From Gordonia westfalica (GTDB lineage: Bacteria; Actinomycetota; Actinomycetes; Mycobacteriales; Mycobacteriaceae): a stretch of 64,000 nucleotides of DNA. This document shows positions 1 through 64,000 of this stretch, piece by piece (the stretch's first letter is position 1; each line of letters begins with the position of its first letter). The notes beneath the pieces were generated by a model. The model was not told the DNA's origin. It saw nothing but the letters and a program-made list of their open reading frames with translations, and made no database searches. Both the position numbers and the translations under genes were made by a program. The stretch is taken from assembly GCF_900105725.1 (NCBI RefSeq), contig NZ_FNLM01000034.1, positions 744,001 to 808,000 on the forward strand. Direction: 5' to 3'.

Positions 1-325
1 CTCGCCGGACCGAGCGAGGCCCACTCGTGCAGCCAGGCGCCGACCAGCATCGACAGGCTCATCCGGGGTCCGGTCTCATCGTTCAGGCTCACGCGGACAT
101 CCACCCGAACCGGGCGAAACCGCCCGATCCGGCCTCCCGGACCGGACCGGTCACCGGGTCGTCGGAGGCGCCGACCACGACCCAGCGGTCGACCCCGACC
201 GCCACCGCGCCGGCCAGGGCATCACCGACCGCCGACCGGACGGGTTCGGTGTCGAACGCCGACGGACCGGCCAGTTCGGGTACCAGCAACGGGGCACTCG
301 GTACGAAGACGACGGCCGCAAGCAC
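1..325 (-). CDS. Rv2728c-like conserved protein, N-terminal part, frameshifted and cut by window edge
   Basis: A GTG start at 325 opens a reading frame beginning MLAAVVFVPSAPLLVPELAG, followed by a segment like VVVGASDDPVTG. This resembles the actinobacterial family of M. tuberculosis Rv2728c, which sits in the same place relative to miaB and miaA; its biochemical role is unknown to me. The frame stops at 89-91. The next frame continues sensibly from about position 103 to the window edge (VDVRVSLNDETGPRMSLSML...), so one G appears to be missing in GGGTGG on the minus strand. The family assignment rests on motif feel and gene order. Whether the shift is a real mutation or an assembly error cannot be decided here, but two similar shifts elsewhere favour error. 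Confidence 0.6.
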
Positions 326-539
326 ACCACGACGCTAGTCGAACCGGGGATGCCCACCGACGGCCGAACCCCGACACGGATCCCGGCAAGTCGGCGCGCA
401 CGCCACATGCACGCGCCTGAACTGCTTGAATGGATCCGTACTGTCGGCTGTCGACGGGGCGTTACGATGCCCGGCGAGAACCGACCCAGCGACCGGCAGC
501 CGTGACGCGCGGCACCAATGAGCGGCAGGACATGTGCAG

Positions 540-1919
540 ATGACCCACCCGATCGATCCCTCCCCGGCCACCGAGGAGACCCAGGCGAGCACCCCGAGCC
601 CGGCCCCGAGCCCCACGCCGGGGCCGAAGCCCGGCCCTCGTCCCAAGCCGGGTCCGCGGCCGGGCGCGGCACACGAGCCCGTCATCACGCACATCAGCGC
701 CGGCGACCCGCACCGCTACGGACGCATCGACTCCGAGGGTGTCGTGTGGCTCAAGACCGCCGACGGTGAACGCGAGATCGGCCAGTGGCAGGCCGGCACG
801 ATCGAAGAGGGCCTCGCCCACTTCGCCCGCCGCTTCGACGATCTCGCCACCGAGGTGGAGATCCTCGAGGAACGACTCGGCGCCCGGTCGGGGGACCCGC
901 GCAAGGCGCAGACCGCCGCCAAACACCTGCTCGACGGCCTGCCCGATGCCCACGTCATCGGTGATGTCGCCGCCTTGCAGCGGCGGCTGGAGGCCATCGT
1001 CGGCAACGCCGACGAGGTGGCCGAGTCGCAGCGCGCCGAACGCGAGAAGGCCCGCGCCGCCGCCATCGCCCGCAAGGAGACCCTCGCCGGCGAGGCCGAA
1101 CAGATCGGTGCCGAGGCCACCAACTGGAAGGGTGCGGGCGACCGGCTCCGCGAGATCCTCGACGAGTGGAAGACGATCAAGGGCATCGATCGCAAAACCG
1201 ACGACGCCCTGTGGAAGCGCTACGCGAAGGCGCGCGATGCCTTCAACCGCCGCCGCGGCGCTCACTTCGCCGAACTGGACCGTGAACGCGCGGGCGCCAA
1301 GGAACGCAAGGAAGAGCTGATCGCCCGCGCCGAGGAACTGTCCTCGTCGACCGACTGGGGTCCCACGTCGGCCAGGTTCCGCGAACTGCTGGGTGAGTGG
1401 AAGGCCTCCGGCCGGGCTCCCCGCGACACCGACGAAGCCCTGTGGCAGCGCTTCAAGGCCGCCCAGGACGTGTTCTTCAGCGCCCGCAACGCGGCCACAT
1501 CCGAACGCGATGCCGAGTTCACGGCCAACGCAACCGCCAAGATCGCACTGCTCCACGCGGCCGAGAAGGCCATCGACCCGGCCGCCGACCTCGACGCCGC
1601 CCGCCGCGAATTCCGCGCGTTCCGCGACAAGTGGGACGAGCTCGGCAAGGTGCCGCGCGATCAGATGCAGTCGCTGGAGGGACGCGCCCGCGCCCTCGAG
1701 AAGCGCATCCGCGACGCCGAGGACGCCCAGTGGCAACGCACCGACCCCGAGGCCCTGGCCCGCGCCGCCCAGTTCGCCGATCGCGCCGCGCAGTTCGAGG
1801 AGCAGGCGCGCAAGGCCGCCGAACGCGGCAAGGATCGGGAAGCAGCGAAGCTACGCGATCAGGCGACGCAGTGGCGCGAATGGGCCGAAGCCGCCCAGAG
1901 CGCCGTCACCGACCGCTGA
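540..1919 (+). CDS. DUF349 repeat protein (Rv2731-like)
   Basis: A 459-residue soluble protein. The N-terminal 45 residues are a Pro/Gly/Lys-rich linker with [16 protein letters not shown] repeats. The rest is charged alpha-helix with several DUF349-type repeats, seen as recurring EWK..G...R.TDEALW.RF..A.D.F units (for example [10 protein letters not shown] and [10 protein letters not shown]), ending in a coiled coil. DUF349 proteins have no firmly established function; the family lies next to miaB/miaA in mycobacteria, as here. I chose the ATG at 540 because AGGA lies 9 bases upstream; an in-frame GTG at 534 is only 3 bases from it. The gene is transcribed away from the partial gene before it and converges on the membrane-protein gene that follows. 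Confidence 0.85.
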
Positions 1920-1951
1920 GCGGCCCCGCCGGGCGCGGGTGCCAACGGCCC

Positions 1952-2569
1952 TCAGGACTGGTCGTCGGGGTGCTTGCGGTAGAGCGCGGACGCATACGCC
2001 TCCTGCTCGGCGACCTGCCGGCGCCGCTCGGCCTCCATCGCGAGCTGGTAGGACGAGCGCGCCCACACCACGCGTGACCAGTGGAACGTGAGGACGAAGA
2101 CCGCGATCCAGCCGAGGATCAGGCCGATGCCCACACCCGACGGGGGTTCCAGGCCACCGACGCCGGGGGTGTTGCGCGACCACCATGCCAGCATTCCGGC
2201 GACGCACGCGATCGCGCAGCCGCACAACGCGATCCACGCCAGAATCCACCGGCGGGTCAGCAGCGCGAGCATCGAGAACACGATGCCGAAGATCGCCACC
2301 AGATAGACGAAGATCTTCGACACGATGGTGACGCGTTCGGCCGCGGCCTCCGGTGCGAAGGACAGCACCTCGAGGCCGGTCACCGATCCGGTGTGCGGCA
2401 GGACCAGCGACACCATGGCCAGAAGGACCGCGACGGCCACGACGACCGCTCGTGCTCCGGGATCGATCTCGCCGGCGACCTTGCGCTCGGCCTTCCTCAG
2501 GTCCTGTTCGTATTCCTTGAACGCGTCCCGGTCGGAAGTGCCGGGTGTTCGGTCCGGGTTCTCGGACAT
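1952..2569 (-). CDS. Four-helix membrane protein (Rv2732c-like)
   Basis: A 205-residue protein with a charged cytoplasmic N terminus (about residues 1-38) and four predicted membrane helices: AVVVAVAVLLAMVSLVLP, a second near 85-105, IALCGCAIACVAGMLAWW, and GIGLILGWIAVFVLTFHW. A short basic/acidic tail ends HPDDQS. It lies 41 bases downstream of miaB on the same strand, matching the Rv2733c-Rv2732c order in M. tuberculosis, so co-transcription with miaB is likely. No catalytic motif is visible and its role is unknown. Confidence 0.8.
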   Translation of the reverse strand: MSENPDRTPGTSDRDAFKEYEQDLRKAERKVAGEIDPGARAVVVAVAVLLAMVSLVLPHTGSVTGLEVLSFAPEAAAERVTIVSKIFVYLVAIFGIVFSMLALLTRRWILAWIALCGCAIACVAGMLAWWSRNTPGVGGLEPPSGVGIGLILGWIAVFVLTFHWSRVVWARSSYQLAMEAERRRQVAEQEAYASALYRKHPDDQS

Positions 2570-2610
2570 GTCATCGCCTCATCTCGAGTGTGGGTCTGGT
2601 GTGACGCGTT

Positions 2611-4161
2611 CTAACCGCAGGAGCCGCACCCGGCGTCGGCGGACGCGGGTACAGGCGCGGGTACGCCGACCGTCGGAAGGCCGAGGCCGACACCGACGGG
2701 CGCGGTGGTCGGCGTGCGGCTCTGCTCGTAGGCGTCGCCGGCGCGCGTGCGGCGGTGCGAGAGCACCCCGGCGTCGGCGATCAGGTGGTGCGGGGCGGCC
2801 GCGGTCACGACGGTGTTGATCACGTCGCCGGGGCGGATGCCCGCGGAATCGCCGGGGGCGAAGTGCACCAGGCGTCCGTCACGCGCGCGACCGGTCATGC
2901 GCCGGGTCTCGGCCGACTTTCGTCCCTCGTCGGCGACGACGAGCAGCTCCACCTCGGTGCCGGTCAGGGACTCGTTCTCGGACAGGCAGATTCGTTCCTG
3001 CAGTGCGATGAGCCGCTGGTAGCGCTCGCCGACGACGTCGGCCGGGACCTGGTCGGGCATCGTCGCGGCGGGCGTGCCGGGCCGCGGCGAGTACTGGAAG
3101 GTGAAGGCACTGGAGAACCGTGCGCGCTCGACGACGTCGAGGGTCTCCTGGAAGTCCTCCTCGGTCTCCCCCGGGAACCCGACGATGATGTCGGTGGTGA
3201 TGGCCGCGTGCGGCATCGCCTCACGCACCTTGTCGAGGATGCCGAGGAATCTGGACTGGCGATAGCTGCGTCGCATCGCCCGCAGGACGCGGTCGGAACC
3301 GGACTGCAGCGGCATGTGCAGCTGCGGGCACACGTTGGGGGTCTGCGCCATCGCCTCGATGACGTCGTCGGTGAACTCCGCGGGGTGCGGCGAGGTGAAG
3401 CGGACCCGCTCGAGACCCTCGATCGTCCCGCAGGCCCGCAACAGCTCGGCGAATGCGCCGCGGTTGCGGGGCTGGTCGGGATCGGCGAAGGACATGCCGT
3501 AGGCGTTGACGTTCTGCCCGAGAAGGGTGACCTCGACGACGCCCTGGTCGACGAGGGCCTGCACCTCGGCGAGCACGTCACCGGGACGACGATCGACCTC
3601 CTTGCCGCGCAGCGACGGCACGATGCAGAAGGTGCACGTGTTGTTGCAGCCGACCGACACCGACACCCAGCCGGAGTAGGCCGAGTCGCGCTTGGCGGGC
3701 AGCGTCGACGGGAAGCGTTCGAGGGAGTCGAGGATCTCGACCTGTGCCGCCTCGTTGTGGCGGGCGCGATCGAGCAGCGCCGGCAACGACCCGATGTTGT
3801 GGGTGCCGAACACGACGTCGACCCAGGGCGCCTTGGAGACGACGGTGTCCTTGTCCTTCTGGGCGAGGCATCCGCCGACGGCGATCTGCATGCCCGGACG
3901 GTCGGCCTTCACCGGCGCGAGATGCGACAGGTTGCCGTACAGCTTGTTGTCGGCGTTCTCGCGGATGGCACAGGTGTTGAAGACCACCAGATCGGCGTCG
4001 TCGTCCCCGGCGGCCCGCACGTAGCCCGCGTCCTCGAGCAGTCCGGCGATGCGTTCGGAGTCGTGGACATTCATCTGGCAGCCGTAGGTACGAACCTGGT
4101 AGCTGCGGGGCGCCTGGGCTGATGCAGCCTCGTCAGGCCGATCCGACAACTCGATACTCAC
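2611..4161 (-). CDS. miaB: tRNA-2-methylthio-N6-dimethylallyladenosine synthase MiaB
   Basis: MiaB is a radical-SAM enzyme that adds the methylthio group to i6A37 of tRNAs reading UNN codons. The UPF0004 domain begins with [13 protein letters not shown], carrying the first auxiliary-cluster cysteine. The radical-SAM triad is in [18 protein letters not shown], followed by [10 protein letters not shown], and a TRAM domain (TGTEVELLV... [11 protein letters not shown]) sits near the C terminus. A roughly 55-residue tail ending CGSCG lies beyond the TRAM domain. The open frame runs upstream to 4242, but GTG at 4161 is the most likely start; TTG at 4149 is an alternative with better spacing from AGGAG. 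The gene is divergent from gluA. Confidence 0.93.
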
Positions 4162-4273
4162 TCCTACCAGGGTACGGGGCCGACGCAAATCGCTTCCTCC
4201 ACGTGACCTGGACGACTCACCGGAGGGTAGGGGGCAGCCCACCGGATGGCACGAACTTGGTTAGGGTTCTTCA

Positions 4274-5047
<774 letters not shown>

Positions 5048-5048
5048 G

Positions 5049-6080
5049 ATGCGGATGAGCCGGAACACACCACGAGCACACCCGCGTCCGTCCCGATGGC
5101 GTGGCGCCGGTCTGGTTCTCGCCGTCGGCGCATTGCTGGCCGGCCTGTTGTCGGCCTGCGGCAGCACCGAGCCCCGTAACCTGCTGGACTCGGTCCGCGA
5201 CGGATCGGTGGTCCTGGGCGTCAAGTTCGACCAGCCCGGACTCGGCCTGTACGAGCCGGACGGCAACGTCACCGGCTTCGACGCATCGGTCGCCACCTAC
5301 GTCGTCAACCACATCGCCGACGACCTGGGGGTGGCCCACCCGGAGATCACCTGGCGCGAGACCCCGTCGGCCCGTCGTGAGGCGATGATCGACAACGGCG
5401 AGGTGGACCTCATCGCCGCGACCTACTCGATCAATGCGAGCCGCTCCAAGAAGGTGTCCTTCGGTGGCCCGTACCTGCAGACCTACCAGGGCCTGATGGT
5501 GCGTGCCGACGACAACTCGATCGACGAGCTCACCGACCTGGACAACGGCAAGAAGCTCTGCTCCGTGACCGGCTCCACGTCGGCACAGAACGTGAAGGCC
5601 CAGCTCCCGACGGTGCAGCTGCAAGAGTACGACTCCTACTCGGCGTGTGTCGAGGCGCTGCGCCGCGGCAAGGTCGACGCCCTGACCACCGACGAGGCGA
5701 TCCTCGCCGGCTACGCCAACTTCTGGAAGGACGAGTTCAAGCTCGTCGAGATGACCTACCTCAAAGACGCCTGCGTCAAGGACGCCCTGAAGTCTGCGGG
5801 CAGCCCGTTCTCGACCGAGCGCTACGGCATCGGCGTCGCGCTCGGCGACCAGGCGTCCGTGGACGCGATCAACAAGGCCCTCGACACCATGCTGACGCCG
5901 GTCGAGGGAGCCGAGTCACCGTGGAACGCCGACCTGCGTGAGGCCCTCGGCGACAAGTACGTCGACGACATCATCGCCCGCGCGGATCGTCCCGGCTCGA
6001 AGTTCCCCTACAAACCCGACCCCGGTGACCTCGAGTTCCTCGATTCGCCATCCAAGCCGTGCCCGCCCGGACTCGAGTGA
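5049..6080 (+). CDS. gluB: Glutamate-binding lipoprotein GluB
   Basis: A family-3 extracellular solute-binding protein of 343 residues. A basic N terminus is followed by the hydrophobic stretch GLVLAVGALLAGLLSAC, where LSAC is a lipobox, so it should be lipid-anchored outside the membrane. The SBP core shows typical segments: GVKFDQPGLGLYEPDG near the start, DLIAATYSINASRSKKVSF in the middle, and TTDEAILAGY. The start lies one base after the gluA stop, so translation is coupled. It delivers substrate to GluC/GluD. Confidence 0.9.
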   Translation: MRMSRNTPRAHPRPSRWRGAGLVLAVGALLAGLLSACGSTEPRNLLDSVRDGSVVLGVKFDQPGLGLYEPDGNVTGFDASVATYVVNHIADDLGVAHPEITWRETPSARREAMIDNGEVDLIAATYSINASRSKKVSFGGPYLQTYQGLMVRADDNSIDELTDLDNGKKLCSVTGSTSAQNVKAQLPTVQLQEYDSYSACVEALRRGKVDALTTDEAILAGYANFWKDEFKLVEMTYLKDACVKDALKSAGSPFSTERYGIGVALGDQASVDAINKALDTMLTPVEGAESPWNADLREALGDKYVDDIIARADRPGSKFPYKPDPGDLEFLDSPSKPCPPGLE

Positions 6081-6092
6081 GAGGAGCCTTCG

Positions 6093-6770
6093 ATGAATGA
6101 CGCCTCTCTGTGGGAGAGCATGGGCCCCCAGCTGTGGCCCGCCTTCTGGGTGACGATCCAGCTCACCTTCTACTCGGCGATCGGTTCCCTGATCTGGGGC
6201 ACCATCCTCGCCGGGATGCGGGTCTCCCCCGTGCCGGTGATGCGCGCCTTCGCCGGGGTCTACGTGAACGTGGTCCGCAACACCCCGCTGACGCTTGTCG
6301 TGCTGTTCTGCGCGATCGGCCTGTACCAGAACCTGGGGCTGACGTTCGCACCGACCATCAAGTCCAACAACTTCTGGCTCGCGGTCCTCGCGTTCATCCT
6401 CTACACGTCGACGTTCGTGTGCGAGACGCTCCGGTCCGGCTTCAACACGGTGCCCCTCGGACAGGCCGAGGCGGCCCGCTCCCTGGGACTGTCGTTCACC
6501 CAGGTCTTCGGGATCATCGTGTTGCCGCAGGCCATCCGGTCGGTCATCGGCCCGCTGGGCAGCGTGCTGATCGCGCTCACCAAGAACACGACGGTGGCCT
6601 CGGTCATCGGTGTCGCGGAGGCCGCGGCCCTGATGAAGACCGAGATCGAGACCTTCTCTGACCAGCTGTTCGTGATCTTCGGCGTGATCGCCGTGGGCTT
6701 CATGATCATAACCCTCACCGAGGGCGCCGTCTTCGGCTACCTCGCCAAGCGACTGGCGGTGAAACGATGA
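6093..6770 (+). CDS. gluC: Glutamate ABC transporter permease GluC
   Basis: An amino-acid ABC permease of the HisM type, 225 residues, with five or so membrane helices and the EAA motif near residues 125-145 ([18 protein letters not shown]), which docks on the ATPase. The early segment [19 protein letters not shown] and VRNTPL (residues 68-73) are characteristic of the family. It has a strong GAGAGGAG ribosome site 12 bases after the gluB stop and overlaps gluD by 4 bases (ATGA). It forms the translocation pore with GluD. Confidence 0.92.
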
Positions 6771-7648
6771 GCGCCGAATCCACCGTTCTCTACGACGCAC
6801 CCGGACCCCGGGCACGGGCACGAAACCGCGTGACGGCGATCGTGTTCGTCGCGATCCTCGCCGCGATCGCGATCTACGTGATCTCCGTACTCGCCGCCAA
6901 CGAGCAGTTCACCGGCGAGAAGTGGAGCCCGTTCGTCACCTGGTCCACCTGGACCGGCTACATCCTGCCGGGTCTGTGGCGCACCCTCTCGGCCGCCGCC
7001 GTGTCGATCGTCTTCTCGCTGATCCTCGGTGCGGTCCTCGGCATCGGCCGGCTGTCCGACCACCGTTGGGTACGTGCGGTGTCGGGCCTGTTCGTCGAGG
7101 TCTTCCGGGCGATCCCGGTGCTCATCCTGATGGTGTTCACCTGGTTCCTGTTCGCCATCTACGGGATTTTCCCGTCGTCGATGCTGGCGTTCGCCGCCGT
7201 CGTCACCGGCCTGACCCTCTACAACGGGTCGGTGATGGCCGAGATCCTGCGCTCCGGGATCAACTCGCTGCCGAAGGGCCAGACCGAGGCGTCCATGGCG
7301 CTGGGTCTGCGGAAGAGCCAGATGATGCGCATCGTGCTGCTCCCCCAGGCGATCACCGCGATGATGCCCGCGCTGATCTCGCAGATGGTGGTGGCCCTCA
7401 AGGACAGCGCACTGGGCTACATCATCGGCTACTCGGAGGTCGTCCGCAGCGGCCTGCTGTCGGCGTCGCGCTACGGCAACTACATCCCGGCGCTGATCGT
7501 GGTGGCGATCATCATGATCCTCATCAACTTCGGACTGTCGAACCTCGCCACCTACGTCGAGCGACGCCTACGGCAAGGCGGACGCACGTCCACGGCGCCG
7601 GCAGATCCGGAGAAGACCGAACTGGCCGCGTCGGAGAACATGCCCTGA
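6767..7648 (+). CDS. gluD: Glutamate ABC transporter permease GluD
   Basis: The second permease of the system, 293 residues. Membrane helices start with [21 protein letters not shown]. The family segment [12 protein letters not shown] and the EAA loop [20 protein letters not shown] are present. The start overlaps the gluC stop (ATGA), so the two permeases are translationally coupled. The C-terminal tail ([20 protein letters not shown]) is hydrophilic, and its last three codons with the stop lie inside the first copy of a 19-base tandem repeat. Confidence 0.92.
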
Positions 7649-7689
7649 CGGGGGGAACATGCCCTGACGGGGGGAACATGCCCTGACGG
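7636..7689 (+). repeat. 19-base tandem repeat at the 3' end of gluD
   Basis: Unit GAACATGCCCTGACGGGGG, period 19, with two full copies and a third of 16 bases, starting at 7636, 7655 and 7674. Each copy carries the gluD ending (AAC ATG CCC TGA). Because 19 is not a multiple of three, only the first copy is in frame. It looks like a slippage duplication of the gene end; no function is evident. Confidence 0.9.
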
Positions 7690-7713
7690 TGCATCGACCA
7701 TGGCGGGGAGGCC

Positions 7714-8262
7714 TCAGGCGCCGTCCAAGGCGCGGAGCGCCTCCCCGACCACGTCGAACGCGAGCGACTGCGAATAGCCTCGGCGGACCAGGAATCCGAC
7801 CAGGCGTCGTAGCGTCTTCTCTCGTTCCGCGCGGTCGGCGGCGACGCGTTCGACGACCGACGGCGTCAGCTTCCGAGCGACGAGTCCCGCGGCGATCTCG
7901 CGTTCGTCATCGGGATCGATGTCGGACAGCGCCTCGACGATGATCGATTCGTCGATCCCCTTGGTGCGGAGTTCATGGCGCAGCGCCACCCGCCCCTTTC
8001 CCGAGTTCAGGTGACGCGACCGCACCCACTCCGCGGCGAAGTCGGTGTCGTCGAGCAGTCGATGCTTGTCCAGACGCGCCATCACCTCGTCGACGGCGTC
8101 GGTGTCGAATCCCTTGCGGGTCAGACGTTCCCGCATCTCCTGCCGCGAACGCGCACGGACCCCGAGCAGGCGTAGCGCGGAATCCCATGCGCTGGGTCCC
8201 TTTCGGTCGGGATTGCTGTCCCGACGCTTCTGCGTCTGCTCGGGGTCCGATGCCTTGTTCAA
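7714..8262 (-). CDS. recX: Recombination regulator RecX
   Basis: RecX binds RecA filaments and dampens RecA recombinase and co-protease activity. The 182-residue protein has the three-helix repeat pattern of the family: RSRQEMRERLTRKGF, RLDKHRLLDDTDFAAEWVRSR, LRHELRTKGI and VGFLVRRGYSQSLAFDVV. It starts 8 bases after the recA stop. I chose the TTG at 8262 (TTG AAC AAG GCA) because AAGGCGG lies just upstream and the frame further up would run inside recA. Co-transcription with recA is expected, so it should be induced with the SOS response. Confidence 0.9.
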   Translation of the reverse strand: MNKASDPEQTQKRRDSNPDRKGPSAWDSALRLLGVRARSRQEMRERLTRKGFDTDAVDEVMARLDKHRLLDDTDFAAEWVRSRHLNSGKGRVALRHELRTKGIDESIIVEALSDIDPDDEREIAAGLVARKLTPSVVERVAADRAEREKTLRRLVGFLVRRGYSQSLAFDVVGEALRALDGA

Positions 8263-8270
8263 TGTCCGCC

Positions 8271-9314
8271 TTAGAACTCGACCGGCGCGGGGGCTATGTC
8301 GTCGGCGTCGACGGTGGCGCCGACGCCGAGCTTCTCCTTGATCTTCTTCTCGATCTCGTCGCGGATGTCGACGTTCTCGAGCAGGAACTTGCGGGCGTTC
8401 TCCTTGCCCTGACCGAGCTGATCGCCCTCGTAGGTGAACCACGAGCCGGACTTGCGGATGAAGCCCTCGGCGACACCCATGTCGATCAGCGAGCCCTCCT
8501 TGCTGATGCCCTGCCCGTAGAGGATATCGAACTCGGCCTGCTTGAACGGCGGTGCGACCTTGTTCTTGACGACCTTCACGCGGGTGCGGTTACCGACGGC
8601 GTCCGTCCCGTCCTTGAGGGTCTCGATGCGCCGGACGTCGAGACGCACCGACGAGTAGAACTTGAGAGCCTTACCGCCCGTGGTGGTCTCGGGCGTACCG
8701 AACATGACGCCGATCTTCTCGCGCAGCTGGTTGATGAAGATCGCGGTGGTCTTGGACTGGCTGAGCGCACCGGTCATCTTGCGAAGCGCCTGACTCATCA
8801 GGCGGGCCTGCAAGCCGACATGGCTGTCGCCCATCTCGCCCTCGATCTCGGCCTTGGGCACCAGTGCGGCCACCGAGTCGATGACCAGGATGTCCAGAGC
8901 GCCCGAACGGATCAGCATGTCGGCGATCTCGAGAGCCTGCTCACCGGTGTCGGGCTGGGACACCAGCAGCGCATCGGTGTCGACACCGAGCTTGGCGGCG
9001 TAATCGGGATCGAGCGCGTGCTCGGCGTCGATGAAGGCGGCGATGCCACCCTGGGCCTGGGCATTCGCGACGGCGTGCAGTGCCACCGTGGTCTTACCCG
9101 AGGATTCCGGACCGTAGATCTCGACGACGCGGCCGCGGGGCAGACCACCGATACCGAGGGCGACGTCGAGTGCGATCGAGCCGGTCGGGATGACCTCGAT
9201 CGGCTGCCGGGTCTCCTCGCCCAGGCGCATGACCGAACCCTTGCCGAAGTTCTTGTCGATCTGGGCGAGGGCCAGATCGAGTGCCTTCTCACGGTCTTGA
9301 GGCGCAGATGCCAT
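8271..9314 (-). CDS. recA: Recombinase RecA
   Basis: RecA catalyses homologous strand exchange and triggers LexA self-cleavage. The 347-residue product has Walker A (GPESSGKTT), [20 protein letters not shown] (L1 region), [14 protein letters not shown] and the usual acidic C terminus. The ATG at 9314 has GAGGAG 7 bases upstream; the open frame extends to 9377 but lacks such a site. There is no intein, unlike M. tuberculosis RecA. A LexA-type box and a RecA-NDp/ClgR-type promoter candidate lie upstream, and recX follows. Confidence 0.98.
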
Positions 9315-9383
9315 GGGAGTTCTCCTCGGTTGTGAGCCGGATTTCCGGCGGGTGGTCGGTGCGGTCCGGGCGTTCATGTCTGA

Positions 9384-9406
9384 AAGGTATCGCGTGGGTC
9401 CGACAA
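9384..9406 (-). promoter_or_regulatory. RecA-NDp (ClgR-type) promoter candidate of recA
   Basis: On the minus strand TTGTCGGAC is followed after exactly 8 bases by TACCTT. The published actinobacterial LexA-independent damage promoter is TTGTCRGTG-N8-TANNNT, so 7 of the first 9 positions and the whole second half agree. It lies 70 bases before the recA ATG. ClgR activates such promoters and is encoded about 2.5 kb away. Confidence 0.55.
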
Positions 9407-9502
9407 GCCTTGGCGGCGCTCCCGGCGACCCTTTTTTCTCCTCGGTCCCGATACTTCAGACGCAGCGGCGGTCCGTACGGTTCCGTCTGATCACCAGAAT
9501 GA

Positions 9503-9518
9503 ACGAACAGGTGTTCGA
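9503..9518. promoter_or_regulatory. LexA (SOS) box upstream of recA
   Basis: The sequence ACGAACAGGTGTTCGA matches 15 of 16 positions of the actinobacterial SOS box TCGAACNNNNGTTCGA. It lies about 190 bases upstream of the recA start, between recA and the DUF3046 gene, and implies LexA repression of recA-recX. Confidence 0.85.
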
Positions 9519-9543
9519 TGGCAAGTGCGACACGCGGGGCGTG

Positions 9544-9738
9544 TCACCAACGCTGACGCGGCACGTCGAAGTCGCGGCAGATGGCGACCCAGACATCCCG
9601 GGGGTCGATCCCGTCGTCGATCGCCTGCGCGCCGCTGCGTCCGCCGAACTCGGTGAGCACGTGGTCGACGAGGATCGAATCCGCCCTGGACACACCGAAT
9701 TCGGTGGTCATCAGTTCGGTGAACTCGGTCAGGCGCAC
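9544..9738 (-). CDS. DUF3046 small protein (Rv2738c-like)
   Basis: A 64-residue protein, MRLTEFTELMTTEFG... DPRDVWVAICRDFDVP, matching the DUF3046 family whose member Rv2738c sits next to recA in M. tuberculosis. It starts with GTG at 9738, overlapping the end of the upstream glycosyltransferase-like gene by 10 bases, so the two are probably translated together. The conserved position beside recA suggests co-expression, but the function is unknown. The SOS box lies just downstream of its stop. Confidence 0.82.
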   Translation of the reverse strand: MRLTEFTELMTTEFGVSRADSILVDHVLTEFGGRSGAQAIDDGIDPRDVWVAICRDFDVPRQRW

Positions 9739-10928
9739 CGCACCACCCTACGTCGCATGACCGTCACCGGGTCCACCGTGTCGGCGCCGCTCGCCCCGAT
9801 CCGTTGCGCGCGCCGCGTGTGTTCGGGATCGTCGAGGACCGTGCGGACGGCGTCGGCGACGGCGTCGACCGTGAGCGGACGTACCCACCGGCCGGCACCG
9901 GCGCGCTGTAGCCGGTTCGCCAGTTCCCACTGATCGCCGCCGCCGGGGACCGCGACCACCGGCACCCCGGCAGTCATCGCCTTGGCCAGGATCCCGTGCC
10001 CGGAGCCGCAGATCAGCACCTGCGCGTCGGCCAGCACCTCGTCCTGTCTTCCCAGGCCCACGGTGATCGGGGCCGAGCCGTCGTCGCCGAAGCCGAAACG
10101 GGCGAGGTCGTCGGCGGAGGGCCGACGCAGTCCCGAGACCACCTCTCGGACACGCCGGCCCAGGACCCGCTCGGACAGTGCCTCGAGGACCACGCCGACC
10201 ATGTCGGGGGCGCCCGTCTCCGCGGTCGACGGTGCCAGCACGACGAGCGGCTCGTCACCGTCGGGACGGTCGAAGACGTCGTCGGTGGGTTCCCACAGCA
10301 GCGGACCGATCAGATGGGTGTCGGCCGGCCAGTCGGGCCGCGGCACCTCGAGTCCCGGCAGCGTGGCGACGAATCGCGCGTACGGGCCGTCGTCGACCGC
10401 CGGGAGACCGATCGACTCCCGCGCGGCGGCGCGCTGCCGCTCCCCTCTGCGGATGGACGTCGCGGTCGCGGCGCGCATCAAGGTGTCCCGGAGGCGCCCG
10501 CCGATACCGGTTCCCGGGGCGAGTCCCGAACCGATCGGCGGCAGGCCGCGGGACGGCAGGTACAGCGGGTGGGGCGACAGCTCGATCCACGGCAGGCCGA
10601 CGAGCTCCGCCGCCCATCCCCCGCAGACGGTGATGACATCGGAGACGACGAGATCGGTGCCCGACTCCGACAGGACGGGGGCGAGCAGTTGCGCCATGCG
10701 CGCCGCGCGAGCGCTGAGTTTGTCGCCGGCATCGGCGTCGTCATCGACATCGGTCGCCGCGAGACCGGGTAGCCCGGCGATGTCGATGCCACGACGACGC
10801 GCGGCGTCCGACCAGTTCAGTCCGGTGTAGACCGTGGCCCGATGACCGGCCGCGACACATCGCTCGGCGAGGGCGAAGGCCGGAAACGCATGTCCCGCAT
10901 CCGAACCCGCGACAAGTGCGACATGCAC
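9729..10928 (-). CDS. UDP-glycosyltransferase-like protein (Rv2739c-like)
   Basis: A 399-residue GT-B fold protein related to macrolide/MGT-type glycosyltransferases. The N terminus (HVALVAGSDAGHAFPAFALAERC) is the acceptor-domain start, and the C-terminal half carries VLICGSGHGILAKAMTAGVPVVAVPGGGDQWELANRL, which corresponds to the nucleotide-sugar binding H..G..S..E motif region. Here GSGHGI replaces the usual HGGAGT, and ...GDQWELA resembles the D-Q pair that contacts the sugar. Substrate is unknown. It starts with GTG 10 bases after the pspA stop, so it is probably the last but one gene of a pspA transcript. Confidence 0.78.
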   Translation of the reverse strand: MHVALVAGSDAGHAFPAFALAERCVAAGHRATVYTGLNWSDAARRRGIDIAGLPGLAATDVDDDADAGDKLSARAARMAQLLAPVLSESGTDLVVSDVITVCGGWAAELVGLPWIELSPHPLYLPSRGLPPIGSGLAPGTGIGGRLRDTLMRAATATSIRRGERQRAAARESIGLPAVDDGPYARFVATLPGLEVPRPDWPADTHLIGPLLWEPTDDVFDRPDGDEPLVVLAPSTAETGAPDMVGVVLEALSERVLGRRVREVVSGLRRPSADDLARFGFGDDGSAPITVGLGRQDEVLADAQVLICGSGHGILAKAMTAGVPVVAVPGGGDQWELANRLQRAGAGRWVRPLTVDAVADAVRTVLDDPEHTRRAQRIGASGADTVDPVTVMRRRVVRCA

Positions 10929-10938
10929 GTGTCGCCGG

Positions 10939-11760
10939 TCAGTTCTGCGTGGGCGGCTCGGTGGTCGGCGGGGTGGCCTGGGTCGCGGGCTGACCCTTCT
11001 GCAGCGGCGGCGCGGTGGCGCCGGCGGACGGCAGGGCGTCGCCGCGCATGCTGGCGCGGATCTGCTCGAGGCGTGAGTGACCGGCCATCTGGATGCCGGC
11101 CTGCTCGACCTCCTGCATCCGGCCCTGGACCGAGTTCTTGGCGAGCTCGGCCGAGCCGAGGGCGTTGGCGTAGCGACGCTCGATCTTCTCGCGCACCTGG
11201 TCGAGGTTCGGGGTGTTGCCGGGCACCGACAGCTCGCTCATCTGGTTGAGCGAAGCGCTGACCTGCTCCTGCATCTTGGCCTGCTCGAGCTGGCTGAGCA
11301 GCTTGGAACGCTCGGCGAGCTTCTGCTGGAGGATCATCGCGTTGCGCTCGACGGCCTTCTTGGCCTGATCGGCGGCCTGCAGCGACTGATCGTGCAGCGA
11401 TTTGAGGTCCTCGACGCTCTGCTCGGCGGTCACCAACTGCGCGGCGAAGGCCTCGGCGGCGTTCGTGTACTCGGTGGCCTTCTGGGTGTCGCCGGCGGCA
11501 GCGGCCTGATCGGCGAGCGTCAGCGCCTGCCGGGTGTTGGCCTGCAGGCGCTCGATGTCCTCGAGCTGCCGGTTGAGCTTCATCTCGAGCTGTCGCTGAT
11601 TGCCGATGACCGAGGCGGCCTGCTGGGACAACGCCTGATGCTGACGCTGAGCATCTTCGATCGCCTGCTGGATCTGGACCTTCGGGTCGGCGTGTTCGTC
11701 GATCTTCGCGTTACCGAGTGCGGTCAGATAACGCCACAACTTCACGAACGGGTTCGCCAT
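10939..11760 (-). CDS. pspA: Phage-shock/35-kDa antigen family membrane-stress protein PspA
   Basis: A PspA/IM30 (ESCRT-III-like) protein of 273 residues, equivalent to M. tuberculosis Rv2744c. It starts [26 protein letters not shown] and is followed by a long coiled coil (about 25-220) and a Pro/Thr/Gln-rich tail. Family members bind stressed membranes and maintain proton-motive force. The gene lies downstream of clgR on the same strand with a 109-base gap, as in the mycobacterial clgR-pspA-Rv2743c-Rv2742c unit. Here the membrane partners Rv2743c and Rv2742c are missing and a glycosyltransferase-like gene follows instead. Confidence 0.93.
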
Positions 11761-11869
11761 GCTCTACGTCACTCCATTCAGGGGTTTGAGAGAACTGTGC
11801 ACACCAATCTAGTGGCTGCGGGTACCGATGAGGCCACAGCACGCCGAATGGTCATTCGGACGATCAGGA

Positions 11870-12205
11870 TCAGGCCGCGGCCAGCGCGGTGTCGTGGCGT
11901 CCGGCGGGTGCGGGGATGACCACCTTCGTCGCGGTCAGACCGGCCTCGGCCACCTCGGCGGCCACCGTCTCGGCGGGACGCATCGCGTTCCCGACGTCGA
12001 GGAGGAGGTCGGCGATCTCCACGTCGAGTGCATCGCAGATGGCCGCGAGCAGTTCGCTCGAGGCCTCCTTCTGGCCGCGCTCGACCTCGGAGAGGTAACC
12101 CAGGCTGACGCGTGCACCGGTGGACACCTCGCGCAGGGTCCGGCCCTGCTGCGTGCGGACCCGACGCAGGCTGTCGCCGAGCGCCTCACGTAAGAGCATC
12201 GCCAT
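11870..12205 (-). CDS. clgR: Transcriptional regulator ClgR
   Basis: An XRE/HTH protein of 111 residues with the ClgR sequence [41 protein letters not shown], including the helix-turn-helix. ClgR activates clp protease genes, recA-type NDp promoters and, in mycobacteria, the pspA system. AGGAG lies 6 bases before the ATG. The C terminus ends TALAAA, which resembles an ssrA-like degron and fits the known conditional proteolysis of ClgR by Clp. It lies between pgsA and pspA as in M. tuberculosis (Rv2745c). Confidence 0.95.
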
Positions 12206-12244
12206 CGAGTCTCCTCTCCCTGTCCACTGTCAGAGAACGCCTCA

Positions 12245-12269
12245 CGCGGCCGAATGGTTCCCGGCCGCG
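12245..12269 (-). terminator. Hairpin between pgsA and clgR
   Basis: Perfect 8-base stem CGCGGCCG/CGGCCGCG with a 9-base loop, about 23 bases after the pgsA stop. There is no U-tract, which is common in actinobacteria. It could end pgsA transcription and leave clgR on its own promoter. Confidence 0.45.
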
Positions 12270-12291
12270 GTTCCCCCGACGATAGTCGAAC

Positions 12292-12993
12292 TCAGCGCCC
12301 CGCGCCGGTTCCTCCCACGGCCCGTCGCTTGTGCGGCGCCGGCTCCGGATCGGGGGTGTCGGTGCTGGACCGCACCTTGATCGCCTGCCACGTGTAGTCG
12401 AGGCCGGTGTAGATGGTGACGACCACCGCGAGACCCATCACGATGTCGGCGGCGAGGTGCCATCCGCCGCCGAGCGGCGCCAGGTACAACCCGATCGCGA
12501 CCGCCTGCAGCAGCGTCTTGAGCTTGCCGCCGCGGCTGGCGGGGATCACCTTGTGGCGCAACACCCAGAAGCGCAACGCGGTGACCCACACTTCGCGCGC
12601 GACGATGACCGCGGTGACCCACCACGGCAGGATGCCGAGGATCGAGAGCCCGACGAGCGCGCCGCCGATGAGGGCCTTGTCGGCGATCGGGTCGGCCATC
12701 TTGCCGAAGTCGGTGATCAGGCCGCGCTCCCGGGCGATGCGTCCGTCGTACCGATCGGTGAGGGCCGCGACCACGAAGACGACCGTCGCGATCGTGCGCC
12801 ACAGCGTCGACTCACCGGACTCCATGAATAACGCCACCAGGAACACCGGGACCAGGAGGATCCGGAAGACGGTGAGTGCGTTGGCGATGTTGACGACCGG
12901 GACCGGGTCGACGGGGTCGGTGATGTGGTCCGGCCCGCGGCCCACATTTGCGATACCTTTTTCGTCGACGGCCCGCCGAATGCGATCGGTCAT
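12292..12993 (-). CDS. pgsA: CDP-alcohol phosphatidyltransferase (PgsA3-like)
   Basis: A membrane enzyme transferring a phosphatidyl group from CDP-diacylglycerol to an alcohol, most likely glycerol-3-phosphate (phosphatidylglycerophosphate synthase). The catalytic pattern D-x2-D-G-x2-A-R-x3-G-x3-D-x3-D is seen in DRYDGRIARERG followed by DFGKMADPIAD. Membrane helices include IATVVFVVAAL, LSILGILPWWVTAVIVA and IVMGLAVVVTIYTGL. The protein is 233 residues from the ATG at 12993; a GTG at 12999 is an equally open start. In mycobacteria the equivalent gene (Rv2746c) sits in the clgR-pspA stress region, as here. Confidence 0.88.
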   Translation of the reverse strand: MTDRIRRAVDEKGIANVGRGPDHITDPVDPVPVVNIANALTVFRILLVPVFLVALFMESGESTLWRTIATVVFVVAALTDRYDGRIARERGLITDFGKMADPIADKALIGGALVGLSILGILPWWVTAVIVAREVWVTALRFWVLRHKVIPASRGGKLKTLLQAVAIGLYLAPLGGGWHLAADIVMGLAVVVTIYTGLDYTWQAIKVRSSTDTPDPEPAPHKRRAVGGTGAGR

Positions 12994-13163
12994 GAGCACA
13001 CCCCCGGGCGCGGACAGGTTCCGCGATACACGGGAATTCTCATACGCACGCCCAACAGGGTATCGGCCCGCGCCGCGTGGCAGGTCAACCGGGCCGATCC
13101 GCGCGGACGCGCCCAGGGATCACCGCGGGACGCGCGGGCCCCGCAGGACTAAGGTGTGTTCCC

Positions 13164-13739
13164 ATGTCCCCCGTCTCCCCGGAGCCCGCCGAATCCCGAT
13201 CCGCGGCGGATCCCGTTGCGCCCGAACCGACTACTGGCGATGTCGTGGTCCGACGCGCGCGTACGTCGGACGTGCCGCGCGTCAAGGAGCTGATCGACAA
13301 GTACGCGGGGAAGATCCTCCTGGAGAAGAACCTCGTCACCCTGTACGAGTCCGTGCAGGAGTTCTGGGTGGCCGACCTCGACGGCATGGTCGTGGGTTGC
13401 GGTGCGCTCCACGTGCTGTGGGCCGACCTCGGCGAGGTCCGCACGGTTGCGGTCGACCCGACGTTCTCCGGCCGCGGTATCGGGCACAAGATCGTCGGCC
13501 GGTTGATGGAGGTCGCCCGAGAGCTCGCGCTGTCCCGCGTCTTCGTGCTGACGTTCGAGACGAGCTTCTTCGCCCGGCACGGCTTCAGCGAGATCCAGGG
13601 CACCCCCGTCACCCGCGAGGTGTTCGAGGAGATGTGTCGCTCCTACGACACGGGTGTCGCCGAGTTCCTCGACCTGAGTTACGTCAAACCCAACACCCTG
13701 GGCAACACCAGGATGCTGGCCACCATCTCCCAGGAGTGA
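13164..13739 (+). CDS. argA: Amino-acid N-acetyltransferase (single-domain NAGS)
   Basis: A GNAT-fold protein of 191 residues, equivalent to M. tuberculosis Rv2747, which makes N-acetyl-L-glutamate, the first step of arginine synthesis. Features are VRRARTSDVPRVKELID, the acetyl-CoA loop VDPTFSGRGIGHKIVGRLM, and FETSFFARHGFSEI. It is the short actinobacterial form without an amino-acid kinase domain. AAGG precedes the ATG at 13164 by about 9 bases. It is divergent from pgsA and followed 4 bases later by the YciI gene. Confidence 0.9.
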   Translation: MSPVSPEPAESRSAADPVAPEPTTGDVVVRRARTSDVPRVKELIDKYAGKILLEKNLVTLYESVQEFWVADLDGMVVGCGALHVLWADLGEVRTVAVDPTFSGRGIGHKIVGRLMEVARELALSRVFVLTFETSFFARHGFSEIQGTPVTREVFEEMCRSYDTGVAEFLDLSYVKPNTLGNTRMLATISQE

Positions 13740-13743
13740 GCAG

Positions 13744-14028
13744 ATGCCCTATTTCGCAGTGCAGTACACCTACCGTCCGGGCAAGGCCATGCTCCGCGAC
13801 GAGCACCGGCCGCTCCATCGGGAGTGGCTGGGAGAAGAGCACAAGGCGGGCAACGTGCTCGTCGCGGGACCGTACCCGGACGGGTCGGGCGCGCTGATCA
13901 TCATCAGCGCGGCCGACCTCGAGGCGGCCGAGGCGTTCCTCGCCAACGACCCGTTCCAGGCCCACCAGGCCGTCGACGCGATCCGCATCGACGAGTGGAC
14001 TCAGGTCTTCGGGCCGTTCGGCGCCTGA
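13744..14028 (+). CDS. YciI-family protein
   Basis: A 94-residue YCII-domain protein (dimeric ferredoxin-like fold). The conserved His/Asp region appears as RPLHREWLGEEHKAGNVLVAGPYPDGSG followed by AEAFLANDPF. YciI proteins are proposed hydrolases or isomerases; no substrate is established. It starts 4 bases after argA, so it is co-transcribed. Its last 28 bases overlap the convergent terC gene. Confidence 0.88.
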   Translation: MPYFAVQYTYRPGKAMLRDEHRPLHREWLGEEHKAGNVLVAGPYPDGSGALIIISAADLEAAEAFLANDPFQAHQAVDAIRIDEWTQVFGPFGA

Positions 14029-15020
14029 GCCGAGTCCTCCCGGCCGGCGACCCCCCGCCGGCTCTTCACCAGGCTCGCGACGGTGGTGATGACGAGGACA
14101 CCCAGGATCACCGAGAGCGACAGCGGCGTCGAGATCTCCGGGACGCTCACGTGCTCGCCGCCGTTGATGAAGGGCAGGGTGTTCTCGTGCAGGGCGTGCA
14201 GGACCAGCTTGGTGCCGATGAACGCCAGGATGATCGACAGGCCGATCGACAGGTACACGAGCCGGTCGAGCAGTCCGCCGAGCAGGAAGTACAGCTGGCG
14301 CAGGCCCATGAGCGCAAAGGCGTTGGCGGTGAACACCAGGTACGGCTCTGAGGTCAGGCCGTAGATCGCCGGGATCGAGTCGAGGGCGAACAGCACGTCG
14401 GTGAAGCCGATGACGATGAGCACCATGAGCATCGGCGTCGCGAGCCGCTTGCCGTTGACACGGGTGAAGAGCTTGTCTCGGTCGTAGGAGTCATGGGTGC
14501 GCAGGAACCGCTTGACGAAACGTTCGAGCCGTGTCTCCCGCTGCTCCTCGTGCTCGACGGGGTCGTCGCTCTCGCGGACCAGCTTGACCGCGGTGAAGAT
14601 CAGGAAGGCGCCGAACAGGTAGAAGACCCAGCTGTAGGCGTTGATGGCGGCCGCGCCGACGGCGATGAAGATACCGCGCATGGCCAGCGCCATGACGATG
14701 CCGAGCAGCAGCACCTTTTGCTGGTACTCCGGCGGCACCGCGAACTTCGCCATGATGATGACGAAGACGAACAGGTTGTCCACCGAGAGCGCCTTCTCGG
14801 TGACGTATCCGGCGAAGTACTCACCGCCGAACGTCGACCCCCACTTCCACCAGACGAACAGACCGAACACGATCGCGATCGTGATGTACACCGCAGACCA
14901 GGTGCCCGATTCCTTGAGCGACGGGGCGTGCGGCACGCGCACGTGGGAGAAGAAGTCGAACACGAACAATCCGAGGATCACCGCAACGGTGATCAGCCAC
15001 ACGGATACAGAGACATCCAC
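14001..15020 (-). CDS. TerC-family integral membrane protein (Mn2+ exporter type)
   Basis: A 339-residue multi-helix membrane protein of the TerC/Alx family. Hallmarks are the acidic motif EKALSVDNLFVFVIIM (about 75-90) and the second one VIGFTDVLFALDSIPAIYG (about 198-216), whose aspartates are thought to bind the metal. Members linked to Mn2+ riboswitches export manganese, partly to metallate exoenzymes. The GTG start at 15020 has GGAGGAATTCT just upstream. A yybP-ykoY-like leader precedes the gene, so manganese efflux is the favoured role over tellurite resistance. Confidence 0.9.
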   Translation of the reverse strand: MDVSVSVWLITVAVILGLFVFDFFSHVRVPHAPSLKESGTWSAVYITIAIVFGLFVWWKWGSTFGGEYFAGYVTEKALSVDNLFVFVIIMAKFAVPPEYQQKVLLLGIVMALAMRGIFIAVGAAAINAYSWVFYLFGAFLIFTAVKLVRESDDPVEHEEQRETRLERFVKRFLRTHDSYDRDKLFTRVNGKRLATPMLMVLIVIGFTDVLFALDSIPAIYGLTSEPYLVFTANAFALMGLRQLYFLLGGLLDRLVYLSIGLSIILAFIGTKLVLHALHENTLPFINGGEHVSVPEISTPLSLSVILGVLVITTVASLVKSRRGVAGREDSAQAPNGPKT

Positions 15021-15054
15021 AGAATTCCTCCAGCAGGCAGCTTCAGCTGACGAG

Positions 15055-15178
15055 CCAGAGGTCTCTCCCGCCGAAATGGCGGCCGACGCTCCGGGCCAGG
15101 GCTGCGACGATGATCGGCATCATCGCGGGCCGTGACCGTATTGACGGAGACGCCGCGTCGGGGATACTCCCCTCATGG
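15055..15178 (-). promoter_or_regulatory. Mn2+ riboswitch (yybP-ykoY type) upstream of terC
   Basis: Read on the minus strand, CCATGAGGGGAGTA begins the element. CGTCAATACGG follows in the first arm, and GAGACCTCTGG closes it. The P1 helix pairs CCA(T)GAGG with CCTCTGG with one bulge. GGGGAGTA, CGTCAAT and AGACC are the conserved elements of yybP-ykoY riboswitches, where manganese bound between two loops stabilises the structure. It ends 35 bases before the TerC start, so control by Mn2+ is likely. Confidence 0.85.
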
Positions 15179-15240
15179 ATCTGCCGCCACCTTAGTACAG
15201 GCTGTAGTAAGTCCGCAGAAACCCCAGTTCAGAAGGTTTC

Positions 15241-18200
15241 TCAGTCTCCCGAACCGTCGGTTTCCTCGCCACCACCGGTGATCGAGGCGATGACCCCGGC
15301 GAGCTCGTCGGGTTTGACGAGCACCTCGCGCGCCTTGGAACCCTCGCTCGGTCCGACGACGCCTCGTGTCTCCATGAGGTCCATCAGGCGGCCCGCCTTG
15401 GCGAAGCCGACGCGCAGCTTGCGCTGGAGCATCGACGTCGAGCCGAACTGGCTGGAGACGACGAGCTCGATCGCCTGCAGCAGGTCGTCGAGGTCGTTGC
15501 CGATGTCGCTGTCGATGTCTTTCTTGTCGCCGGCCTTCGCCGCGGTGACGCCCTCGGTGTACTCCGGCTCGGCCTGTTCCTTGGCGAAGTCGACGACGGC
15601 CGCGATCTCCTCGTCGGAGATGTAGGCGCCCTGCATGCGGATGGGCTTGTTGGCGCCCATCGGCAGGAACAGGCCGTCACCCATGCCGATGAGCTTCTCG
15701 GCACCGGGCTGATCGAGGATGACGCGCGAGTCGGTCAGCGACGACGTGGCGAACGCGAGGCGCGACGGCACGTTCGTCTTGATCAGACCGGTGACGACGT
15801 CGACCGACGGGCGCTGCGTCGCGAGGACCAGGTGGATACCGGCGGCGCGCGCCTTCTGGGTGATGCGCACGATCGCCTCCTCGACGTCGCGCGGTGCGGT
15901 CATCATCAGGTCGGCGAGCTCGTCGACGATGGCGAGGATGTACGGGTACGGCTTGTAGACGCGTTCGCTGCCCAGCGGGGTGGTGATGTCCCCCGAGCGC
16001 ACCTTCGCGTTGAAGTCGTCGATGTGACGCACCCGCGAGGCCTTCATGTCCTGGTAGCGCTGCTCCATCTCCTCCACCAGCCAGGCGAGGGCCGCGGCGG
16101 CCTTCTTGGGCTGGGTGATGATGGGCGTGATCAGGTGCGGGATGCCCTCGTACGGCGTGAGTTCCACCATCTTCGGGTCGATGAGGATCATCCGGACCTG
16201 GTCGGGCGTGGCGCGGCTCAGCAGCGAGACCAGCATCGAGTTGACGAAGCTCGACTTACCCGAGCCGGTCGAACCGGCGACGAGCAGGTGCGGCATCTTC
16301 GCCAGGTTCGCGCTGACGAAGTCGCCCTCGATGTCCTTGCCCAGACCGATGACCAGCGGGTGCTTGTCCTTGCGGGTCGACGGGGCGCTGAGGACGTCGG
16401 CCAGGCGGACCATCTCCCGGTCGGCGTTGGGCACCTCGATACCGACCGCGGACTTGCCGGGGATCGGCGCCAGCAGACGCACGTTGTCGGTCGCCGCGGC
16501 GTAGGCGATGTTGCGCTGTAGCGCGGTGATCTTCTCGACCTTCACGCCCGGCCCGAGCTCGACCTCGTACCGGGTGACCGTCGGTCCGCGGGTGTAGCCG
16601 GTGACGGCGGCGTCGATCTTGAACTGTTCGAGGACGCCGGTCATCCGGTCGATCATCTCGTCGTTGGCGCTGGTGCCGGCCTTCGGCGGATCGCCCTCGA
16701 GCAGTAGATGCGGCGGCGGGAGGATGTAGTCCCCCTCGGCGGCCGGGGCCGTCGACGAGAAGGTCTCCTCCTCGTCGAGGTCTGGTTCCGGCTCCGGCTC
16801 GGGCGCCGGCTTGGGTGCAGGCTTGGGAGCCGGACGCGCGGCCGGCGTCGTACGGCGGAAGGCGGCCGGGCGGGCCGGGGGCTCGATCACCTCGGTCATC
16901 TGCTCGTCGGCGGCGTTGTCACCGAACGGCTCGGTGAACGCGTCGGCGAAGTTCTCGGTGACCGCTTCCTCGATCGGTTCGTCGGCGATCTTGGCCGGCT
17001 TGCGACGCGACCGGCTCGTGGTCCGGGCCGACGTCTCGTCCGGCGGGTAGTTGTCGTACGGGTTCGACGAGTACTGGCGACGGGTCGCGCGGGAGCCGTA
17101 GGCGTCATCGTCGTCGGCGGGTGCCGCCGGGTCGCCGAAGTCGGGGTCCTCGTAGTTCTCCGCGTCCTCGTCCCAGTCGAGGTCGCCCTCCCAGGGCGCA
17201 TCGTCGGCACCGGCCACGCCCAGTCCGAGGTATCCGGCCGCGGCGTCGACGACCTCGCGAACGGTCCGCCCGCTGAGGATGAGGACACCGAAAGCCATGC
17301 ACAGCAACAGGATCGGAACCGATACCCAGGCGGTGACGCCTGCGGTGAGCGGGGTGCCGATGGCGAAACCGACGAAGCCCGCCGCGGCCGAACGGCCCGG
17401 CAGATCCAGCGGCGCACCCGCGATGAGATGCATGATGCCCAGCAGCGGCAGCACGACGAGGAATCCGCCGCCGACGTAACGGCCACGACGGTCGGGTGCG
17501 GCCGGACGTCGCATCAGCATGATCGCGAGTACGACGAGAGCCACCGGGACCACGACGGCCGCGGACCCGACGATCGCGCGGATCAGCGCCTCGATGAAGG
17601 CGCCGACCGGTCCGGCGGCGCCGAACCACACGCTCGCCGCGAACAGGAGACCCAGCGCCAGCAGACCGAGCGCGACGCCGTCCCGGCGATGACTGTGCCC
17701 CTGACCGCCCGACCTCTGGGCGCGCGCGCCCCGCGGGTCGGCATCGAGATCGTCGTCGTACTCGGTGTCGTCACCGTCGACGGCGTCCAGATCGAAATCG
17801 TCGTCGTCGAACGGGCGCGGCTCGGGACGCGGTCCGCGGCCGACGCCGGAACCCACGCGGGCGGCGCTGCCGACCCCGCGGGCGAACAGCGACCAGCCCG
17901 CGCCGATCCCCTTCCCCACCGCGGAGGCGCCGGCGGCAGCCACCGAACGACGGTGCAGATCGACCGATTCGGCCGAGGCGGAGGTGTTGCGGCGTCGCGG
18001 CGTCGCGGTCGCGGACTGCCGGGCCTGGGACTTGCCACCGGTGGAACGACCGGTCGTCCGCGACGACCCGGACTTGCTCGAACGGGCCTTGCCGGCCCCG
18101 CCCTTGCCCGCCCCGGTCTTGCTCGCACCGGTCTTGCTCGCACCGGTCTTGCTCGAACCGCCCCGGCTCGCGCTCGAGCGAGTCGCCGAACCGGTCGACC

Positions 18201-18288
18201 GTCCGCTGCTCTTGGCACCCGATCGCGTGCCGGATGCCCTCGACCCAGACGCGGACGTGCGCGTACCCGTGCTTGCCTTCGAAGCCAT
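15241..18288 (-). CDS. ftsK: DNA translocase FtsK
   Basis: Septal DNA pump of 1015 residues. Residues 1-190 are a Ser/Thr/Lys/Gly-rich, then acidic, cytoplasmic segment with SKTGA repeats. Four membrane helices follow (about 205-350). An acidic/Pro linker leads to the motor at about 540-920, with Walker A ([11 protein letters not shown]), Walker B ([13 protein letters not shown]) and [15 protein letters not shown]-terminal winged-helix gamma domain ([25 protein letters not shown]) recognises polar KOPS-like motifs. It resolves chromosome dimers together with XerCD. The gene stands alone with short intergenic regions on both sides. Confidence 0.96.
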
Positions 18289-18385
18289 ACCGACAGACTA
18301 GTCGGCAGAGTTCACTTCAGTCACATGGGCAACACCGATAACGGCGCCGTGTCGAAGTTGTTACCCGGCCGCATCGGGACACGCC

Positions 18386-19018
18386 CTATAGGCCGTGAGA
18401 ACTCTCACGAACCGCGGCGATCGCGGCCGCATCGCCGTCGAAGGTCACCGCGACCGGGGCGCGTCCGAATGCGAACAGGACCAGTTCGCCGACCGATCCG
18501 GTGACCACCACCTCGTTCCCGGAGCCGACGGTGACCAGGTCCTCGCCGGTGGTCGTGCGCAGGGTCAGGCGCGCGGGGACCTTCTTCAGCGTCATCCTGG
18601 CCATCGAGGTGGCCGGACCGCGCAGTTCGGCCTCGAGTTCGGGTGAGAGCATCCGCGGCGTCCATCGACCCTCCGGGTCCGCTCCCCCGCGCAGTACGTC
18701 CTCGTGGTGGACGAACATCTCGGCGAGGTTGGCGAACCGGTCGACCAGTTTGAACGGCGAGTATACGGGCGGACCCGACGCGAGCTCGGCGAGCAGTTCG
18801 TCGAAGTCCCGCTGGGCCGCCTTCCTCCGCACCTTCTCGGTGTATCCGGCGAACGCGGGGATCATGATGCCCGGCCCGGTGTCGGGTCGCCGTTCGCGAA
18901 CGACGAGATGGGCCAACAGATCGCGGGTGGTCCAGCCCTCACAGAGGGTGGGCGCGTCCGGGCCCACCTTCTTCAGGGTCTCGACGAGAGCCGCTCGTTC
19001 TTCCTGTGCACCGGTCAC
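18386..19018 (-). CDS. DinB-fold/maleylpyruvate-isomerase-like protein (TIGR03085-type)
   Basis: A 210-residue protein of the mycothiol-dependent DinB superfamily. It begins TGAQEERAALVETLKKVGPDAPTLCEGW followed by TTRDLLAHLVVRERRPD, and has EMFVHHEDVLRG near the middle. The conserved histidines in LLAHLVVRE and FVHHEDV are the usual metal ligands. The substrate is unknown; members use mycothiol or act as thiol transferases. I chose the GTG at 19018, with GGAGCG just upstream, because the much longer open frame runs back through RNase J. It lies 45 bases downstream of rnj. Confidence 0.82.
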   Translation of the reverse strand: MTGAQEERAALVETLKKVGPDAPTLCEGWTTRDLLAHLVVRERRPDTGPGIMIPAFAGYTEKVRRKAAQRDFDELLAELASGPPVYSPFKLVDRFANLAEMFVHHEDVLRGGADPEGRWTPRMLSPELEAELRGPATSMARMTLKKVPARLTLRTTTGEDLVTVGSGNEVVVTGSVGELVLFAFGRAPVAVTFDGDAAAIAAVRESSHGL

Positions 19019-19062
19019 CCGCTCCACAGTAACGAGCGTTTCGGCGATACCGCCGTACCGAT

Positions 19063-21053
19063 TTACTCGGCGCCCACCGCGAGCACCGTCGGGACGATCA
19101 TCGGCCGGCGTCGGTAGACGTCGGAAACCCAGCGGCCCACGGCGCGCCGGATGCCCTGCGCGATGCGGTGGGCGTCGGTGACGCCCTCGGCGGCCAGCGA
19201 GTCGAGGACCTGGTTGACCAGGTCGGCGGCCGCCTTGAGCGCATCCGGGTCGTCGGAGAAGCCGCGTCCGGAGACCTCCGGTGAGCTGACCGCGCGTCCC
19301 GTCGTCGCATCGATCGCGACGGTGATCGCGATGAAGCCGCCCTCGCCGAGCACGAGACGCTCGGACAGGGTCGACTCGCCGACGTCGCCGACCGACAGGC
19401 CGTCGACGTAGACGTGTCCGACCGGAACCCGGCCGACGATCTCGGCCCGGCCGTCGACGAGGTCGACCACGACGCCGTCCTCGGCCAGCACGACCCGGTC
19501 CTCCGGCACGCCGGTCGCGACCGCGAGCGCCGCGTTCGCGCGCAGGTGGCGCCACTCGCCGTGCACCGGCATCGCATTCGACGGCCGCACCGCGTTGTAC
19601 AGGTAGAGCAGTTCGCCGGCCGAGGCGTGGCCGGACACGTGGACCTTCGCGCTCTGCTGGGTGATGACGGTCGCGCCGCGCTTGGCGAGTCCGTTGACCA
19701 CGGCGAAGACCGAGTTCTCGTTACCCGGGATCAGCGACGACGCCAGCACGACGAGGTCGTCGGCGCGGATGTTGATCTGACGGTGTTCACCGCGGGCCAT
19801 CCGCGACAGCGCCGACAGTGGTTCGCCCTGCGAACCGGTGGAGATCAGCACGACGCGATGGTCGGGAAGCGTTGCGGCGGTGTCGAGGTCGACGACCACC
19901 CCGTCGGGCACCGACAGGTAGCCGAGGTCCTGTGCGATCTGCATGTTCCGCACCATCGACCGGCCGACGAAGGTGACGCGACGGTTGTGGGTGTGCGCGA
20001 CGTCGATGATCTGCTGGATGCGGTGTACGTGGCTCGCGAACGATGCCACGATGACGCGCTGTTTGGCCTTGCCGATCACCTGGTCGAGCACGCCGCCGAT
20101 CTCGCGTTCGGGGGTGACGAAGCCGGGGACCTCGGCATTGGTCGAGTCGACGAGGAACAGGTCCACGCCCTCGTCGCCGAGGCGGCTGAAGCCGGCGAGG
20201 TCGGTGAGACGACCGTCGAGGGGCAGCTGGTCGAGCTTGATGTCACCGGTGTGCAGCGCGACACCCGCCGGCGTGCGGATGGCGACCGCGATGGCGTCGG
20301 GGATCGAGTGGTTGACGGCGAAGTACTCGCACTCGAACGGACCGTGCGTGGTCCGCTCCCCCTCGGTGACCTGGACGAGCTTGGGCCGCAGCCGATGTTC
20401 CCGACACTTGGCCTCGACGAGGGCGAGCGTGAACTTCGATCCGACGACCGGGATGTCGCTGCGCAGACGCAGCAGGAACGGGATGGCGCCGATGTGGTCC
20501 TCGTGCCCGTGGGTGAGGATCACCGCGTCGACGTCGTCCATGCGGTCCTCGATGTAGCGGAAGTCCGGCAGGATCAGGTCGACGCCGGGCTGCTGGTCCT
20601 CGGGGAACAGCACGCCGCAGTCGACGATCAGCAGACGACCGTCGTACTCGAAGACCGTCATGTTGCGGCCGATCTCGCCGATACCGCCGAGTGCGACGAT
20701 CCGCAGTCCGCCCTTGGGCAGACGACGCGGGGGGCCGAGACGGTCCACCGGCGCCGGGGTCGCCGGCTCGTTCCGGCGACCACGGGAGTCGCCACCGCGC
20801 TCATGACGACCCCGCCTGCCGCCCGACGACGAGCCGGACCGCTGCCTGGCGGAGTGCTTGGGAGCGGACTCGGTCTGCTTGGCCGGAGCAGCCGCGGGCG
20901 CCTCGGGTGCGGTGGTGGCAGGTACGGGATCCACCGGTACGGCTTCCACCGGCGGCGTGACGGGTGGCCCGGCCTTCCGGGACGCGGCGCGGCGTCGGGT
21001 GCGCGCCGGCCGTGCTTCGGGACCGTTGGTGTCGCTGCCGGTGTTGTCGGACA

Positions 21054-21054
<1 letters not shown>
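19063..21054 (-). CDS. rnj: Ribonuclease J
   Basis: A metallo-beta-lactamase/beta-CASP RNase (5'-3' exo- and endonuclease) acting in mRNA turnover and rRNA processing. The 663-residue protein has a basic, low-complexity N-terminal extension of about 105 residues with a GSSSGGRRGRHERGG segment, then the core with VILTHGHEDHIGAIPFLL (Zn-binding HxHxDH), FAVNHSIPDA, LHTGDIKLDQ and the beta-CASP motif SGHASAGELLYLYNAVRP. The C-terminal domain follows. The ATG overlaps the dapA stop (TGATG), the same arrangement as dapA-Rv2752c in M. tuberculosis. Confidence 0.96.
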
Positions 21055-22750
<1,696 letters not shown>

Positions 22751-22854
22751 TCAGTCCCCTCCATTCGACGTTTGTGTGACCCGATTGTCCCCCACCGCTC
22801 CACCGGGCTCGGATTCGGCCTGAAGTCGCGGTCCACGGTGGGTAAGGTCCCTAT

Positions 22855-24519
22855 GTGTCCACTCGGCATGAGTCCACCCGACGGACTTTCCTGCGAACCG
22901 GTGCGGTCGTCACCGGCGCCGCCCTCACGGTGCCCGCCCCCGCCGAATCCGGCCCGGCGCAGGCTGCCCCACGGAACGTCTTCGTCCACGGCGTCGCCTC
23001 CGGCGATCCGCTGCCTGACGCGGTCATCCTGTGGACCCGAATCACCCAGTCCCCCACGTCGACGCCGGGTTCCGGTGTGGGACAACCGTGTTCAGTCCGC
23101 TGGGAGATCGCTCAGGACGCGGGTTTCGGTGCGATCGTGGGTTCCGGGGTCGAGCAGACGTCGGCCGAGCAGGACTTCACCGTCAAGGTCGACGCCACCG
23201 GGCTGAGTCCGCGGACGACCTACCACTACCGATTCACCGTGACATCGGGACCGGCCGCCGGGGCAGTCTCGCCGGTCGGCACCACCCGCACCGCTCCCGC
23301 CACGAGCGCCGATGTCGCACGGATCCGCTTCGGCGTCGTGTCCTGCGCCAACTGGGAGGCGGGTTACTTCTCGGCCTACCGGCACCTCGCCGCCCAGCCC
23401 GGCCTCGACGCGGTGCTCCATCTCGGCGACTACTTCTACGACTACCAAACCGGCCGCTACACAGGGAAAACCGGAACAGTCCGGGTCCACGACCCACGCC
23501 ACGAGGTCGTCACGCTGCGCGACTACCGGACGCGTCACGCCCAGTACAAGACCGACCCGGACCTCGCCGCACTGCACCGGAAGGTGCCGTTCATCCCCGT
23601 CTGGGACGACCACGAGACCGCCAACGACGCGTGGAGCGGCGGCGCGGAGAACCATCAGCCGAACGAGGGGCCGTGGCCGGTCCGGCGCGCCGCCGCGCTA
23701 CGCGCCTACTCCGAGTGGATGCCCATCCGCCCCGGCGTCGACCCGCAGGGCCGACACCTGTTCCGCCGGCTGCGGTTCGGGAAACTGCTCGAACTGTCGA
23801 TGCTGGATCTGCGCTCCTACCGCGACCTGCAGGTGAGCGCGCGGTCGGCCAGCATCGACGACCCGGCTCGCACGATCATGGGCAAGGCGCAGATGTCGTG
23901 GCTCACCAACGGGCTCATGTCGTCGGAGACTCGCTGGAAGATCGTCGGCAACCCGGTGATGATCACGCCGGTGCTGATCCCGCCGCTCGATCCGGCGACG
24001 ACCGGCGCGGTCACCTCGATGCTCGGGATCCCGAAGGAGGGAATCCCCTACAACGCCGATCAGTGGGACGGGTACGCCGCCGACCGCCGGCGTCTGCTCG
24101 ACTCCATCCGGACCAACCGCGTCGACAACGTCGTGTTCGTGACCGGCGACATCCACTCGTCGTGGGCCTGCGATGTCCCGGTCGACGTGGCGAACTACCC
24201 CGGCGCCGGGACCGTCGCCACCGAACTCGTCGGCACCTCGGTCACGGCGACCAACGTCGACGACATGTTCAACGTGCCGCCGGACACCGCCGGTGTCGCG
24301 GCGTCGGCGGCGTTCCGCACGGCGAACCACCACGTGCGTTTCTGCGAGCTGGACGCGCACGGGTACTCGGTCCTCACCGTCACCCCCGCCGCCACCCAGA
24401 TGGACTGGTACTTCGTGAACAACAAGATCGACCCGAGGTCGGGCCAGTTCTACGCCAAGTCCTACCGGGTGCGCAACGGTACGCAGCGGGTCGAGCCGCT
24501 CGGACGACCCGCCGTCTAG
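22855..24519 (+). CDS. Secreted PhoD-family alkaline phosphatase/phosphodiesterase
   Basis: A 554-residue protein with a twin-arginine signal (RRTFLRTGAVVTGAALTVPAPA), so it is exported folded. A Fn3-like N-terminal PhoD domain (FVHGVASGDPLPDAVILWTR) is followed by the metallophosphatase core: CANWEAGYFSAYRHL, HLGDYFYDY, IPVWDDHETANDAW and VVFVTGDIHSSWA supply the metal-binding Asp/His residues. PhoD enzymes hydrolyse phosphate mono- and diesters, and wall teichoic acids in Bacillus; here phosphate scavenging is likely. GTG start at 22855. No Pho-box was identified. It is a single-gene unit meeting the HAD gene tail to tail with overlapping stop codons. Confidence 0.9.
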   Translation: MSTRHESTRRTFLRTGAVVTGAALTVPAPAESGPAQAAPRNVFVHGVASGDPLPDAVILWTRITQSPTSTPGSGVGQPCSVRWEIAQDAGFGAIVGSGVEQTSAEQDFTVKVDATGLSPRTTYHYRFTVTSGPAAGAVSPVGTTRTAPATSADVARIRFGVVSCANWEAGYFSAYRHLAAQPGLDAVLHLGDYFYDYQTGRYTGKTGTVRVHDPRHEVVTLRDYRTRHAQYKTDPDLAALHRKVPFIPVWDDHETANDAWSGGAENHQPNEGPWPVRRAAALRAYSEWMPIRPGVDPQGRHLFRRLRFGKLLELSMLDLRSYRDLQVSARSASIDDPARTIMGKAQMSWLTNGLMSSETRWKIVGNPVMITPVLIPPLDPATTGAVTSMLGIPKEGIPYNADQWDGYAADRRRLLDSIRTNRVDNVVFVTGDIHSSWACDVPVDVANYPGAGTVATELVGTSVTATNVDDMFNVPPDTAGVAASAAFRTANHHVRFCELDAHGYSVLTVTPAATQMDWYFVNNKIDPRSGQFYAKSYRVRNGTQRVEPLGRPAV

Positions 24520-25283
24520 CTCTGCTCCAGGATCGCCGTCAGCTTGGCGTGGGTGTCGGGCCAGCCGTGCACGGCGATCGAGGTGATGCCGAGCGCCTTG
24601 ACCGGGTAGTCGTTGCCGCCCTCGTCGAGGCGGTCACCGAAGAACAGGATGTCCGAGGTGCTCAGGCCGAGGATGTCCATCAGCTTGAGCGCGCCGTACG
24701 CCTTGTCGATGCCCTTTTTGGTGACGTCGACCGACGTCGAACCGCCGCTGCGGACCTCGAGGTCGGGCAGCCGCTCGGCGGCGTAGGCGCGCAGCGACTC
24801 CTTCTTCGCGCCGTCCGGGTCCCAGGCGGCCTTCGCGTCGACCGGAGCCTTCTGTCCCAGTGCGCTGAAGGTGATCTGGCTGCCGCGGTCCTCGAGGATC
24901 TCACCCCAGGTCTCACTCTCCCAGATCCCGAGTTCCTTGGCACCGGTCTCGAGGACGTCGAGGGTGCGCTTCTTCTCGTCGTCGGTGAGGTACTCGGCGT
25001 AGACGGTCTCCCACTCGTTGCCCGACCAGCGGACGTACTGGGTGCCACAGGTGGGCATCAGATGGAGGTTGCCGACCGAGTCGAAGGTGCCGAGACGCGC
25101 GAGGACCTGCTTGGAGAACTGGGTGAAGTTGCCGCCGGAGATGATGCACCCGAGGCTGACGTCGAGCATCCGGCGGAGCAGGTCCACCATCTGGTCGTCG
25201 AGCGGGCTCTTCGAGGGTGCGAGTGTGTCGTCGAGGTCGAACATCACCAGGCGGTAGTCGTTGCCGTCATACGACACGGTCAT
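24516..25283 (-). CDS. HAD-superfamily (type IIB) phosphatase
   Basis: A 255-residue HAD hydrolase. Motif I is VMFDLDDTLAPS, with both aspartates. Motif II is the serine in CIISGGN, motif III the lysine in DVTKKGIDKAYG, and motif IV FFGDRLDEGGNDYPV. The cap domain between II and III is of the C2 type. Together these resemble phosphomannomutase/trehalose-phosphatase-like HAD-IIB enzymes, so a sugar phosphate is a plausible substrate. Its stop overlaps that of phoD on the other strand. A 64-base gap separates it from ycaQ. Confidence 0.85.
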   Translation of the reverse strand: MTVSYDGNDYRLVMFDLDDTLAPSKSPLDDQMVDLLRRMLDVSLGCIISGGNFTQFSKQVLARLGTFDSVGNLHLMPTCGTQYVRWSGNEWETVYAEYLTDDEKKRTLDVLETGAKELGIWESETWGEILEDRGSQITFSALGQKAPVDAKAAWDPDGAKKESLRAYAAERLPDLEVRSGGSTSVDVTKKGIDKAYGALKLMDILGLSTSDILFFGDRLDEGGNDYPVKALGITSIAVHGWPDTHAKLTAILEQS

Positions 25284-25347
25284 CGTCGGTTCTCTCCTTC
25301 AGGTCGTCCCCGGGTGTGTGTTCCGCTGGTTCGCGGCCTCCCGATGC

Positions 25348-26574
25348 TCAGCATCCCATCACGGTCCGGAGGTCGCGCGCGAGGTCACCCTTCGTACCCA
25401 CCGACACGTCGTCGAGGTCGAGCCACCCCGCGAAAGTGCGCAGGTCGTCGGCCAGTCGCCCGGCGACGACGCCGCGATCGTGTCCGGACTCACAGAAGGC
25501 GCCCAGTACCAACAGGGTTCGGGACCTGCGGTCGGCCTTGAGGTCGACGCGTGCGGCGATGTCGGTGCCCAGCAGGTAGGGCAGCACGTAGTAACCGTGG
25601 ACGCGCTTGTGCTCGGGGACGTAAATCTCGATGCGGTAGTGGAAGTCGAAGAGGCGCTCGGCTCGTGGCCGGAAGAAGACGAGCGGGTCGAACGGCGAGA
25701 GGATCGCCGAGGTGTCGATGCGTCGCGGCATCGGCGCGCCGTCGGCGAGATACGCGGGGTCTCGCCATCCCTCGACCGAGACCTCGTGCAGCACACCGGC
25801 ATCCACGAGGTCGGCGACGGCCGGCCGGGCGTCGGCGGGTTTGAGGCGGTAGTAGTCGGCGAGGTCGGCGACGGTCGCGACGCCGAGGGACCGAGCCGCG
25901 CGGGCGACGAGATCCCGGTGCGCCTGCACACGGTCCGGATGCTGCGCGGCGATGTCGGCGCCGACGACCCGTTCGGTGAGGTCGTAGTGGCGCATGAAGT
26001 TGCCGTTGCGGACCGCCGACAGGTCGCCGGCGGCGAACATCGCCTCACACAGGTGCTTGATCTCGCCGCGCTGCCACCAACTCCCGGCGGTGCCCGGTTC
26101 GCGTTCGATGCCGAGCTTCTCCTCGATGGTCCGCGGCATCGCGGCACCGATCTCCTCGATCACACTGCGGACGTCCTCGGCGAGACTCCGGTTGCGGCGC
26201 ATGACCTCCCGGGTGTGCCGGTACCGTCCGTCGGCGAACTCATCCATGCGCCAACGGAACAGCGGCCAGTCGTCGACCGGGATGAGAGCGGCCTCGTGCG
26301 CCCAGTACTCGACGAGCAGACGCTTCCCCCGGACCGGCTGCCAGGCCGCGCGATGCAGGAGGTCGGGATCGTAGGGTCCGAGCCGGCTGTAGAGCGGCAT
26401 GAAATGCGCCCGCGCCGCGATGTTGACCGAGTCCATCTGGAGCAGGCCGGTCCGGCCGACGACCCGCTTGAGGTGCGCCATGGTCGGGGCGCCCGACGGT
26501 GCACGATCCGCGAATCCCTGTGCGGCGAGCGCGGTTCGACGCGCCTGAGCCGGGGACAGCCGTTCCGGTGCCAT
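25348..26574 (-). CDS. YcaQ-type winged-helix DNA glycosylase
   Basis: A 408-residue protein of the YcaQ/AlkZ family (formerly DUF1006), which unhooks interstrand crosslinks and bulky alkyl adducts by base excision. The family QxD catalytic motif is visible as QMD in RTGLLQMDSVNIAARAHF, and three winged-helix units follow. Other typical segments are VEYWAHEAALIPVDDWPLF and SPFDPLVFFRPRAERLFDF. The ATG at 26574 overlaps the folA stop (TGATG), so it is translated with folA and thyA. A longer open frame upstream is a shadow of folA. The link of a crosslink glycosylase to thymidylate synthesis is notable. Confidence 0.9.
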   Translation of the reverse strand: MAPERLSPAQARRTALAAQGFADRAPSGAPTMAHLKRVVGRTGLLQMDSVNIAARAHFMPLYSRLGPYDPDLLHRAAWQPVRGKRLLVEYWAHEAALIPVDDWPLFRWRMDEFADGRYRHTREVMRRNRSLAEDVRSVIEEIGAAMPRTIEEKLGIEREPGTAGSWWQRGEIKHLCEAMFAAGDLSAVRNGNFMRHYDLTERVVGADIAAQHPDRVQAHRDLVARAARSLGVATVADLADYYRLKPADARPAVADLVDAGVLHEVSVEGWRDPAYLADGAPMPRRIDTSAILSPFDPLVFFRPRAERLFDFHYRIEIYVPEHKRVHGYYVLPYLLGTDIAARVDLKADRRSRTLLVLGAFCESGHDRGVVAGRLADDLRTFAGWLDLDDVSVGTKGDLARDLRTVMGC

Positions 26575-27080
26575 CAGCGGGTGTAGTCGATGAAGCGGTA
26601 GGCCGTGCCGGTGGTCGAGGTCTGCCACTCCCCTTGGTCGGCGACCGTCCACTCCGGCCCGATCTCCGGCGCGAATGCATCCGCACCCGGAACGTCGACG
26701 TCGATCTCGGTGACGCAGAGTTCCGTCGCGAACCGCATTGCCGCCCGGTAGATCTCGCCACCGCCGATGACACCGATCTCGTCGCCGCCGGCAAGGGCCA
26801 GTGCCTCGTCGATGGTCTGCGCGACCAGTGCCCCCTCGGCGGACCAGTCCGGGTTGCGCGTCACCACGATGTTGGTGCGGCCGGGCAGCGGCCGGAATTT
26901 CGGCGGCAGCGAATCCCACGTCTTGCGGCCCATGACGACCGGGTGTCCGAGGGTCTTCTCCTTGAAGCGGGCCATGTCCTCGGGGACGCGCCACGGGATG
27001 GTGTTGTCCCGTCCTATCGCCGCGCCGCTGCCGGCGACCTCGTGTGCCTGCGCCCAGACGAGCCGGACACGGGGTGTCAC
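26574..27080 (-). CDS. folA: Dihydrofolate reductase
   Basis: Reduces dihydrofolate to tetrahydrofolate with NADPH, regenerating the cofactor consumed by ThyA. The 168-residue protein shows [18 protein letters not shown] (substrate site with W and the catalytic acid D), [12 protein letters not shown] (NADPH site) and [12 protein letters not shown]. The GTG start at 27080 overlaps the thyA stop (GTGA). Both neighbours overlap it, so the three genes form one tight operon. Confidence 0.97.
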
Positions 27081-27910
27081 ACCGCCACCGGCGCCTTGAT
27101 CCCCGGATGCGACTGGTAGCCGACGATCTCGATGTCGGAGAACTCGTAGTCGAAGATCGAATCCCGCTTGTGCAGTTCGAGTTTCGGGTACGGGAACGGC
27201 TCTCGCGAGAGCTGTAGGTTCACCTGGTCGACGTGGTTGTCGTAGATGTGGCAGTCACCACCGGTCCACACGAACTCGCCGACCTCCAGACCCGCCTGCT
27301 GCGCCATCATGTGGGTCAGCAGCGCGTACGACGCGATGTTGAACGGCACGCCGAGGAACAGATCGGCCGAGCGCTGGTACAGCTGGCAGGAGAGCTTGCC
27401 GTCGGCGACGTAGAACTGGAAGAACGCGTGGCACGGCGGCAGCGCCATCTGCGGGATCTCGCCCACATTCCAAGCCGACACGATGTTGCGTCGTGAATCC
27501 GGGTTGGTCTTGAGCATGTCGAGGGCGGCCGAGATCTGGTCGATCTGCTCCCCTGAAGGAGTCGGCCAGCTGCGCCACTGGACGCCGTAGACCGGTCCGA
27601 GTTCACCGTTCGCGTCGGCCCACTCGTCCCAGATCGTCACGCCGCGCTCCTGGAGCCAGCGGACGTTGGAGTCGCCCCGCAGGAACCAGAGGAGTTCGTA
27701 GACGATCGACTTGAGGTGCACCTTCTTGGTGGTGATCAGCGGGAAGCCCTCGGCGAGGTCGTAGCGCAGCTGATGACCGAAGAGACTCTTGGTTCCCGTC
27801 CCGGTGCGATCCGCCTTCGGGGTGCCCGTCTCGAGCACGAGACGCAGCAGGTCCTCGTACGGAGTGGGGATCGTCCCGGTCGATGAGATGTCGCGGATGG
27901 CGGTGCTCAC
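27077..27910 (-). CDS. thyA: Thymidylate synthase ThyA
   Basis: Classical folate-dependent dUMP methylase, 277 residues. The catalytic cysteine is in [11 protein letters not shown]; the dUMP-binding segments [19 protein letters not shown] and GDCHIYDNH are intact, as is [12 protein letters not shown] near the N terminus. GTG start at 27910. It heads the thyA-folA-ycaQ unit. With ThyX also present, the cell has two independent routes to dTMP, as in M. tuberculosis. Confidence 0.97.
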
Positions 27911-28024
27911 GGCTGTCAGTGTAGGGCCTGACGCATTTGCTGCAGCTCAGACCCACCGCCCCCCGCCGGCTGAGCCGGTACGGAGCGCAGCGACGAACCG
28001 CGTCGAAGCCCCTGATGACACGAC

Positions 28025-28051
28025 GCTGTGACTGCTGTGACTGCTGTGACT
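28025..28051 (+). repeat. Three tandem copies of a 9-base unit
   Basis: GCTGTGACT repeated three times without mismatch, 21 bases before the small HNH gene. It lies in its likely promoter/leader region; a direct-repeat operator or simple slippage are both possible. Confidence 0.8.
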
Positions 28052-28071
28052 CCGAGCGGTATCCTCCTCCC

Positions 28072-28422
28072 GTGGCCACCCGCAGCACGACCCGCGCCAA
28101 TCGCTACGCGAAGCGACGCCGTAAGCGTGTCGCCTCCCGCGACAACGACCTCACCGACACCCAGTGGCTCGCCCTTCAGGAGGCCTGGGGCGGTTGTGCG
28201 TACTGCGGCGCCGATGGGGTGGCTCTACAGCGCGACTGCATGCTCGCGATCTCCCGCGGCGGCCGCTACACCGTGACGAACGTCGTGCCGTGCTGCGGTT
28301 CGTGCAACGCGAGCAAGTGCAATTCCGAGGTCACCTCCTGGATGCGCCGCAAGAAGCTCGACGAGAAGGCGTTCCTGGTGCGGCAGTACGAGGTGAGCAG
28401 GCTCCTGGCCGACGTCGAGTAG
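28072..28422 (+). CDS. Small HNH-family endonuclease-like protein
   Basis: A 116-residue protein with a very basic N terminus (NRYAKRRRKRVASRD), then a zinc-knuckle HNH fold: WGGCAYCGADG supplies the first CxxC pair and VVPCCGSCNASKCN the second, separated by ISRGGRYTVTN. In the usual HNH pattern DH-x-P..GG, the first His is expected right after Asp; here the sequence reads QRDCMLAISRGG, so Cys occupies that position. Nuclease activity is therefore uncertain. GTG start at 28072; no strong ribosome site is seen. The stop is followed at once by the accessory patch with palindromic repeats. Confidence 0.75.
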   Translation: MATRSTTRANRYAKRRRKRVASRDNDLTDTQWLALQEAWGGCAYCGADGVALQRDCMLAISRGGRYTVTNVVPCCGSCNASKCNSEVTSWMRRKKLDEKAFLVRQYEVSRLLADVE

Positions 28423-28449
28423 TCCGGAGCTCGGCCCAGGCTGGTGCGA

Positions 28450-28466
28450 AGTGTTCGCGGAACACT
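28450..28466. repeat. Palindrome copy A (1-base shortened)
   Basis: AGTGTTCGCGGAACACT: perfect 7-base arms AGTGTTC/GAACACT around GCG. It equals the family consensus GTGTTCCGCGGAACAC with one central C missing. It lies between the small HNH gene and the Ddn-like gene. Confidence 0.8.
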
Positions 28467-28510
28467 CTGTTGGAGCACACTGGGATCATCCCGGCGAAGG
28501 AGAGACGACC

Positions 28511-28960
28511 ATGAGCTTCGAGACCTCGACAGGTACACGTGGCGGCCGTGTGCCGAAGGGTCCCCTCATGCGCATCGTGAACACGATCGTGACGCCGAGG
28601 ATCCGCCGGAAGGGACAGTTCGGCGGTTCGAATGCGCTGGTGTTGCACACCACCGGCGCCAAATCTGGCAAGGAACGGTCCAACCCGCTCGCCTGGTTCC
28701 CCGGACCCGACGGCAGCTGGCTGATCGTGGCGTCGGCCAACGGCGCTGTCAACAACCCCGGCTGGTACCACAACCTGAAGGCGAATCCCGATGAGGCCCG
28801 GATCGAGGTGGACGGCAAGACCGTCGAGGTCCGCGCCCAGCAGCTCCACGGCGACGAGCGCGCAGCGGCGTGGAAGCAGATCAGCGAGAACGAGCGCTTC
28901 GCCGGGTACCAGGAGAAGACCGATCGGGAACTGCCGATCATCAAGCTGACCCCACGCTGA
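28511..28960 (+). CDS. Deazaflavin (F420)-dependent nitroreductase-family protein
   Basis: A 149-residue split-barrel protein of the Ddn/FDOR-A family, which uses reduced coenzyme F420 to reduce quinones or nitro compounds in mycobacteria. Typical elements are LVLHTTGAKSGKERSNPLAWF (F420 phosphate binding), WLIVASANGAVNNPGWYHNL and the tail ELPIIKLTPR. The ATG at 28511 has AAGGAG 9 bases upstream. It stands alone between two palindromic repeats; native substrate unknown. Confidence 0.9.
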   Translation: MSFETSTGTRGGRVPKGPLMRIVNTIVTPRIRRKGQFGGSNALVLHTTGAKSGKERSNPLAWFPGPDGSWLIVASANGAVNNPGWYHNLKANPDEARIEVDGKTVEVRAQQLHGDERAAAWKQISENERFAGYQEKTDRELPIIKLTPR

Positions 28961-28975
28961 CCACCCGGCCCTCCG

Positions 28976-28991
28976 GTGTTCCGCGGAACAC
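28976..28991. repeat. Palindrome copy B
   Basis: Perfect 16-base palindrome GTGTTCCGCGGAACAC, ending immediately before the stop codon of the DUF222-HNH gene on the opposite strand and 16 bases after the Ddn-like gene. It could serve as a shared terminator hairpin. Confidence 0.85.
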
Positions 28992-30416
28992 TCAGGCGGC
29001 CGCGGGAATGGCTGACGCCTGGCGTTCGCGCCACTCCCAGACGGCGTAGATCACCTCGGTGGCGTACCCGAGATCGAGCTTGCCGCCACCCACAGGCACC
29101 GTCGCATCAGCCGCGATCTGTTCATCGGGTGACCACAGGCCCGGTGCCCGGGTTGTTGGACTCACCTCGATCGCCGAACCATTCGGCATATGGAACGTAA
29201 ACCGCTGACGCCCATGAGTTTTGATAGAGAACTCACCTCTGTGCAGCGCCCGATGACATGACCCGCACAACAAAATCAGGTTGTCGAGCTCGGTCTCGCC
29301 ATCGTTGGACCAGAACACCACGTGGTGCGCGTGCAGGTGCCGTGTGCGCTCGCAACCCGGCGTCTGGCAGCACCGATCCCTCAGGAACAACGCCCGAATC
29401 ATCGCCTTCGACGGGGTCCGCTGCTTCCGACCCAACCCCAACAACGCCCGCTTCCCCGGACGACCAGGAACCCTCCTGGACAACGCTTCTCGTAGCGACG
29501 CACCACAGGCCGCTTCCTCGACCTCCGCCTCAGAGAGCGCCGGTCCGTCATCGAGATGAGCGCGCTCCACGCCATCACCGACATGGACAAGGATCTCCGC
29601 ACCCGGCGCCAACTCCGGCATCGCGATTCCCTCATGTACCGCATCGGCCATCGCCACCACCGCTACAGCAATATTCGACGGTACGTTTCGCCACAGATCC
29701 CGACGATTCGCCGGCTTCACCTCCGAATCCGTCTCGCCGGATTCGGTTTCCAGTTCGCCGGGAGTGTTCCGCGGAACACTCGGCAGATCAGAATCGCCCA
29801 TCGTGCGGGTGCGCTCGTACTCCGCCCGCACCGTCCCCGCCAGAAACCGCGCCCCATCCAGGGGCGTCAACGTCATCGACACTGACAACGAGCCATCGAG
29901 GTTCCACTTCCACCGAGCCCACGACTCCGCCGGCGGTACGAGTTCCCCACCATCGGCGTAGCCCTGGTCTATCTGGCGCATAGCCCGCACCGCCTTCTCC
30001 AGTTGCGACGCGGTGCACGACAGAGCCAGATTCACCAGTTCTTTCTCCCGCGACGGAGTTGCGACCCGAGTCAGCGCCCGCACCTTCGAATACGTCAGCC
30101 GGCCTTCGCTGAAGTGCTGCCGGATCACCGGCAACTCACGGAGCGCCTTGGCGACTCGCACCTGCTCATGTGCCGTCCGCGGTGCAATGCCGGCCTTCCA
30201 CGACAACCAGTGCGCCAACGAATGAATCCCCGGCCCTCGCCACGACTGTCGCTCATCCAACTCCGCCACCAGACCAAGGAACTCCGCCGTCAACGCCGTG
30301 ATCTGCGCGGCGTAACCGAGCACCCGAACCTCGAGCACCTCATCCGGGAGCGATTTCGGATCCGCACCGTCGAACATCGACGACACGCCCTCGGCACGTA
30401 ACGCGGTAACAGACAT
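28992..30416 (-). CDS. 13E12-type DUF222/HNH endonuclease-domain protein
   Basis: A 474-residue protein of the 13E12 repeat family found in multiple copies in mycolata. The N-terminal DUF222 domain spans about 20-330 (LDERQSWRGPGIHSLAHWLSW, then LRELPVIRQHFSEGRLTYSKVRALTRV). A C-terminal HNH domain follows at about 355-405, with RDRCCQTPGCERTRHLHAHHVVFWSNDGETELDNLILLC and the closing GSCHRALH, so its His and Cys residues are intact. The ATG at 30416 has GGGGGGT upstream. A 20-base perfect palindrome of the local repeat family lies inside the gene at 29762-29781 and is read in frame as SVPRNTP. Biological role unknown; such genes behave like mobile or endonuclease elements. Confidence 0.9.
   Translation of the reverse strand: MSVTALRAEGVSSMFDGADPKSLPDEVLEVRVLGYAAQITALTAEFLGLVAELDERQSWRGPGIHSLAHWLSWKAGIAPRTAHEQVRVAKALRELPVIRQHFSEGRLTYSKVRALTRVATPSREKELVNLALSCTASQLEKAVRAMRQIDQGYADGGELVPPAESWARWKWNLDGSLSVSMTLTPLDGARFLAGTVRAEYERTRTMGDSDLPSVPRNTPGELETESGETDSEVKPANRRDLWRNVPSNIAVAVVAMADAVHEGIAMPELAPGAEILVHVGDGVERAHLDDGPALSEAEVEEAACGASLREALSRRVPGRPGKRALLGLGRKQRTPSKAMIRALFLRDRCCQTPGCERTRHLHAHHVVFWSNDGETELDNLILLCGSCHRALHRGEFSIKTHGRQRFTFHMPNGSAIEVSPTTRAPGLWSPDEQIAADATVPVGGGKLDLGYATEVIYAVWEWRERQASAIPAAA
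29762..29781. repeat. Palindrome copy C inside the 13E12-type gene
   Basis: GAGTGTTCCGCGGAACACTC, a perfect 20-base palindrome. It falls in the variable linker of DUF222 and keeps the frame open. Confidence 0.9.
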
Positions 30417-30495
30417 CCCGACCCCCCAGCCAGTTCGAACAAATATACGAATAAGCTACCCTGGGGCACCGACAATTCCGCAGATCACGACTCCA

Positions 30496-30517
30496 CGAGC
30501 GTTCCGCGGAACGCTCG
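30496..30517. repeat. Palindrome copy D upstream of the 13E12-type gene
   Basis: A perfect 22-base palindrome with arms CGAGCGTTCCG/CGGAACGCTCG. Compared with copy C, T at arm position 5 is C and the opposite A is G, so the two arms changed together, which preserves pairing. It lies 80 bases upstream of the 13E12-type start. Confidence 0.9.
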
Positions 30518-30574
30518 ATACTGAGACCGGTTACCTGTGCCCACGCGCTGAACCAGGCAAGTCCCGAAGACGGC

Positions 30575-30595
30575 GAGTGTTCCGCGAAAATTCGC
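30575..30595. repeat. Degenerate palindrome copy E
   Basis: The left half GAGTGTTCCGCG at 30575-30586 matches the family; the right half is replaced by AAAATTCGC, which forms its own small dyad GCGAA-AA-TTCGC. It lies 40 bases before the orphan membrane-protein gene. Confidence 0.55.
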
Positions 30596-30634
30596 GCTGC
30601 GCCGCTTGTCAGTGACGTAGAGCACGATGCGACC

Positions 30635-31213
30635 ATGAATTCCAACTGGGCTCTCCTCGCACCGTACTTGGTCATCATCACCGCCGTGCAGTTCGGCACC
30701 ACCGCAATTGCCAAGCTGCTCGCGGCTTCTCGTTTCTCGAGAATCGAGCGGCTGTCAAGAGTGATTGAAGCTGCAGTCGGCGCCGCCACGGCCACGTCCC
30801 TCGTATTTGTGTTTGCCGTGTGGGCGAACGAAACAGACCACCTTCAGGACCCTCCCGCCAACCGAGTCAATACAGCGACATCTTTCGCAGTAGCGTACGG
30901 CGTAGTAGCGATCGTGTTCGTGATCGGCGCAGCACTGCTGGTATTCGGCGGTCTTAAGCTTCGGCTGGCGACAATCACCGTCTCGGCGCTCTTCGTGTTC
31001 TTCCTACTTCCTGGAGCGCCTGAACTGGTTCCCACATTCGCCGATGTGCTCTTCGGGATTCTTTTTCTCGGTGGGGTGCTCGGTGGCACAGTCTGGATCT
31101 TGCTCGCGTCATTGCTCGGTCCTGATCGACTCAGCGAACTGACCGCCGATGCGACTTCCCGCGTACACACCCGCAGGCAGGCGATCGTCGCGTGGCTGGA
31201 ACCCAAGAGCTGA
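30635..31213 (+). CDS. Orphan membrane protein, family not recognised
   Basis: A 192-residue protein with about five hydrophobic helices: WALLAPYLVIITAVQFG, AAVGAATATSLVFVFAVWA, FAVAYGVVAIVFVIGAALLVFGG, ATITVSALFVFFLLPGA and VLFGILFLGGVLGGTVWILLASLL, plus a basic C-terminal tail. I recognise no family and see no catalytic motif. Base and codon use is more AT-tolerant than the neighbours (for example GTA, TCA, AAT and ATT codons are frequent). It follows the palindrome-rich non-coding stretch and has only a weak ribosome site. Recent acquisition is plausible; expression is uncertain. Confidence 0.6.
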   Translation: MNSNWALLAPYLVIITAVQFGTTAIAKLLAASRFSRIERLSRVIEAAVGAATATSLVFVFAVWANETDHLQDPPANRVNTATSFAVAYGVVAIVFVIGAALLVFGGLKLRLATITVSALFVFFLLPGAPELVPTFADVLFGILFLGGVLGGTVWILLASLLGPDRLSELTADATSRVHTRRQAIVAWLEPKS

Positions 31214-31242
31214 CGTCCACGGACCGGGCGTCAGCGAGCGGG

Positions 31243-31701
31243 CTAGCCCATCAACCCCGCCGCCACCGTCGCGCCCAACTCCCAGCATGCATCTCGGTCG
31301 TCCTTGCTCGGGGCGCCGGAGACAGTCACATACTCAGCCGATTTCACCCAGCCGAGCCCGGTGGTGATCGCATCGACGGCCTTCGCCGCGCCCTCGGTCC
31401 CCTGGTTCCCGTGAAGGTAGAGCCCGAACGGGCGGCCCTGCGTCGAGTCGAGGATCTGGTAGTAGCTGACGTCGAACGCGTGTTTCAGTGCGCCGCTGAT
31501 GTATCCGAGATTCGCCGGTGTGCCGAGGATGTACCCGTCGGCTTCCAGGAAGTCGCTCGCGGTCACCGCCAGAGCGGCTCGACGTACCACCTCGACGCCC
31601 TCGATCTCCGGGTCCGTGGCACCCGAGACGACGGCCTCGAACATCTCCTGGCAATGGGGTGACGGCGTGTGGTGAACGATCAGTAGCCTCTTGTCCGCCA
31701 T
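31243..31701 (-). CDS. Flavodoxin/NADPH-dependent FMN reductase-family protein
   Basis: A 152-residue flavodoxin-fold protein. The first strand and phosphate loop are LLIVHHTPSPHCQEMFEAV; GYILGTPANLGYISGALKHAFD and PFGLYLHGNQGTEGAAKAV are the flavin-contact loops typical of the family. Probably binds FMN and transfers electrons from NAD(P)H; the partner is unknown. The ATG at 31701 overlaps the stop of the upstream DinB-type gene (TGATG), so both are co-translated. M. tuberculosis has a similar gene near dapB. Confidence 0.85.
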   Translation of the reverse strand: MADKRLLIVHHTPSPHCQEMFEAVVSGATDPEIEGVEVVRRAALAVTASDFLEADGYILGTPANLGYISGALKHAFDVSYYQILDSTQGRPFGLYLHGNQGTEGAAKAVDAITTGLGWVKSAEYVTVSGAPSKDDRDACWELGATVAAGLMG

Positions 31702-32261
31702 CAGGACCTCCCTGCAAACGCGAGCAACCGGTCTGCGGCACTCTCCGACGCCGGTTCGATCGGCGCCTCGAACAGTCCGGCCGCACGTAACTCCTCGATG
31801 ACCGGTCCGGCGTCGGTGAGCACGAAGTCGACGAGCCCGTCCGACGGAGTCCACTTCGCCCCGATGCCGACGCATAGATCGTGGGAATGCAACGCCAGCT
31901 CCATGATTCGCATCACCACGAGCTGGCGTCCCGGGCGTCGGCCGGCGCGATGATCGACCTCGACGTCGAGGTCCGCGGAGTCGACGGCCGCCCGAAAGGC
32001 GTTCTCGCTACGCCAGAATTCGGCGGTCGCGTCACCCGCCCCCACGTAGTCGACGTCGCGCGTCTTCAGCGTGTCGGTGGCGCTCGCGCCGTCGAGCAGC
32101 ATGGCGTATCGGTAGCCGCCGCCGATGAGGTGGTTGATCAGATCGCGGTTGGTCCATCCCGCGCAACCGCTTGCCCCGCCGAGCGTCTCGGGCCCGGCCT
32201 TCGCCAGATGCTCGGCCCACAGCCGGGCGGCGTCGTCGAGCCTGCGCGTCCGAGCGATCAT
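31701..32261 (-). CDS. DinB-fold maleylpyruvate-isomerase-like protein (TIGR03086-type)
   Basis: A 186-residue protein with the pattern RTRRLDDAARLWAEHL, then CAGWTNRDLINHLIGGGYRYA and a conserved ELALHSHDLCVGIG. His in LINHL and the HSHD cluster are the expected metal ligands of mycothiol-dependent DinB proteins. Substrate unknown. The stop overlaps the start of the flavodoxin-like gene, and the start follows the Rv2772c-like gene by 15 bases, suggesting one transcript with dapB. Confidence 0.82.
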   Translation of the reverse strand: MIARTRRLDDAARLWAEHLAKAGPETLGGASGCAGWTNRDLINHLIGGGYRYAMLLDGASATDTLKTRDVDYVGAGDATAEFWRSENAFRAAVDSADLDVEVDHRAGRRPGRQLVVMRIMELALHSHDLCVGIGAKWTPSDGLVDFVLTDAGPVIEELRAAGLFEAPIEPASESAADRLLAFAGRS

Positions 32262-32276
32262 CTGGCCCGGGCCGCC

Positions 32277-32861
32277 TTACTGCTTGCGCCCGTGGAACTG
32301 GGCGACCGCGCGTTTCATCATCGCGCGGGCGCGGGGGCGGTCACCGGCGTAGTCGTAGGCCCGGGCGATGCGGTAGGTGTTGCGCCAGTCGTTCGGGTCG
32401 GCCTCCCACTCGGCCTTGACCTGCGCGAACAGCTCGTCGGCGGCGTCGCGTTCCATGCGGCCCGACGCGCGGTGCGGGAGGTTCGAGATGTCGAGCTCGC
32501 GGCCTTCCTCGGCAATCACCGCGGCGAGCTTCTGGTGTTCCAGACCCGCGCGCAGCGTCGCGTAGATCAGCCACGCACCGATGAGCGGCAGGGCGATGAC
32601 GCCCAGTCCCAGTCCGATTCCGGCGGCGGTACCCGTCGCGATCAGCTGGAAGCCGCGCCAGCCGAGCAGGACGAAGTAGACGACGAGCGCGACGACGAGG
32701 AATCCGATCATCCAGATGATCGGGCGCGCATCCTTCTTCTTCGGCCCCAGCTGCGGTGCGCCACCCTCGGTGTCGCCGGTGTGGTTGCCGCCGTCGTGAG
32801 TTCCGCCGTCGTGAGTTCCGCCGTCGTGAGTTCCGCCGTCGTGCGTGCCGTCATCGACCAT
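32277..32861 (-). CDS. Two-helix membrane protein with N-terminal THDGG repeats (Rv2772c-like)
   Basis: A 194-residue protein. Residues 5-24 are four copies of the pentapeptide THDGG, encoded by 15-base tandem repeats. Two membrane helices follow (IIWMIGFLVVALVVYFVLLGW and GIGLGLGVIALPLIGAWLIYA). The cytoplasmic C-terminal half has a short TPR-like helical pair (NDWRNTYRIARAYDYAGDRPRARAMMKRAV). The gene lies directly downstream of dapB (5-base gap), matching Rv2773c-Rv2772c. Function unknown; the His/Asp-rich repeats might bind metal. Confidence 0.8.
   Translation of the reverse strand: MVDDGTHDGGTHDGGTHDGGTHDGGNHTGDTEGGAPQLGPKKKDARPIIWMIGFLVVALVVYFVLLGWRGFQLIATGTAAGIGLGLGVIALPLIGAWLIYATLRAGLEHQKLAAVIAEEGRELDISNLPHRASGRMERDAADELFAQVKAEWEADPNDWRNTYRIARAYDYAGDRPRARAMMKRAVAQFHGRKQ
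32788..32847 (-). repeat. 15-base tandem repeat coding THDGG
   Basis: Three perfect copies and one imperfect copy of CCGCCGTCGTGAGTT (plus strand), period 15, so it stays in frame. Copy number could vary among strains without breaking the gene. Confidence 0.9.
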
Positions 32862-32866
32862 GGGGA

Positions 32867-33691
<825 letters not shown>

Positions 33692-34174
33692 TCAGTAGAT
33701 CGGCGCATCGCCGCGGCGATGCTCGAAGACCAGTGACGTGGTGGTGCCCGCGACCTCGCGACGGCTGTTGAGCCGCTCCACGAATTGGCGCAGCGTCTCG
33801 GTGTCGGCGGTGGCCACGTGGAGCATGTAGTCATCGGCGCCCGCGAGGAAGAACACGTCGATGACCTCGTCGTAGGCGGCGATCTCGCCGACGAAGCGCC
33901 GGATCTGCCCGCGCGCATCGGACTGCAGGCTGACCGCGACCATCGCGCGCAACGGCCGCCCGACGGCCGCCGGGTCGACGTCGGCGAAGAATCCACGGAT
34001 GACACCGAGTTCGACGAGCCTGCGCATGCGCCCGTGACACGTCGACGCGGCGATCCCGACGCGTTGTGCCAGCTCACTGTTGGGCATGCGAGCGTCGGAC
34101 TGCAGGAGCTTCAGCAGCTCGCGGTCCGTCGCGTCGAGTTCTCCCGGCTGAACATCCTTCGGTGCGGCAGGCAT
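33692..34174 (-). CDS. Lrp/AsnC-family regulator (AldR-like)
   Basis: A 160-residue Lrp-type regulator: HTH LDATDRELLKLLQSDARMPNSELAQRVGIAASTCHGRMRRL, then the RAM effector domain with FVGEIAAYDEVIDVFFLAGADDYMLHVATAD. M. tuberculosis Rv2779c (AldR) has the same divergent position next to ald and represses it, sensing amino acids. I prefer the ATG at 34174, which has GAGGAGG 4 to 5 bases upstream; the open frame continues to a GTG at 34264 and would add a 30-residue acidic stretch. The choice changes the length of the shared control region from 47 to 137 bases. Confidence 0.9.
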   Translation of the reverse strand: MPAAPKDVQPGELDATDRELLKLLQSDARMPNSELAQRVGIAASTCHGRMRRLVELGVIRGFFADVDPAAVGRPLRAMVAVSLQSDARGQIRRFVGEIAAYDEVIDVFFLAGADDYMLHVATADTETLRQFVERLNSRREVAGTTTSLVFEHRRGDAPIY

Positions 34175-34234
34175 CTCACCCTCCTCTGCAGAACCATCTT
34201 CACCACTTCCGAGCTCCTGAGAATCTTCTTCACG

Positions 34235-34284
34235 CACATTGTGTGACTTCTGAAGTTCCTTCACCCTGAAGGCAGATTATCTGC
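34235..34284. promoter_or_regulatory. Cluster of short dyads between lrp and ald
   Basis: Four inverted repeats lie in 50 bases: CACATTGTG (34235-34243), ACTTCTGAAGT (34246-34256), CTTCACCCTGAAG (34259-34271) and GCAGATTATCTGC (34272-34284). The stretch is AT-rich against its surroundings. Lrp-family proteins bind several such sites in phase, so this is the likely AldR-type operator of ald. Confidence 0.6.
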
Positions 34285-34311
34285 ACAAACTTCGAAACGA
34301 AAGGGAGCATC

Positions 34312-35427
34312 ATGCGCGTCGGCGTCCCCACCGAGATCAAGAACCACGAGTACCGCGTCGCCATCACCCCGGCGGGCGTCGCCGAGCTGCATCACCGCGG
34401 CCACGACGTGATCATCCAGGCGGGCGCCGGCGAGGGATCGGCGATCACCGACAACGACTACAAGGCCGCCGGCGCGCAGATCCTCGGCACCGCCGCCGAG
34501 GTCTGGGAGCAGTCCGACCTCCTGCTCAAGGTCAAGGAACCGATCGCCTCCGAATTCGACCTCATGCACGAGGGTCAGACGATCTTCACCTACCTCCACC
34601 TGGCCGCGGGACGGGAATGCACCGAAGCCCTGCTCGCCTCCGGCACCACCTCCATCGCCTACGAGATGGTCCGCACCGCCGACGGCGCGCTCCCCCTGCT
34701 CGCCCCGATGAGTGAGGTCGCCGGACGCCTGGCACCCCAGGTCGGCGCCTACCAGCTGATGAAGTCCGAAGGTGGCCGCGGCGTGCTCATGGGCGGCGTC
34801 CCGGGCACCGAACCCGCCGACGTCGTCATCATCGGCGGTGGCGTCAGCGGAGTGAACGCCGCGATCGTCGCGGTGGGCATGGGCGCCCAGGTCACCGTGT
34901 TCGATCTCGACATCGCCAAGCTGCGCGCGATCGACGCCCGTTTCGCCGGCCGCGTCCACACGCGCTACAGCACCGGACTCGCGCTCGACGAGGCGATCAA
35001 GAAGGCCGACCTCGTCATCGGCGCCGTCCTCGTCCCCGGCGCCAAGGCTCCGGTCCTCGTCCCCAACAGCCTTGTCGCACAGATGAAGCCGGGCGCCGTG
35101 CTGGTCGACATCGCCATCGACCAGGGCGGCTGCTTCGAGGATTCGCACCCCACGACCCACGCCGAGCCGACCTTCAGCGTCCACGACACCACCTTCTACT
35201 GTGTGGCCAACATGCCGGGCACCGTCGCCCGCACGTCGACGCAGGCGCTGACCGGCGCAACCCTCCCCTACGTGCTGCGCCTCGCAGACCAGGGCTGGGA
35301 GAAGGCCTGTGACGCCGACCCGGCACTGGCGTCGGGCCTCAGCACCCATCGCGGCGAGCTGTTCACCGCCGAGGTCGGCGAAGCGCTGGACCTGCCGGTC
35401 ACCGCGATGCCGTTCGCACACAACTGA
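34312..35427 (+). CDS. ald: Alanine dehydrogenase
   Basis: Interconverts L-alanine and pyruvate plus ammonia with NAD, used for alanine catabolism and redox balance. The 371-residue protein starts MRVGVPTEIKNHEYRVAITP; the pyruvate-binding lysine and catalytic histidine are in LLLKVKEP and TYLHLAAG; the NAD loop is IIGGGVSGVNAAIVAVGMGA; and MPGTVARTSTQALTGATLPY follows. Full family length. AAAGGGAG precedes the ATG by 6 bases. Divergent from the Lrp-type regulator that probably controls it. Confidence 0.97.
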   Translation: MRVGVPTEIKNHEYRVAITPAGVAELHHRGHDVIIQAGAGEGSAITDNDYKAAGAQILGTAAEVWEQSDLLLKVKEPIASEFDLMHEGQTIFTYLHLAAGRECTEALLASGTTSIAYEMVRTADGALPLLAPMSEVAGRLAPQVGAYQLMKSEGGRGVLMGGVPGTEPADVVIIGGGVSGVNAAIVAVGMGAQVTVFDLDIAKLRAIDARFAGRVHTRYSTGLALDEAIKKADLVIGAVLVPGAKAPVLVPNSLVAQMKPGAVLVDIAIDQGGCFEDSHPTTHAEPTFSVHDTTFYCVANMPGTVARTSTQALTGATLPYVLRLADQGWEKACDADPALASGLSTHRGELFTAEVGEALDLPVTAMPFAHN

Positions 35428-36186
35428 TCAGAAGTCGAGGCGCGTCGTGCCCCGCCGCCTCCCGCGGTACCCGTAGCGGCGTTCGCTGATCTCGCCGTGG
35501 CCGTCGTAGCGGATGCGCAACAGCGTCGACGCCCGCGTGCCGTATCCCGGGATGTTGATGAACTTCGACGACAGGGCCGCCTCGAACTCGGGTCCGACAC
35601 CGGTGTCGGGCAGACGCACCGGGTCGGGGCGGTCCTGGTCGGAGAGCATCGCGAAGTAGTCCTCGTCGGACGCACCGGAGTCGATCAGATCGCGAAGCGC
35701 GGCGGCCCCGTCGACGACCTTCGGCCAGTCGTTGTCGAGCGCACCGTTGGACACCCCGTGCACGCCGTCGAGTACCCGGGCGGTCTGCGGATGGGGCCGG
35801 TTGGTCACCCACCACAGGTCGTCGGTGTCACCGACGAGCAGATTCACCGGGTCGTAGTCGGCGGCCTGTTCGACGACGAGGTCGGCGAACACCTTGGGGT
35901 CCTCGTCACCGGTCAGGAAGTCCACCGGCAACCGCCCGCGTGAGCGGACACCCGAACGTTCGGGCCGACCGACCCGCACGTTGGTCACCATCGCCACGCG
36001 ACCGGGGACGTCGGCGGAGACACCCATCCAGGTGCCGCCGGCCAGCGCGTCGCGTCCGGCGATGATCGGTGCGTCGTCCCAGCGGGACAGCGCATACGTG
36101 CGCCGCCGGTGATACTCGTCGCGGTTGGCCGCGACGATCAGCCGGTACTCGGGATGCGCATTCCACGCCAAGAGGATCAGGCACAT
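35428..36186 (-). CDS. TANGO2/NRDE-family protein
   Basis: A 252-residue protein beginning MCLILLAWNAHPEYRLIVAANRDEYHRR, which holds the diagnostic NRDE motif and an N-terminal Cys2 like Ntn-hydrolase members. Further family segments are GGTWMGVSADVPGRVAMVTNVR, GVSNGALDNDWPKV and YGTRASTLLRIRYDG. TANGO2 proteins have been linked to haem handling and lipid metabolism in eukaryotes; the bacterial role is unknown. It converges with ald with no gap between the stops and lies 6 bases after the CBS-DUF294 gene, so those two are probably co-transcribed. Confidence 0.88.
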   Translation of the reverse strand: MCLILLAWNAHPEYRLIVAANRDEYHRRRTYALSRWDDAPIIAGRDALAGGTWMGVSADVPGRVAMVTNVRVGRPERSGVRSRGRLPVDFLTGDEDPKVFADLVVEQAADYDPVNLLVGDTDDLWWVTNRPHPQTARVLDGVHGVSNGALDNDWPKVVDGAAALRDLIDSGASDEDYFAMLSDQDRPDPVRLPDTGVGPEFEAALSSKFINIPGYGTRASTLLRIRYDGHGEISERRYGYRGRRRGTTRLDF

Positions 36187-36192
36187 GGCATC

Positions 36193-37665
36193 TCAGTTCA
36201 CCTGGTAGTGGCTCATACCGGCCATTCTGCGCTGGACGCCGGCGATCTCCCGCACCGCCTGCGCCACCAGGCTCCGGTCCAGCGGGGACAGCCGTTTCAT
36301 CTCCAGGACGTCGGTCGGCGTCTCACCTCGGTCGAACTGCGCGACCTGGTACCTCAACCGCACCCGCTGCAGGACGTCGAAGACCTCGGTCAGTGTCCTC
36401 GCGTCGTCGTCGGGCAGCAGCGCGCTCCCCGCCGCGACCTGTAGCCGGGCGCGGGTGTTCACCTCGGTGGATTCGACGCTCAGCGCCGCCCACCGCGCGA
36501 TGTTGACCAGTGGCGTCAGCGCGTGGGTCTTGATGTCGAAAGAGTCGCCGCGCCGGGTCAGGACATCGCGCATCGACCGCAGACGGGCCTTGGTCGACAG
36601 CGACTCCTCCAGCAGCAGACGCATGGTGCGCGGATCGGCACGTAGCGCGCCGATCATCTCGACTCCCGGTGCCGGCGAACGCGATTCACGACGCGACCCG
36701 AAGAGGGGCCGGCCGTCGAGGATCAGCGACGTGAAGATCATCCCTTTGTTCTCGAGCGGCGCGTCGATCCAGCCGCGCGACGCCGTCTGCCACTGGCCGC
36801 GGGTCCGCGAAAACAGCGGCTTCGACGCGATGGCGCCGTTGGTATCGACGGTCAGACCGGCACCGCGGAGCATCTCGTCGAGCTCGGCGAAGGCCTCTCG
36901 GTAGCCGTCGAGGTCGGCCCCCTCCAGCGAGTCGTCGAACACCACGGCCGAGTCGACATCGGAACTCGGCACCGGCTCCCGACGCGCGTTGCTGCCCAGC
37001 GACAACCAGGTGTACGCCGCGGGATCGACGTCGGGACGGTTGTCGACGACGAGTTGCAACCCTTGCAGCACCACGGCGTCGACGATCAGTGACGCGACCC
37101 TGGTGACCTCGTGTGCCGGGCGGTCCCGCCGCACGAGATCGGCGACCAGCTGTGGGATGCGCCGCGCGTGCCCCTGCAGTTCCGCCACCGTCTGCGACCG
37201 CGAAATCTGTTCGCGCAGCGGCATACTCGAACCGGCCGGGTCCGCGACGAAATCGCTCGCGCCGATGACGCCGAGGACAGTGCCGGCGGTGTCGCACACC
37301 GGGATCACCGTCAGGTCGCGGTCGACGAGCTCGGTGAGGGCGTCCACCGGGGCGGTCCGGGAGTCGACGACGAACGCCGGCCCGTCGAGGACCTCCCCCA
37401 CCGGGGTGTCGATGCTCCGCCCGGCGGCGACGACCCGCGCGCGGATGCCGGCGTCGGTGAGCAACCCGAGACCGTGTTCGGGGCTCGGGATCACGATGTA
37501 GTCCTGGTCGCGCTCGGTCATCAGCGCCGCGGCCTGCCGCACGGTCATGTCGGCCCGCCCGATGACCGGCGCGGTCCGCAGCAGGTCGGCGACCGTGCGC
37601 GAGCCGGGTGTGCGCTGCGCGTCGCGGCGGTGCGCGACCGTCAGCTGATCAGGCGGACCGTTCAT
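36193..37665 (-). CDS. CBS-domain/DUF294 putative nucleotidyltransferase
   Basis: A 490-residue protein. Two CBS modules occupy about 25-140 (ADMTVRQAAALMTERDQDYIVI and RTAPVDALTELVDRDLTVIPV), usually binding adenosine nucleotides. A DUF294 nucleotidyltransferase core follows, with SLGSNARREPVPSSDVDSAVVF, a match to the GSxxR...DxD pattern. A C-terminal helical DUF294_C domain ends the protein (LTRRGDSFDIKTHALTPLVNIARW). Related proteins are thought to be GlnD-like signal-transduction enzymes. No cyclic-nucleotide domain is seen at the N terminus, unlike many homologues. Partner unknown. Confidence 0.85.
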   Translation of the reverse strand: MNGPPDQLTVAHRRDAQRTPGSRTVADLLRTAPVIGRADMTVRQAAALMTERDQDYIVIPSPEHGLGLLTDAGIRARVVAAGRSIDTPVGEVLDGPAFVVDSRTAPVDALTELVDRDLTVIPVCDTAGTVLGVIGASDFVADPAGSSMPLREQISRSQTVAELQGHARRIPQLVADLVRRDRPAHEVTRVASLIVDAVVLQGLQLVVDNRPDVDPAAYTWLSLGSNARREPVPSSDVDSAVVFDDSLEGADLDGYREAFAELDEMLRGAGLTVDTNGAIASKPLFSRTRGQWQTASRGWIDAPLENKGMIFTSLILDGRPLFGSRRESRSPAPGVEMIGALRADPRTMRLLLEESLSTKARLRSMRDVLTRRGDSFDIKTHALTPLVNIARWAALSVESTEVNTRARLQVAAGSALLPDDDARTLTEVFDVLQRVRLRYQVAQFDRGETPTDVLEMKRLSPLDRSLVAQAVREIAGVQRRMAGMSHYQVN

Positions 37666-37699
37666 CCCTGAAGATCATAGGCGGCCGCGGATACGACAA

Positions 37700-37734
37700 C
37701 CGGGCCCGCCGTCCGCGAGGGACGACGGGCCCGG
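37700..37734 (-). terminator. Strong hairpin downstream of pnp
   Basis: Stem of 14 pairs, CCGGGCCCGCCGTC with GACGACGGGCCCGG, containing one G-U-type mismatch, and a 7-base loop. It lies 27 bases after the pnp stop and lacks a U-tract. It probably ends or stabilises the pnp transcript. Confidence 0.75.
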
Positions 37735-37760
37735 TGTGGGGTACTTCAGATCAGAACGGC

Positions 37761-40043
37761 TCAGGCGTCGGCGGTGGCCGCTTCGGCGGCCGGGGCCTCT
37801 GCCTTGTCGTCGTCGACCGGGACGAGGCTGATCTTGCCGCGCTCGTCGATGTCGGCGATCTCGACGCGGAGCTTGGAGCCCACGTTCACGACGTCCTCGA
37901 CCTTGTTGACGCGCTTACCCTTACCGAGCTTCGAGATGTGCACCAGGCCGTCGCGACCCGGCAGCAGCGACACGAACGCACCGAACGCGGTGGTCTTGAC
38001 GACGGTGCCGAGGAAGCGCTCGCCGACCTTGGGCAGCTGCGGGTTGGCGATCGCGTTGACGCGGTCGATCGCAGCCTGGGCCTTCACACCATCGGAGGCG
38101 CCGACGAACACGGTGCCGTCGTCCTCGATGGAGATGTTGGCGCCGGTCTCCTCGGTGATGCCGTTGATCGTCTTGCCCTTGGGGCCGATCAGCTCGCCGA
38201 TCTTGTCCATCGGGATCTTGATGGTGGTGATCCGCGGCGCGAACGGGCTCATCTCGTCGGGCTCGTCGATGGCCTCGGCCATGACGTCGAGGATGGTCAG
38301 TCGGGCATCCTTGGCCTGGCTGAGCGCACCCGCGAGCACCGGCGACGGGATGCCGTCGAGCTTGGTGTCGAGCTGAAGGGCCGTCACGAAGTCCTTGGTG
38401 CCGGCGACCTTGAAGTCCATGTCGCCGAAGGCGTCTTCGGCGCCGAGGATGTCGGTCAGTGCGACGTAACGGGTTTCGCCGTCGACGGTGTCGGAGACCA
38501 GACCCATGGCGATGCCGGCGACCGGGGCGCGCAGGGGCACACCGGCGTTGAGCAGCGACATGGTCGAGGCACAGACCGAACCCATCGAGGTGGAACCGTT
38601 GGAGCCCAACGCCTCCGAGACCTGGCGGATCGCGTACGGGAAGTCCTCGACGCTCGGGAGCACCGGCATCAGGGCACGTTCGGCGAGCGCGCCGTGGCCG
38701 ATCTCGCGACGCTTGGGCGAACCGACGCGGCCGGTCTCACCGGTCGAGTACGGCGGGAAGTTGTAGTGGTGCATGTACCGCTTGGACGTCTCGGGTCCGA
38801 GCGAGTCGACCTGCTGCGCCATCTTCACCATGTCGAGGGTGGTGACGCCCATGATCTGGGTCTCGCCACGCTCGAACAGGGCGCTGCCGTGGGCGCGCGG
38901 GATCACGCCGACCTCGGCGGAGAGTGCACGGATGTCGGTGATGCCGCGACCGTCGATGCGGAAGTGGTCGGTCAGGATGCGCTGGCGAACGAGCTTCTTG
39001 GTCAGCGAGCGGTAAGCGCCGCCGATCTCCTTCTCACGACCCTCGAACTGCTCGCCGAGCTGGGCGAGGATGTCGGCCTTGAGCTCGTCGGTCTTGTCGT
39101 CGCGCTCCTGCTTGCCGGGGATCGTGAGGATCTCCGAGAGGCGCTCGGTCGCGGCGGCGGCGACGGCCTCGTAGACGTCGTCCTGGTACGGCGGGTACAG
39201 CGGGAACTCCCCGGTGGCCTTGGCAGCGGCGGCGGCCAGCGACTTCTGTGCCTCGCAGAGACGGGCGATGAACGGCTTGGCGGCCTCGAGGCCCTCGGCG
39301 ACGATCGCCTCGGTCGGTGCCTGGGCGCCACCGGCGATCAGGTCGATGACGTTGTCGGTCGCCTCGGCCTCGACCATCATGATCGCGACGTCGGCGGAAT
39401 CGCCTTCACCGCTGACGATGCGGCCCGCGACGACCATGTCGAACACGGCACCCTCGAGCTGCTCGACGGTCGGGAACGCGACCCACTGGCCGGCCTTGTT
39501 CTCCTCGGTCGGGATGAGCGCGACACGCACGCCGCCCACCGGACCGGAGAACGGCAGACCCGCGAGCTGGGTCGACGCCGACGCGGCGTTGATGGCCACG
39601 ACGTCGTAGAGGTCGTTCGGGTTGAGCGACAACACGGTCACGACGACCTGGATCTCGTTGCGGAGACCGTCGACGAACGACGGGCGCAGCGGGCGGTCGA
39701 TCAGACGGCAGGTGAGGATCGCGTCGGTCGACGGACGGCCCTCACGACGGAAGAACGATCCGGGGATGCGTCCGGCGGCATACATCCGCTCCTCGACGTC
39801 CACCGTCAGCGGGAAGAAGTCGAAGTGCTCCTTCGGGTGCTTCGACGCGGTGGTGGTCGAGAGCAGCATGTTCTCGTCGTCGAGGTAGGCGGTCACCGAA
39901 CCGGCGGCCTGCAGGGCGAGGCGCCCGGTCTCGAACCGGATCGTGCGGGTGCCGAAGCTCCCGTTGTCGATGATCGCGGTGGCCTCGGTGATCGCGTCGT
40001 CGTACTCGTCGGTGAAATCTTCGGTGGTGGTCACATCTGTCAT
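37761..40043 (-). CDS. pnp: Polyribonucleotide nucleotidyltransferase (PNPase)
   Basis: Phosphorolytic 3'-5' exoribonuclease; in actinobacteria it also polymerises RNA tails (GpsI). The 760-residue protein has two RNase-PH domains ([53 protein letters not shown]), a KH domain with [14 protein letters not shown], and an S1 domain ([23 protein letters not shown]). An acidic/Ala tail ends the protein. The ATG at 40043 is preceded by GTGGGGTGG. It follows rpsO, separated by about 450 bases with a terminator. Confidence 0.96.
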
Positions 40044-40432
40044 GTGGGGTGGAATCCCTTCGTAGCGGCTGCCGTGAGCGGCCGTCATGATGCGCGGCCA
40101 CGCAGACATGGCCGCTTGTGCGGTTGAGGGTGGTCATCGCGAGGTGCGCCGCGTACACCGAGGTATCGGTGCAGAGGTGCTGTCGAACTCATCGCACGCG
40201 CGGATCGGACCTACCCAGAACGCGCCGAGAAAATATGGCAGCGGGTGAATGGCGCGACGTGTTCGCGCCCGGTTGAGTGCTCAGACGGCCTTCGATCGAA
40301 GCGGCCGGAACCTGTGCTCCGGCGGCCACTACCGAGGACCGATCTGGCTCGTCGTCACGCACTGCCATCAGTTCACGGCAACGATCCGTGTGTCAGCCTA
40401 TCACCGCGTGCTGTCAATACCGGAATACAACA
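40044..40432 (-). other. Non-coding leader region of pnp
   Basis: No credible gene is seen on either strand between rpsO and pnp. The part near pnp is rich in self-complementary GC blocks (for example GCGGCTGCCGTGAGCGGCCG and GGCCGCTTGTGCGG), consistent with a structured 5' leader of the kind through which PNPase autoregulates its own mRNA. A less GC-rich stretch (GAGAAAATATGG, about 40229) may belong to a promoter. No defined site can be named. Confidence 0.5.
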
Positions 40433-40465
40433 GACCGGCCACCTCCCCGTGGGAGATGGCCGGTC
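40433..40465 (-). terminator. rpsO terminator
   Basis: A 15-base stem, GACCGGCCACCTCCC with GGGAGATGGCCGGTC (one G-U-type pair) and a 3-base loop, 27 bases beyond the rpsO stop. On the minus strand it is followed by TGTTGTATTCC, a modest U-rich run. This is a good intrinsic terminator and separates rpsO from pnp. Confidence 0.85.
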
Positions 40466-40492
40466 GGTGAGTCTGTTGCCGCGAGGACGCGA

Positions 40493-40762
40493 TCAGCGAC
40501 GCAGGCCGAGGCGCTCGATGAGCGAACGGTAGCGGTTGATGTCGACCTTGGCGACGTACTTCAGCAGACGGCGACGACGGCCGACGAGCAGCAGCAGACC
40601 GCGGCGGCTGTGGTGGTCGTGCTTGTGCTGCTTGAGGTGCTCGGTGAGGTCGACGATGCGCTTGGTCAGCAGCGCGACCTGGGCCTCGGGCGAACCGGTG
40701 TCGGTCTCGTGCAGACCGTACTCGCCGAGGATTTCCTTCTTCTGCTCGACAGTCAATGCCAT
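40493..40762 (-). CDS. rpsO: 30S ribosomal protein S15
   Basis: 89 residues, the normal length: [35 protein letters not shown]... [29 protein letters not shown]15 binds 16S rRNA helices 20-22 early in small-subunit assembly. It has its own terminator and is separated from pnp, which it precedes in transcription order. Confidence 0.98.
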
Positions 40763-40885
40763 GAGCCACTCCTGTTTCTCAGTGCCGCGTCTGAAAATGA
40801 ACCACGGTGCGCCACCGCGGACTGCAGCAACACCGACCGATCAGGCTACCTGCCGAGGGACGCTGGACCCAAATCCGTCGGACAC

Positions 40886-41544
40886 CTACCCGCCGACGTG
40901 GATGCCCGTGTCGCGGCCGAGCCACCACCAGACCAGCGCGACCGCGATCACCCCGATCACCGCGCCGACGATGATCGCGATCGCCTGCAGCCGTCGGGCC
41001 TGGTGCCGCGCGGCGCCGCGGCCGGTCAGCGATACACCGACCACACCCAGGACGACCGAGGTGAACGCGGCAGCGAGCATGAGGAACAACCCGGTTGTCG
41101 GGTCACCGACGTCGGCGGCTGCCGACGTGGCCCCGACCTGTCCCAACGGCAGCGTCAGCCCGAGGGCCGCACGGGTACCGCTCCGGCCATGACGACGACG
41201 CCGACACCGGCCCCGGCGACCACGGCGAAACCCGGATGCGGTGCACCCACGCGGCGCACCACGGCGTAGAGGGCGGCGAGCCCGCCGACGATGATCAGCA
41301 GACCCAGCGCGGTGGTGAACCACCCGAGTGTCAGCTGGGTTCCGAACGCCTCCGCGTAGCGCCCGTTGTGCACGCCGAAACCGTTCGGGTTGAGAGGGGC
41401 GAGCCCTACCGAACCGAGGTCCACCCACTCCATGAAGGTCGCGGCAACGACCACCAGACCCAGGACGACCGATGTGAGAGCCGCGGCGATCGCCGCGGTC
41501 GGCGCGGGTCCCTTGCCGGGAGCGTCGGCCCCTTGGCTGCTCAC
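40886..41544 (-). CDS. Five-helix membrane protein downstream of ribF, frameshifted
   Basis: The first frame (41544 to 41155) gives 129 residues with three membrane helices (AAIAAALTSVVLGLVVVAATFMEWV, the second LGWFTTALGLLIIVGGLAALYAVV, then FAVVAGAGVGVVVMAGAV). The second frame gives LGLTLPLG and two more helices (TGLFLMLAAAFTSVVLGVVGVSL, AIIVGAVIGVIAVALVWWWL) to a stop at 40886. Joining them needs one extra G near 41168-41172 (GTGCGG read as GTGGCGG), giving about 219 residues. The GTG start overlaps the ribF stop (GTGA), so it is translated with ribF. Family not recognised. The break is a likely sequence error. Confidence 0.65.
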
Positions 41545-42512
41545 GATGTCTCGGCCGCCGCCAGGATCTTCCTGGTCGTGGCGACGTCGTTGCCCATCTC
41601 GGCGACGAGGGCGTCGATCCCGTCGAACTGGACCATCCCGCGGATGCGGTGGACGAAGTCGACGGCGACGTGCTGGCCGTAGAGGTCGGCGTTCTTGTCG
41701 AGGACGAAGGCCTCGACGGTGCGGGTGCGTCCGGAGAAGGTCGGGTTGGTGCCCACCGACACCGCGGCCTGGTATCGCTCGCCCGGGACGACCTCACCGA
41801 CGGCCGGTCCCGCGCCGAGGATCGTGAACCAGGCGGCGTACACGCCGTCGGCGGGGATCGCGGCGTACATCGGCGGCGCGACGTTGGCGGTCGGGTACCC
41901 GAGATCGCGTCCGCGACCGTCGCCGCGCACCACGACGCCCTCCACCCGGTGGGGCCGGCCGAGAGCCTCCGCGGCCCGGTCCATGTCGCCGGCCGCTACG
42001 CAGGAGCGGATGTAGGTCGACGAGTAGGTCACCGCGTGTTCACCGAACAGCGAGATGGCCTGCACCTCGAAGCCGAACTTGCCGCCCAGCTCCGTCAGTT
42101 TCGCGACATCGCCGGCCGCTTTGCGCCCGAAGGTGAAGTTGTCCCCCACCACGACGTCGGCGGCATGCAGCGTCTCGACGAGGATGTCGTGGGCGAAGTC
42201 CTTGGGCGATCGCGCCGCGAGCTCCGGGGTGAACGGCATGACGCAGAAGACGTCGATGCCGAGTTCCTCGGCCAGCTCGGCGCGTCGCGTCAGCGTGGTC
42301 AGTTGCGGCGGATGGGATCCCGGCCGCACGACCTCCGACGGATGCGGGTCGAAGGTCATCAGGACCGAGGGGACCCCGTGCTCCTTCGCCGCCTTCGTGG
42401 CGGCATGGATCAGTTCGGCATGCCCACGGTGCACACCGTCGAAGACACCGATGGTGACCACGCACCGTCCCCAGTCCGCGGGGATGTCGTCAAGACCTCG
42501 CCATCGCAACAC
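41541..42512 (-). CDS. ribF: Bifunctional riboflavin kinase/FAD synthetase
   Basis: Makes FMN and FAD from riboflavin and ATP. 323 residues: the N-terminal adenylyltransferase domain has TIGVFDGVHRGH (HIGH-like), VVVGDNFTFGRKAAGD and TYSSTYIRS; the C-terminal kinase domain has GRDLGYPTANV, VSVGTNPTFSG and the closing acidic LDKNADLYG segment. The GTG start at 42512 lies 84 bases from the divergent DtxR-type gene. The following membrane-protein gene overlaps its stop. Confidence 0.96.
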   Translation of the reverse strand: MLRWRGLDDIPADWGRCVVTIGVFDGVHRGHAELIHAATKAAKEHGVPSVLMTFDPHPSEVVRPGSHPPQLTTLTRRAELAEELGIDVFCVMPFTPELAARSPKDFAHDILVETLHAADVVVGDNFTFGRKAAGDVAKLTELGGKFGFEVQAISLFGEHAVTYSSTYIRSCVAAGDMDRAAEALGRPHRVEGVVVRGDGRGRDLGYPTANVAPPMYAAIPADGVYAAWFTILGAGPAVGEVVPGERYQAAVSVGTNPTFSGRTRTVEAFVLDKNADLYGQHVAVDFVHRIRGMVQFDGIDALVAEMGNDVATTRKILAAAETS

Positions 42513-42596
42513 GCGACCAGACTACGGGCAGCACCAGTTCCAAACCACCACCGCCACACGCGTACGGGCAGACAAGGGGACGCTAAGCTCGTATCC

Positions 42597-43286
42597 ATGC
42601 CATGGCGATCGGACCGTCCGGTGAACGAGCTCTCACAGGTCACCCAGGACTATCTGAAGGTCATCTGGACCAGCCAGGAATGGGAAGACGTCAAGGTCAC
42701 GACCAAGCTGCTGGCCCAGTCCCTCGGCGTCTCCGCGTCGACCGCGTCGGAGGCCATCCGCAAACTCGCCGACCAGGGTCTGGTCTCCCACGAACCGTAC
42801 GGCGCGGTGACGCTGACCGACGAGGGACGCGAGGCCGCGATCCTCATGGTGCGGCGCCACCGTCTCCTCGAGACCTTCCTCGTGCGCGAACTCGGCTACC
42901 GCTGGGACGAGGTACATGACGAGGCCGAGATCCTCGAGCACGCCGTCTCCGATCGGCTGATGGCCCGGCTCGACGCCAAACTCGGCTTCCCCGACCGGGA
43001 TCCGCACGGCGACCCGATCCCCGCACTCGACGGTTCGATCCCCACGCCCGCCGCGGCGCTTCTCGCCGACCTCGAGGTCGGGGCGTCGGGATCGATCGCC
43101 CGCATCTCCGACACCGACCCCGAGATGCTGCGCTACTTCGACGAGGTGGGCGTGGCCCTCGACTGTGTGGTCACCGTCGCCGAGAAGCGTCCCTTCGCCG
43201 GCACCATCTCGGTGTCCCTCGACGACGCGGCGCCGATCGACCTCGGCGACATCGCCGCGCGGGCGATCTTCGTGGTGCCGCGCTAG
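42597..43286 (+). CDS. DtxR-family metalloregulator (MntR/SirR-like)
   Basis: A 229-residue iron/manganese-dependent repressor, equivalent to M. tuberculosis Rv2788 (SirR). The winged helix is LSQVTQDYLKVIWTSQEW followed by LAQSLGVSASTASEAIRKLADQGLV. The metal/dimer domain has RRHRLLETFLVRELGYRWDEVHDEAEILEHAVSD with the usual Glu/His ligands, and an FeoA/SH3-like C-terminal domain is present. ATG at 42597 without a clear ribosome site suggests a near-leaderless mRNA; GTG at 42645-type downstream starts are unlikely because they would cut the first helix. It may also control the Mn-linked terC elsewhere in the window, which is only inference. Confidence 0.92.
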   Translation: MPWRSDRPVNELSQVTQDYLKVIWTSQEWEDVKVTTKLLAQSLGVSASTASEAIRKLADQGLVSHEPYGAVTLTDEGREAAILMVRRHRLLETFLVRELGYRWDEVHDEAEILEHAVSDRLMARLDAKLGFPDRDPHGDPIPALDGSIPTPAAALLADLEVGASGSIARISDTDPEMLRYFDEVGVALDCVVTVAEKRPFAGTISVSLDDAAPIDLGDIAARAIFVVPR

Positions 43287-43290
43287 CGCC

Positions 43291-44205
43291 TCAGCGCAGG
43301 GTGGCGGGTCGTACGACCATCACCGAACTCGCCCGCTTGCCCTTCTCCTGGATGAGCGCGATGGCCTGCTCGTGCGGGTCGACGACGACGTAGACACCCT
43401 TCATGCCGATGGGCTCGAGCCACCGTCCCTGGCTGATGGATTCGGCCTCGTCGTCGCTGATGTCGCGACGCGGGAAGGAGATCTTGACGGCCTCGTCGAT
43501 GTCGAGGCTGACGCGGCCGTCCTCGCGGACCTCGTCGAGCGTGCGCGCGTGTTCGAGGGTGAAGGGGCCGACGGCGGTGCGCCGTAGGGCGGTGAGGTGT
43601 CCGCCGACCCCGAGTGCGGAACCGAGATCGCGCGCCATCGACCGGATGTAGGTGCCCGAAGAACAGTCCACGGCGACATCGAGATCCACGACGCCCGCGG
43701 TGTCGTTCTCGTCGCCACGACGGGTGGCGCGAACATCGAAGCGCGACACCGTCACCGGACGGGCGGCCAGATCGAAGTCGGCGCCGGTGCGGACCAGTGC
43801 ATGTGCACGACGGCCGTCGACCTTGATCGCCGAGACCTTCGCCGGGACCTGCTGGATGTCACCGGTGAGATCGGCGACCGCGGAGGCGATCTCGTCGTCG
43901 GCGACACCGGACGCGTCGACCGTGGTGAGGATCTCCCCCTCACGGTCGTCGGTGGTGGTCGAGGCGCCGAGCCGGATGGTCGCGGTGTAAGACTTCGTGG
44001 TCAGCGACAGCAGGCCGAGAAGCTTTGTGGCCCGCTCGATCCCGACGACGAGGACACCGGTGGCCATCGGGTCGAGGGTGCCGGCGTGGCCGACCCGGCG
44101 CGTGTTGAAGATCTTCCGGCACCGCGAGACGACGTCGTGGCTGGTGATCCCGGCCTCTTTGTCGACGATGAGCAGGCCGGCCTTCTCGATGGTTGCGTCG
44201 GCCAT
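43291..44205 (-). CDS. truB: tRNA pseudouridine55 synthase TruB
   Basis: Converts U55 of tRNA T-loops to pseudouridine. 304 residues: GLLIVDKEAGITSHDVVSRC at the start, the catalytic aspartate in RRVGHAGTLDPMATGVLVV, YTATIRLGASTTTDD and the CSSGTYIRSMARDLG segment. A C-terminal PUA-like part follows. ATG at 44205 lies 1 base after the pptT stop codon region, so both are co-transcribed. The open frame extends up to 44580 but that is a shadow of pptT. Confidence 0.96.
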   Translation of the reverse strand: MADATIEKAGLLIVDKEAGITSHDVVSRCRKIFNTRRVGHAGTLDPMATGVLVVGIERATKLLGLLSLTTKSYTATIRLGASTTTDDREGEILTTVDASGVADDEIASAVADLTGDIQQVPAKVSAIKVDGRRAHALVRTGADFDLAARPVTVSRFDVRATRRGDENDTAGVVDLDVAVDCSSGTYIRSMARDLGSALGVGGHLTALRRTAVGPFTLEHARTLDEVREDGRVSLDIDEAVKISFPRRDISDDEAESISQGRWLEPIGMKGVYVVVDPHEQAIALIQEKGKRASSVMVVRPATLR

Positions 44206-44206
44206 C

Positions 44207-44863
44207 TCAGACCATCGCGATCGTCGTGGTGATGATGCCGCGCTCGACGAGCCAGCGGCCGTGGAACTCGAGCACGGGTGCGCCGCCGTCGACCGCGGCC
44301 GGGTCGATGAGGATGCGCGAGATGAACGTCCCGGAGGTCTCCGCCGTCTGCTCGAAGGTGATGAGGGCGTCCTCGAATCCCAGCCACCGCTTGGTGATCG
44401 GGAACCACGCCTTGTAGGTGGCCTCCTTGGCGCAGAACAGCAACCGGTCCCAGTGCAGGCCGGCCGGCCGGGTCGCGAGGACCTCGCGTTCGGCGGGCAG
44501 GCTGGTGTGGTCGAGTACGCCGTCGGGCAGTGCTTCGTGCGGTTCGGCATCCATGCCGAGGGAACGCACACCCATCGCATGGGCGACGATGGCCGCGCGG
44601 TAGCCGTCGCAGTGTGTCAGGCTGCCCACGATGCCCGCGGGCCAGATGGGGGCACCCTTGTCCCCCTTGAGGATCGGCACCGGGTCGTAGCCCAGCTCAC
44701 CGAGCGCCTGTCGGGCACAGTGGCGCACGGTGGTGAACTCGCGGCGACGCTTCTCGACGGCGCGGCCGATGAGCGCCTGCTCGGCGGGCATGGGGACCAG
44801 GCCCGGCGGATCGTCGAACGCCTCCGCCGAGGCGACCCCGGATGGGAGGAGTTGTTCGATCAC
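44207..44863 (-). CDS. pptT: 4'-Phosphopantetheinyl transferase PptT
   Basis: Activates carrier proteins of type I fatty-acid, polyketide and siderophore synthases by attaching phosphopantetheine from CoA. 218 residues; the Mg-binding motif is seen as SLGMDAEPHEALPDGV, and the second signature as LLFCAKEATYKAWFPITKRWLGFED. KGDKGAPIWPAGIVGSLTHCDGY is the CoA-binding stretch. The GTG start overlaps the upstream phosphoesterase stop (GTGA). Confidence 0.95.
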   Translation of the reverse strand: MIEQLLPSGVASAEAFDDPPGLVPMPAEQALIGRAVEKRRREFTTVRHCARQALGELGYDPVPILKGDKGAPIWPAGIVGSLTHCDGYRAAIVAHAMGVRSLGMDAEPHEALPDGVLDHTSLPAEREVLATRPAGLHWDRLLFCAKEATYKAWFPITKRWLGFEDALITFEQTAETSGTFISRILIDPAAVDGGAPVLEFHGRWLVERGIITTTIAMV

Positions 44864-45849
44864 TGTTCGTCCTTTCGTGCTTGCCGCTCCGCCTGCCGCG
44901 TACGGCGTTCTGCCTGCCTCTGCTCCACCCGTGCCCGGAACTCCGCGGCTCGTTCGGCGTAATCGGGCGGCAGGTCGAACCGCACGCCGTGCTCGGGAAG
45001 GTCGGTCGGGCCGAGACCGTCACCCGGCACGATGTTGCGCATCAACGGGTTGGGCAGGCCGCGTCGCTTCCACTCGCGCGGGTAGCCGACCGACACCTCT
45101 TCGAACCGGACGCCGTCGTACCAGGTGGTGCGCGGGATGTGCAGGTGCCCGTACACGCAACACTCCGCGTTGAACTCGGTGTGCCAGTCGGCCGTCAGCT
45201 CGCTGCCGCACCACAGGGCGAACTCCGGGTAGATGAGCGCATCACACGGTTCACGGCGCAGCGGCCAGTGGTTGATGAGGACGGTCTTCTCCGAGGGATC
45301 GAGCGCCTGCAACCGGCGACGCGTGATCTCGATCCGCGCGCGACCCCAGGCGTCTCGGGTCGGGAAGGGCTCGGGCGAGAGCAGGAATTCGTCCGTGGCC
45401 ACCACGTTGCGTTCGCGCGCGAGGGCCAGCGCGGTCAGCTTGTTGGCGGTGCCCTCCGGCCGGAACGTGTAGTCGTACAGCAGGAACATCGGGACCACGC
45501 GGACCGGGTCGCTGCCGTCGCCGGGATCGAACAGCGGGTAGATGTCCTCCGGGGTCACCACACCGATGTCGCGGCACGCCTGGACCAGATAGTCGTACCG
45601 CGCGACCCCGAACACCTGCAGCGGATCCTTGGCCGTGGTGTACAGCTCGTGATTGCCCGGAACCCAGATGACGGTGTGGAAGCGGGTGCGCAGACGGCGG
45701 AGGGTGTCGACGATGTCGTCGGTGCGTTCGGCGACGTCACCGGCGACGATGAGCCAGTCCTCCGCCGAGGACGGCCGGATGTCGTCGATGATGTGCTCGT
45801 TGCCCCGATGGGCGACGTGCAGATCGCTGATCGCCCACAAAGTTGCCAC
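44860..45849 (-). CDS. pptH: Metallophosphoesterase, PptH-like phosphopantetheinyl hydrolase
   Basis: A calcineurin-type phosphoesterase of 329 residues with all metal motifs: ISDLHVAH, IVAGDVAER, VPGNHELY, VLINHWPLR and VYGHLHIPR. In M. tuberculosis the equivalent gene Rv2795c (PptH) overlaps pptT and removes phosphopantetheine from carrier proteins, opposing PptT; the same overlap is seen here. I chose the GTG at 45849 (GTG GCA ACT TTG), which places ISDLH at the normal position. The C terminus is a basic, Gln/Arg-rich helix (RQAERRTRQAERQARKDEQ). Function as PptH is inferred from position and family. Confidence 0.88.
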   Translation of the reverse strand: MATLWAISDLHVAHRGNEHIIDDIRPSSAEDWLIVAGDVAERTDDIVDTLRRLRTRFHTVIWVPGNHELYTTAKDPLQVFGVARYDYLVQACRDIGVVTPEDIYPLFDPGDGSDPVRVVPMFLLYDYTFRPEGTANKLTALALARERNVVATDEFLLSPEPFPTRDAWGRARIEITRRRLQALDPSEKTVLINHWPLRREPCDALIYPEFALWCGSELTADWHTEFNAECCVYGHLHIPRTTWYDGVRFEEVSVGYPREWKRRGLPNPLMRNIVPGDGLGPTDLPEHGVRFDLPPDYAERAAEFRARVEQRQAERRTRQAERQARKDEQ

Positions 45850-45918
45850 GAGGATCCATCGTGCCAGAGGTGATGAATCCGCCGTGCCGCGGGCGGCCCC
45901 ACGTGGGACCATCGAGCG

Positions 45919-46734
45919 GTGTGGGGCAATCGAGGGCCCTGGTGGGTCCAGACGCTGGTGAGTGCCGCGATCCTCGTCGCGTTCGCCGCCGCCCTGGTGG
46001 CGTCGCTCCACACGATGGAATCGGCCGGCACCGGCTCCTGGGTTCGGTACGGGGCGTCCGCGGTCGTGCCGTTCGTGTTCCTGCTGATCACCGCGGCGTG
46101 GGCACGTAGCGGTGTGCGGCTCGCGCTCGTACTGCTGGTCGGGCTCATCCTCCTGGCCCTCGAACGGGTCGCGATCCTGCCCTTCTATCTCGACTCGTCG
46201 GTGATCGCCGACTGGGACGCGCGGGCCCTCGACACGGCGGCGATGGCGAACATCGCCCTCTTCGACAGCGGCGCGGTCATCGTCTGGTCGATCGCACGCC
46301 GCCGGACGCCGGCGACCTGGCTCGGTGTCATCCCGGCGGCCGGGGTGCTCGCCCTCGGCACCTGGGCGATCCACTTCCACCAGCCCGACTTCGGCGTGGA
46401 CCTCACGAGCGGGGGCACACTCCCCCTCGGCTACTTCGCCGGCGTGGTGGCCTTCGAGATGGCTTTCATCCTCGTGGCCGTCCTGATCCTGTGGGCGTTC
46501 GACGGCATCGGTCTGACAATGCGACGCGGCGCATCGACGGTGCCGCCGCAGGGACCGCCGGCCGACGATTTCGGCGCCACCCAGCTCTACCGGACGCAGG
46601 CGCACCAGACGGATCAGCGGGAGACCGAACGGTATCGCCCACCGCCACCTCCGCTCGGGAACCGCCCGCCCGCGCGGCCCGAGGACCCGTCGTTCCGCAC
46701 CACACAGATCCGCAGACCCGACGATCGTCGCTGA
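45919..46734 (+). CDS. Multi-helix membrane protein with Pro-rich tail
   Basis: A 271-residue protein with about six membrane helices in the first 195 residues (LVSAAILVAFAAALVASL, ASAVVPFVFLLITAAWA, LALVLLVGLILLALERVAILPF, TWLGVIPAAGVLALGTWAI, LGYFAGVVAFEMAFILVAVLIL). A cytoplasmic Pro/Arg/Thr-rich tail follows, with two similar threonine motifs (DDFGATQLYRTQ and DPSFRTTQIRRPD). It starts with GTG at 45919, divergent from pptH, and converges with dinF 4 bases away. Family not recognised; the TQ-containing tail could be a kinase or FHA target, which is speculation. Confidence 0.75.
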   Translation: MWGNRGPWWVQTLVSAAILVAFAAALVASLHTMESAGTGSWVRYGASAVVPFVFLLITAAWARSGVRLALVLLVGLILLALERVAILPFYLDSSVIADWDARALDTAAMANIALFDSGAVIVWSIARRRTPATWLGVIPAAGVLALGTWAIHFHQPDFGVDLTSGGTLPLGYFAGVVAFEMAFILVAVLILWAFDGIGLTMRRGASTVPPQGPPADDFGATQLYRTQAHQTDQRETERYRPPPPPLGNRPPARPEDPSFRTTQIRRPDDRR

Positions 46735-46738
46735 GGCT

Positions 46739-48070
46739 TCAGGCCCGGACGGCCCCGGTCTGTCGCCATCGGCCGGAACGGATACGCCACACGACGGTCG
46801 CGAGCCGGACCAGCATGAACACCACGAGGCCCGACCAGACGCCGGCCAGACCCCAGTCGAAGATCAGCGACAGCCAGATCAGCGGCAGGAACCCGACGAG
46901 TGCGCCGGTGAGTGTGGCGGTGCGCAGGAAGGCGGCGTCGCCGCTGCCGAGCAGCACGCCGTCGAGGGCGAAGACGACCCCGGCGATCGGCAGCATGCCG
47001 ACGAAGAACCACCAGGGCACCCCGATCGCGTCGAGCACGGCGTCGTCGGAGGTGAAGACGCGCGGGATGAGTGACGCGCAGGCGGCGAACACCGCGGCCA
47101 TCGCGGTCGCCGCGATCACCGACACAGCGGTCACCCGGCGGACCACCGAGTCGGCGACCTTGAGCCGGCCGGCGCCGAGAGCCGCGCCGACGAGCGCCTG
47201 GGCGGCGATCGCGACCGAGTCGAGGAACAGCGCCATGAACTCCCAGAGCTGCAGTACGAGTTGATGCGCCGCGACCTGGGCGACGCCGAAGCGGGCGGCC
47301 ACCGCGGCCGCCGACACGAAGCAGATCTGGAACGAGAGACTGCGCACGACGAGATCGCGCGCCATCGCCAGCTGGGCGACGATGATCGTGCGGTCCGGCC
47401 GGAACCCCTGCGACTCCCCGGACGCCTCGCGAATCACCCGCACCGCGAACAACGCGCCCGTGACGCCCTGGCCGATCACATTGGCGACGGCGCTACCCGG
47501 GAGGCCGAGACGCGGGAACGGCCCGATGCCATGCACGAGGCCGACGACGAGCACGGCTGCGAGCGACAGCCCGATGACGACGTAGACGACCGGACGACGT
47601 GTGTCCTGCACACCGCGCATCCACCCGTTGCCCGCCATCGACAGCAGGATCAGCGGGACGCCGAACATCGCGATGCGCATCCAGTGCGCGGCGTCGGCGG
47701 CCACCGCGGCCGATGCCGGCGACGACGTACCGACGAGCAACCGCATGACCAGCGGCGCGAGCGGATACGCGACCGCGACGATCACCACGCCGACGGCCAC
47801 CGCGATCCAGCTGGCCTGGACGCCCTCGCGCACCGCGCCGGCCCGGTCGCCCGCACCGAATCTGCGCGCCGCGCGGGCCGTGGTCCCGTACGACAGGAAG
47901 GTCAGCTGGGTGCTGACGATCGACAGGACGAGGGTGCCGACGCCGAGCGCGGCGAGCTGATCGCCGCCGAGCCGGCCGACGACCGCGAGGTCGAGGAGCA
48001 GGTAGAGCGGCGGCGCGATGAGCACCGCGAGCGCCGAGACGGTGAGCGTCGCGATCCGCGCGACGCCCAC
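46739..48070 (-). CDS. dinF: MATE-family efflux protein DinF
   Basis: A cation-coupled multidrug exporter of the DinF branch with 12 membrane helices, 443 residues from GTG 48070. Typical motifs are PLYLLLDLAVVGRLGGDQLAALGVG at the start, GNGWMRGVQDTRRPVVY and QLWEFMALFLDSVAIAAQALVG in the second half. It lies downstream of nrnA (Rv2837c-Rv2836c order). The frame stays open upstream and reads [17 protein letters not shown] directly after the nrnA stop, with only a CTG in front, so the true start may lie up to 17 codons earlier than the GTG given. Confidence 0.92.
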   Translation of the reverse strand: MGVARIATLTVSALAVLIAPPLYLLLDLAVVGRLGGDQLAALGVGTLVLSIVSTQLTFLSYGTTARAARRFGAGDRAGAVREGVQASWIAVAVGVVIVAVAYPLAPLVMRLLVGTSSPASAAVAADAAHWMRIAMFGVPLILLSMAGNGWMRGVQDTRRPVVYVVIGLSLAAVLVVGLVHGIGPFPRLGLPGSAVANVIGQGVTGALFAVRVIREASGESQGFRPDRTIIVAQLAMARDLVVRSLSFQICFVSAAAVAARFGVAQVAAHQLVLQLWEFMALFLDSVAIAAQALVGAALGAGRLKVADSVVRRVTAVSVIAATAMAAVFAACASLIPRVFTSDDAVLDAIGVPWWFFVGMLPIAGVVFALDGVLLGSGDAAFLRTATLTGALVGFLPLIWLSLIFDWGLAGVWSGLVVFMLVRLATVVWRIRSGRWRQTGAVRA

Positions 48071-48120
48071 ATCGTCATGTCCCGCATCGTCGACGCCGGG
48101 TGTGTCCTGCCGGGTCTCGC

Positions 48121-49077
48121 TCAGAGCGACTCCAGCAACCGGGCGACCACCTCGTCGGCGGTGCCGGTGTCGCTGTAGCCGGAGGCCTGGCGGTGTCCGC
48201 CGCCGCCGTGGGCGCGGGCGATCGGGACGAGGTCGACGATCTCCTTGGACCGCAGTGACACCGTCCAGACCTCGGGTTCGCTCTCCTTGAACACCGCGGC
48301 GACCTCGGCGTCGCGAGCCGTCCGGATGGTGTCGATGACGCTCTCGGATTCCTCCCAGCTCATGCCGGCGAGGGCCTGCTGGTCGACGATCGCGTAGACC
48401 AGACCCTCACCGTTGCAGGCCGACGGGACCAGCTGCGCCGAGGCCAGCACGCCCGACATCATGGCGAACCACTCGAACGGATGGGAGTCGAACAGGATGC
48501 GACTCCACCTGCGCGCGTCGACGCCGGTCTCCAGCAGGCGGGCCGCGATGCGGAACGACTGCGGGCGGGCCCATCGGAAGGAGCCGGTGTCCGTGGTCAG
48601 CCCGGCGTAGATGCAGGTGGCGATGTCGGCGTCGAGTTCGACACCGAGTTCGTCGAGCACGTCGAGTACCAGCACCGACGTGCAATCGGCGGCCGGGTCG
48701 ATGAGGTCGAGATCACCGAAGCCGGGATTCGACGCGTGATGGTCGATGGTGATCGAGGTGTCGGCCGCGCTGAATACCGCCCCCAGCGAATCGAGGCGCT
48801 CGAGGTTGGCGGCGTCGACCGACACCACCAGCGGGTGCCCGACCACCTGGCTCGGAGAACACAGGAGTTTGCTGCCGGGCAGGCCGCCGAGGGATGCCGG
48901 TAGCTGTTCGGCGCCGGGATAGGACACCTCGACGTCGACGCCGCGCCGGTCGAGGGCCAGTCCCAGTGCGAGACCGCTGCCGATCGTGTCCGCGTCGGGG
49001 CGGATGTGGCAGCAGATTGTCACCGCCGGCGCGTCGGCGAGCTTGGCGGCGATCGCCGCAGTCGGCGAACCGCTCAC
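48121..49077 (-). CDS. nrnA: DHH/DHHA1 oligoribonuclease/pAp phosphatase NrnA
   Basis: Degrades nano-RNAs and pAp, and in mycobacteria hydrolyses c-di-AMP/pApA (Rv2837c, CnpB). 318 residues: [30 protein letters not shown], the DHH motif in [28 protein letters not shown], and DHHA1 with [13 protein letters not shown]. The GTG start overlaps the rbfA stop (GTGA), typical of the rbfA-nrnA pair. Confidence 0.95.
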
Positions 49078-49526
49078 TTGTCGTCGGGGTCGGCGTCGTC
49101 TGCCGAACGGTAGGGATCGGCGTCACCGGCCGGTGATGCCTCGGCCGCCTGCCGCGCGACGAGTTCGTCGGCAGCGCGGGCGCGCTCGACGAGCTCCTCC
49201 ATCTGGCGGGCGGTGTCGGGAACCGTGTCGAGCATGAAACGCAGGGTCGGGGTGAACCGCACCCCGGTGCCGGCGCCGACCTTGGAGCGCAGCACCCCGG
49301 TCGCCTTGGCGAGGCCGGCCGCCGCACCCTCGTAGTCGGGTTCGACGTCGAGGGATTCGCCCATCACCGTGTAGTAGACGGTCGCGTCGTGCAGATCATT
49401 GGTCACGCGGGTGTCGGTGACCGTGACGTAGGCCAGGCGCGGATCCTTGATCTCGGTGGCGATCGCCGAGGCGACGATCGTCGAGATCCGCTTGGCCAGA
49501 CGTTGTGCCCGTGCCGGATCAGCCAT
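49074..49526 (-). CDS. rbfA: Ribosome-binding factor A
   Basis: Small KH-fold factor for 16S rRNA 5'-end maturation. 150 residues: [37 protein letters not shown] at the N terminus, then [36 protein letters not shown]. An acidic tail ends DADPDDK. ATG at 49526 with GGAAGGA upstream. It follows infB after a strong hairpin and overlaps nrnA. Confidence 0.95.
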
Positions 49527-49546
49527 CGGGAGTCCTTCCGTAGCGG

Positions 49547-49587
49547 TGCCGTGCGCGCCGCCCCATGTCGGGACGGCGCGCACGGCA
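49547..49587 (-). terminator. Long hairpin between infB and rbfA
   Basis: Perfect 14-base stem TGCCGTGCGCGCCG/CGGCGCGCACGGCA with a 13-base loop, 40 bases after the infB stop and 20 bases before the rbfA start. There is no U-tract. It may attenuate or process the mRNA rather than stop it completely, because rbfA needs upstream transcription or its own promoter. Confidence 0.7.
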
Positions 49588-49627
49588 GCGGGTCGAGAGT
49601 GTCGTACGAGCTCAGACGTTCACGCGA

Positions 49628-52537
49628 TCAGTCGCGCGGCTTCTCCTGCAGCTCGTACGTCTCGATCACGTCGCCGACCTTGATGTCGGAGTACGTCAGC
49701 GTGAGACCACATTCGTAGCCTTCGCGAACCTCGGTGGCATCGTCCTTCTCGCGCTTGAGCGACGACACGGTGAGGTTCTCGGCGACCACGACGTTGTCGC
49801 GCAGCAGGCGGGCCTTGGCGTTGCGACGCATGATGCCCGACTGCACGAGACAACCGGCGATGTTGCCGACCTTCGACGACTTGAAGATGGCGCGGATCTC
49901 GGCGCGGCCGAGCTCCACCTCTTCGTAGATCGGCTTGAGCATGCCCTTGAGCGCGCTCTCGATCTCGTCGATGGCCTGGTAGATCACCGAGTAGTACCGG
50001 ATGTCGACGCCCTCGCGGTTGGCCAGCTCGGTGGCCTTGCCCTCCGCGCGGACGTTGAAGCCGATGATGATCGCGTCCGAGGCCGCCGCCAGGTTGACGT
50101 TGGTCTCGGTGACGCCACCGACACCGCGGTCGATGATCCGCAGCGACACCTCGTCGCCCATCTCGATGCCCAGCAGGGCCTCTTCGAGGGCTTCGACCGT
50201 ACCGCTGTTGTCACCCTTGAGGATGAGGTTGAGCTGGCTGGTCTCCTTGAGAGCCGAATCCAGGTCTTCCAGGCTGATCCGCTTGCGGCTGCGCGCGGCC
50301 AGCGCATTGCGCTTGCGCGCGTTGCGGCGGTCGGCGATCTGCCGGGCGATGCGGTCCTCCTCGACCACGAGCAGGTTGTCGCCTGCACCGGGGACAGAGG
50401 TGAAACCGATGACCTGGACCGGACGCGAAGGCAGTGCCTCGGCCACGTCCTCGCCGTGCTCGTCGACCATGCGACGGACACGACCATAGGCGTCACCGGC
50501 GACGATCGAGTCGCCGACGCGGAGCGTTCCGCGCTGGACCAGCACGGTCGCCACCGGGCCGCGGCCACGGTCGAGGTGCGCCTCGATGGCGACACCCTGG
50601 GCGTCCATGTCCGGGTTGGCACGCAGGTCGAGCGATGCGTCCGCGGTGAGCAGCACGGCCTCGAGCAGTGCGTCGATGTTCTCGCCCTGCTTGGCCGAGA
50701 TGTCGACGAACATGGCGTCGCCGCCGTACTCCTCGGGGATCAGGCCGTACTCGGTCAGCTGTCCGCGGATCTTCTGCGGATCGGCGCCTTCCTTGTCGAT
50801 CTTGTTCACCGCGACCACGATCGGCACGTCTGCTGCCTGCGCGTGGTTGACCGCCTCCACCGTCTGCGGCATGACGCCGTCGTCGGCCGCGACCACGAGG
50901 ATCGCGATGTCGGTGGCCTTCGCACCACGTGCACGCATGGCGGTGAACGCCTCGTGACCCGGGGTGTCGATGAAGGTGATCAGGCGATCCTCACCGTTGA
51001 GGTGGGTGTTCACCTGGTAGGCACCGATGTGCTGCGTGATGCCGCCGGCCTCGCCCTCGCGGACGTTCGCCTTACGGATCGTGTCGAGCAGTCGGGTCTT
51101 ACCGTGATCGACGTGGCCCATGACGGTGACCACCGGCGGACGCTGCGCGAGATCTTCCTCGCCGCCCTCGTCCTCGCCGTAGGTGAGGTCGAAGCTGTCG
51201 AGCAGCTCGCGGTCCTCGTCCTCCGGGCTGACGACCTGGACGCGGTAGTTCATCTCCGAGCCGAGCAGCTCGAGCGTCTCGTCGTTGACCGACTCGGTCG
51301 CCGTCACCATCTCGCCGAGGTTGAACAGCGCCTGGACCAGCGATGCCGGGTTGGCGTCGATCTTGTCGGCGAAGTCCGACAGCGAGGCACCACGGGCGAG
51401 ACGGATGACCTCGCCGTTGCCGCGCGGAAGCCTGACGCCACCGACGGCCGGAGCCTGCATGTTCTCGTATTCGGCGCGTTTTGCGCGCTTCGACTTGCGG
51501 CCCCTGCGAGGAGCGCCACCGGGACGTCCGAACGCACCCGCGGCTCCACCGCGACCACGTCCTCCGCCGCCACCGCCGCCGGGACGGCCGCGGAAGCCAC
51601 CACCTGCGGGTGCGCCGGGTGCACCGCCGCCGCCACCGGGGCCGCCGCGGTAACCGCCGCCGCCTCCGCCGCGACCACCGCCGGCGCCGGCTCCGCCACG
51701 ACCACCCGGACGGGCGTCAGGACGAGCCGCGCGCGAGGGCATCGCACCGGGGCTGGGACGAGGGGGCATGTTGCCCGGGTTGGGACGGGGACCGCCCTGA
51801 CCGGGAGCCGGACGGCCGCCGCCGGGACGCGGACCACCCTGTCCGGCGGCACCGGGACGGCCGCCGCCGGGACGCGGACCGCCCTGACCGGGGCCGCCGG
51901 GGCGAGCCGCCGGACGCGGCGCGGGAGCCGGAGCCGAGGAGTACGGGTTGTTACCGACGCGCGGTGCACGCGGGCCGGGCTTCGGACCGCCCGGACGCGG
52001 ACCCGGTGCCTTGGTCGGCTGCGTGGGTGCTGCCGATGCGGCCGGAGCCGCAGGTGCCGGTGCCGCGGGCTTGGGAGCACCGGGCGCGGGAGCCGGGCTC
52101 GGTCGCTCGGCCGCCGGCGCTGCAGGTACAGGCGTCTCGACCGGGGCGGGACCCGGCTTCGGGCCGCCGGGCTTGGGTGCACCGGTCCGGGGCGCACTTG
52201 TCTGGGGTGCACTTGTCTGAGGTGCACCGGTCTGGGGTCCCGGGGCGGGACGTTCGGCCGCGGGCGCCGCCGGGGCGGCTCCGGGCTTCGGCGCTGCGGA
52301 CGGCTTGGGTCCGGGCTTGGCCGACTGGCGAGGACTGGGTGCCGACGACGAACCGCCGTCCTTGGCTCCCCCGTCCTGGCCGGGGAATGACTCACGCAGT
52401 CGACGGGCCACCGGGGCCTCTACCGTCGACGACGCCGATTTGACGAACTCGCCCTGCTCCTTGAGACGCTCGAGCACCTGTTTGCTCGTCACGCCAAGTT
52501 CTTTGGCCAGTTCGTGCACGCGGGCTTTGCCTGCCAC
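49628..52537 (-). CDS. infB: Translation initiation factor IF-2
   Basis: GTPase that positions initiator tRNA. 969 residues. Residues 1-55 form the IF2_N helix domain ([22 protein letters not shown]). About 56-360 are a Pro/Gly/Ala/Arg-rich region with repeats such as [13 protein letters not shown] and QTSAP. The G domain has [31 protein letters not shown] and [11 protein letters not shown]; domains II-IV follow. The GTG start at 52537 has AAAGGAGAG 6 bases upstream. It is part of the nusA-ylxR-infB operon. Confidence 0.97.
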
Positions 52538-52650
52538 TGCTCTCCTTTGCTGGAGGCCAAGCGGCTAACCCGCTACGGCCTCGATTTATGTCCGGTACAT
52601 GCTCATCGTGGGGACTTCACGGTGTGCTCATGTTTTCTGCAACCTGTTCC

Positions 52651-52664
52651 GGCTCCGAGGAGCC
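52651..52664 (-). terminator. Short hairpin after ylxR
   Basis: GGCTCC-GA-GGAGCC, a 14-base dyad, 5 bases after the ylxR stop and before infB. It is small and has no U-tract, so partial termination or RNA processing within the operon is the most that can be proposed. Confidence 0.4.
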
Positions 52665-52668
52665 ATCT

Positions 52669-52974
52669 TTAGTGGGTGATCACGCCGAGCTGTTCGGCGA
52701 GATCGTCCGGGTCCACGGTCAGACCGGGAGTCCGGAGTGCCGCGGCGAAGGCCCTGCGTCGCGTCGCGGCGGAGATGCACTCCGCCCTCGCATGCAACCA
52801 AGCGCCACGTCCCGGCATGGTCTTCGCGGGGTCGATCACGATCGTGGTGATGTCGTCACGCTGTCGAGCGACGACACGAACCAACTCGGTGATCTCTGCC
52901 CGCTGCCGGCAACCGACACACATCCGGACTGGCTTGTGGTTGGTCGACGTGCTGGGGGCGGATCGCTGAACCAT
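52669..52974 (-). CDS. ylxR: YlxR (DUF448) nucleic-acid-binding protein
   Basis: A 101-residue YlxR protein with the signature PVRMCVGCRQRAE and GRGAWLHARAECISAATRRRAFAAAL. YlxR is encoded between nusA and infB in most Gram-positive bacteria and acts as a nucleoid-associated or RNase P-interacting protein in some. The Cys-x2-Cys pair is kept. The start is 52 bases after the nusA stop. Confidence 0.93.
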   Translation of the reverse strand: MVQRSAPSTSTNHKPVRMCVGCRQRAEITELVRVVARQRDDITTIVIDPAKTMPGRGAWLHARAECISAATRRRAFAAALRTPGLTVDPDDLAEQLGVITH

Positions 52975-53026
52975 CGATCAGTCTAGCCCGACCGGCCCGG
53001 TGGCGAACAATCGGTTGTCACTCGCG

Positions 53027-54036
53027 TCACTCGGCGGCCTCCTCGACCGCGGGTGCGGCGTCGGAACGGATGTCGATCCGCCACCCGGTGAGACGAGCGG
53101 CCAATCGGGCATTCTGCCCTTCCTTGCCGATGGCGAGGGAGAGCTGATAGTCGGGGACGACGACCCGTGCAGCCTTCGCGGCCTCGTCGACCACGGTGAC
53201 CGATACAACCTTCGCCGGGGACAGCGCATTCCCGACGAACACCGCGGGATCGGAGTCGAAGTCGATGATGTCGATCTTCTCGCCGGCCAGTTCACTCATG
53301 ACGTTGCGCACACGCTGACCCATCGGTCCGATGCAGGCGCCCTTGGCGTTGAGGCCCGAGACGCCGGTGTGCACGGCGATCTTGGAACGGTGACCGGCCT
53401 CGCGGGCGACGGCGACGATCTCGACGGAACCGTCCTCGATCTCGGGTACCTCGAGCGAGAACAGCTTGCGGACCAGGTTCGGGTGGGTGCGCGAGAGCGT
53501 GATCTGCGGTCCGCGGGCTCCGCGACTGACGCCGACGACGTAGCACTTGATGCGGTCGCCGTGGGTGTAGACCTCGCCCGGCACCTGTTCGGCGGGCGGG
53601 ATGACGCCCTCGGTGCTGTTGGCGTCGCTGCCGATCTGCACCACGACCATGCCGCGGGCGTTGGCGCGGGAGTCCTGCTGCACGACGCCGCCGACGATCT
53701 CGCCCTCGTGTGCCACGAGGTCACCGAAGTTCTTCTCGTTCTCGGCGTCGCGCAGGCGCTGCAGGATGACCTGGCGCGCGGTGGTCGCCGCGATTCGGCC
53801 GAAGCCCTCGGGGTGTCGTCCCACTCGTGGACGACGTCGCCGTTCTGGTCGAGTTCCTGCGCCATGACGCGGACGGCACCCGACTTGCGGTTGACGTCGA
53901 CGCGCGCGTGCGGCGCGAATCCGTCGGTGTGGCGGTAGGCGGTCAGTAGGGCCGTCTCGATCGCGGTGATGACCATGTCGATCGAGATGCCCTTGTCGGC
54001 CTCGATCATGCGCAGTGCGCCGATGTCGATGTTCAT
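53027..54036 (-). CDS. nusA: Transcription factor NusA, frameshifted in this sequence
   Basis: NusA binds RNA polymerase in pausing, termination and antitermination. The N-terminal domain ([21 protein letters not shown]...) reads from 54036 to about 53810, then the frame breaks. The rest continues in another frame from [21 protein letters not shown] through the S1 domain ([22 protein letters not shown]) and two KH domains ([39 protein letters not shown]) to 53027. Adding one G (CCCCGAGGG read as CCCCGGAGGG near 53808-53810) restores a normal protein of about 336 residues. As nusA is essential, an assembly error is most likely. Confidence 0.93.
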
Positions 54037-54086
54037 GTCTGTCTCCTATTCACTTGTCGCCGCTGTTCATTTGTCGCTGTTGTTCT

Positions 54087-54683
54087 TCAATCGCTGTTGA
54101 GTTGTGTCCGGTCGCGTGCCCGGCGCCGGTCGATCTCGTCGGCGTCGAGGCCGCAGAGTTCGAGTTCGGTCGCGCTCGGCTGCGAGAAGTCGACCTGCAC
54201 GACCGCGTTCGTCACGGCGTCCAGGTGGATGGACTCGACGGCGATCCGCCCTCGGTGGTTCATCACGATCTCGACGTGCCCGCCCGTGTCCTCGTCGGTG
54301 TCGTCTCCCGGGACGAGCTTGCCGATGCGGCCGGTGACGGACCGCGCCTCGGCGTCCGCTCCCCCGGCGACGTCGACTGCGACGCGGCGTCCGGCGTTGC
54401 GACGCCAGTGCCGCGGGAGTGTCAGTGGACGGTCGACCCCGGGCGAGGTCACCTCGAGGGTGTAGGGGTCGTCGGCGAGTTCGGGAGCGGCGTCGAGGAC
54501 CTCGGAGATCCGGTTGGACAACTCGGCGAGGACGTCGAGGTCGCTACCGCCGTCGCGGTCGACGACGATGGTCAGTTCGTCCTGGCCGTCGCGTCGGTTC
54601 ACCGTGACGTCTTCGAGGTCGAAACCTTGCTCTACGACAAGCTTTTCGACGAGTTCACTCACCTGCGGCGGGCTGATCGGCAT
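54087..54683 (-). CDS. rimP: Ribosome maturation factor RimP
   Basis: Helps 30S subunit assembly. 198 residues from the ATG at 54683: VSELVEKLVVEQGFDLEDVTVNRRDGQDELTIVVD, then SNRISEVLD, the conserved YTLEVTSPGVDRPLT, and the C-terminal Sm-like domain, which carries an insertion around GDDTDEDTGGH. It heads the rimP-nusA-ylxR-infB operon; the nusA start is 50 bases downstream. Confidence 0.94.
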   Translation of the reverse strand: MPISPPQVSELVEKLVVEQGFDLEDVTVNRRDGQDELTIVVDRDGGSDLDVLAELSNRISEVLDAAPELADDPYTLEVTSPGVDRPLTLPRHWRRNAGRRVAVDVAGGADAEARSVTGRIGKLVPGDDTDEDTGGHVEIVMNHRGRIAVESIHLDAVTNAVVQVDFSQPSATELELCGLDADEIDRRRARDRTQLNSD

Positions 54684-54799
54684 GCCACTCCCCTCGTCTT
54701 CAGTTGTCGGGCCGTGCAAGGTCTCGCACGTCGTTGCTTCGACACATCCTAGTGGATCGCCGGGCATGCCCCGACCACCTCTGCCGGACGACTGGCATC

Positions 54800-55303
54800 A
54801 TGTCTCGCGTGACCACATTGGATCGGCGCACCGTGCTGCGCGGCGGACTCGTTGTCGGGGTCGCGGTGGCCGGGGTGGGGGCCGTCAGCGTGTCGGGCTG
54901 CAGCACCGGCCCCTCCGAGGAAACCATCACCGCCGAGCGCCTGACCCCACTCGTTCGATCCGCACTCGCCGACGAGAAGAGCGCCCGGGCCCTCGTGACC
55001 GCCGAGGCGGGTTACGCGGCCGCGCTCACCGTGGTGGCCGATCAGCGTGCCGAGCATGCGCGGGCGTTGCGCGAGGAGATCATCCGCCTCGACCAGGACG
55101 TCGCGACGACCCTCGATGAACCCGCGCCGTCGACGTCGCCCGCTCCCGCCACACCCCCGACCCTGGTCGGCTTCCGCACCGACCTCGAGCGGTCGTCGGG
55201 TGAGGCCCGTGACGTGGCGATCTCCCTTTCCGGCTATCCGGCCGGGTTGGTCGGTTCGGTCGCGGCCGCCGTGACCTCGATGCGAGAGGTGCAACTGGCA
55301 TGA
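54800..55303 (+). CDS. TAT-exported lipoprotein, Rv2843-like
   Basis: A 167-residue protein with a twin-arginine motif (DRRTVLRGG), a hydrophobic stretch (LVVGVAVAGVGAVSVSGC) and a lipobox (VSGC), so it should be a lipid-anchored, Tat-exported protein. The mature part is helical (ALADEKSARALVTAEAGYAAALTVVADQRAEHARALREEII), resembling half of a ferritin-like bundle, with a Pro/Thr/Ser linker. It overlaps the next gene by 4 bases (ATGA). The pair between rimP and proS corresponds to Rv2843-Rv2844. Function unknown. Confidence 0.8.
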   Translation: MSRVTTLDRRTVLRGGLVVGVAVAGVGAVSVSGCSTGPSEETITAERLTPLVRSALADEKSARALVTAEAGYAAALTVVADQRAEHARALREEIIRLDQDVATTLDEPAPSTSPAPATPPTLVGFRTDLERSSGEARDVAISLSGYPAGLVGSVAAAVTSMREVQLA

Positions 55304-55770
55304 CCAGCCCCGTCCCGACGCCGTCCACGGCCGCCGACAGCGACGATCCGCTCGCCGTCGCGGCCGATGCGGAGAACGCCGCGATCTTCACCTACGGGGT
55401 GATCACCGCCTTCGTCGCGGCTGCGCGCCGTCGCATGGTCGGCGACTACGCGGCGGAGCACCGTGCCCGCCGTGACGAGATCGACCGGGCGATAACCGCC
55501 GCCGGCGGCACCCCGCCGCTCGCTGCTGCCGGGTACACACTCCCGGTGCAGGTCACCGACCCGGAGACCGCCGCGCGGGCCGCGCTGGCGGCCGAGGTGG
55601 ACTGCACGACGGCCTATCGTGCACTGCTCGAGCGGGCCGACGACGAACCCGGTCGCCGGATCGGCGTCGACGGCCTGTCGGAATGCGCGGTCCGTGCCGC
55701 CGGCTGGCGCGCGATACTGCAGGAAACCCCGGTCACGGTGGCGTTCCCGGGGTCTCCCGTCTCGGGTTGA
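55300..55770 (+). CDS. DUF4439 ferritin-like protein (Rv2844-like)
   Basis: A 156-residue, Ala-rich four-helix protein: LAVAADAENAAIFTYGVITAFV, RRRMVGDYAAEHRARRDEIDRAI, AARAALAAEVDCTTAYRALLERAD, CAVRAAGWRAILQETPVTVAFPG. The E/EH-x-R positions resemble a di-iron ferritin-like fold (DUF4439), but a full metal set cannot be shown by eye. It is translated together with the preceding lipoprotein, so the two may form a complex at the membrane. Converges with proS. Confidence 0.82.
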   Translation: MTSPVPTPSTAADSDDPLAVAADAENAAIFTYGVITAFVAAARRRMVGDYAAEHRARRDEIDRAITAAGGTPPLAAAGYTLPVQVTDPETAARAALAAEVDCTTAYRALLERADDEPGRRIGVDGLSECAVRAAGWRAILQETPVTVAFPGSPVSG

Positions 55771-55791
55771 TCAAAAAGCAGGGGCTGGTCC

Positions 55792-57534
55792 TCAGGCGCG
55801 GGCGGCCGCGACGATCGCGTCCACCGCGCCGTCGACCGCGACCTCGGTGGCCTCACCGGTGAAGCGGTCCCGGATCTCGATGGTGCCGTTGGCGTACCCG
55901 CGTCCGACCACGACGACGGTCGGCATGCCGAGGAGCTCGGCATCCTTGAACTTCACGCCGGGCGACGCCTTGCGGTCGTCGAGGAGGACCTCGAGTCCGG
56001 CGGCGTCGAGGTCGGCGGCGAGCTGCTCGGCTCCGGCGATCGCGGCCGCGTCCTTGTTGGCGATGACGAGGTGAACGGCGAACGGCGCCACGGCCTTCGG
56101 CCAGCGCAGGCCCTTGTCGTCGTGTGACTGCTCGGCGATCACCGCGACCAGGCGTGACACACCGACACCGTAGGAGCCCTGGGTGAGCCGGACCGGCTTG
56201 CCGTTCTCGCCGAGGACGTCGACCTCGAAGGCGTCGGTGTACTTCTGGCCGAGCTGGAAGATGTGCCCGATCTCGATACCCTTGGCGCTCACCAGGACTC
56301 CGGCGCCATCCGGCGACGGGTCGCCGTCCCGGACCTCGGCGGCCTCGACGGTGCCGTCGGGGGTGAAGTCACGTCCGGCGACGAGACCGACGTAGTGACG
56401 TCCGGGCTCGTCGGCGCCGGTGATCCACGACGTCCCGTCCACCACACGGGGGTCGACGAGGTAGCGGATTCCATTGGCGGCCAAGGCCTTCGGTCCGATG
56501 TATCCCTTCACGAGGAACGGGTTGGCGGCGAAGTCGGCTTCGGTGAGCAACTCGACCTCGGCCGGCGCCACCGATGCCTCGAGACGCTTCAGGTCGACCT
56601 CGCGGTCACCGGGGACGCCGACGCCGACGATCTCCGGATCCTGGCCCAGCGCATGCAGTTTCACGAGCACGTTCTTGAGGGTGTCGGCACCGGTGAACTC
56701 GCCGTCGAGGGTCTCGTTCGCCCACGCCACGAGGGTGTCGATGGTCGCGGTGTCCGGGGTGTCGTGGGCGACCGCCTCGGGCAGGCCGTCGATCGGCTTC
56801 GGGTCGGGCGCGTGCGTGACGACCGCCTCGACGTTGGCCGCGTAGCCCGACTCGAGGCAGCGCACGAAGGTGTCCTCGCCGACCTCGGATTCGGCCAGGA
56901 ACTCCTCGGAGGCGCTGCCGCCCATCGCGCCGGAGGTGGCGGAGACGATGACGTACTTGATCTGGAGGCGTTCGAAGATCTTCTGGTACGCCTCGCGATG
57001 CGCGTTGTACGCCTTCTTGAGGCCGTCGTCGTCGAGGTCGAAGGAGTAGGCGTCCTTCATCACGAACTCGCGTCCGCGGAGGATGCCCGCGCGGGGACGC
57101 TCCTCGTCGCGGTACTTGGTCTGGATCTGGTACAGGATGACCGGCATGTCCTTGTAGGACGAGTACTCGCCCTTGACCAGCGTCGCGAAGAGTTCCTCGT
57201 GGGTGGGCCCGAGGAGCATGTCGGCGCCCTTGCGGTCCTTGAGGCGGAACAGGGCGTCACCGTACTCGGTCCAGCGGTTGGTGGCCTCGTACGGTTCGCG
57301 CGGCAGCAGCGCGGGGAGCAGGATCTCCTGACCGCCGATGGCGTTCATCTCCTCGCGCACCACCGTCTCGATGGCCTTGAGCACGCGCAGACCCAGCGGG
57401 AGCCAGGAGTAGACGCCGGGCGCGACGCGGCGGACATAGCCCGCTCTCACCAGCAGCTTGTGGCTGGGAACCTCGGCATCGGCCGGGTCATCGCGCAGGG
57501 TCCGCAGGAACAGGGTCGACATGCGTGTGATCAC
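55792..57534 (-). CDS. proS: Prolyl-tRNA synthetase
   Basis: Class II bacterial-type ProRS with 580 residues and the INS editing domain. Motif 1 region [19 protein letters not shown], motif 2 [24 protein letters not shown], motif 3 [17 protein letters not shown], and the anticodon domain [23 protein letters not shown]. The editing domain lies between, about 225-380. ATG at 57534 ([19 protein letters not shown]); an internal ATG at 57522 is possible. The Rv2845c position is conserved. Confidence 0.96.
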
Positions 57535-57562
57535 GACAAACCAGCTTAGTTATGGTGTTCCG

Positions 57563-58303
57563 GTGCTCGTCATCCTCCCTCCCTCCGAGACCAAATCCGA
57601 CGGTGGGCGCGGGGCTCCCCTCGATCTGGACACCCTGTCGTTTCCCGAGTTGAACCCGGTCCGCAAGCGCATCGGTGAGGCCATCGTCGACCTGGCCGGT
57701 GACCTCGACGCGAGCCGCACGGCGCTCGGTCTGGGTGCGACGCAGCTCTCCGAGGTCGATCGCAACGCCGACCTCTGGCTCTCCCCCACCCGCCCGGCCA
57801 TCGAGCGCTACACCGGCGTCCTCTACGACGCCCTCGACCACGCCTCGCTGACCAAGGCCGGCAAGACGAAGGCCGCCGACCGGCTGGCGATCGGTTCCGC
57901 CTTGTTCGGAGTGGTCCGGGCCGCCGACGCGATCCCCGCCTACCGGCTGTCGGGTGGTTCCAAGCTCCCCGGGATGCCGACCCTCGCGTCGATCTGGAAG
58001 CCCGAACTGTCGCCCGCACTCGACGCGGTCGACGACTTCGTCGTCGATCTGCGCTCCGGGGTGTACCAGCAACTGGGCCCCGTGAGCGGCGCGGTGACCG
58101 CAACGGTCATGACCGAACAGCCGGACGGGTCGCGCAAGGTCGTGAGCCACTTCAACAAGCACTACAAGGGGCTGATGGCCCGTGAACTGGTGCGCACGCG
58201 ACGCAATGTCCGTGACGTCAACGGCCTGGCCGCCGTCCTTTCCGACGCGGGAAAACGCGTCGAGATCGCCGCACCCGACCAGATCGTCGTGCTGACGGAC
58301 TAG
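57563..58303 (+). CDS. yaaA: YaaA-family peroxide-stress protein (DUF328)
   Basis: A 246-residue protein with the YaaA pattern: VLVILPPSETKSDGGRG at the start, AIERYTGVLYDAL, GSALFGVVRAADAIPAYRLSGGS, and FNKHYKGLMARELVRTRRNVRD near the end. E. coli YaaA limits intracellular free iron and DNA damage during peroxide stress and can bind DNA. GTG start at 57563; an in-frame upstream ATG (57458) would lie inside proS. Its stop overlaps the convergent MFS gene stop (CTAG). Confidence 0.9.
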   Translation: MLVILPPSETKSDGGRGAPLDLDTLSFPELNPVRKRIGEAIVDLAGDLDASRTALGLGATQLSEVDRNADLWLSPTRPAIERYTGVLYDALDHASLTKAGKTKAADRLAIGSALFGVVRAADAIPAYRLSGGSKLPGMPTLASIWKPELSPALDAVDDFVVDLRSGVYQQLGPVSGAVTATVMTEQPDGSRKVVSHFNKHYKGLMARELVRTRRNVRDVNGLAAVLSDAGKRVEIAAPDQIVVLTD

Positions 58304-59802
58304 GGGTCCACCCCCGCGTCGGCCGCTTCCTGCGCGGCCTGTCCCTCGGCGACCTGCTCCGGGGTGAACCGCATGAACAGGACCACGATCGCGGCGATGA
58401 CCGCGATCCCGGCGCACGCGGCGAAGGCGAGGCCGTAGCCCTCCGCCTGGGCCGCCAGCTGGGCGGGGTTCATGGTCTCGACCGGTTCGGTGGTGCCGCC
58501 CTTCGACAGCGCCCGCGAGGTGACCATCGCGCCGACGACGACGAGGCCGACCGCACCGCCGAGGTTCTGGGCGACCTGCGCGAGGGCGGTCAGCGGACCG
58601 ATCTCGTGCGCGCCGACGCCGGCGACGACGGACAGGGTCAGCGGGATCACCGCGAGTCCCACCCCGAAACCGATGACCACCACCGGGATGAAGATGCCCG
58701 GGAAGTAGTCGGGCGCGTCGGTGGCGATCGACGAGGCGTAGAAGCAGCCGGCGAGGATGACCGCGCCGCCGACGAGGACAAGCCAGCGGGGCTGGACCAT
58801 CAGGGCGAGTTTCGACGCGATCGCCGCGGCGATCCCGAGACCGAAGGCGAACGGGACGACCGCCAGGCCGCTCTGGATCGGCGAGTACTTCAGGATGCCC
58901 TGCAGATACAGCGAGATGAAGACCGCCATGCACATCATGATCATGCTGGCGAACAGGATCGCCAGGAGCGCCGCGACGCGTGAGGTGTTGTCGAACAGCG
59001 AGAACGGCAGGATCGGGTTGCGGGCGCGCCGCTCGACCACGACGAAGGCGATGAGCGCGAGTGCGCCGAGCACGAACGACACCACGACGACGGGTGACCC
59101 CCACCCGTTGGGGCCCTCGTTGACACCGAGCACCAGCAGCGTGCACCCGAGCGTGCCGAGCACCGCGCCGGGGACGTCGAGCGGCAGCCGCTCCCCCTGC
59201 GACTCGCGGAGCGCGACGATGGCACCGATCACGACGACCAGACCGATGGGCACGTTGATGAGGAACACGAGCCGCCACGACACCTCGGTCAGGACGCCAC
59301 CCACGATCAGCCCGGCCACCGATCCGACGCCCGTCATGGCCGCGTAGATGGCAAAGGCCTGACTGCGCGGTTTGCCCGGCGCGAAAGTGGTCGCGACCAG
59401 CGCCATCGCGGTCGGTGCGGCCACCGCCGCCGACGCACCCTGCAACGCGCGGCCGATGATCAGGCTCGCCTCGTTCCAGGCCAGACCGCACAGCAGCGAG
59501 GTCAGGGTGAAGGCCACGACGCCGACGATGAACATCCGTTTGCGGCCGAAGGTGTCACCGAGACGACCGCCGAGCAGCATCAGCCCGCCGAAGGCGAGTA
59601 CGTAACTGCTGATGACCCAGTTGGCGCTGGATTCGGAGAGCGACAGGGCCTCCCGGATCCGCGGGAGGGCCAGCGCCGCGACGGTGCCGTCGAGCACCAT
59701 GAGCAGCTGCATTCCGGACAGCACCAGGATCGGCAATCCGAAGACCGGACGGAACTGGGAGGTGCCCACGGTTCCAGCGTGCACGGATCCGGGATTCGAC
59801 AT
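58300..59802 (-). CDS. MFS drug-efflux transporter, DHA2 (14-helix) family
   Basis: A 500-residue exporter with 14 predicted membrane helices. Motif A is present as GGRLGDTFGRKRMF, and the DHA2 start MLVLDGTVAALALPRI-like sequence appears as LLMVLDGTVAALALPRIREAL. Motif C-like region GVGSVAGLIVGGVLTEVSWRLVFLINVPIG confirms the family (EmrB/QacA type). Substrate unknown. ATG at 59802; the open frame upstream to 59976 has no ribosome site. It is a single gene, convergent with yaaA. Confidence 0.9.
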   Translation of the reverse strand: MSNPGSVHAGTVGTSQFRPVFGLPILVLSGMQLLMVLDGTVAALALPRIREALSLSESSANWVISSYVLAFGGLMLLGGRLGDTFGRKRMFIVGVVAFTLTSLLCGLAWNEASLIIGRALQGASAAVAAPTAMALVATTFAPGKPRSQAFAIYAAMTGVGSVAGLIVGGVLTEVSWRLVFLINVPIGLVVVIGAIVALRESQGERLPLDVPGAVLGTLGCTLLVLGVNEGPNGWGSPVVVVSFVLGALALIAFVVVERRARNPILPFSLFDNTSRVAALLAILFASMIMMCMAVFISLYLQGILKYSPIQSGLAVVPFAFGLGIAAAIASKLALMVQPRWLVLVGGAVILAGCFYASSIATDAPDYFPGIFIPVVVIGFGVGLAVIPLTLSVVAGVGAHEIGPLTALAQVAQNLGGAVGLVVVGAMVTSRALSKGGTTEPVETMNPAQLAAQAEGYGLAFAACAGIAVIAAIVVLFMRFTPEQVAEGQAAQEAADAGVDP

Positions 59803-59887
59803 AAGGCACGACGGTACCGGCCCACCGCTCCGATGTGCCAATCCCTGTTGATTCGCCGATCGCTGTTGATTCGGTGGTGCCGCTCGC

Positions 59888-61087
59888 TCAGGCGCCTTCG
59901 GTGAAAGCGGCCACCTGCCCGATGACGATGATGGCCGGCGGACGGAGTCCCTCGGCGGACGCGACCTCGGCGGCATGTGCCAGGTCGGTGCGCAGCAGAC
60001 GCTGGGTCGGCAGTGAACCGTTCTCGATCATCGCGACCGGCGTGTCGGCGGGGCGACCCGCCTCGAGCAGTGCGTCGGCGAAGACGTCGACACGTTCGAC
60101 AGCCATCATCAGCACCAGCGTGCCGCGCAGTTTGCCCATCGCCGACCAGTCGATCAGGGAGTCGGGGTGTCCGGGCGGGACGTGACCGGAGGCGATGACC
60201 ACCTCGTGGGTGACGCCGCGGTGGGTCACCGGGATGCCGGCCGACGCGGGTGCGGAGATCGAGCTGCTGATACCGGGTACCACGGTCACCGGCACTCCGG
60301 CGGCCACACACGCCTGCAACTCCTCGAACCCGCGGCCGTAGACATAGGGGTCGCCGCCCTTGAGCCGGACGACGAACTTGCCCTCCTTGGCCTTGGCGAC
60401 GAGGACGTCGTTGATGGCCTCCTGCTTCATCGCGCGGCCGTAGGGCACCTTGGCGGCGTCGATGATCTCGACCTGCGGGCCCAGCTCGGCGAGCAACTCC
60501 GGCGGTGCCAGGCGGTCGGCGACGACGACGTCGGCCTCGGCGAGGAGCCGCTGGCCGCGCACGGTGATGAGGTCGGGGTCGCCGGGGCCGCCGCCGACCA
60601 GCGCGACGCCCGGGGCGTGGGGTTCGGCGTCGTCGACCGACAGCGAACCGTCGGCCAGGGCGCGGCTGATCGCGGCGCGCAGGGCGGCCGACAGTTTGTG
60701 GTCACCGCCGGCGAGCACACCGAAGTGCACGTCGCGGTGCCGGCCGGACGCCGGGGTGACGGCGGTTCCGTACCGGGCGTCGTCGGCGCGGACGCAGAAG
60801 GTGTGGCGGCGTTCGGCCTCGGCGACCACCGCGGCGTTGACCTCGGGGACGTCGGTGCACGCCATGGCGTACCAGGCGCCCTCGAGGTCACCGTCGGCAT
60901 ACGCGCGACGGGTCACGGTGATGCCCTGGAACGATTCGACGGCCGGAGTGGGGTCGACGGCGATGACATGCACATCGGCCCCGGCGGCGACGAGGTTGGG
61001 AAGACGCCGCTGCGTGACGGATCCGCCGCCGACGACGACGACCCTGCGGCCCGCGAGATCGAGGCCGGCGAGGTAGTGACCAGACAT
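59888..61087 (-). CDS. cysG: Siroheme synthase-type CysG (precorrin-2 dehydrogenase + uroporphyrinogen methyltransferase)
   Basis: Makes precorrin-2 and sirohydrochlorin for siroheme and possibly cobalamin. The N-terminal NAD domain (1-150) has RRVVVVGGGSVTQRRLPNLVAAGADVHV and FCVRADDARYGTAVTPA. The C-terminal SUMT domain has VALVGGGPGDPDLITVRG, KVPYGRAMKQEAIN, RLKGGDPYVYGRGFEE and VTHRGVTHE. 399 residues from the ATG at 61087; GTG at 61099 is an alternative. Position next to proS matches Rv2847c. It stands 54 bases from the small desaturase-linked gene. Confidence 0.94.
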   Translation of the reverse strand: MSGHYLAGLDLAGRRVVVVGGGSVTQRRLPNLVAAGADVHVIAVDPTPAVESFQGITVTRRAYADGDLEGAWYAMACTDVPEVNAAVVAEAERRHTFCVRADDARYGTAVTPASGRHRDVHFGVLAGGDHKLSAALRAAISRALADGSLSVDDAEPHAPGVALVGGGPGDPDLITVRGQRLLAEADVVVADRLAPPELLAELGPQVEIIDAAKVPYGRAMKQEAINDVLVAKAKEGKFVVRLKGGDPYVYGRGFEELQACVAAGVPVTVVPGISSSISAPASAGIPVTHRGVTHEVVIASGHVPPGHPDSLIDWSAMGKLRGTLVLMMAVERVDVFADALLEAGRPADTPVAMIENGSLPTQRLLRTDLAHAAEVASAEGLRPPAIIVIGQVAAFTEGA

Positions 61088-61141
61088 GGGAGGTGACACT
61101 ACCGGGCGTCGACATGCTCTCCGCCGCCCGTGCGGTGTGAT

Positions 61142-61435
61142 CTAGAGCGGCAGCTCTCCGGTCCGCCGGATGTGGGCCCAGATGTCGGCGGCCGGGACGC
61201 CGAGCCGGTGCGCGGCCGACTGCAGCAGCGCGCCGAGCAGCTCGGAACTGCAGTACGCCGCGTCGAGCGCGTCGTCGGCGTTGGTGCGGATCTCGTTCCA
61301 CCACGCCGGGTTACGGTCCGCGGCCGCCTCGGCCATCGAGATGGCGGTCGCGAAACCCGTGTCGCAGCCACAGGATTCGGTGCCCAGAGATTCGGGGTCG
61401 ATCACTTCAGACGTCATCGGTTGCGCAAGCGTCAT
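61142..61435 (-). CDS. Small protein translated with an acyl-ACP desaturase, family not recognised
   Basis: A 97-residue protein with a Cys-Gly-Cys (ESCGCDTGFATAI) near the N terminus, a helical middle (DRNPAWWNEIRTNADDALDAAYCSSELLGALLQSAAHRLGV) and a WAHIRRTGELPL end. The ATG overlaps the desaturase stop (ATGA), so it is probably translated by reinitiation. No family is recognised. The cysteines might bind metal or a partner protein, such as an electron donor for the desaturase; this is speculation. Confidence 0.7.
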   Translation of the reverse strand: MTLAQPMTSEVIDPESLGTESCGCDTGFATAISMAEAAADRNPAWWNEIRTNADDALDAAYCSSELLGALLQSAAHRLGVPAADIWAHIRRTGELPL

Positions 61436-62427
61436 GCCCGACCCCGTGCCCGTTCGCGCTGCAGCGCGCGCTCACGCGAGGCCTCGAACTTCTCGACCTT
61501 GACGTTCATCTGCTCGAGGAAGTCGGCGAGCAGCTCGCGGTAGTGCTCGCCGAGCGGGCCGAAGTCCTCGCGTTCGAAGATGCGCCACTTGCGCAGCACC
61601 GGCATGACCACCTCGGACATGTGCTGGGGCAGGTCGTAGATGCCACCCTTCGCGATCAGCACCGCGTTGCGCCGGAAGTTCGGCATGGTGGCGCCGGGCA
61701 TCTGGAAGTTCGACACGATCGCGTAGATCGCGGCCATCGCCTGGTCCGGCACCAGGTCGAGAGCCCCGGCGACGATGTTGCGGTAGAAGAGCATGTGCAG
61801 GTTCTCGTCGGCCGCCACGCGCTGCAGCATGCGATCGGCGATCGGGTCACCGCACGCCTTGCCGGTGTTGCGGTGCGAGACGCGGGTGGCGAGTTCCTGG
61901 AAGCTGACATAGGCGACCGCGTAGAGCATGTCGAAGCTGTGGTCCCGCTGGCCGTCGTCCTCGGGCAGCGGATTGAAGCCCGCTGTCATGTGGGCCATCC
62001 GGACCTCTTCGAGCTCCACCGGGTCGACGCCGCGGGTCACCACGAGGTAGTCCCGCATGACCACCGAATGCCGGTTCTCCTCGGCCGTCCACCGGCCGAC
62101 CCACCATCCCCACGCGTCGTCGAGGCTGAAGTTGTCGGCGATGACCCGGTGATACGACGGCAGGTTGTCCTCGGTCAGCAGGTTGGTGATCATCGCCGCC
62201 TTGGCGGTCTCGGACAGCTGCGACTGCGCCGGGTCCCAGTCGACGCCGCCCAGCATCGCGAAGTTGCGCCCCTCGTCCCACGGCACGTAGTCGTGGGGAT
62301 GCCAGTCCTTCGTCATCCGCATGTGCCGCTCCACCTCGGTCTCGCAGACCGGCAGCAGTTCGCGGAGGAGGTCCGATCCGGTCATCCCGGTGTCGCTCAG
62401 TTCGGGGGGTCCGATGAGGGTGGTCAC
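61432..62427 (-). CDS. Acyl-[acyl-carrier-protein] desaturase (DesA-like)
   Basis: A soluble di-iron desaturase of 331 residues that introduces a double bond into acyl-ACP, supplying unsaturated or mycolate precursors. The di-iron motifs are visible as the ExxH in RWTAEENRHSVV and DENLHMLF, with an earlier Glu in ETEVERHM. The sequence starts TTLIGPPELSDTGMTGSDLLRELLPV. The GTG at 62427 has CAGGAG 6 bases upstream; the longer open frame to 62487 lacks one. It is divergent from the DevR-like regulator across 208 bases and overlaps the small gene that follows. Confidence 0.92.
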   Translation of the reverse strand: MTTLIGPPELSDTGMTGSDLLRELLPVCETEVERHMRMTKDWHPHDYVPWDEGRNFAMLGGVDWDPAQSQLSETAKAAMITNLLTEDNLPSYHRVIADNFSLDDAWGWWVGRWTAEENRHSVVMRDYLVVTRGVDPVELEEVRMAHMTAGFNPLPEDDGQRDHSFDMLYAVAYVSFQELATRVSHRNTGKACGDPIADRMLQRVAADENLHMLFYRNIVAGALDLVPDQAMAAIYAIVSNFQMPGATMPNFRRNAVLIAKGGIYDLPQHMSEVVMPVLRKWRIFEREDFGPLGEHYRELLADFLEQMNVKVEKFEASRERALQRERARGRA

Positions 62428-62515
62428 GTGCGCTCCTGGTCCGAAGGTCGGGTTGGACAGGCGGATCGAGAATCCGTCGACCACCACTCTGCTCGCCGGG
62501 GCGGGTGTTGCTCGT

Positions 62516-62529
62516 GGGGAGAAAGTCCC
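62516..62529. promoter_or_regulatory. DevR/DosR-box-like half-perfect site
   Basis: GGGGAGAAAGTCCC against the DosR core GGGACTWWAGTCCC: the right half is perfect and 11 of 14 positions match. It lies 107 bases before the devR-like start and 89 before the desaturase start, so either gene could be controlled by it. Confidence 0.35.
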
Positions 62530-62635
62530 GCATCCATGGGGGCGGACGTCGCGAATCGAGCCGGAACACTGTCGCCGCCGACACAGCGGGCCGTTGTGAG
62601 TTCTCGCAGCTGAGAAGGTCCGGTACGTTCAGACC

Positions 62636-63301
62636 ATGGCTGACGATTCGACCCCCGCCCCGGTCCGCGCCTACCTCGTCGACGACCACGAACTCGTCCG
62701 ACGCGGACTCCGCGACCTCCTCGGCACCGCAGGCGACATCGAGGTCGTCGGCGAAGCCGCATCCGTCGGTGAGGCGCTCGTCGGCATCCTCGCGACCAAG
62801 CCCGACGTGGCGGTGCTCGACGTCCGGCTGCCCGACGGCAACGGAGTCGAACTCTGCCGCGACGTCCGCGCCGCCGAACCGGACGTGAAGTGCCTGATGC
62901 TGACCAGCTATGCCGACGACGACGCCCTGCTCGCCGCGGTCCTCGCCGGCGCGTCGGGCTTCGTGCTCAAGCAGATCCTCGGCCACAACCTGGTCGCCGC
63001 GGTCCGCACCGTGGGTCAGGGCGGTTCCCTGCTCGACGATCGGTCGACGGCCGCCCTGCTCGCGAAGCTGCGCAGCGGCAAAGAGTCCGAGAAGGACCCG
63101 CTCGCCGAGCTCACCCATCAGGAACGCGAGGTGTTCAACCTCATCGGCGAAGGGCTGACCAACCGGCAGATCGCCGAGCGGATGTTCCTGGCGGAGAAGA
63201 CGATCAAGAACTACGTGTCCCGCATCCTCGGCAAGCTGGACATGCAGCGCCGCACGCAGGTCGCGGTGATGGCGACCAAGCTGCGCGACACCAAGGACTA
63301 G
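62636..63301 (+). CDS. DevR/DosR-like NarL-family response regulator
   Basis: A 221-residue regulator. The receiver domain has [17 protein letters not shown] (acidic pair), [17 protein letters not shown] with the phospho-accepting Asp, LTSYADDD and the conserved lysine in SGFVLKQI. A LuxR/NarL HTH follows: [39 protein letters not shown]. It is closely similar to M. tuberculosis DosR in layout and motifs. No histidine kinase gene is adjacent, unlike dosRS. ATG at 62636. Confidence 0.92.
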
Positions 63302-63310
63302 CTGTAGTGA

Positions 63311-63330
63311 CCTGACACGTTGTTGTCAGG
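63311..63330 (+). terminator. Hairpin after the response regulator
   Basis: CCTGACA and TGTCAGG, a 7-base perfect stem with a 6-base loop, 10 bases after the stop. No U-tract. A modest terminator, or the remains of a mobile-element end. Confidence 0.45.

Positions 63331-64000
<670 letters not shown>

Follow-up and report, generated by a model that had tools for sequence, protein, structure and literature searches.

Palindromes accompanying DUF222-HNH genes in Gordonia and related genera as probable DNA sites of the DUF222 domain

In mycobacteria, the DUF222-HNH genes of the REP13E12 (13E12) family lie in repeated units of about 1.4 kb, and we know of no palindromes at the ends of these units. 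HNH-type homing endonucleases are another case in which a nuclease gene spreads as a small unit. ParB acts with its parS sites in chromosome partition, and Noc acts with its NBS sites in nucleoid occlusion. The parS site is TGTTTCACGTGAAACA and the NBS site is TATTTCCCGGGAAATA, and the specificity of ParB/Noc is switched by a few residues, including the arginine R173 (PMC7383237). The name 13E12 is mentioned together with HNH and DUF222 in PMC10589994.

The Gordonia locus analysed here resembles REP13E12 in that DUF222-HNH genes lie in repeated units, and HNH homing endonucleases in that the nuclease gene sits in a small spreading unit; it differs from the latter in that the palindrome is part of the unit and is missing from most of the empty sites examined. 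With ParB-parS and Noc-NBS it shares the predicted DNA-binding fold and symmetric palindromes of similar make-up, and R173 of ParB/Noc corresponds to R80 of DUF222 in a hand alignment. Unlike in ParB/Noc, DUF222 is fused to an HNH nuclease, the sites are found within and next to its own gene, and no Pfam match to the ParB CTP-binding domain was found in DUF222-HNH, whose ParB/Noc-aligning part starts near residue 20-38. The likeness to REP-RAYT (TnpA-REP) lies in a nuclease gene beside clade-matched palindromes, with some stray copies elsewhere. The differences are that REP-RAYT has a HUH tyrosine nuclease whereas DUF222-HNH has HNH (at E 0.001 Pfam gives only DUF222 and HNH families, and no HUH match), that the palindromes of DUF222-HNH are few per genome with one inside the gene, and that the protein is predicted to read double-strand DNA in a ParB-like manner.

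The window, i.e. the whole stretch of 64,000 nucleotides of Gordonia westfalica that was analysed, carries a gene of this kind among palindromes built on the 12-base core GTTCCGCGGAAC. The features are given one per line, the palindromes having no strand.

28452..28466, no strand: copy A, GTGTTCGCGGAACAC, one base short of perfect, reads as a decayed palindrome
28976..28991, no strand: copy B, downstream palindrome, perfect over 16 bases
28992..30416, minus strand: DUF222-HNH gene, 474 amino acids, HNH motif intact
29238..29381, minus strand: HNH nuclease motif, residues 346-393
29762..29781, no strand: copy C, internal palindrome, perfect over 20 bases
29937..30359, minus strand: predicted DNA-binding part of DUF222, residues 20-160, predicted ParB/Noc-like fold
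30138..30182, minus strand: codons of the predicted recognition helix, residues 79-93, of which residues 80, 81 and 85 covary with the palindrome
30435..30450, minus strand: LexA-like box (tentative), TCGTATATTTGTTCGA, 10 of 12
30453..30474, minus strand: promoter motif of RecA-NDp / PafBC type, TGTCGGTG-N8-TAGCTT, 26 bp from the upstream palindrome core
30496..30517, no strand: copy D, upstream palindrome, perfect over 22 bases, paired change in both arms
30575..30589, no strand: copy E, half copy

The five copies, three of them perfect (16, 20 and 22 bases), had been reported in a first-pass annotation and are all present where it placed them, as are the paired changes in both arms of copy D; copy A falls a base short and copy E is a half. 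Copy B directly abuts the stop codon of the DUF222-HNH gene and sits between this gene and an F420 reductase gene. Copy C had been described as carried in frame inside the DUF222-HNH gene, and it is indeed read there as V-P-R-N, between DUF222 and HNH. Copy D is the left edge of a repeated unit. A scan of the window gave no exact core beyond the copies, in agreement with the first reading. When two mismatches over the 12 bases were allowed, the window total (6 vs. 6.6 expected) was not above chance, so the signal exists only in exact or near-exact form. Since three relatives (G003, G035 and G005) have an intact core at the place of copy A, we read this copy as a decayed site. A second small HNH-like gene, below curated cut-offs, adjoins copy A (27937-28422).

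In the 6.4-Mb Gordonia genome, the core occurs 23 times in exact form and a reversed control pattern 0 times, while Markov models of order 1-4 trained on the window predict 0.9-1.4 cores per genome. Chance clustering of the palindromes is ruled out by these genome counts of the exact core. Among 59 Gordonia genomes, the gene was found in 34 (E 1e-60). The median number of cores is 7 in these 34 genomes vs. 1 in the 25 others (p 1e-7), with exceptions that include a genome with 12 cores and no gene match at E 1e-60 (G025). An even spread independent of the gene, or a frequency expected by chance, would have spoken against the link to DUF222-HNH genes proposed at the outset; neither was seen in the genome-wide search and the search of relatives. 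The exact cores number 0-31 per genome in the 59 genomes, and the high-copy extragenic palindromes that define REP-RAYT were not found. The palindromes belong to the DUF222-HNH gene.

The gene was examined in 29 close copies, with at least 69% identity, and in 13 distant copies; contig-end copies were left out of the site counts where the region is missing. The upstream site is present in all 26 close copies with the upstream region on the contig (25 exact, one with one mismatch) and lies 89-102 bases before the start codon in all close copies but one. The internal site is present in 27 of the 27 close copies that contain this region (26 exact). Within the 50 bases that follow the stop codon, 5/29 close copies have a site, and 10 of the 13 distant copies have an upstream site. 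When 24 units are aligned, no other 12-mer, coding sequence included, is as conserved as the upstream core. Upstream of a gene of G. rhizosphera (L191), seven cores or one-mismatch cores lie 475 to 183 bases before the gene.

At the internal site, the codons GTT CCG CGG AAC occur in 25 of the 27 close copies, while codon usage predicts 0.03 per copy, a difference to which shared ancestry contributes too. The other two sites are frame-shifted (G035b) or split between two frames with one mismatch (G005c). Among the close copies, V-P-R-N sits in a linker that is otherwise variable in sequence and length. In three distant Gordonia genomes (G049, G057 and G019), the gene has two such sites at other places, separated by 349 bases. 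They are read in two additional frames (assigned by eye) and encode R-S-A-E-R and F-R-G-T. Judging from the near-fixed codons set against codon usage, and from the other frames and peptides of the distant copies, selection on the internal site acts at the level of DNA. Domain shuffling at this site was considered and is unpersuasive, the two halves of the gene differing by at most about 8 identity points.

Both domains of the protein score above the curated Pfam cut-offs: DUF222 (PF02720) with E 5e-10 and 39.6 bits vs. 24.4, and HNH with E 9e-9 and 35.7 bits vs. 21.4. The predicted fold of DUF222 contains a helix-turn-helix DNA-binding domain of the ParB type. Foldseek gave no match at E 0.001 or better for the whole protein, and the ParB reading comes from the structure aligner's second look. 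Sequence support for the ParB likeness is weak: HTH_ParB reached a best E of 0.065, in 4 of 14 members, and an unrelated family scored 0.058 in 3. DUF222 is proposed as a ParB/Noc-type helix-turn-helix domain on the strength of its predicted structure, which makes it a candidate DNA reader. The structure alignment used 90 proteins, 120 being listed of the 773 homologous proteins found, and the domain alignment excludes one protein with a stop (L203). Most of the subfamily proteins listed, including the one in the window (28995-29003), end in Ala-Ala, an ending reminiscent of protease tags. This genome has 21 DUF222 matches, two of them perhaps pieces of one gene. A single palindrome for all DUF222 genes was rejected, repeated palindromes of at least 12 bases being found only at the two copies of this subfamily among the 21 matches.

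We searched 401 genomes of the GTDB-type family and found relatives in 75 genomes of 10 genera. We examined 102 elements, many of them interrelated, of which 99 have at least 150 bases upstream. A perfect 12-base palindrome centred on CCGCGG lies within 230 bases upstream in 83/99 elements, vs. 80 of 4965 random windows of the same length (1.6%). Of the remaining 16, a looser scan, for which there is no background rate, gave 11 near-perfect palindromes and 5 cases with none. The clades have different arms: Gordonia, Smaragdicoccus and some Williamsia have GTT, other Williamsia GCT, and the Rhodococcus and Antrihabitans types GTCCCC. Six genomes of Rhodococcus or Antrihabitans have the corresponding GTCCCCGCGGGGAC 4-10 times each, vs. 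0-1 times in the eight others searched. One Williamsia element has the GCT variant at all four of its sites. Where the variants are asymmetric, several elements (G. sputi, W. soli) have a downstream site that is the reverse complement of the upstream one. The Rhodococcus-type elements mostly have the upstream site only. In 28 Rhodococcus genes of another, multi-copy DUF222 subfamily (25-27% identity), the commonest palindrome centres are not CCGCGG, and the 400 upstream bases contain no exact RecA-NDp motif. In this Rhodococcus subfamily, a conserved SOS-box-like sequence stands upstream in place of the palindrome (L229-L257).

We compared these site variants with the proteins. Between GTT and GCT (19 vs. 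5 proteins), columns 81, 382 and 453 alone separate the classes at 80% or more; between GTT and TCC (25 proteins), columns 31, 42, 80, 135, 194 and 360 do so at 85% or more. Histidine at position 80 goes with GTCCCCGCGGGGAC, the GTCCCC type, in 32/32 rows (31 exact, one with a single mismatch) and occurs in no row outside this type, and column 80 is the only one that matches its site class one to one. Alanine at position 81 goes with GCTCCGCGGAGC, the GCT type, in 6 of 8 proteins, the exceptions (G131_L345 and G058_L374) keeping GTT sites; four T81 proteins also have a GCT arm on one side. By plain information column 81 ranks seventh, and by information squared divided by column entropy it ranks first. 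Tyrosine at position 85, together with R80 and T81, goes with GTTCCGCTGAAC in 5/5 proteins, although several other columns separate this third site class equally well and a protein with Q85 (L354) has a CGCT-type centre too. A tree was built from 81 proteins with the helix left out. It gives two independent pairs for each of the three switches, and residue and site agree in 6/6 (2+2+2); at two pairs per switch, no single independent-pair test is significant alone. This tree leaves out 19 proteins (internal stops or <330 residues) and seven partial or broken close copies, and its GCT pairs come from two GTDB genera, both Williamsia in named records. We infer from this covariation that DUF222 binds the palindromes. 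The earlier suggestion that they are target sites of the HNH protein thus gains good support in the sense of binding, the sites covarying with the predicted DNA-reading helix of a predicted ParB/Noc-like fold.

The repeated unit is about 1.5 kb long and occurs at several loci in Gordonia, with the palindrome as its left edge. The upstream palindrome is reached by 127 of 233 alignments between different loci, and 122 of these 127 end within 10 bases beyond the core, the largest overrun being 43 bases (G056b/G056c). At the right edge, none of 226 such alignments extends >20 bases past the stop codon, and the majority stop a little short of it. The unit thus keeps its boundaries from locus to locus, like a mobile element with defined ends. 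The same few loci, named A to D, are seen in different species. In three occupied genomes, the stop codon of a conserved gene at locus A precedes the palindrome by 6-18 bases. A comparison of occupied and empty sites, recommended in the first-pass annotation, showed that 13 of 15 further locus-A regions have no exact core, two of these 13 having another gene in place that looks DUF222-like by eye. The two others have a palindrome with part of the unit at a contig end (G022) and a lone palindrome where the gene is absent (G047). The palindrome therefore normally arrives with the unit. No target-site duplication was evident by eye at the boundaries of loci A and D. In a best-match comparison of ten units of three genomes, five are nearer to another locus of their own genome (three of three in G039, two of three in G015) while the other five (four of four in G056, one in G015) have their nearest match at the corresponding locus of another species, so copying or conversion between loci would be sporadic.

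Two lone palindromes of this genome (L053 and L057) read as relics that keep about 50 bases of the left end of the unit, at 82% identity. A MITE-like repeat was rejected for these two places, where the relics stand beside a separate dispersed hairpin. This hairpin (L057 5270-5329; L053 4973-5034) has arms of 27-31 bases and is found at many places in ten Gordonia genomes. Of the proposal of REP-like mobile units, there remains that the left palindrome edges a repeated unit and that two relics exist; a high-copy free repeat does not fit the genome counts. Carriage of the unit by phages or plasmids was likewise dropped, with one record of each found: the plasmid gene (39% identity) has a GTCCCC-type palindrome about 0.1 kb upstream, and 13 viral stretches contain the 16-base pattern.

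Neighbouring modules at locus A are also bounded by palindromes (L122 1620-3968; window 28452-28991). The F420 reductase gene is flanked by two cores in G003 and G035 and has one on its far side in G005; in the window, one of its two sites is decayed. An extra NhaA antiporter stretch is found in G003, and G035 has the same spacing. Elsewhere in this genome, lone cores lie in or between genes of type I restriction loci (L052 5837, 7783, 9299; L061 4340), where the genes are hsdM, hsdS, an Mrr-like gene and hsdR, and hsdM and an SbcC-like gene.

Between palindrome and gene, a RecA-NDp motif with at most 1 mismatch was found in 33/38 copies, vs. a background of 2%. The consensus of this motif is tTGTCRgtg-8-TannnT (PMC5656591), and it is the promoter type of PafBC-controlled genes induced by DNA damage (PMC6789036, PMC8223512). 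The upstream site lies 5-32 bp from the motif in the copies that have both the motif (at most 1 mismatch) and an exact site. A search by consensus found no sigma-70 promoter. In one sub-clade, 14 copies have the LexA-like box with a score of 10 of 12, and G044 has one with 11 of 12 elsewhere; the box was not retained as a LexA box, at least 10 of 12 being also reached in 3.5% of random windows.

The position of the site beside the promoter fits self-regulation, which needs less than the reading that we prefer. In its pure form, DUF222-HNH bound at the upstream palindrome beside the damage promoter would control expression of its own gene, the other sites would be auxiliary operators, and HNH would act elsewhere. 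This account requires just the binding that covariation supports, and it is in keeping with the upstream site being the commonest one (83/99) and the only one in most Rhodococcus-type elements, as well as with its closeness to the RecA-NDp motif. It offers no reason why similarity between loci ends at the palindrome (122/127 pairs within 10 bases), nor why sites stand right after the stop codon or bound neighbouring modules, and the distance from palindrome to promoter differs between clades. We regard autoregulation alone as rather unlikely.

The palindromes might also work as RNA or DNA hairpins, i.e. terminators, insulators or REP-like elements recognised by structure or by nothing at all. 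Copies C and D fold well (z -3.5 and -3.9), A- and T-rich edges flank some Rhodococcus-type sites, and the arms pair past the core more often than shuffled arms (position 7 paired in 0.81 vs. 0.47 over 163 sites, a figure inflated by the kinship of the sites), which is compatible with a symmetric protein site and also with a hairpin. However, the unpaired centre is mostly fixed and a hairpin does not predict covariation with residues 80, 81 and 85. The shared terminators once suggested for these elements are also contradicted by the lack of a T-tail at any of the five window copies and by copies inside coding sequence, in three reading frames. Hairpins are a very unlikely explanation. Even less credible is classical homing, in which the palindrome is a pre-existing target cut in empty alleles: the lone palindrome of G047 at locus A, where the gene is absent, speaks for it, but G047 is the only further locus-A region with a palindrome alone, and 13 of the 15 have no exact core.

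We therefore consider it probable, though well short of certain, that the palindromes are DNA sites read by DUF222, which would bring the HNH nuclease to its own unit. This explanation has its computed basis in the covariation, the predicted fold, the linkage and the role of the palindrome as the usual left boundary of the unit at its several loci. DUF222, as a symmetric pair, would read GTTCCGCGGAAC or the variant of its clade, and so place the nuclease at the left edge and at the linker between the domains, and in some clades also directly behind the stop codon. HNH may then nick or cut near these sites, which, after DNA damage, could help to copy or move the unit; autoregulation would be a likely side effect. 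The constant left edge, the several loci and the damage control fit mobility or copying, and mobility and self-regulation can coexist. Free sites in genomes are awkward for an active cutter. A stronger version is a self-addressed mobile module, in which a ParB/Noc-type reader with HNH cuts its own clade-specific palindromes, at the edges of its gene and inside it, when induced by damage, and so copies or exchanges the gene together with passengers enclosed by palindromes, for instance the F420 reductase and NhaA modules of this locus. We put this joint claim forward tentatively, passengers included, and hold it to be somewhat doubtful.

The literature search, which subscription papers largely escape, gave no title or abstract on such palindromes or on the DUF222 fold, and DUF222 was not in the title or abstract of any paper found to mention the domain. 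DUF222-HNH genes are numerous in some actinobacteria. Our result offers a candidate function for DUF222, namely ParB-like DNA reading as suggested by its predicted fold, together with its likely DNA site and residues on which specificity may depend. The natural variants are ready-made tests of this specificity and give a first testable handle on the large DUF222-HNH family. If cutting at the sites is true, it would suggest how such repeats spread and would provide a set of protein-palindrome pairs of different specificity.
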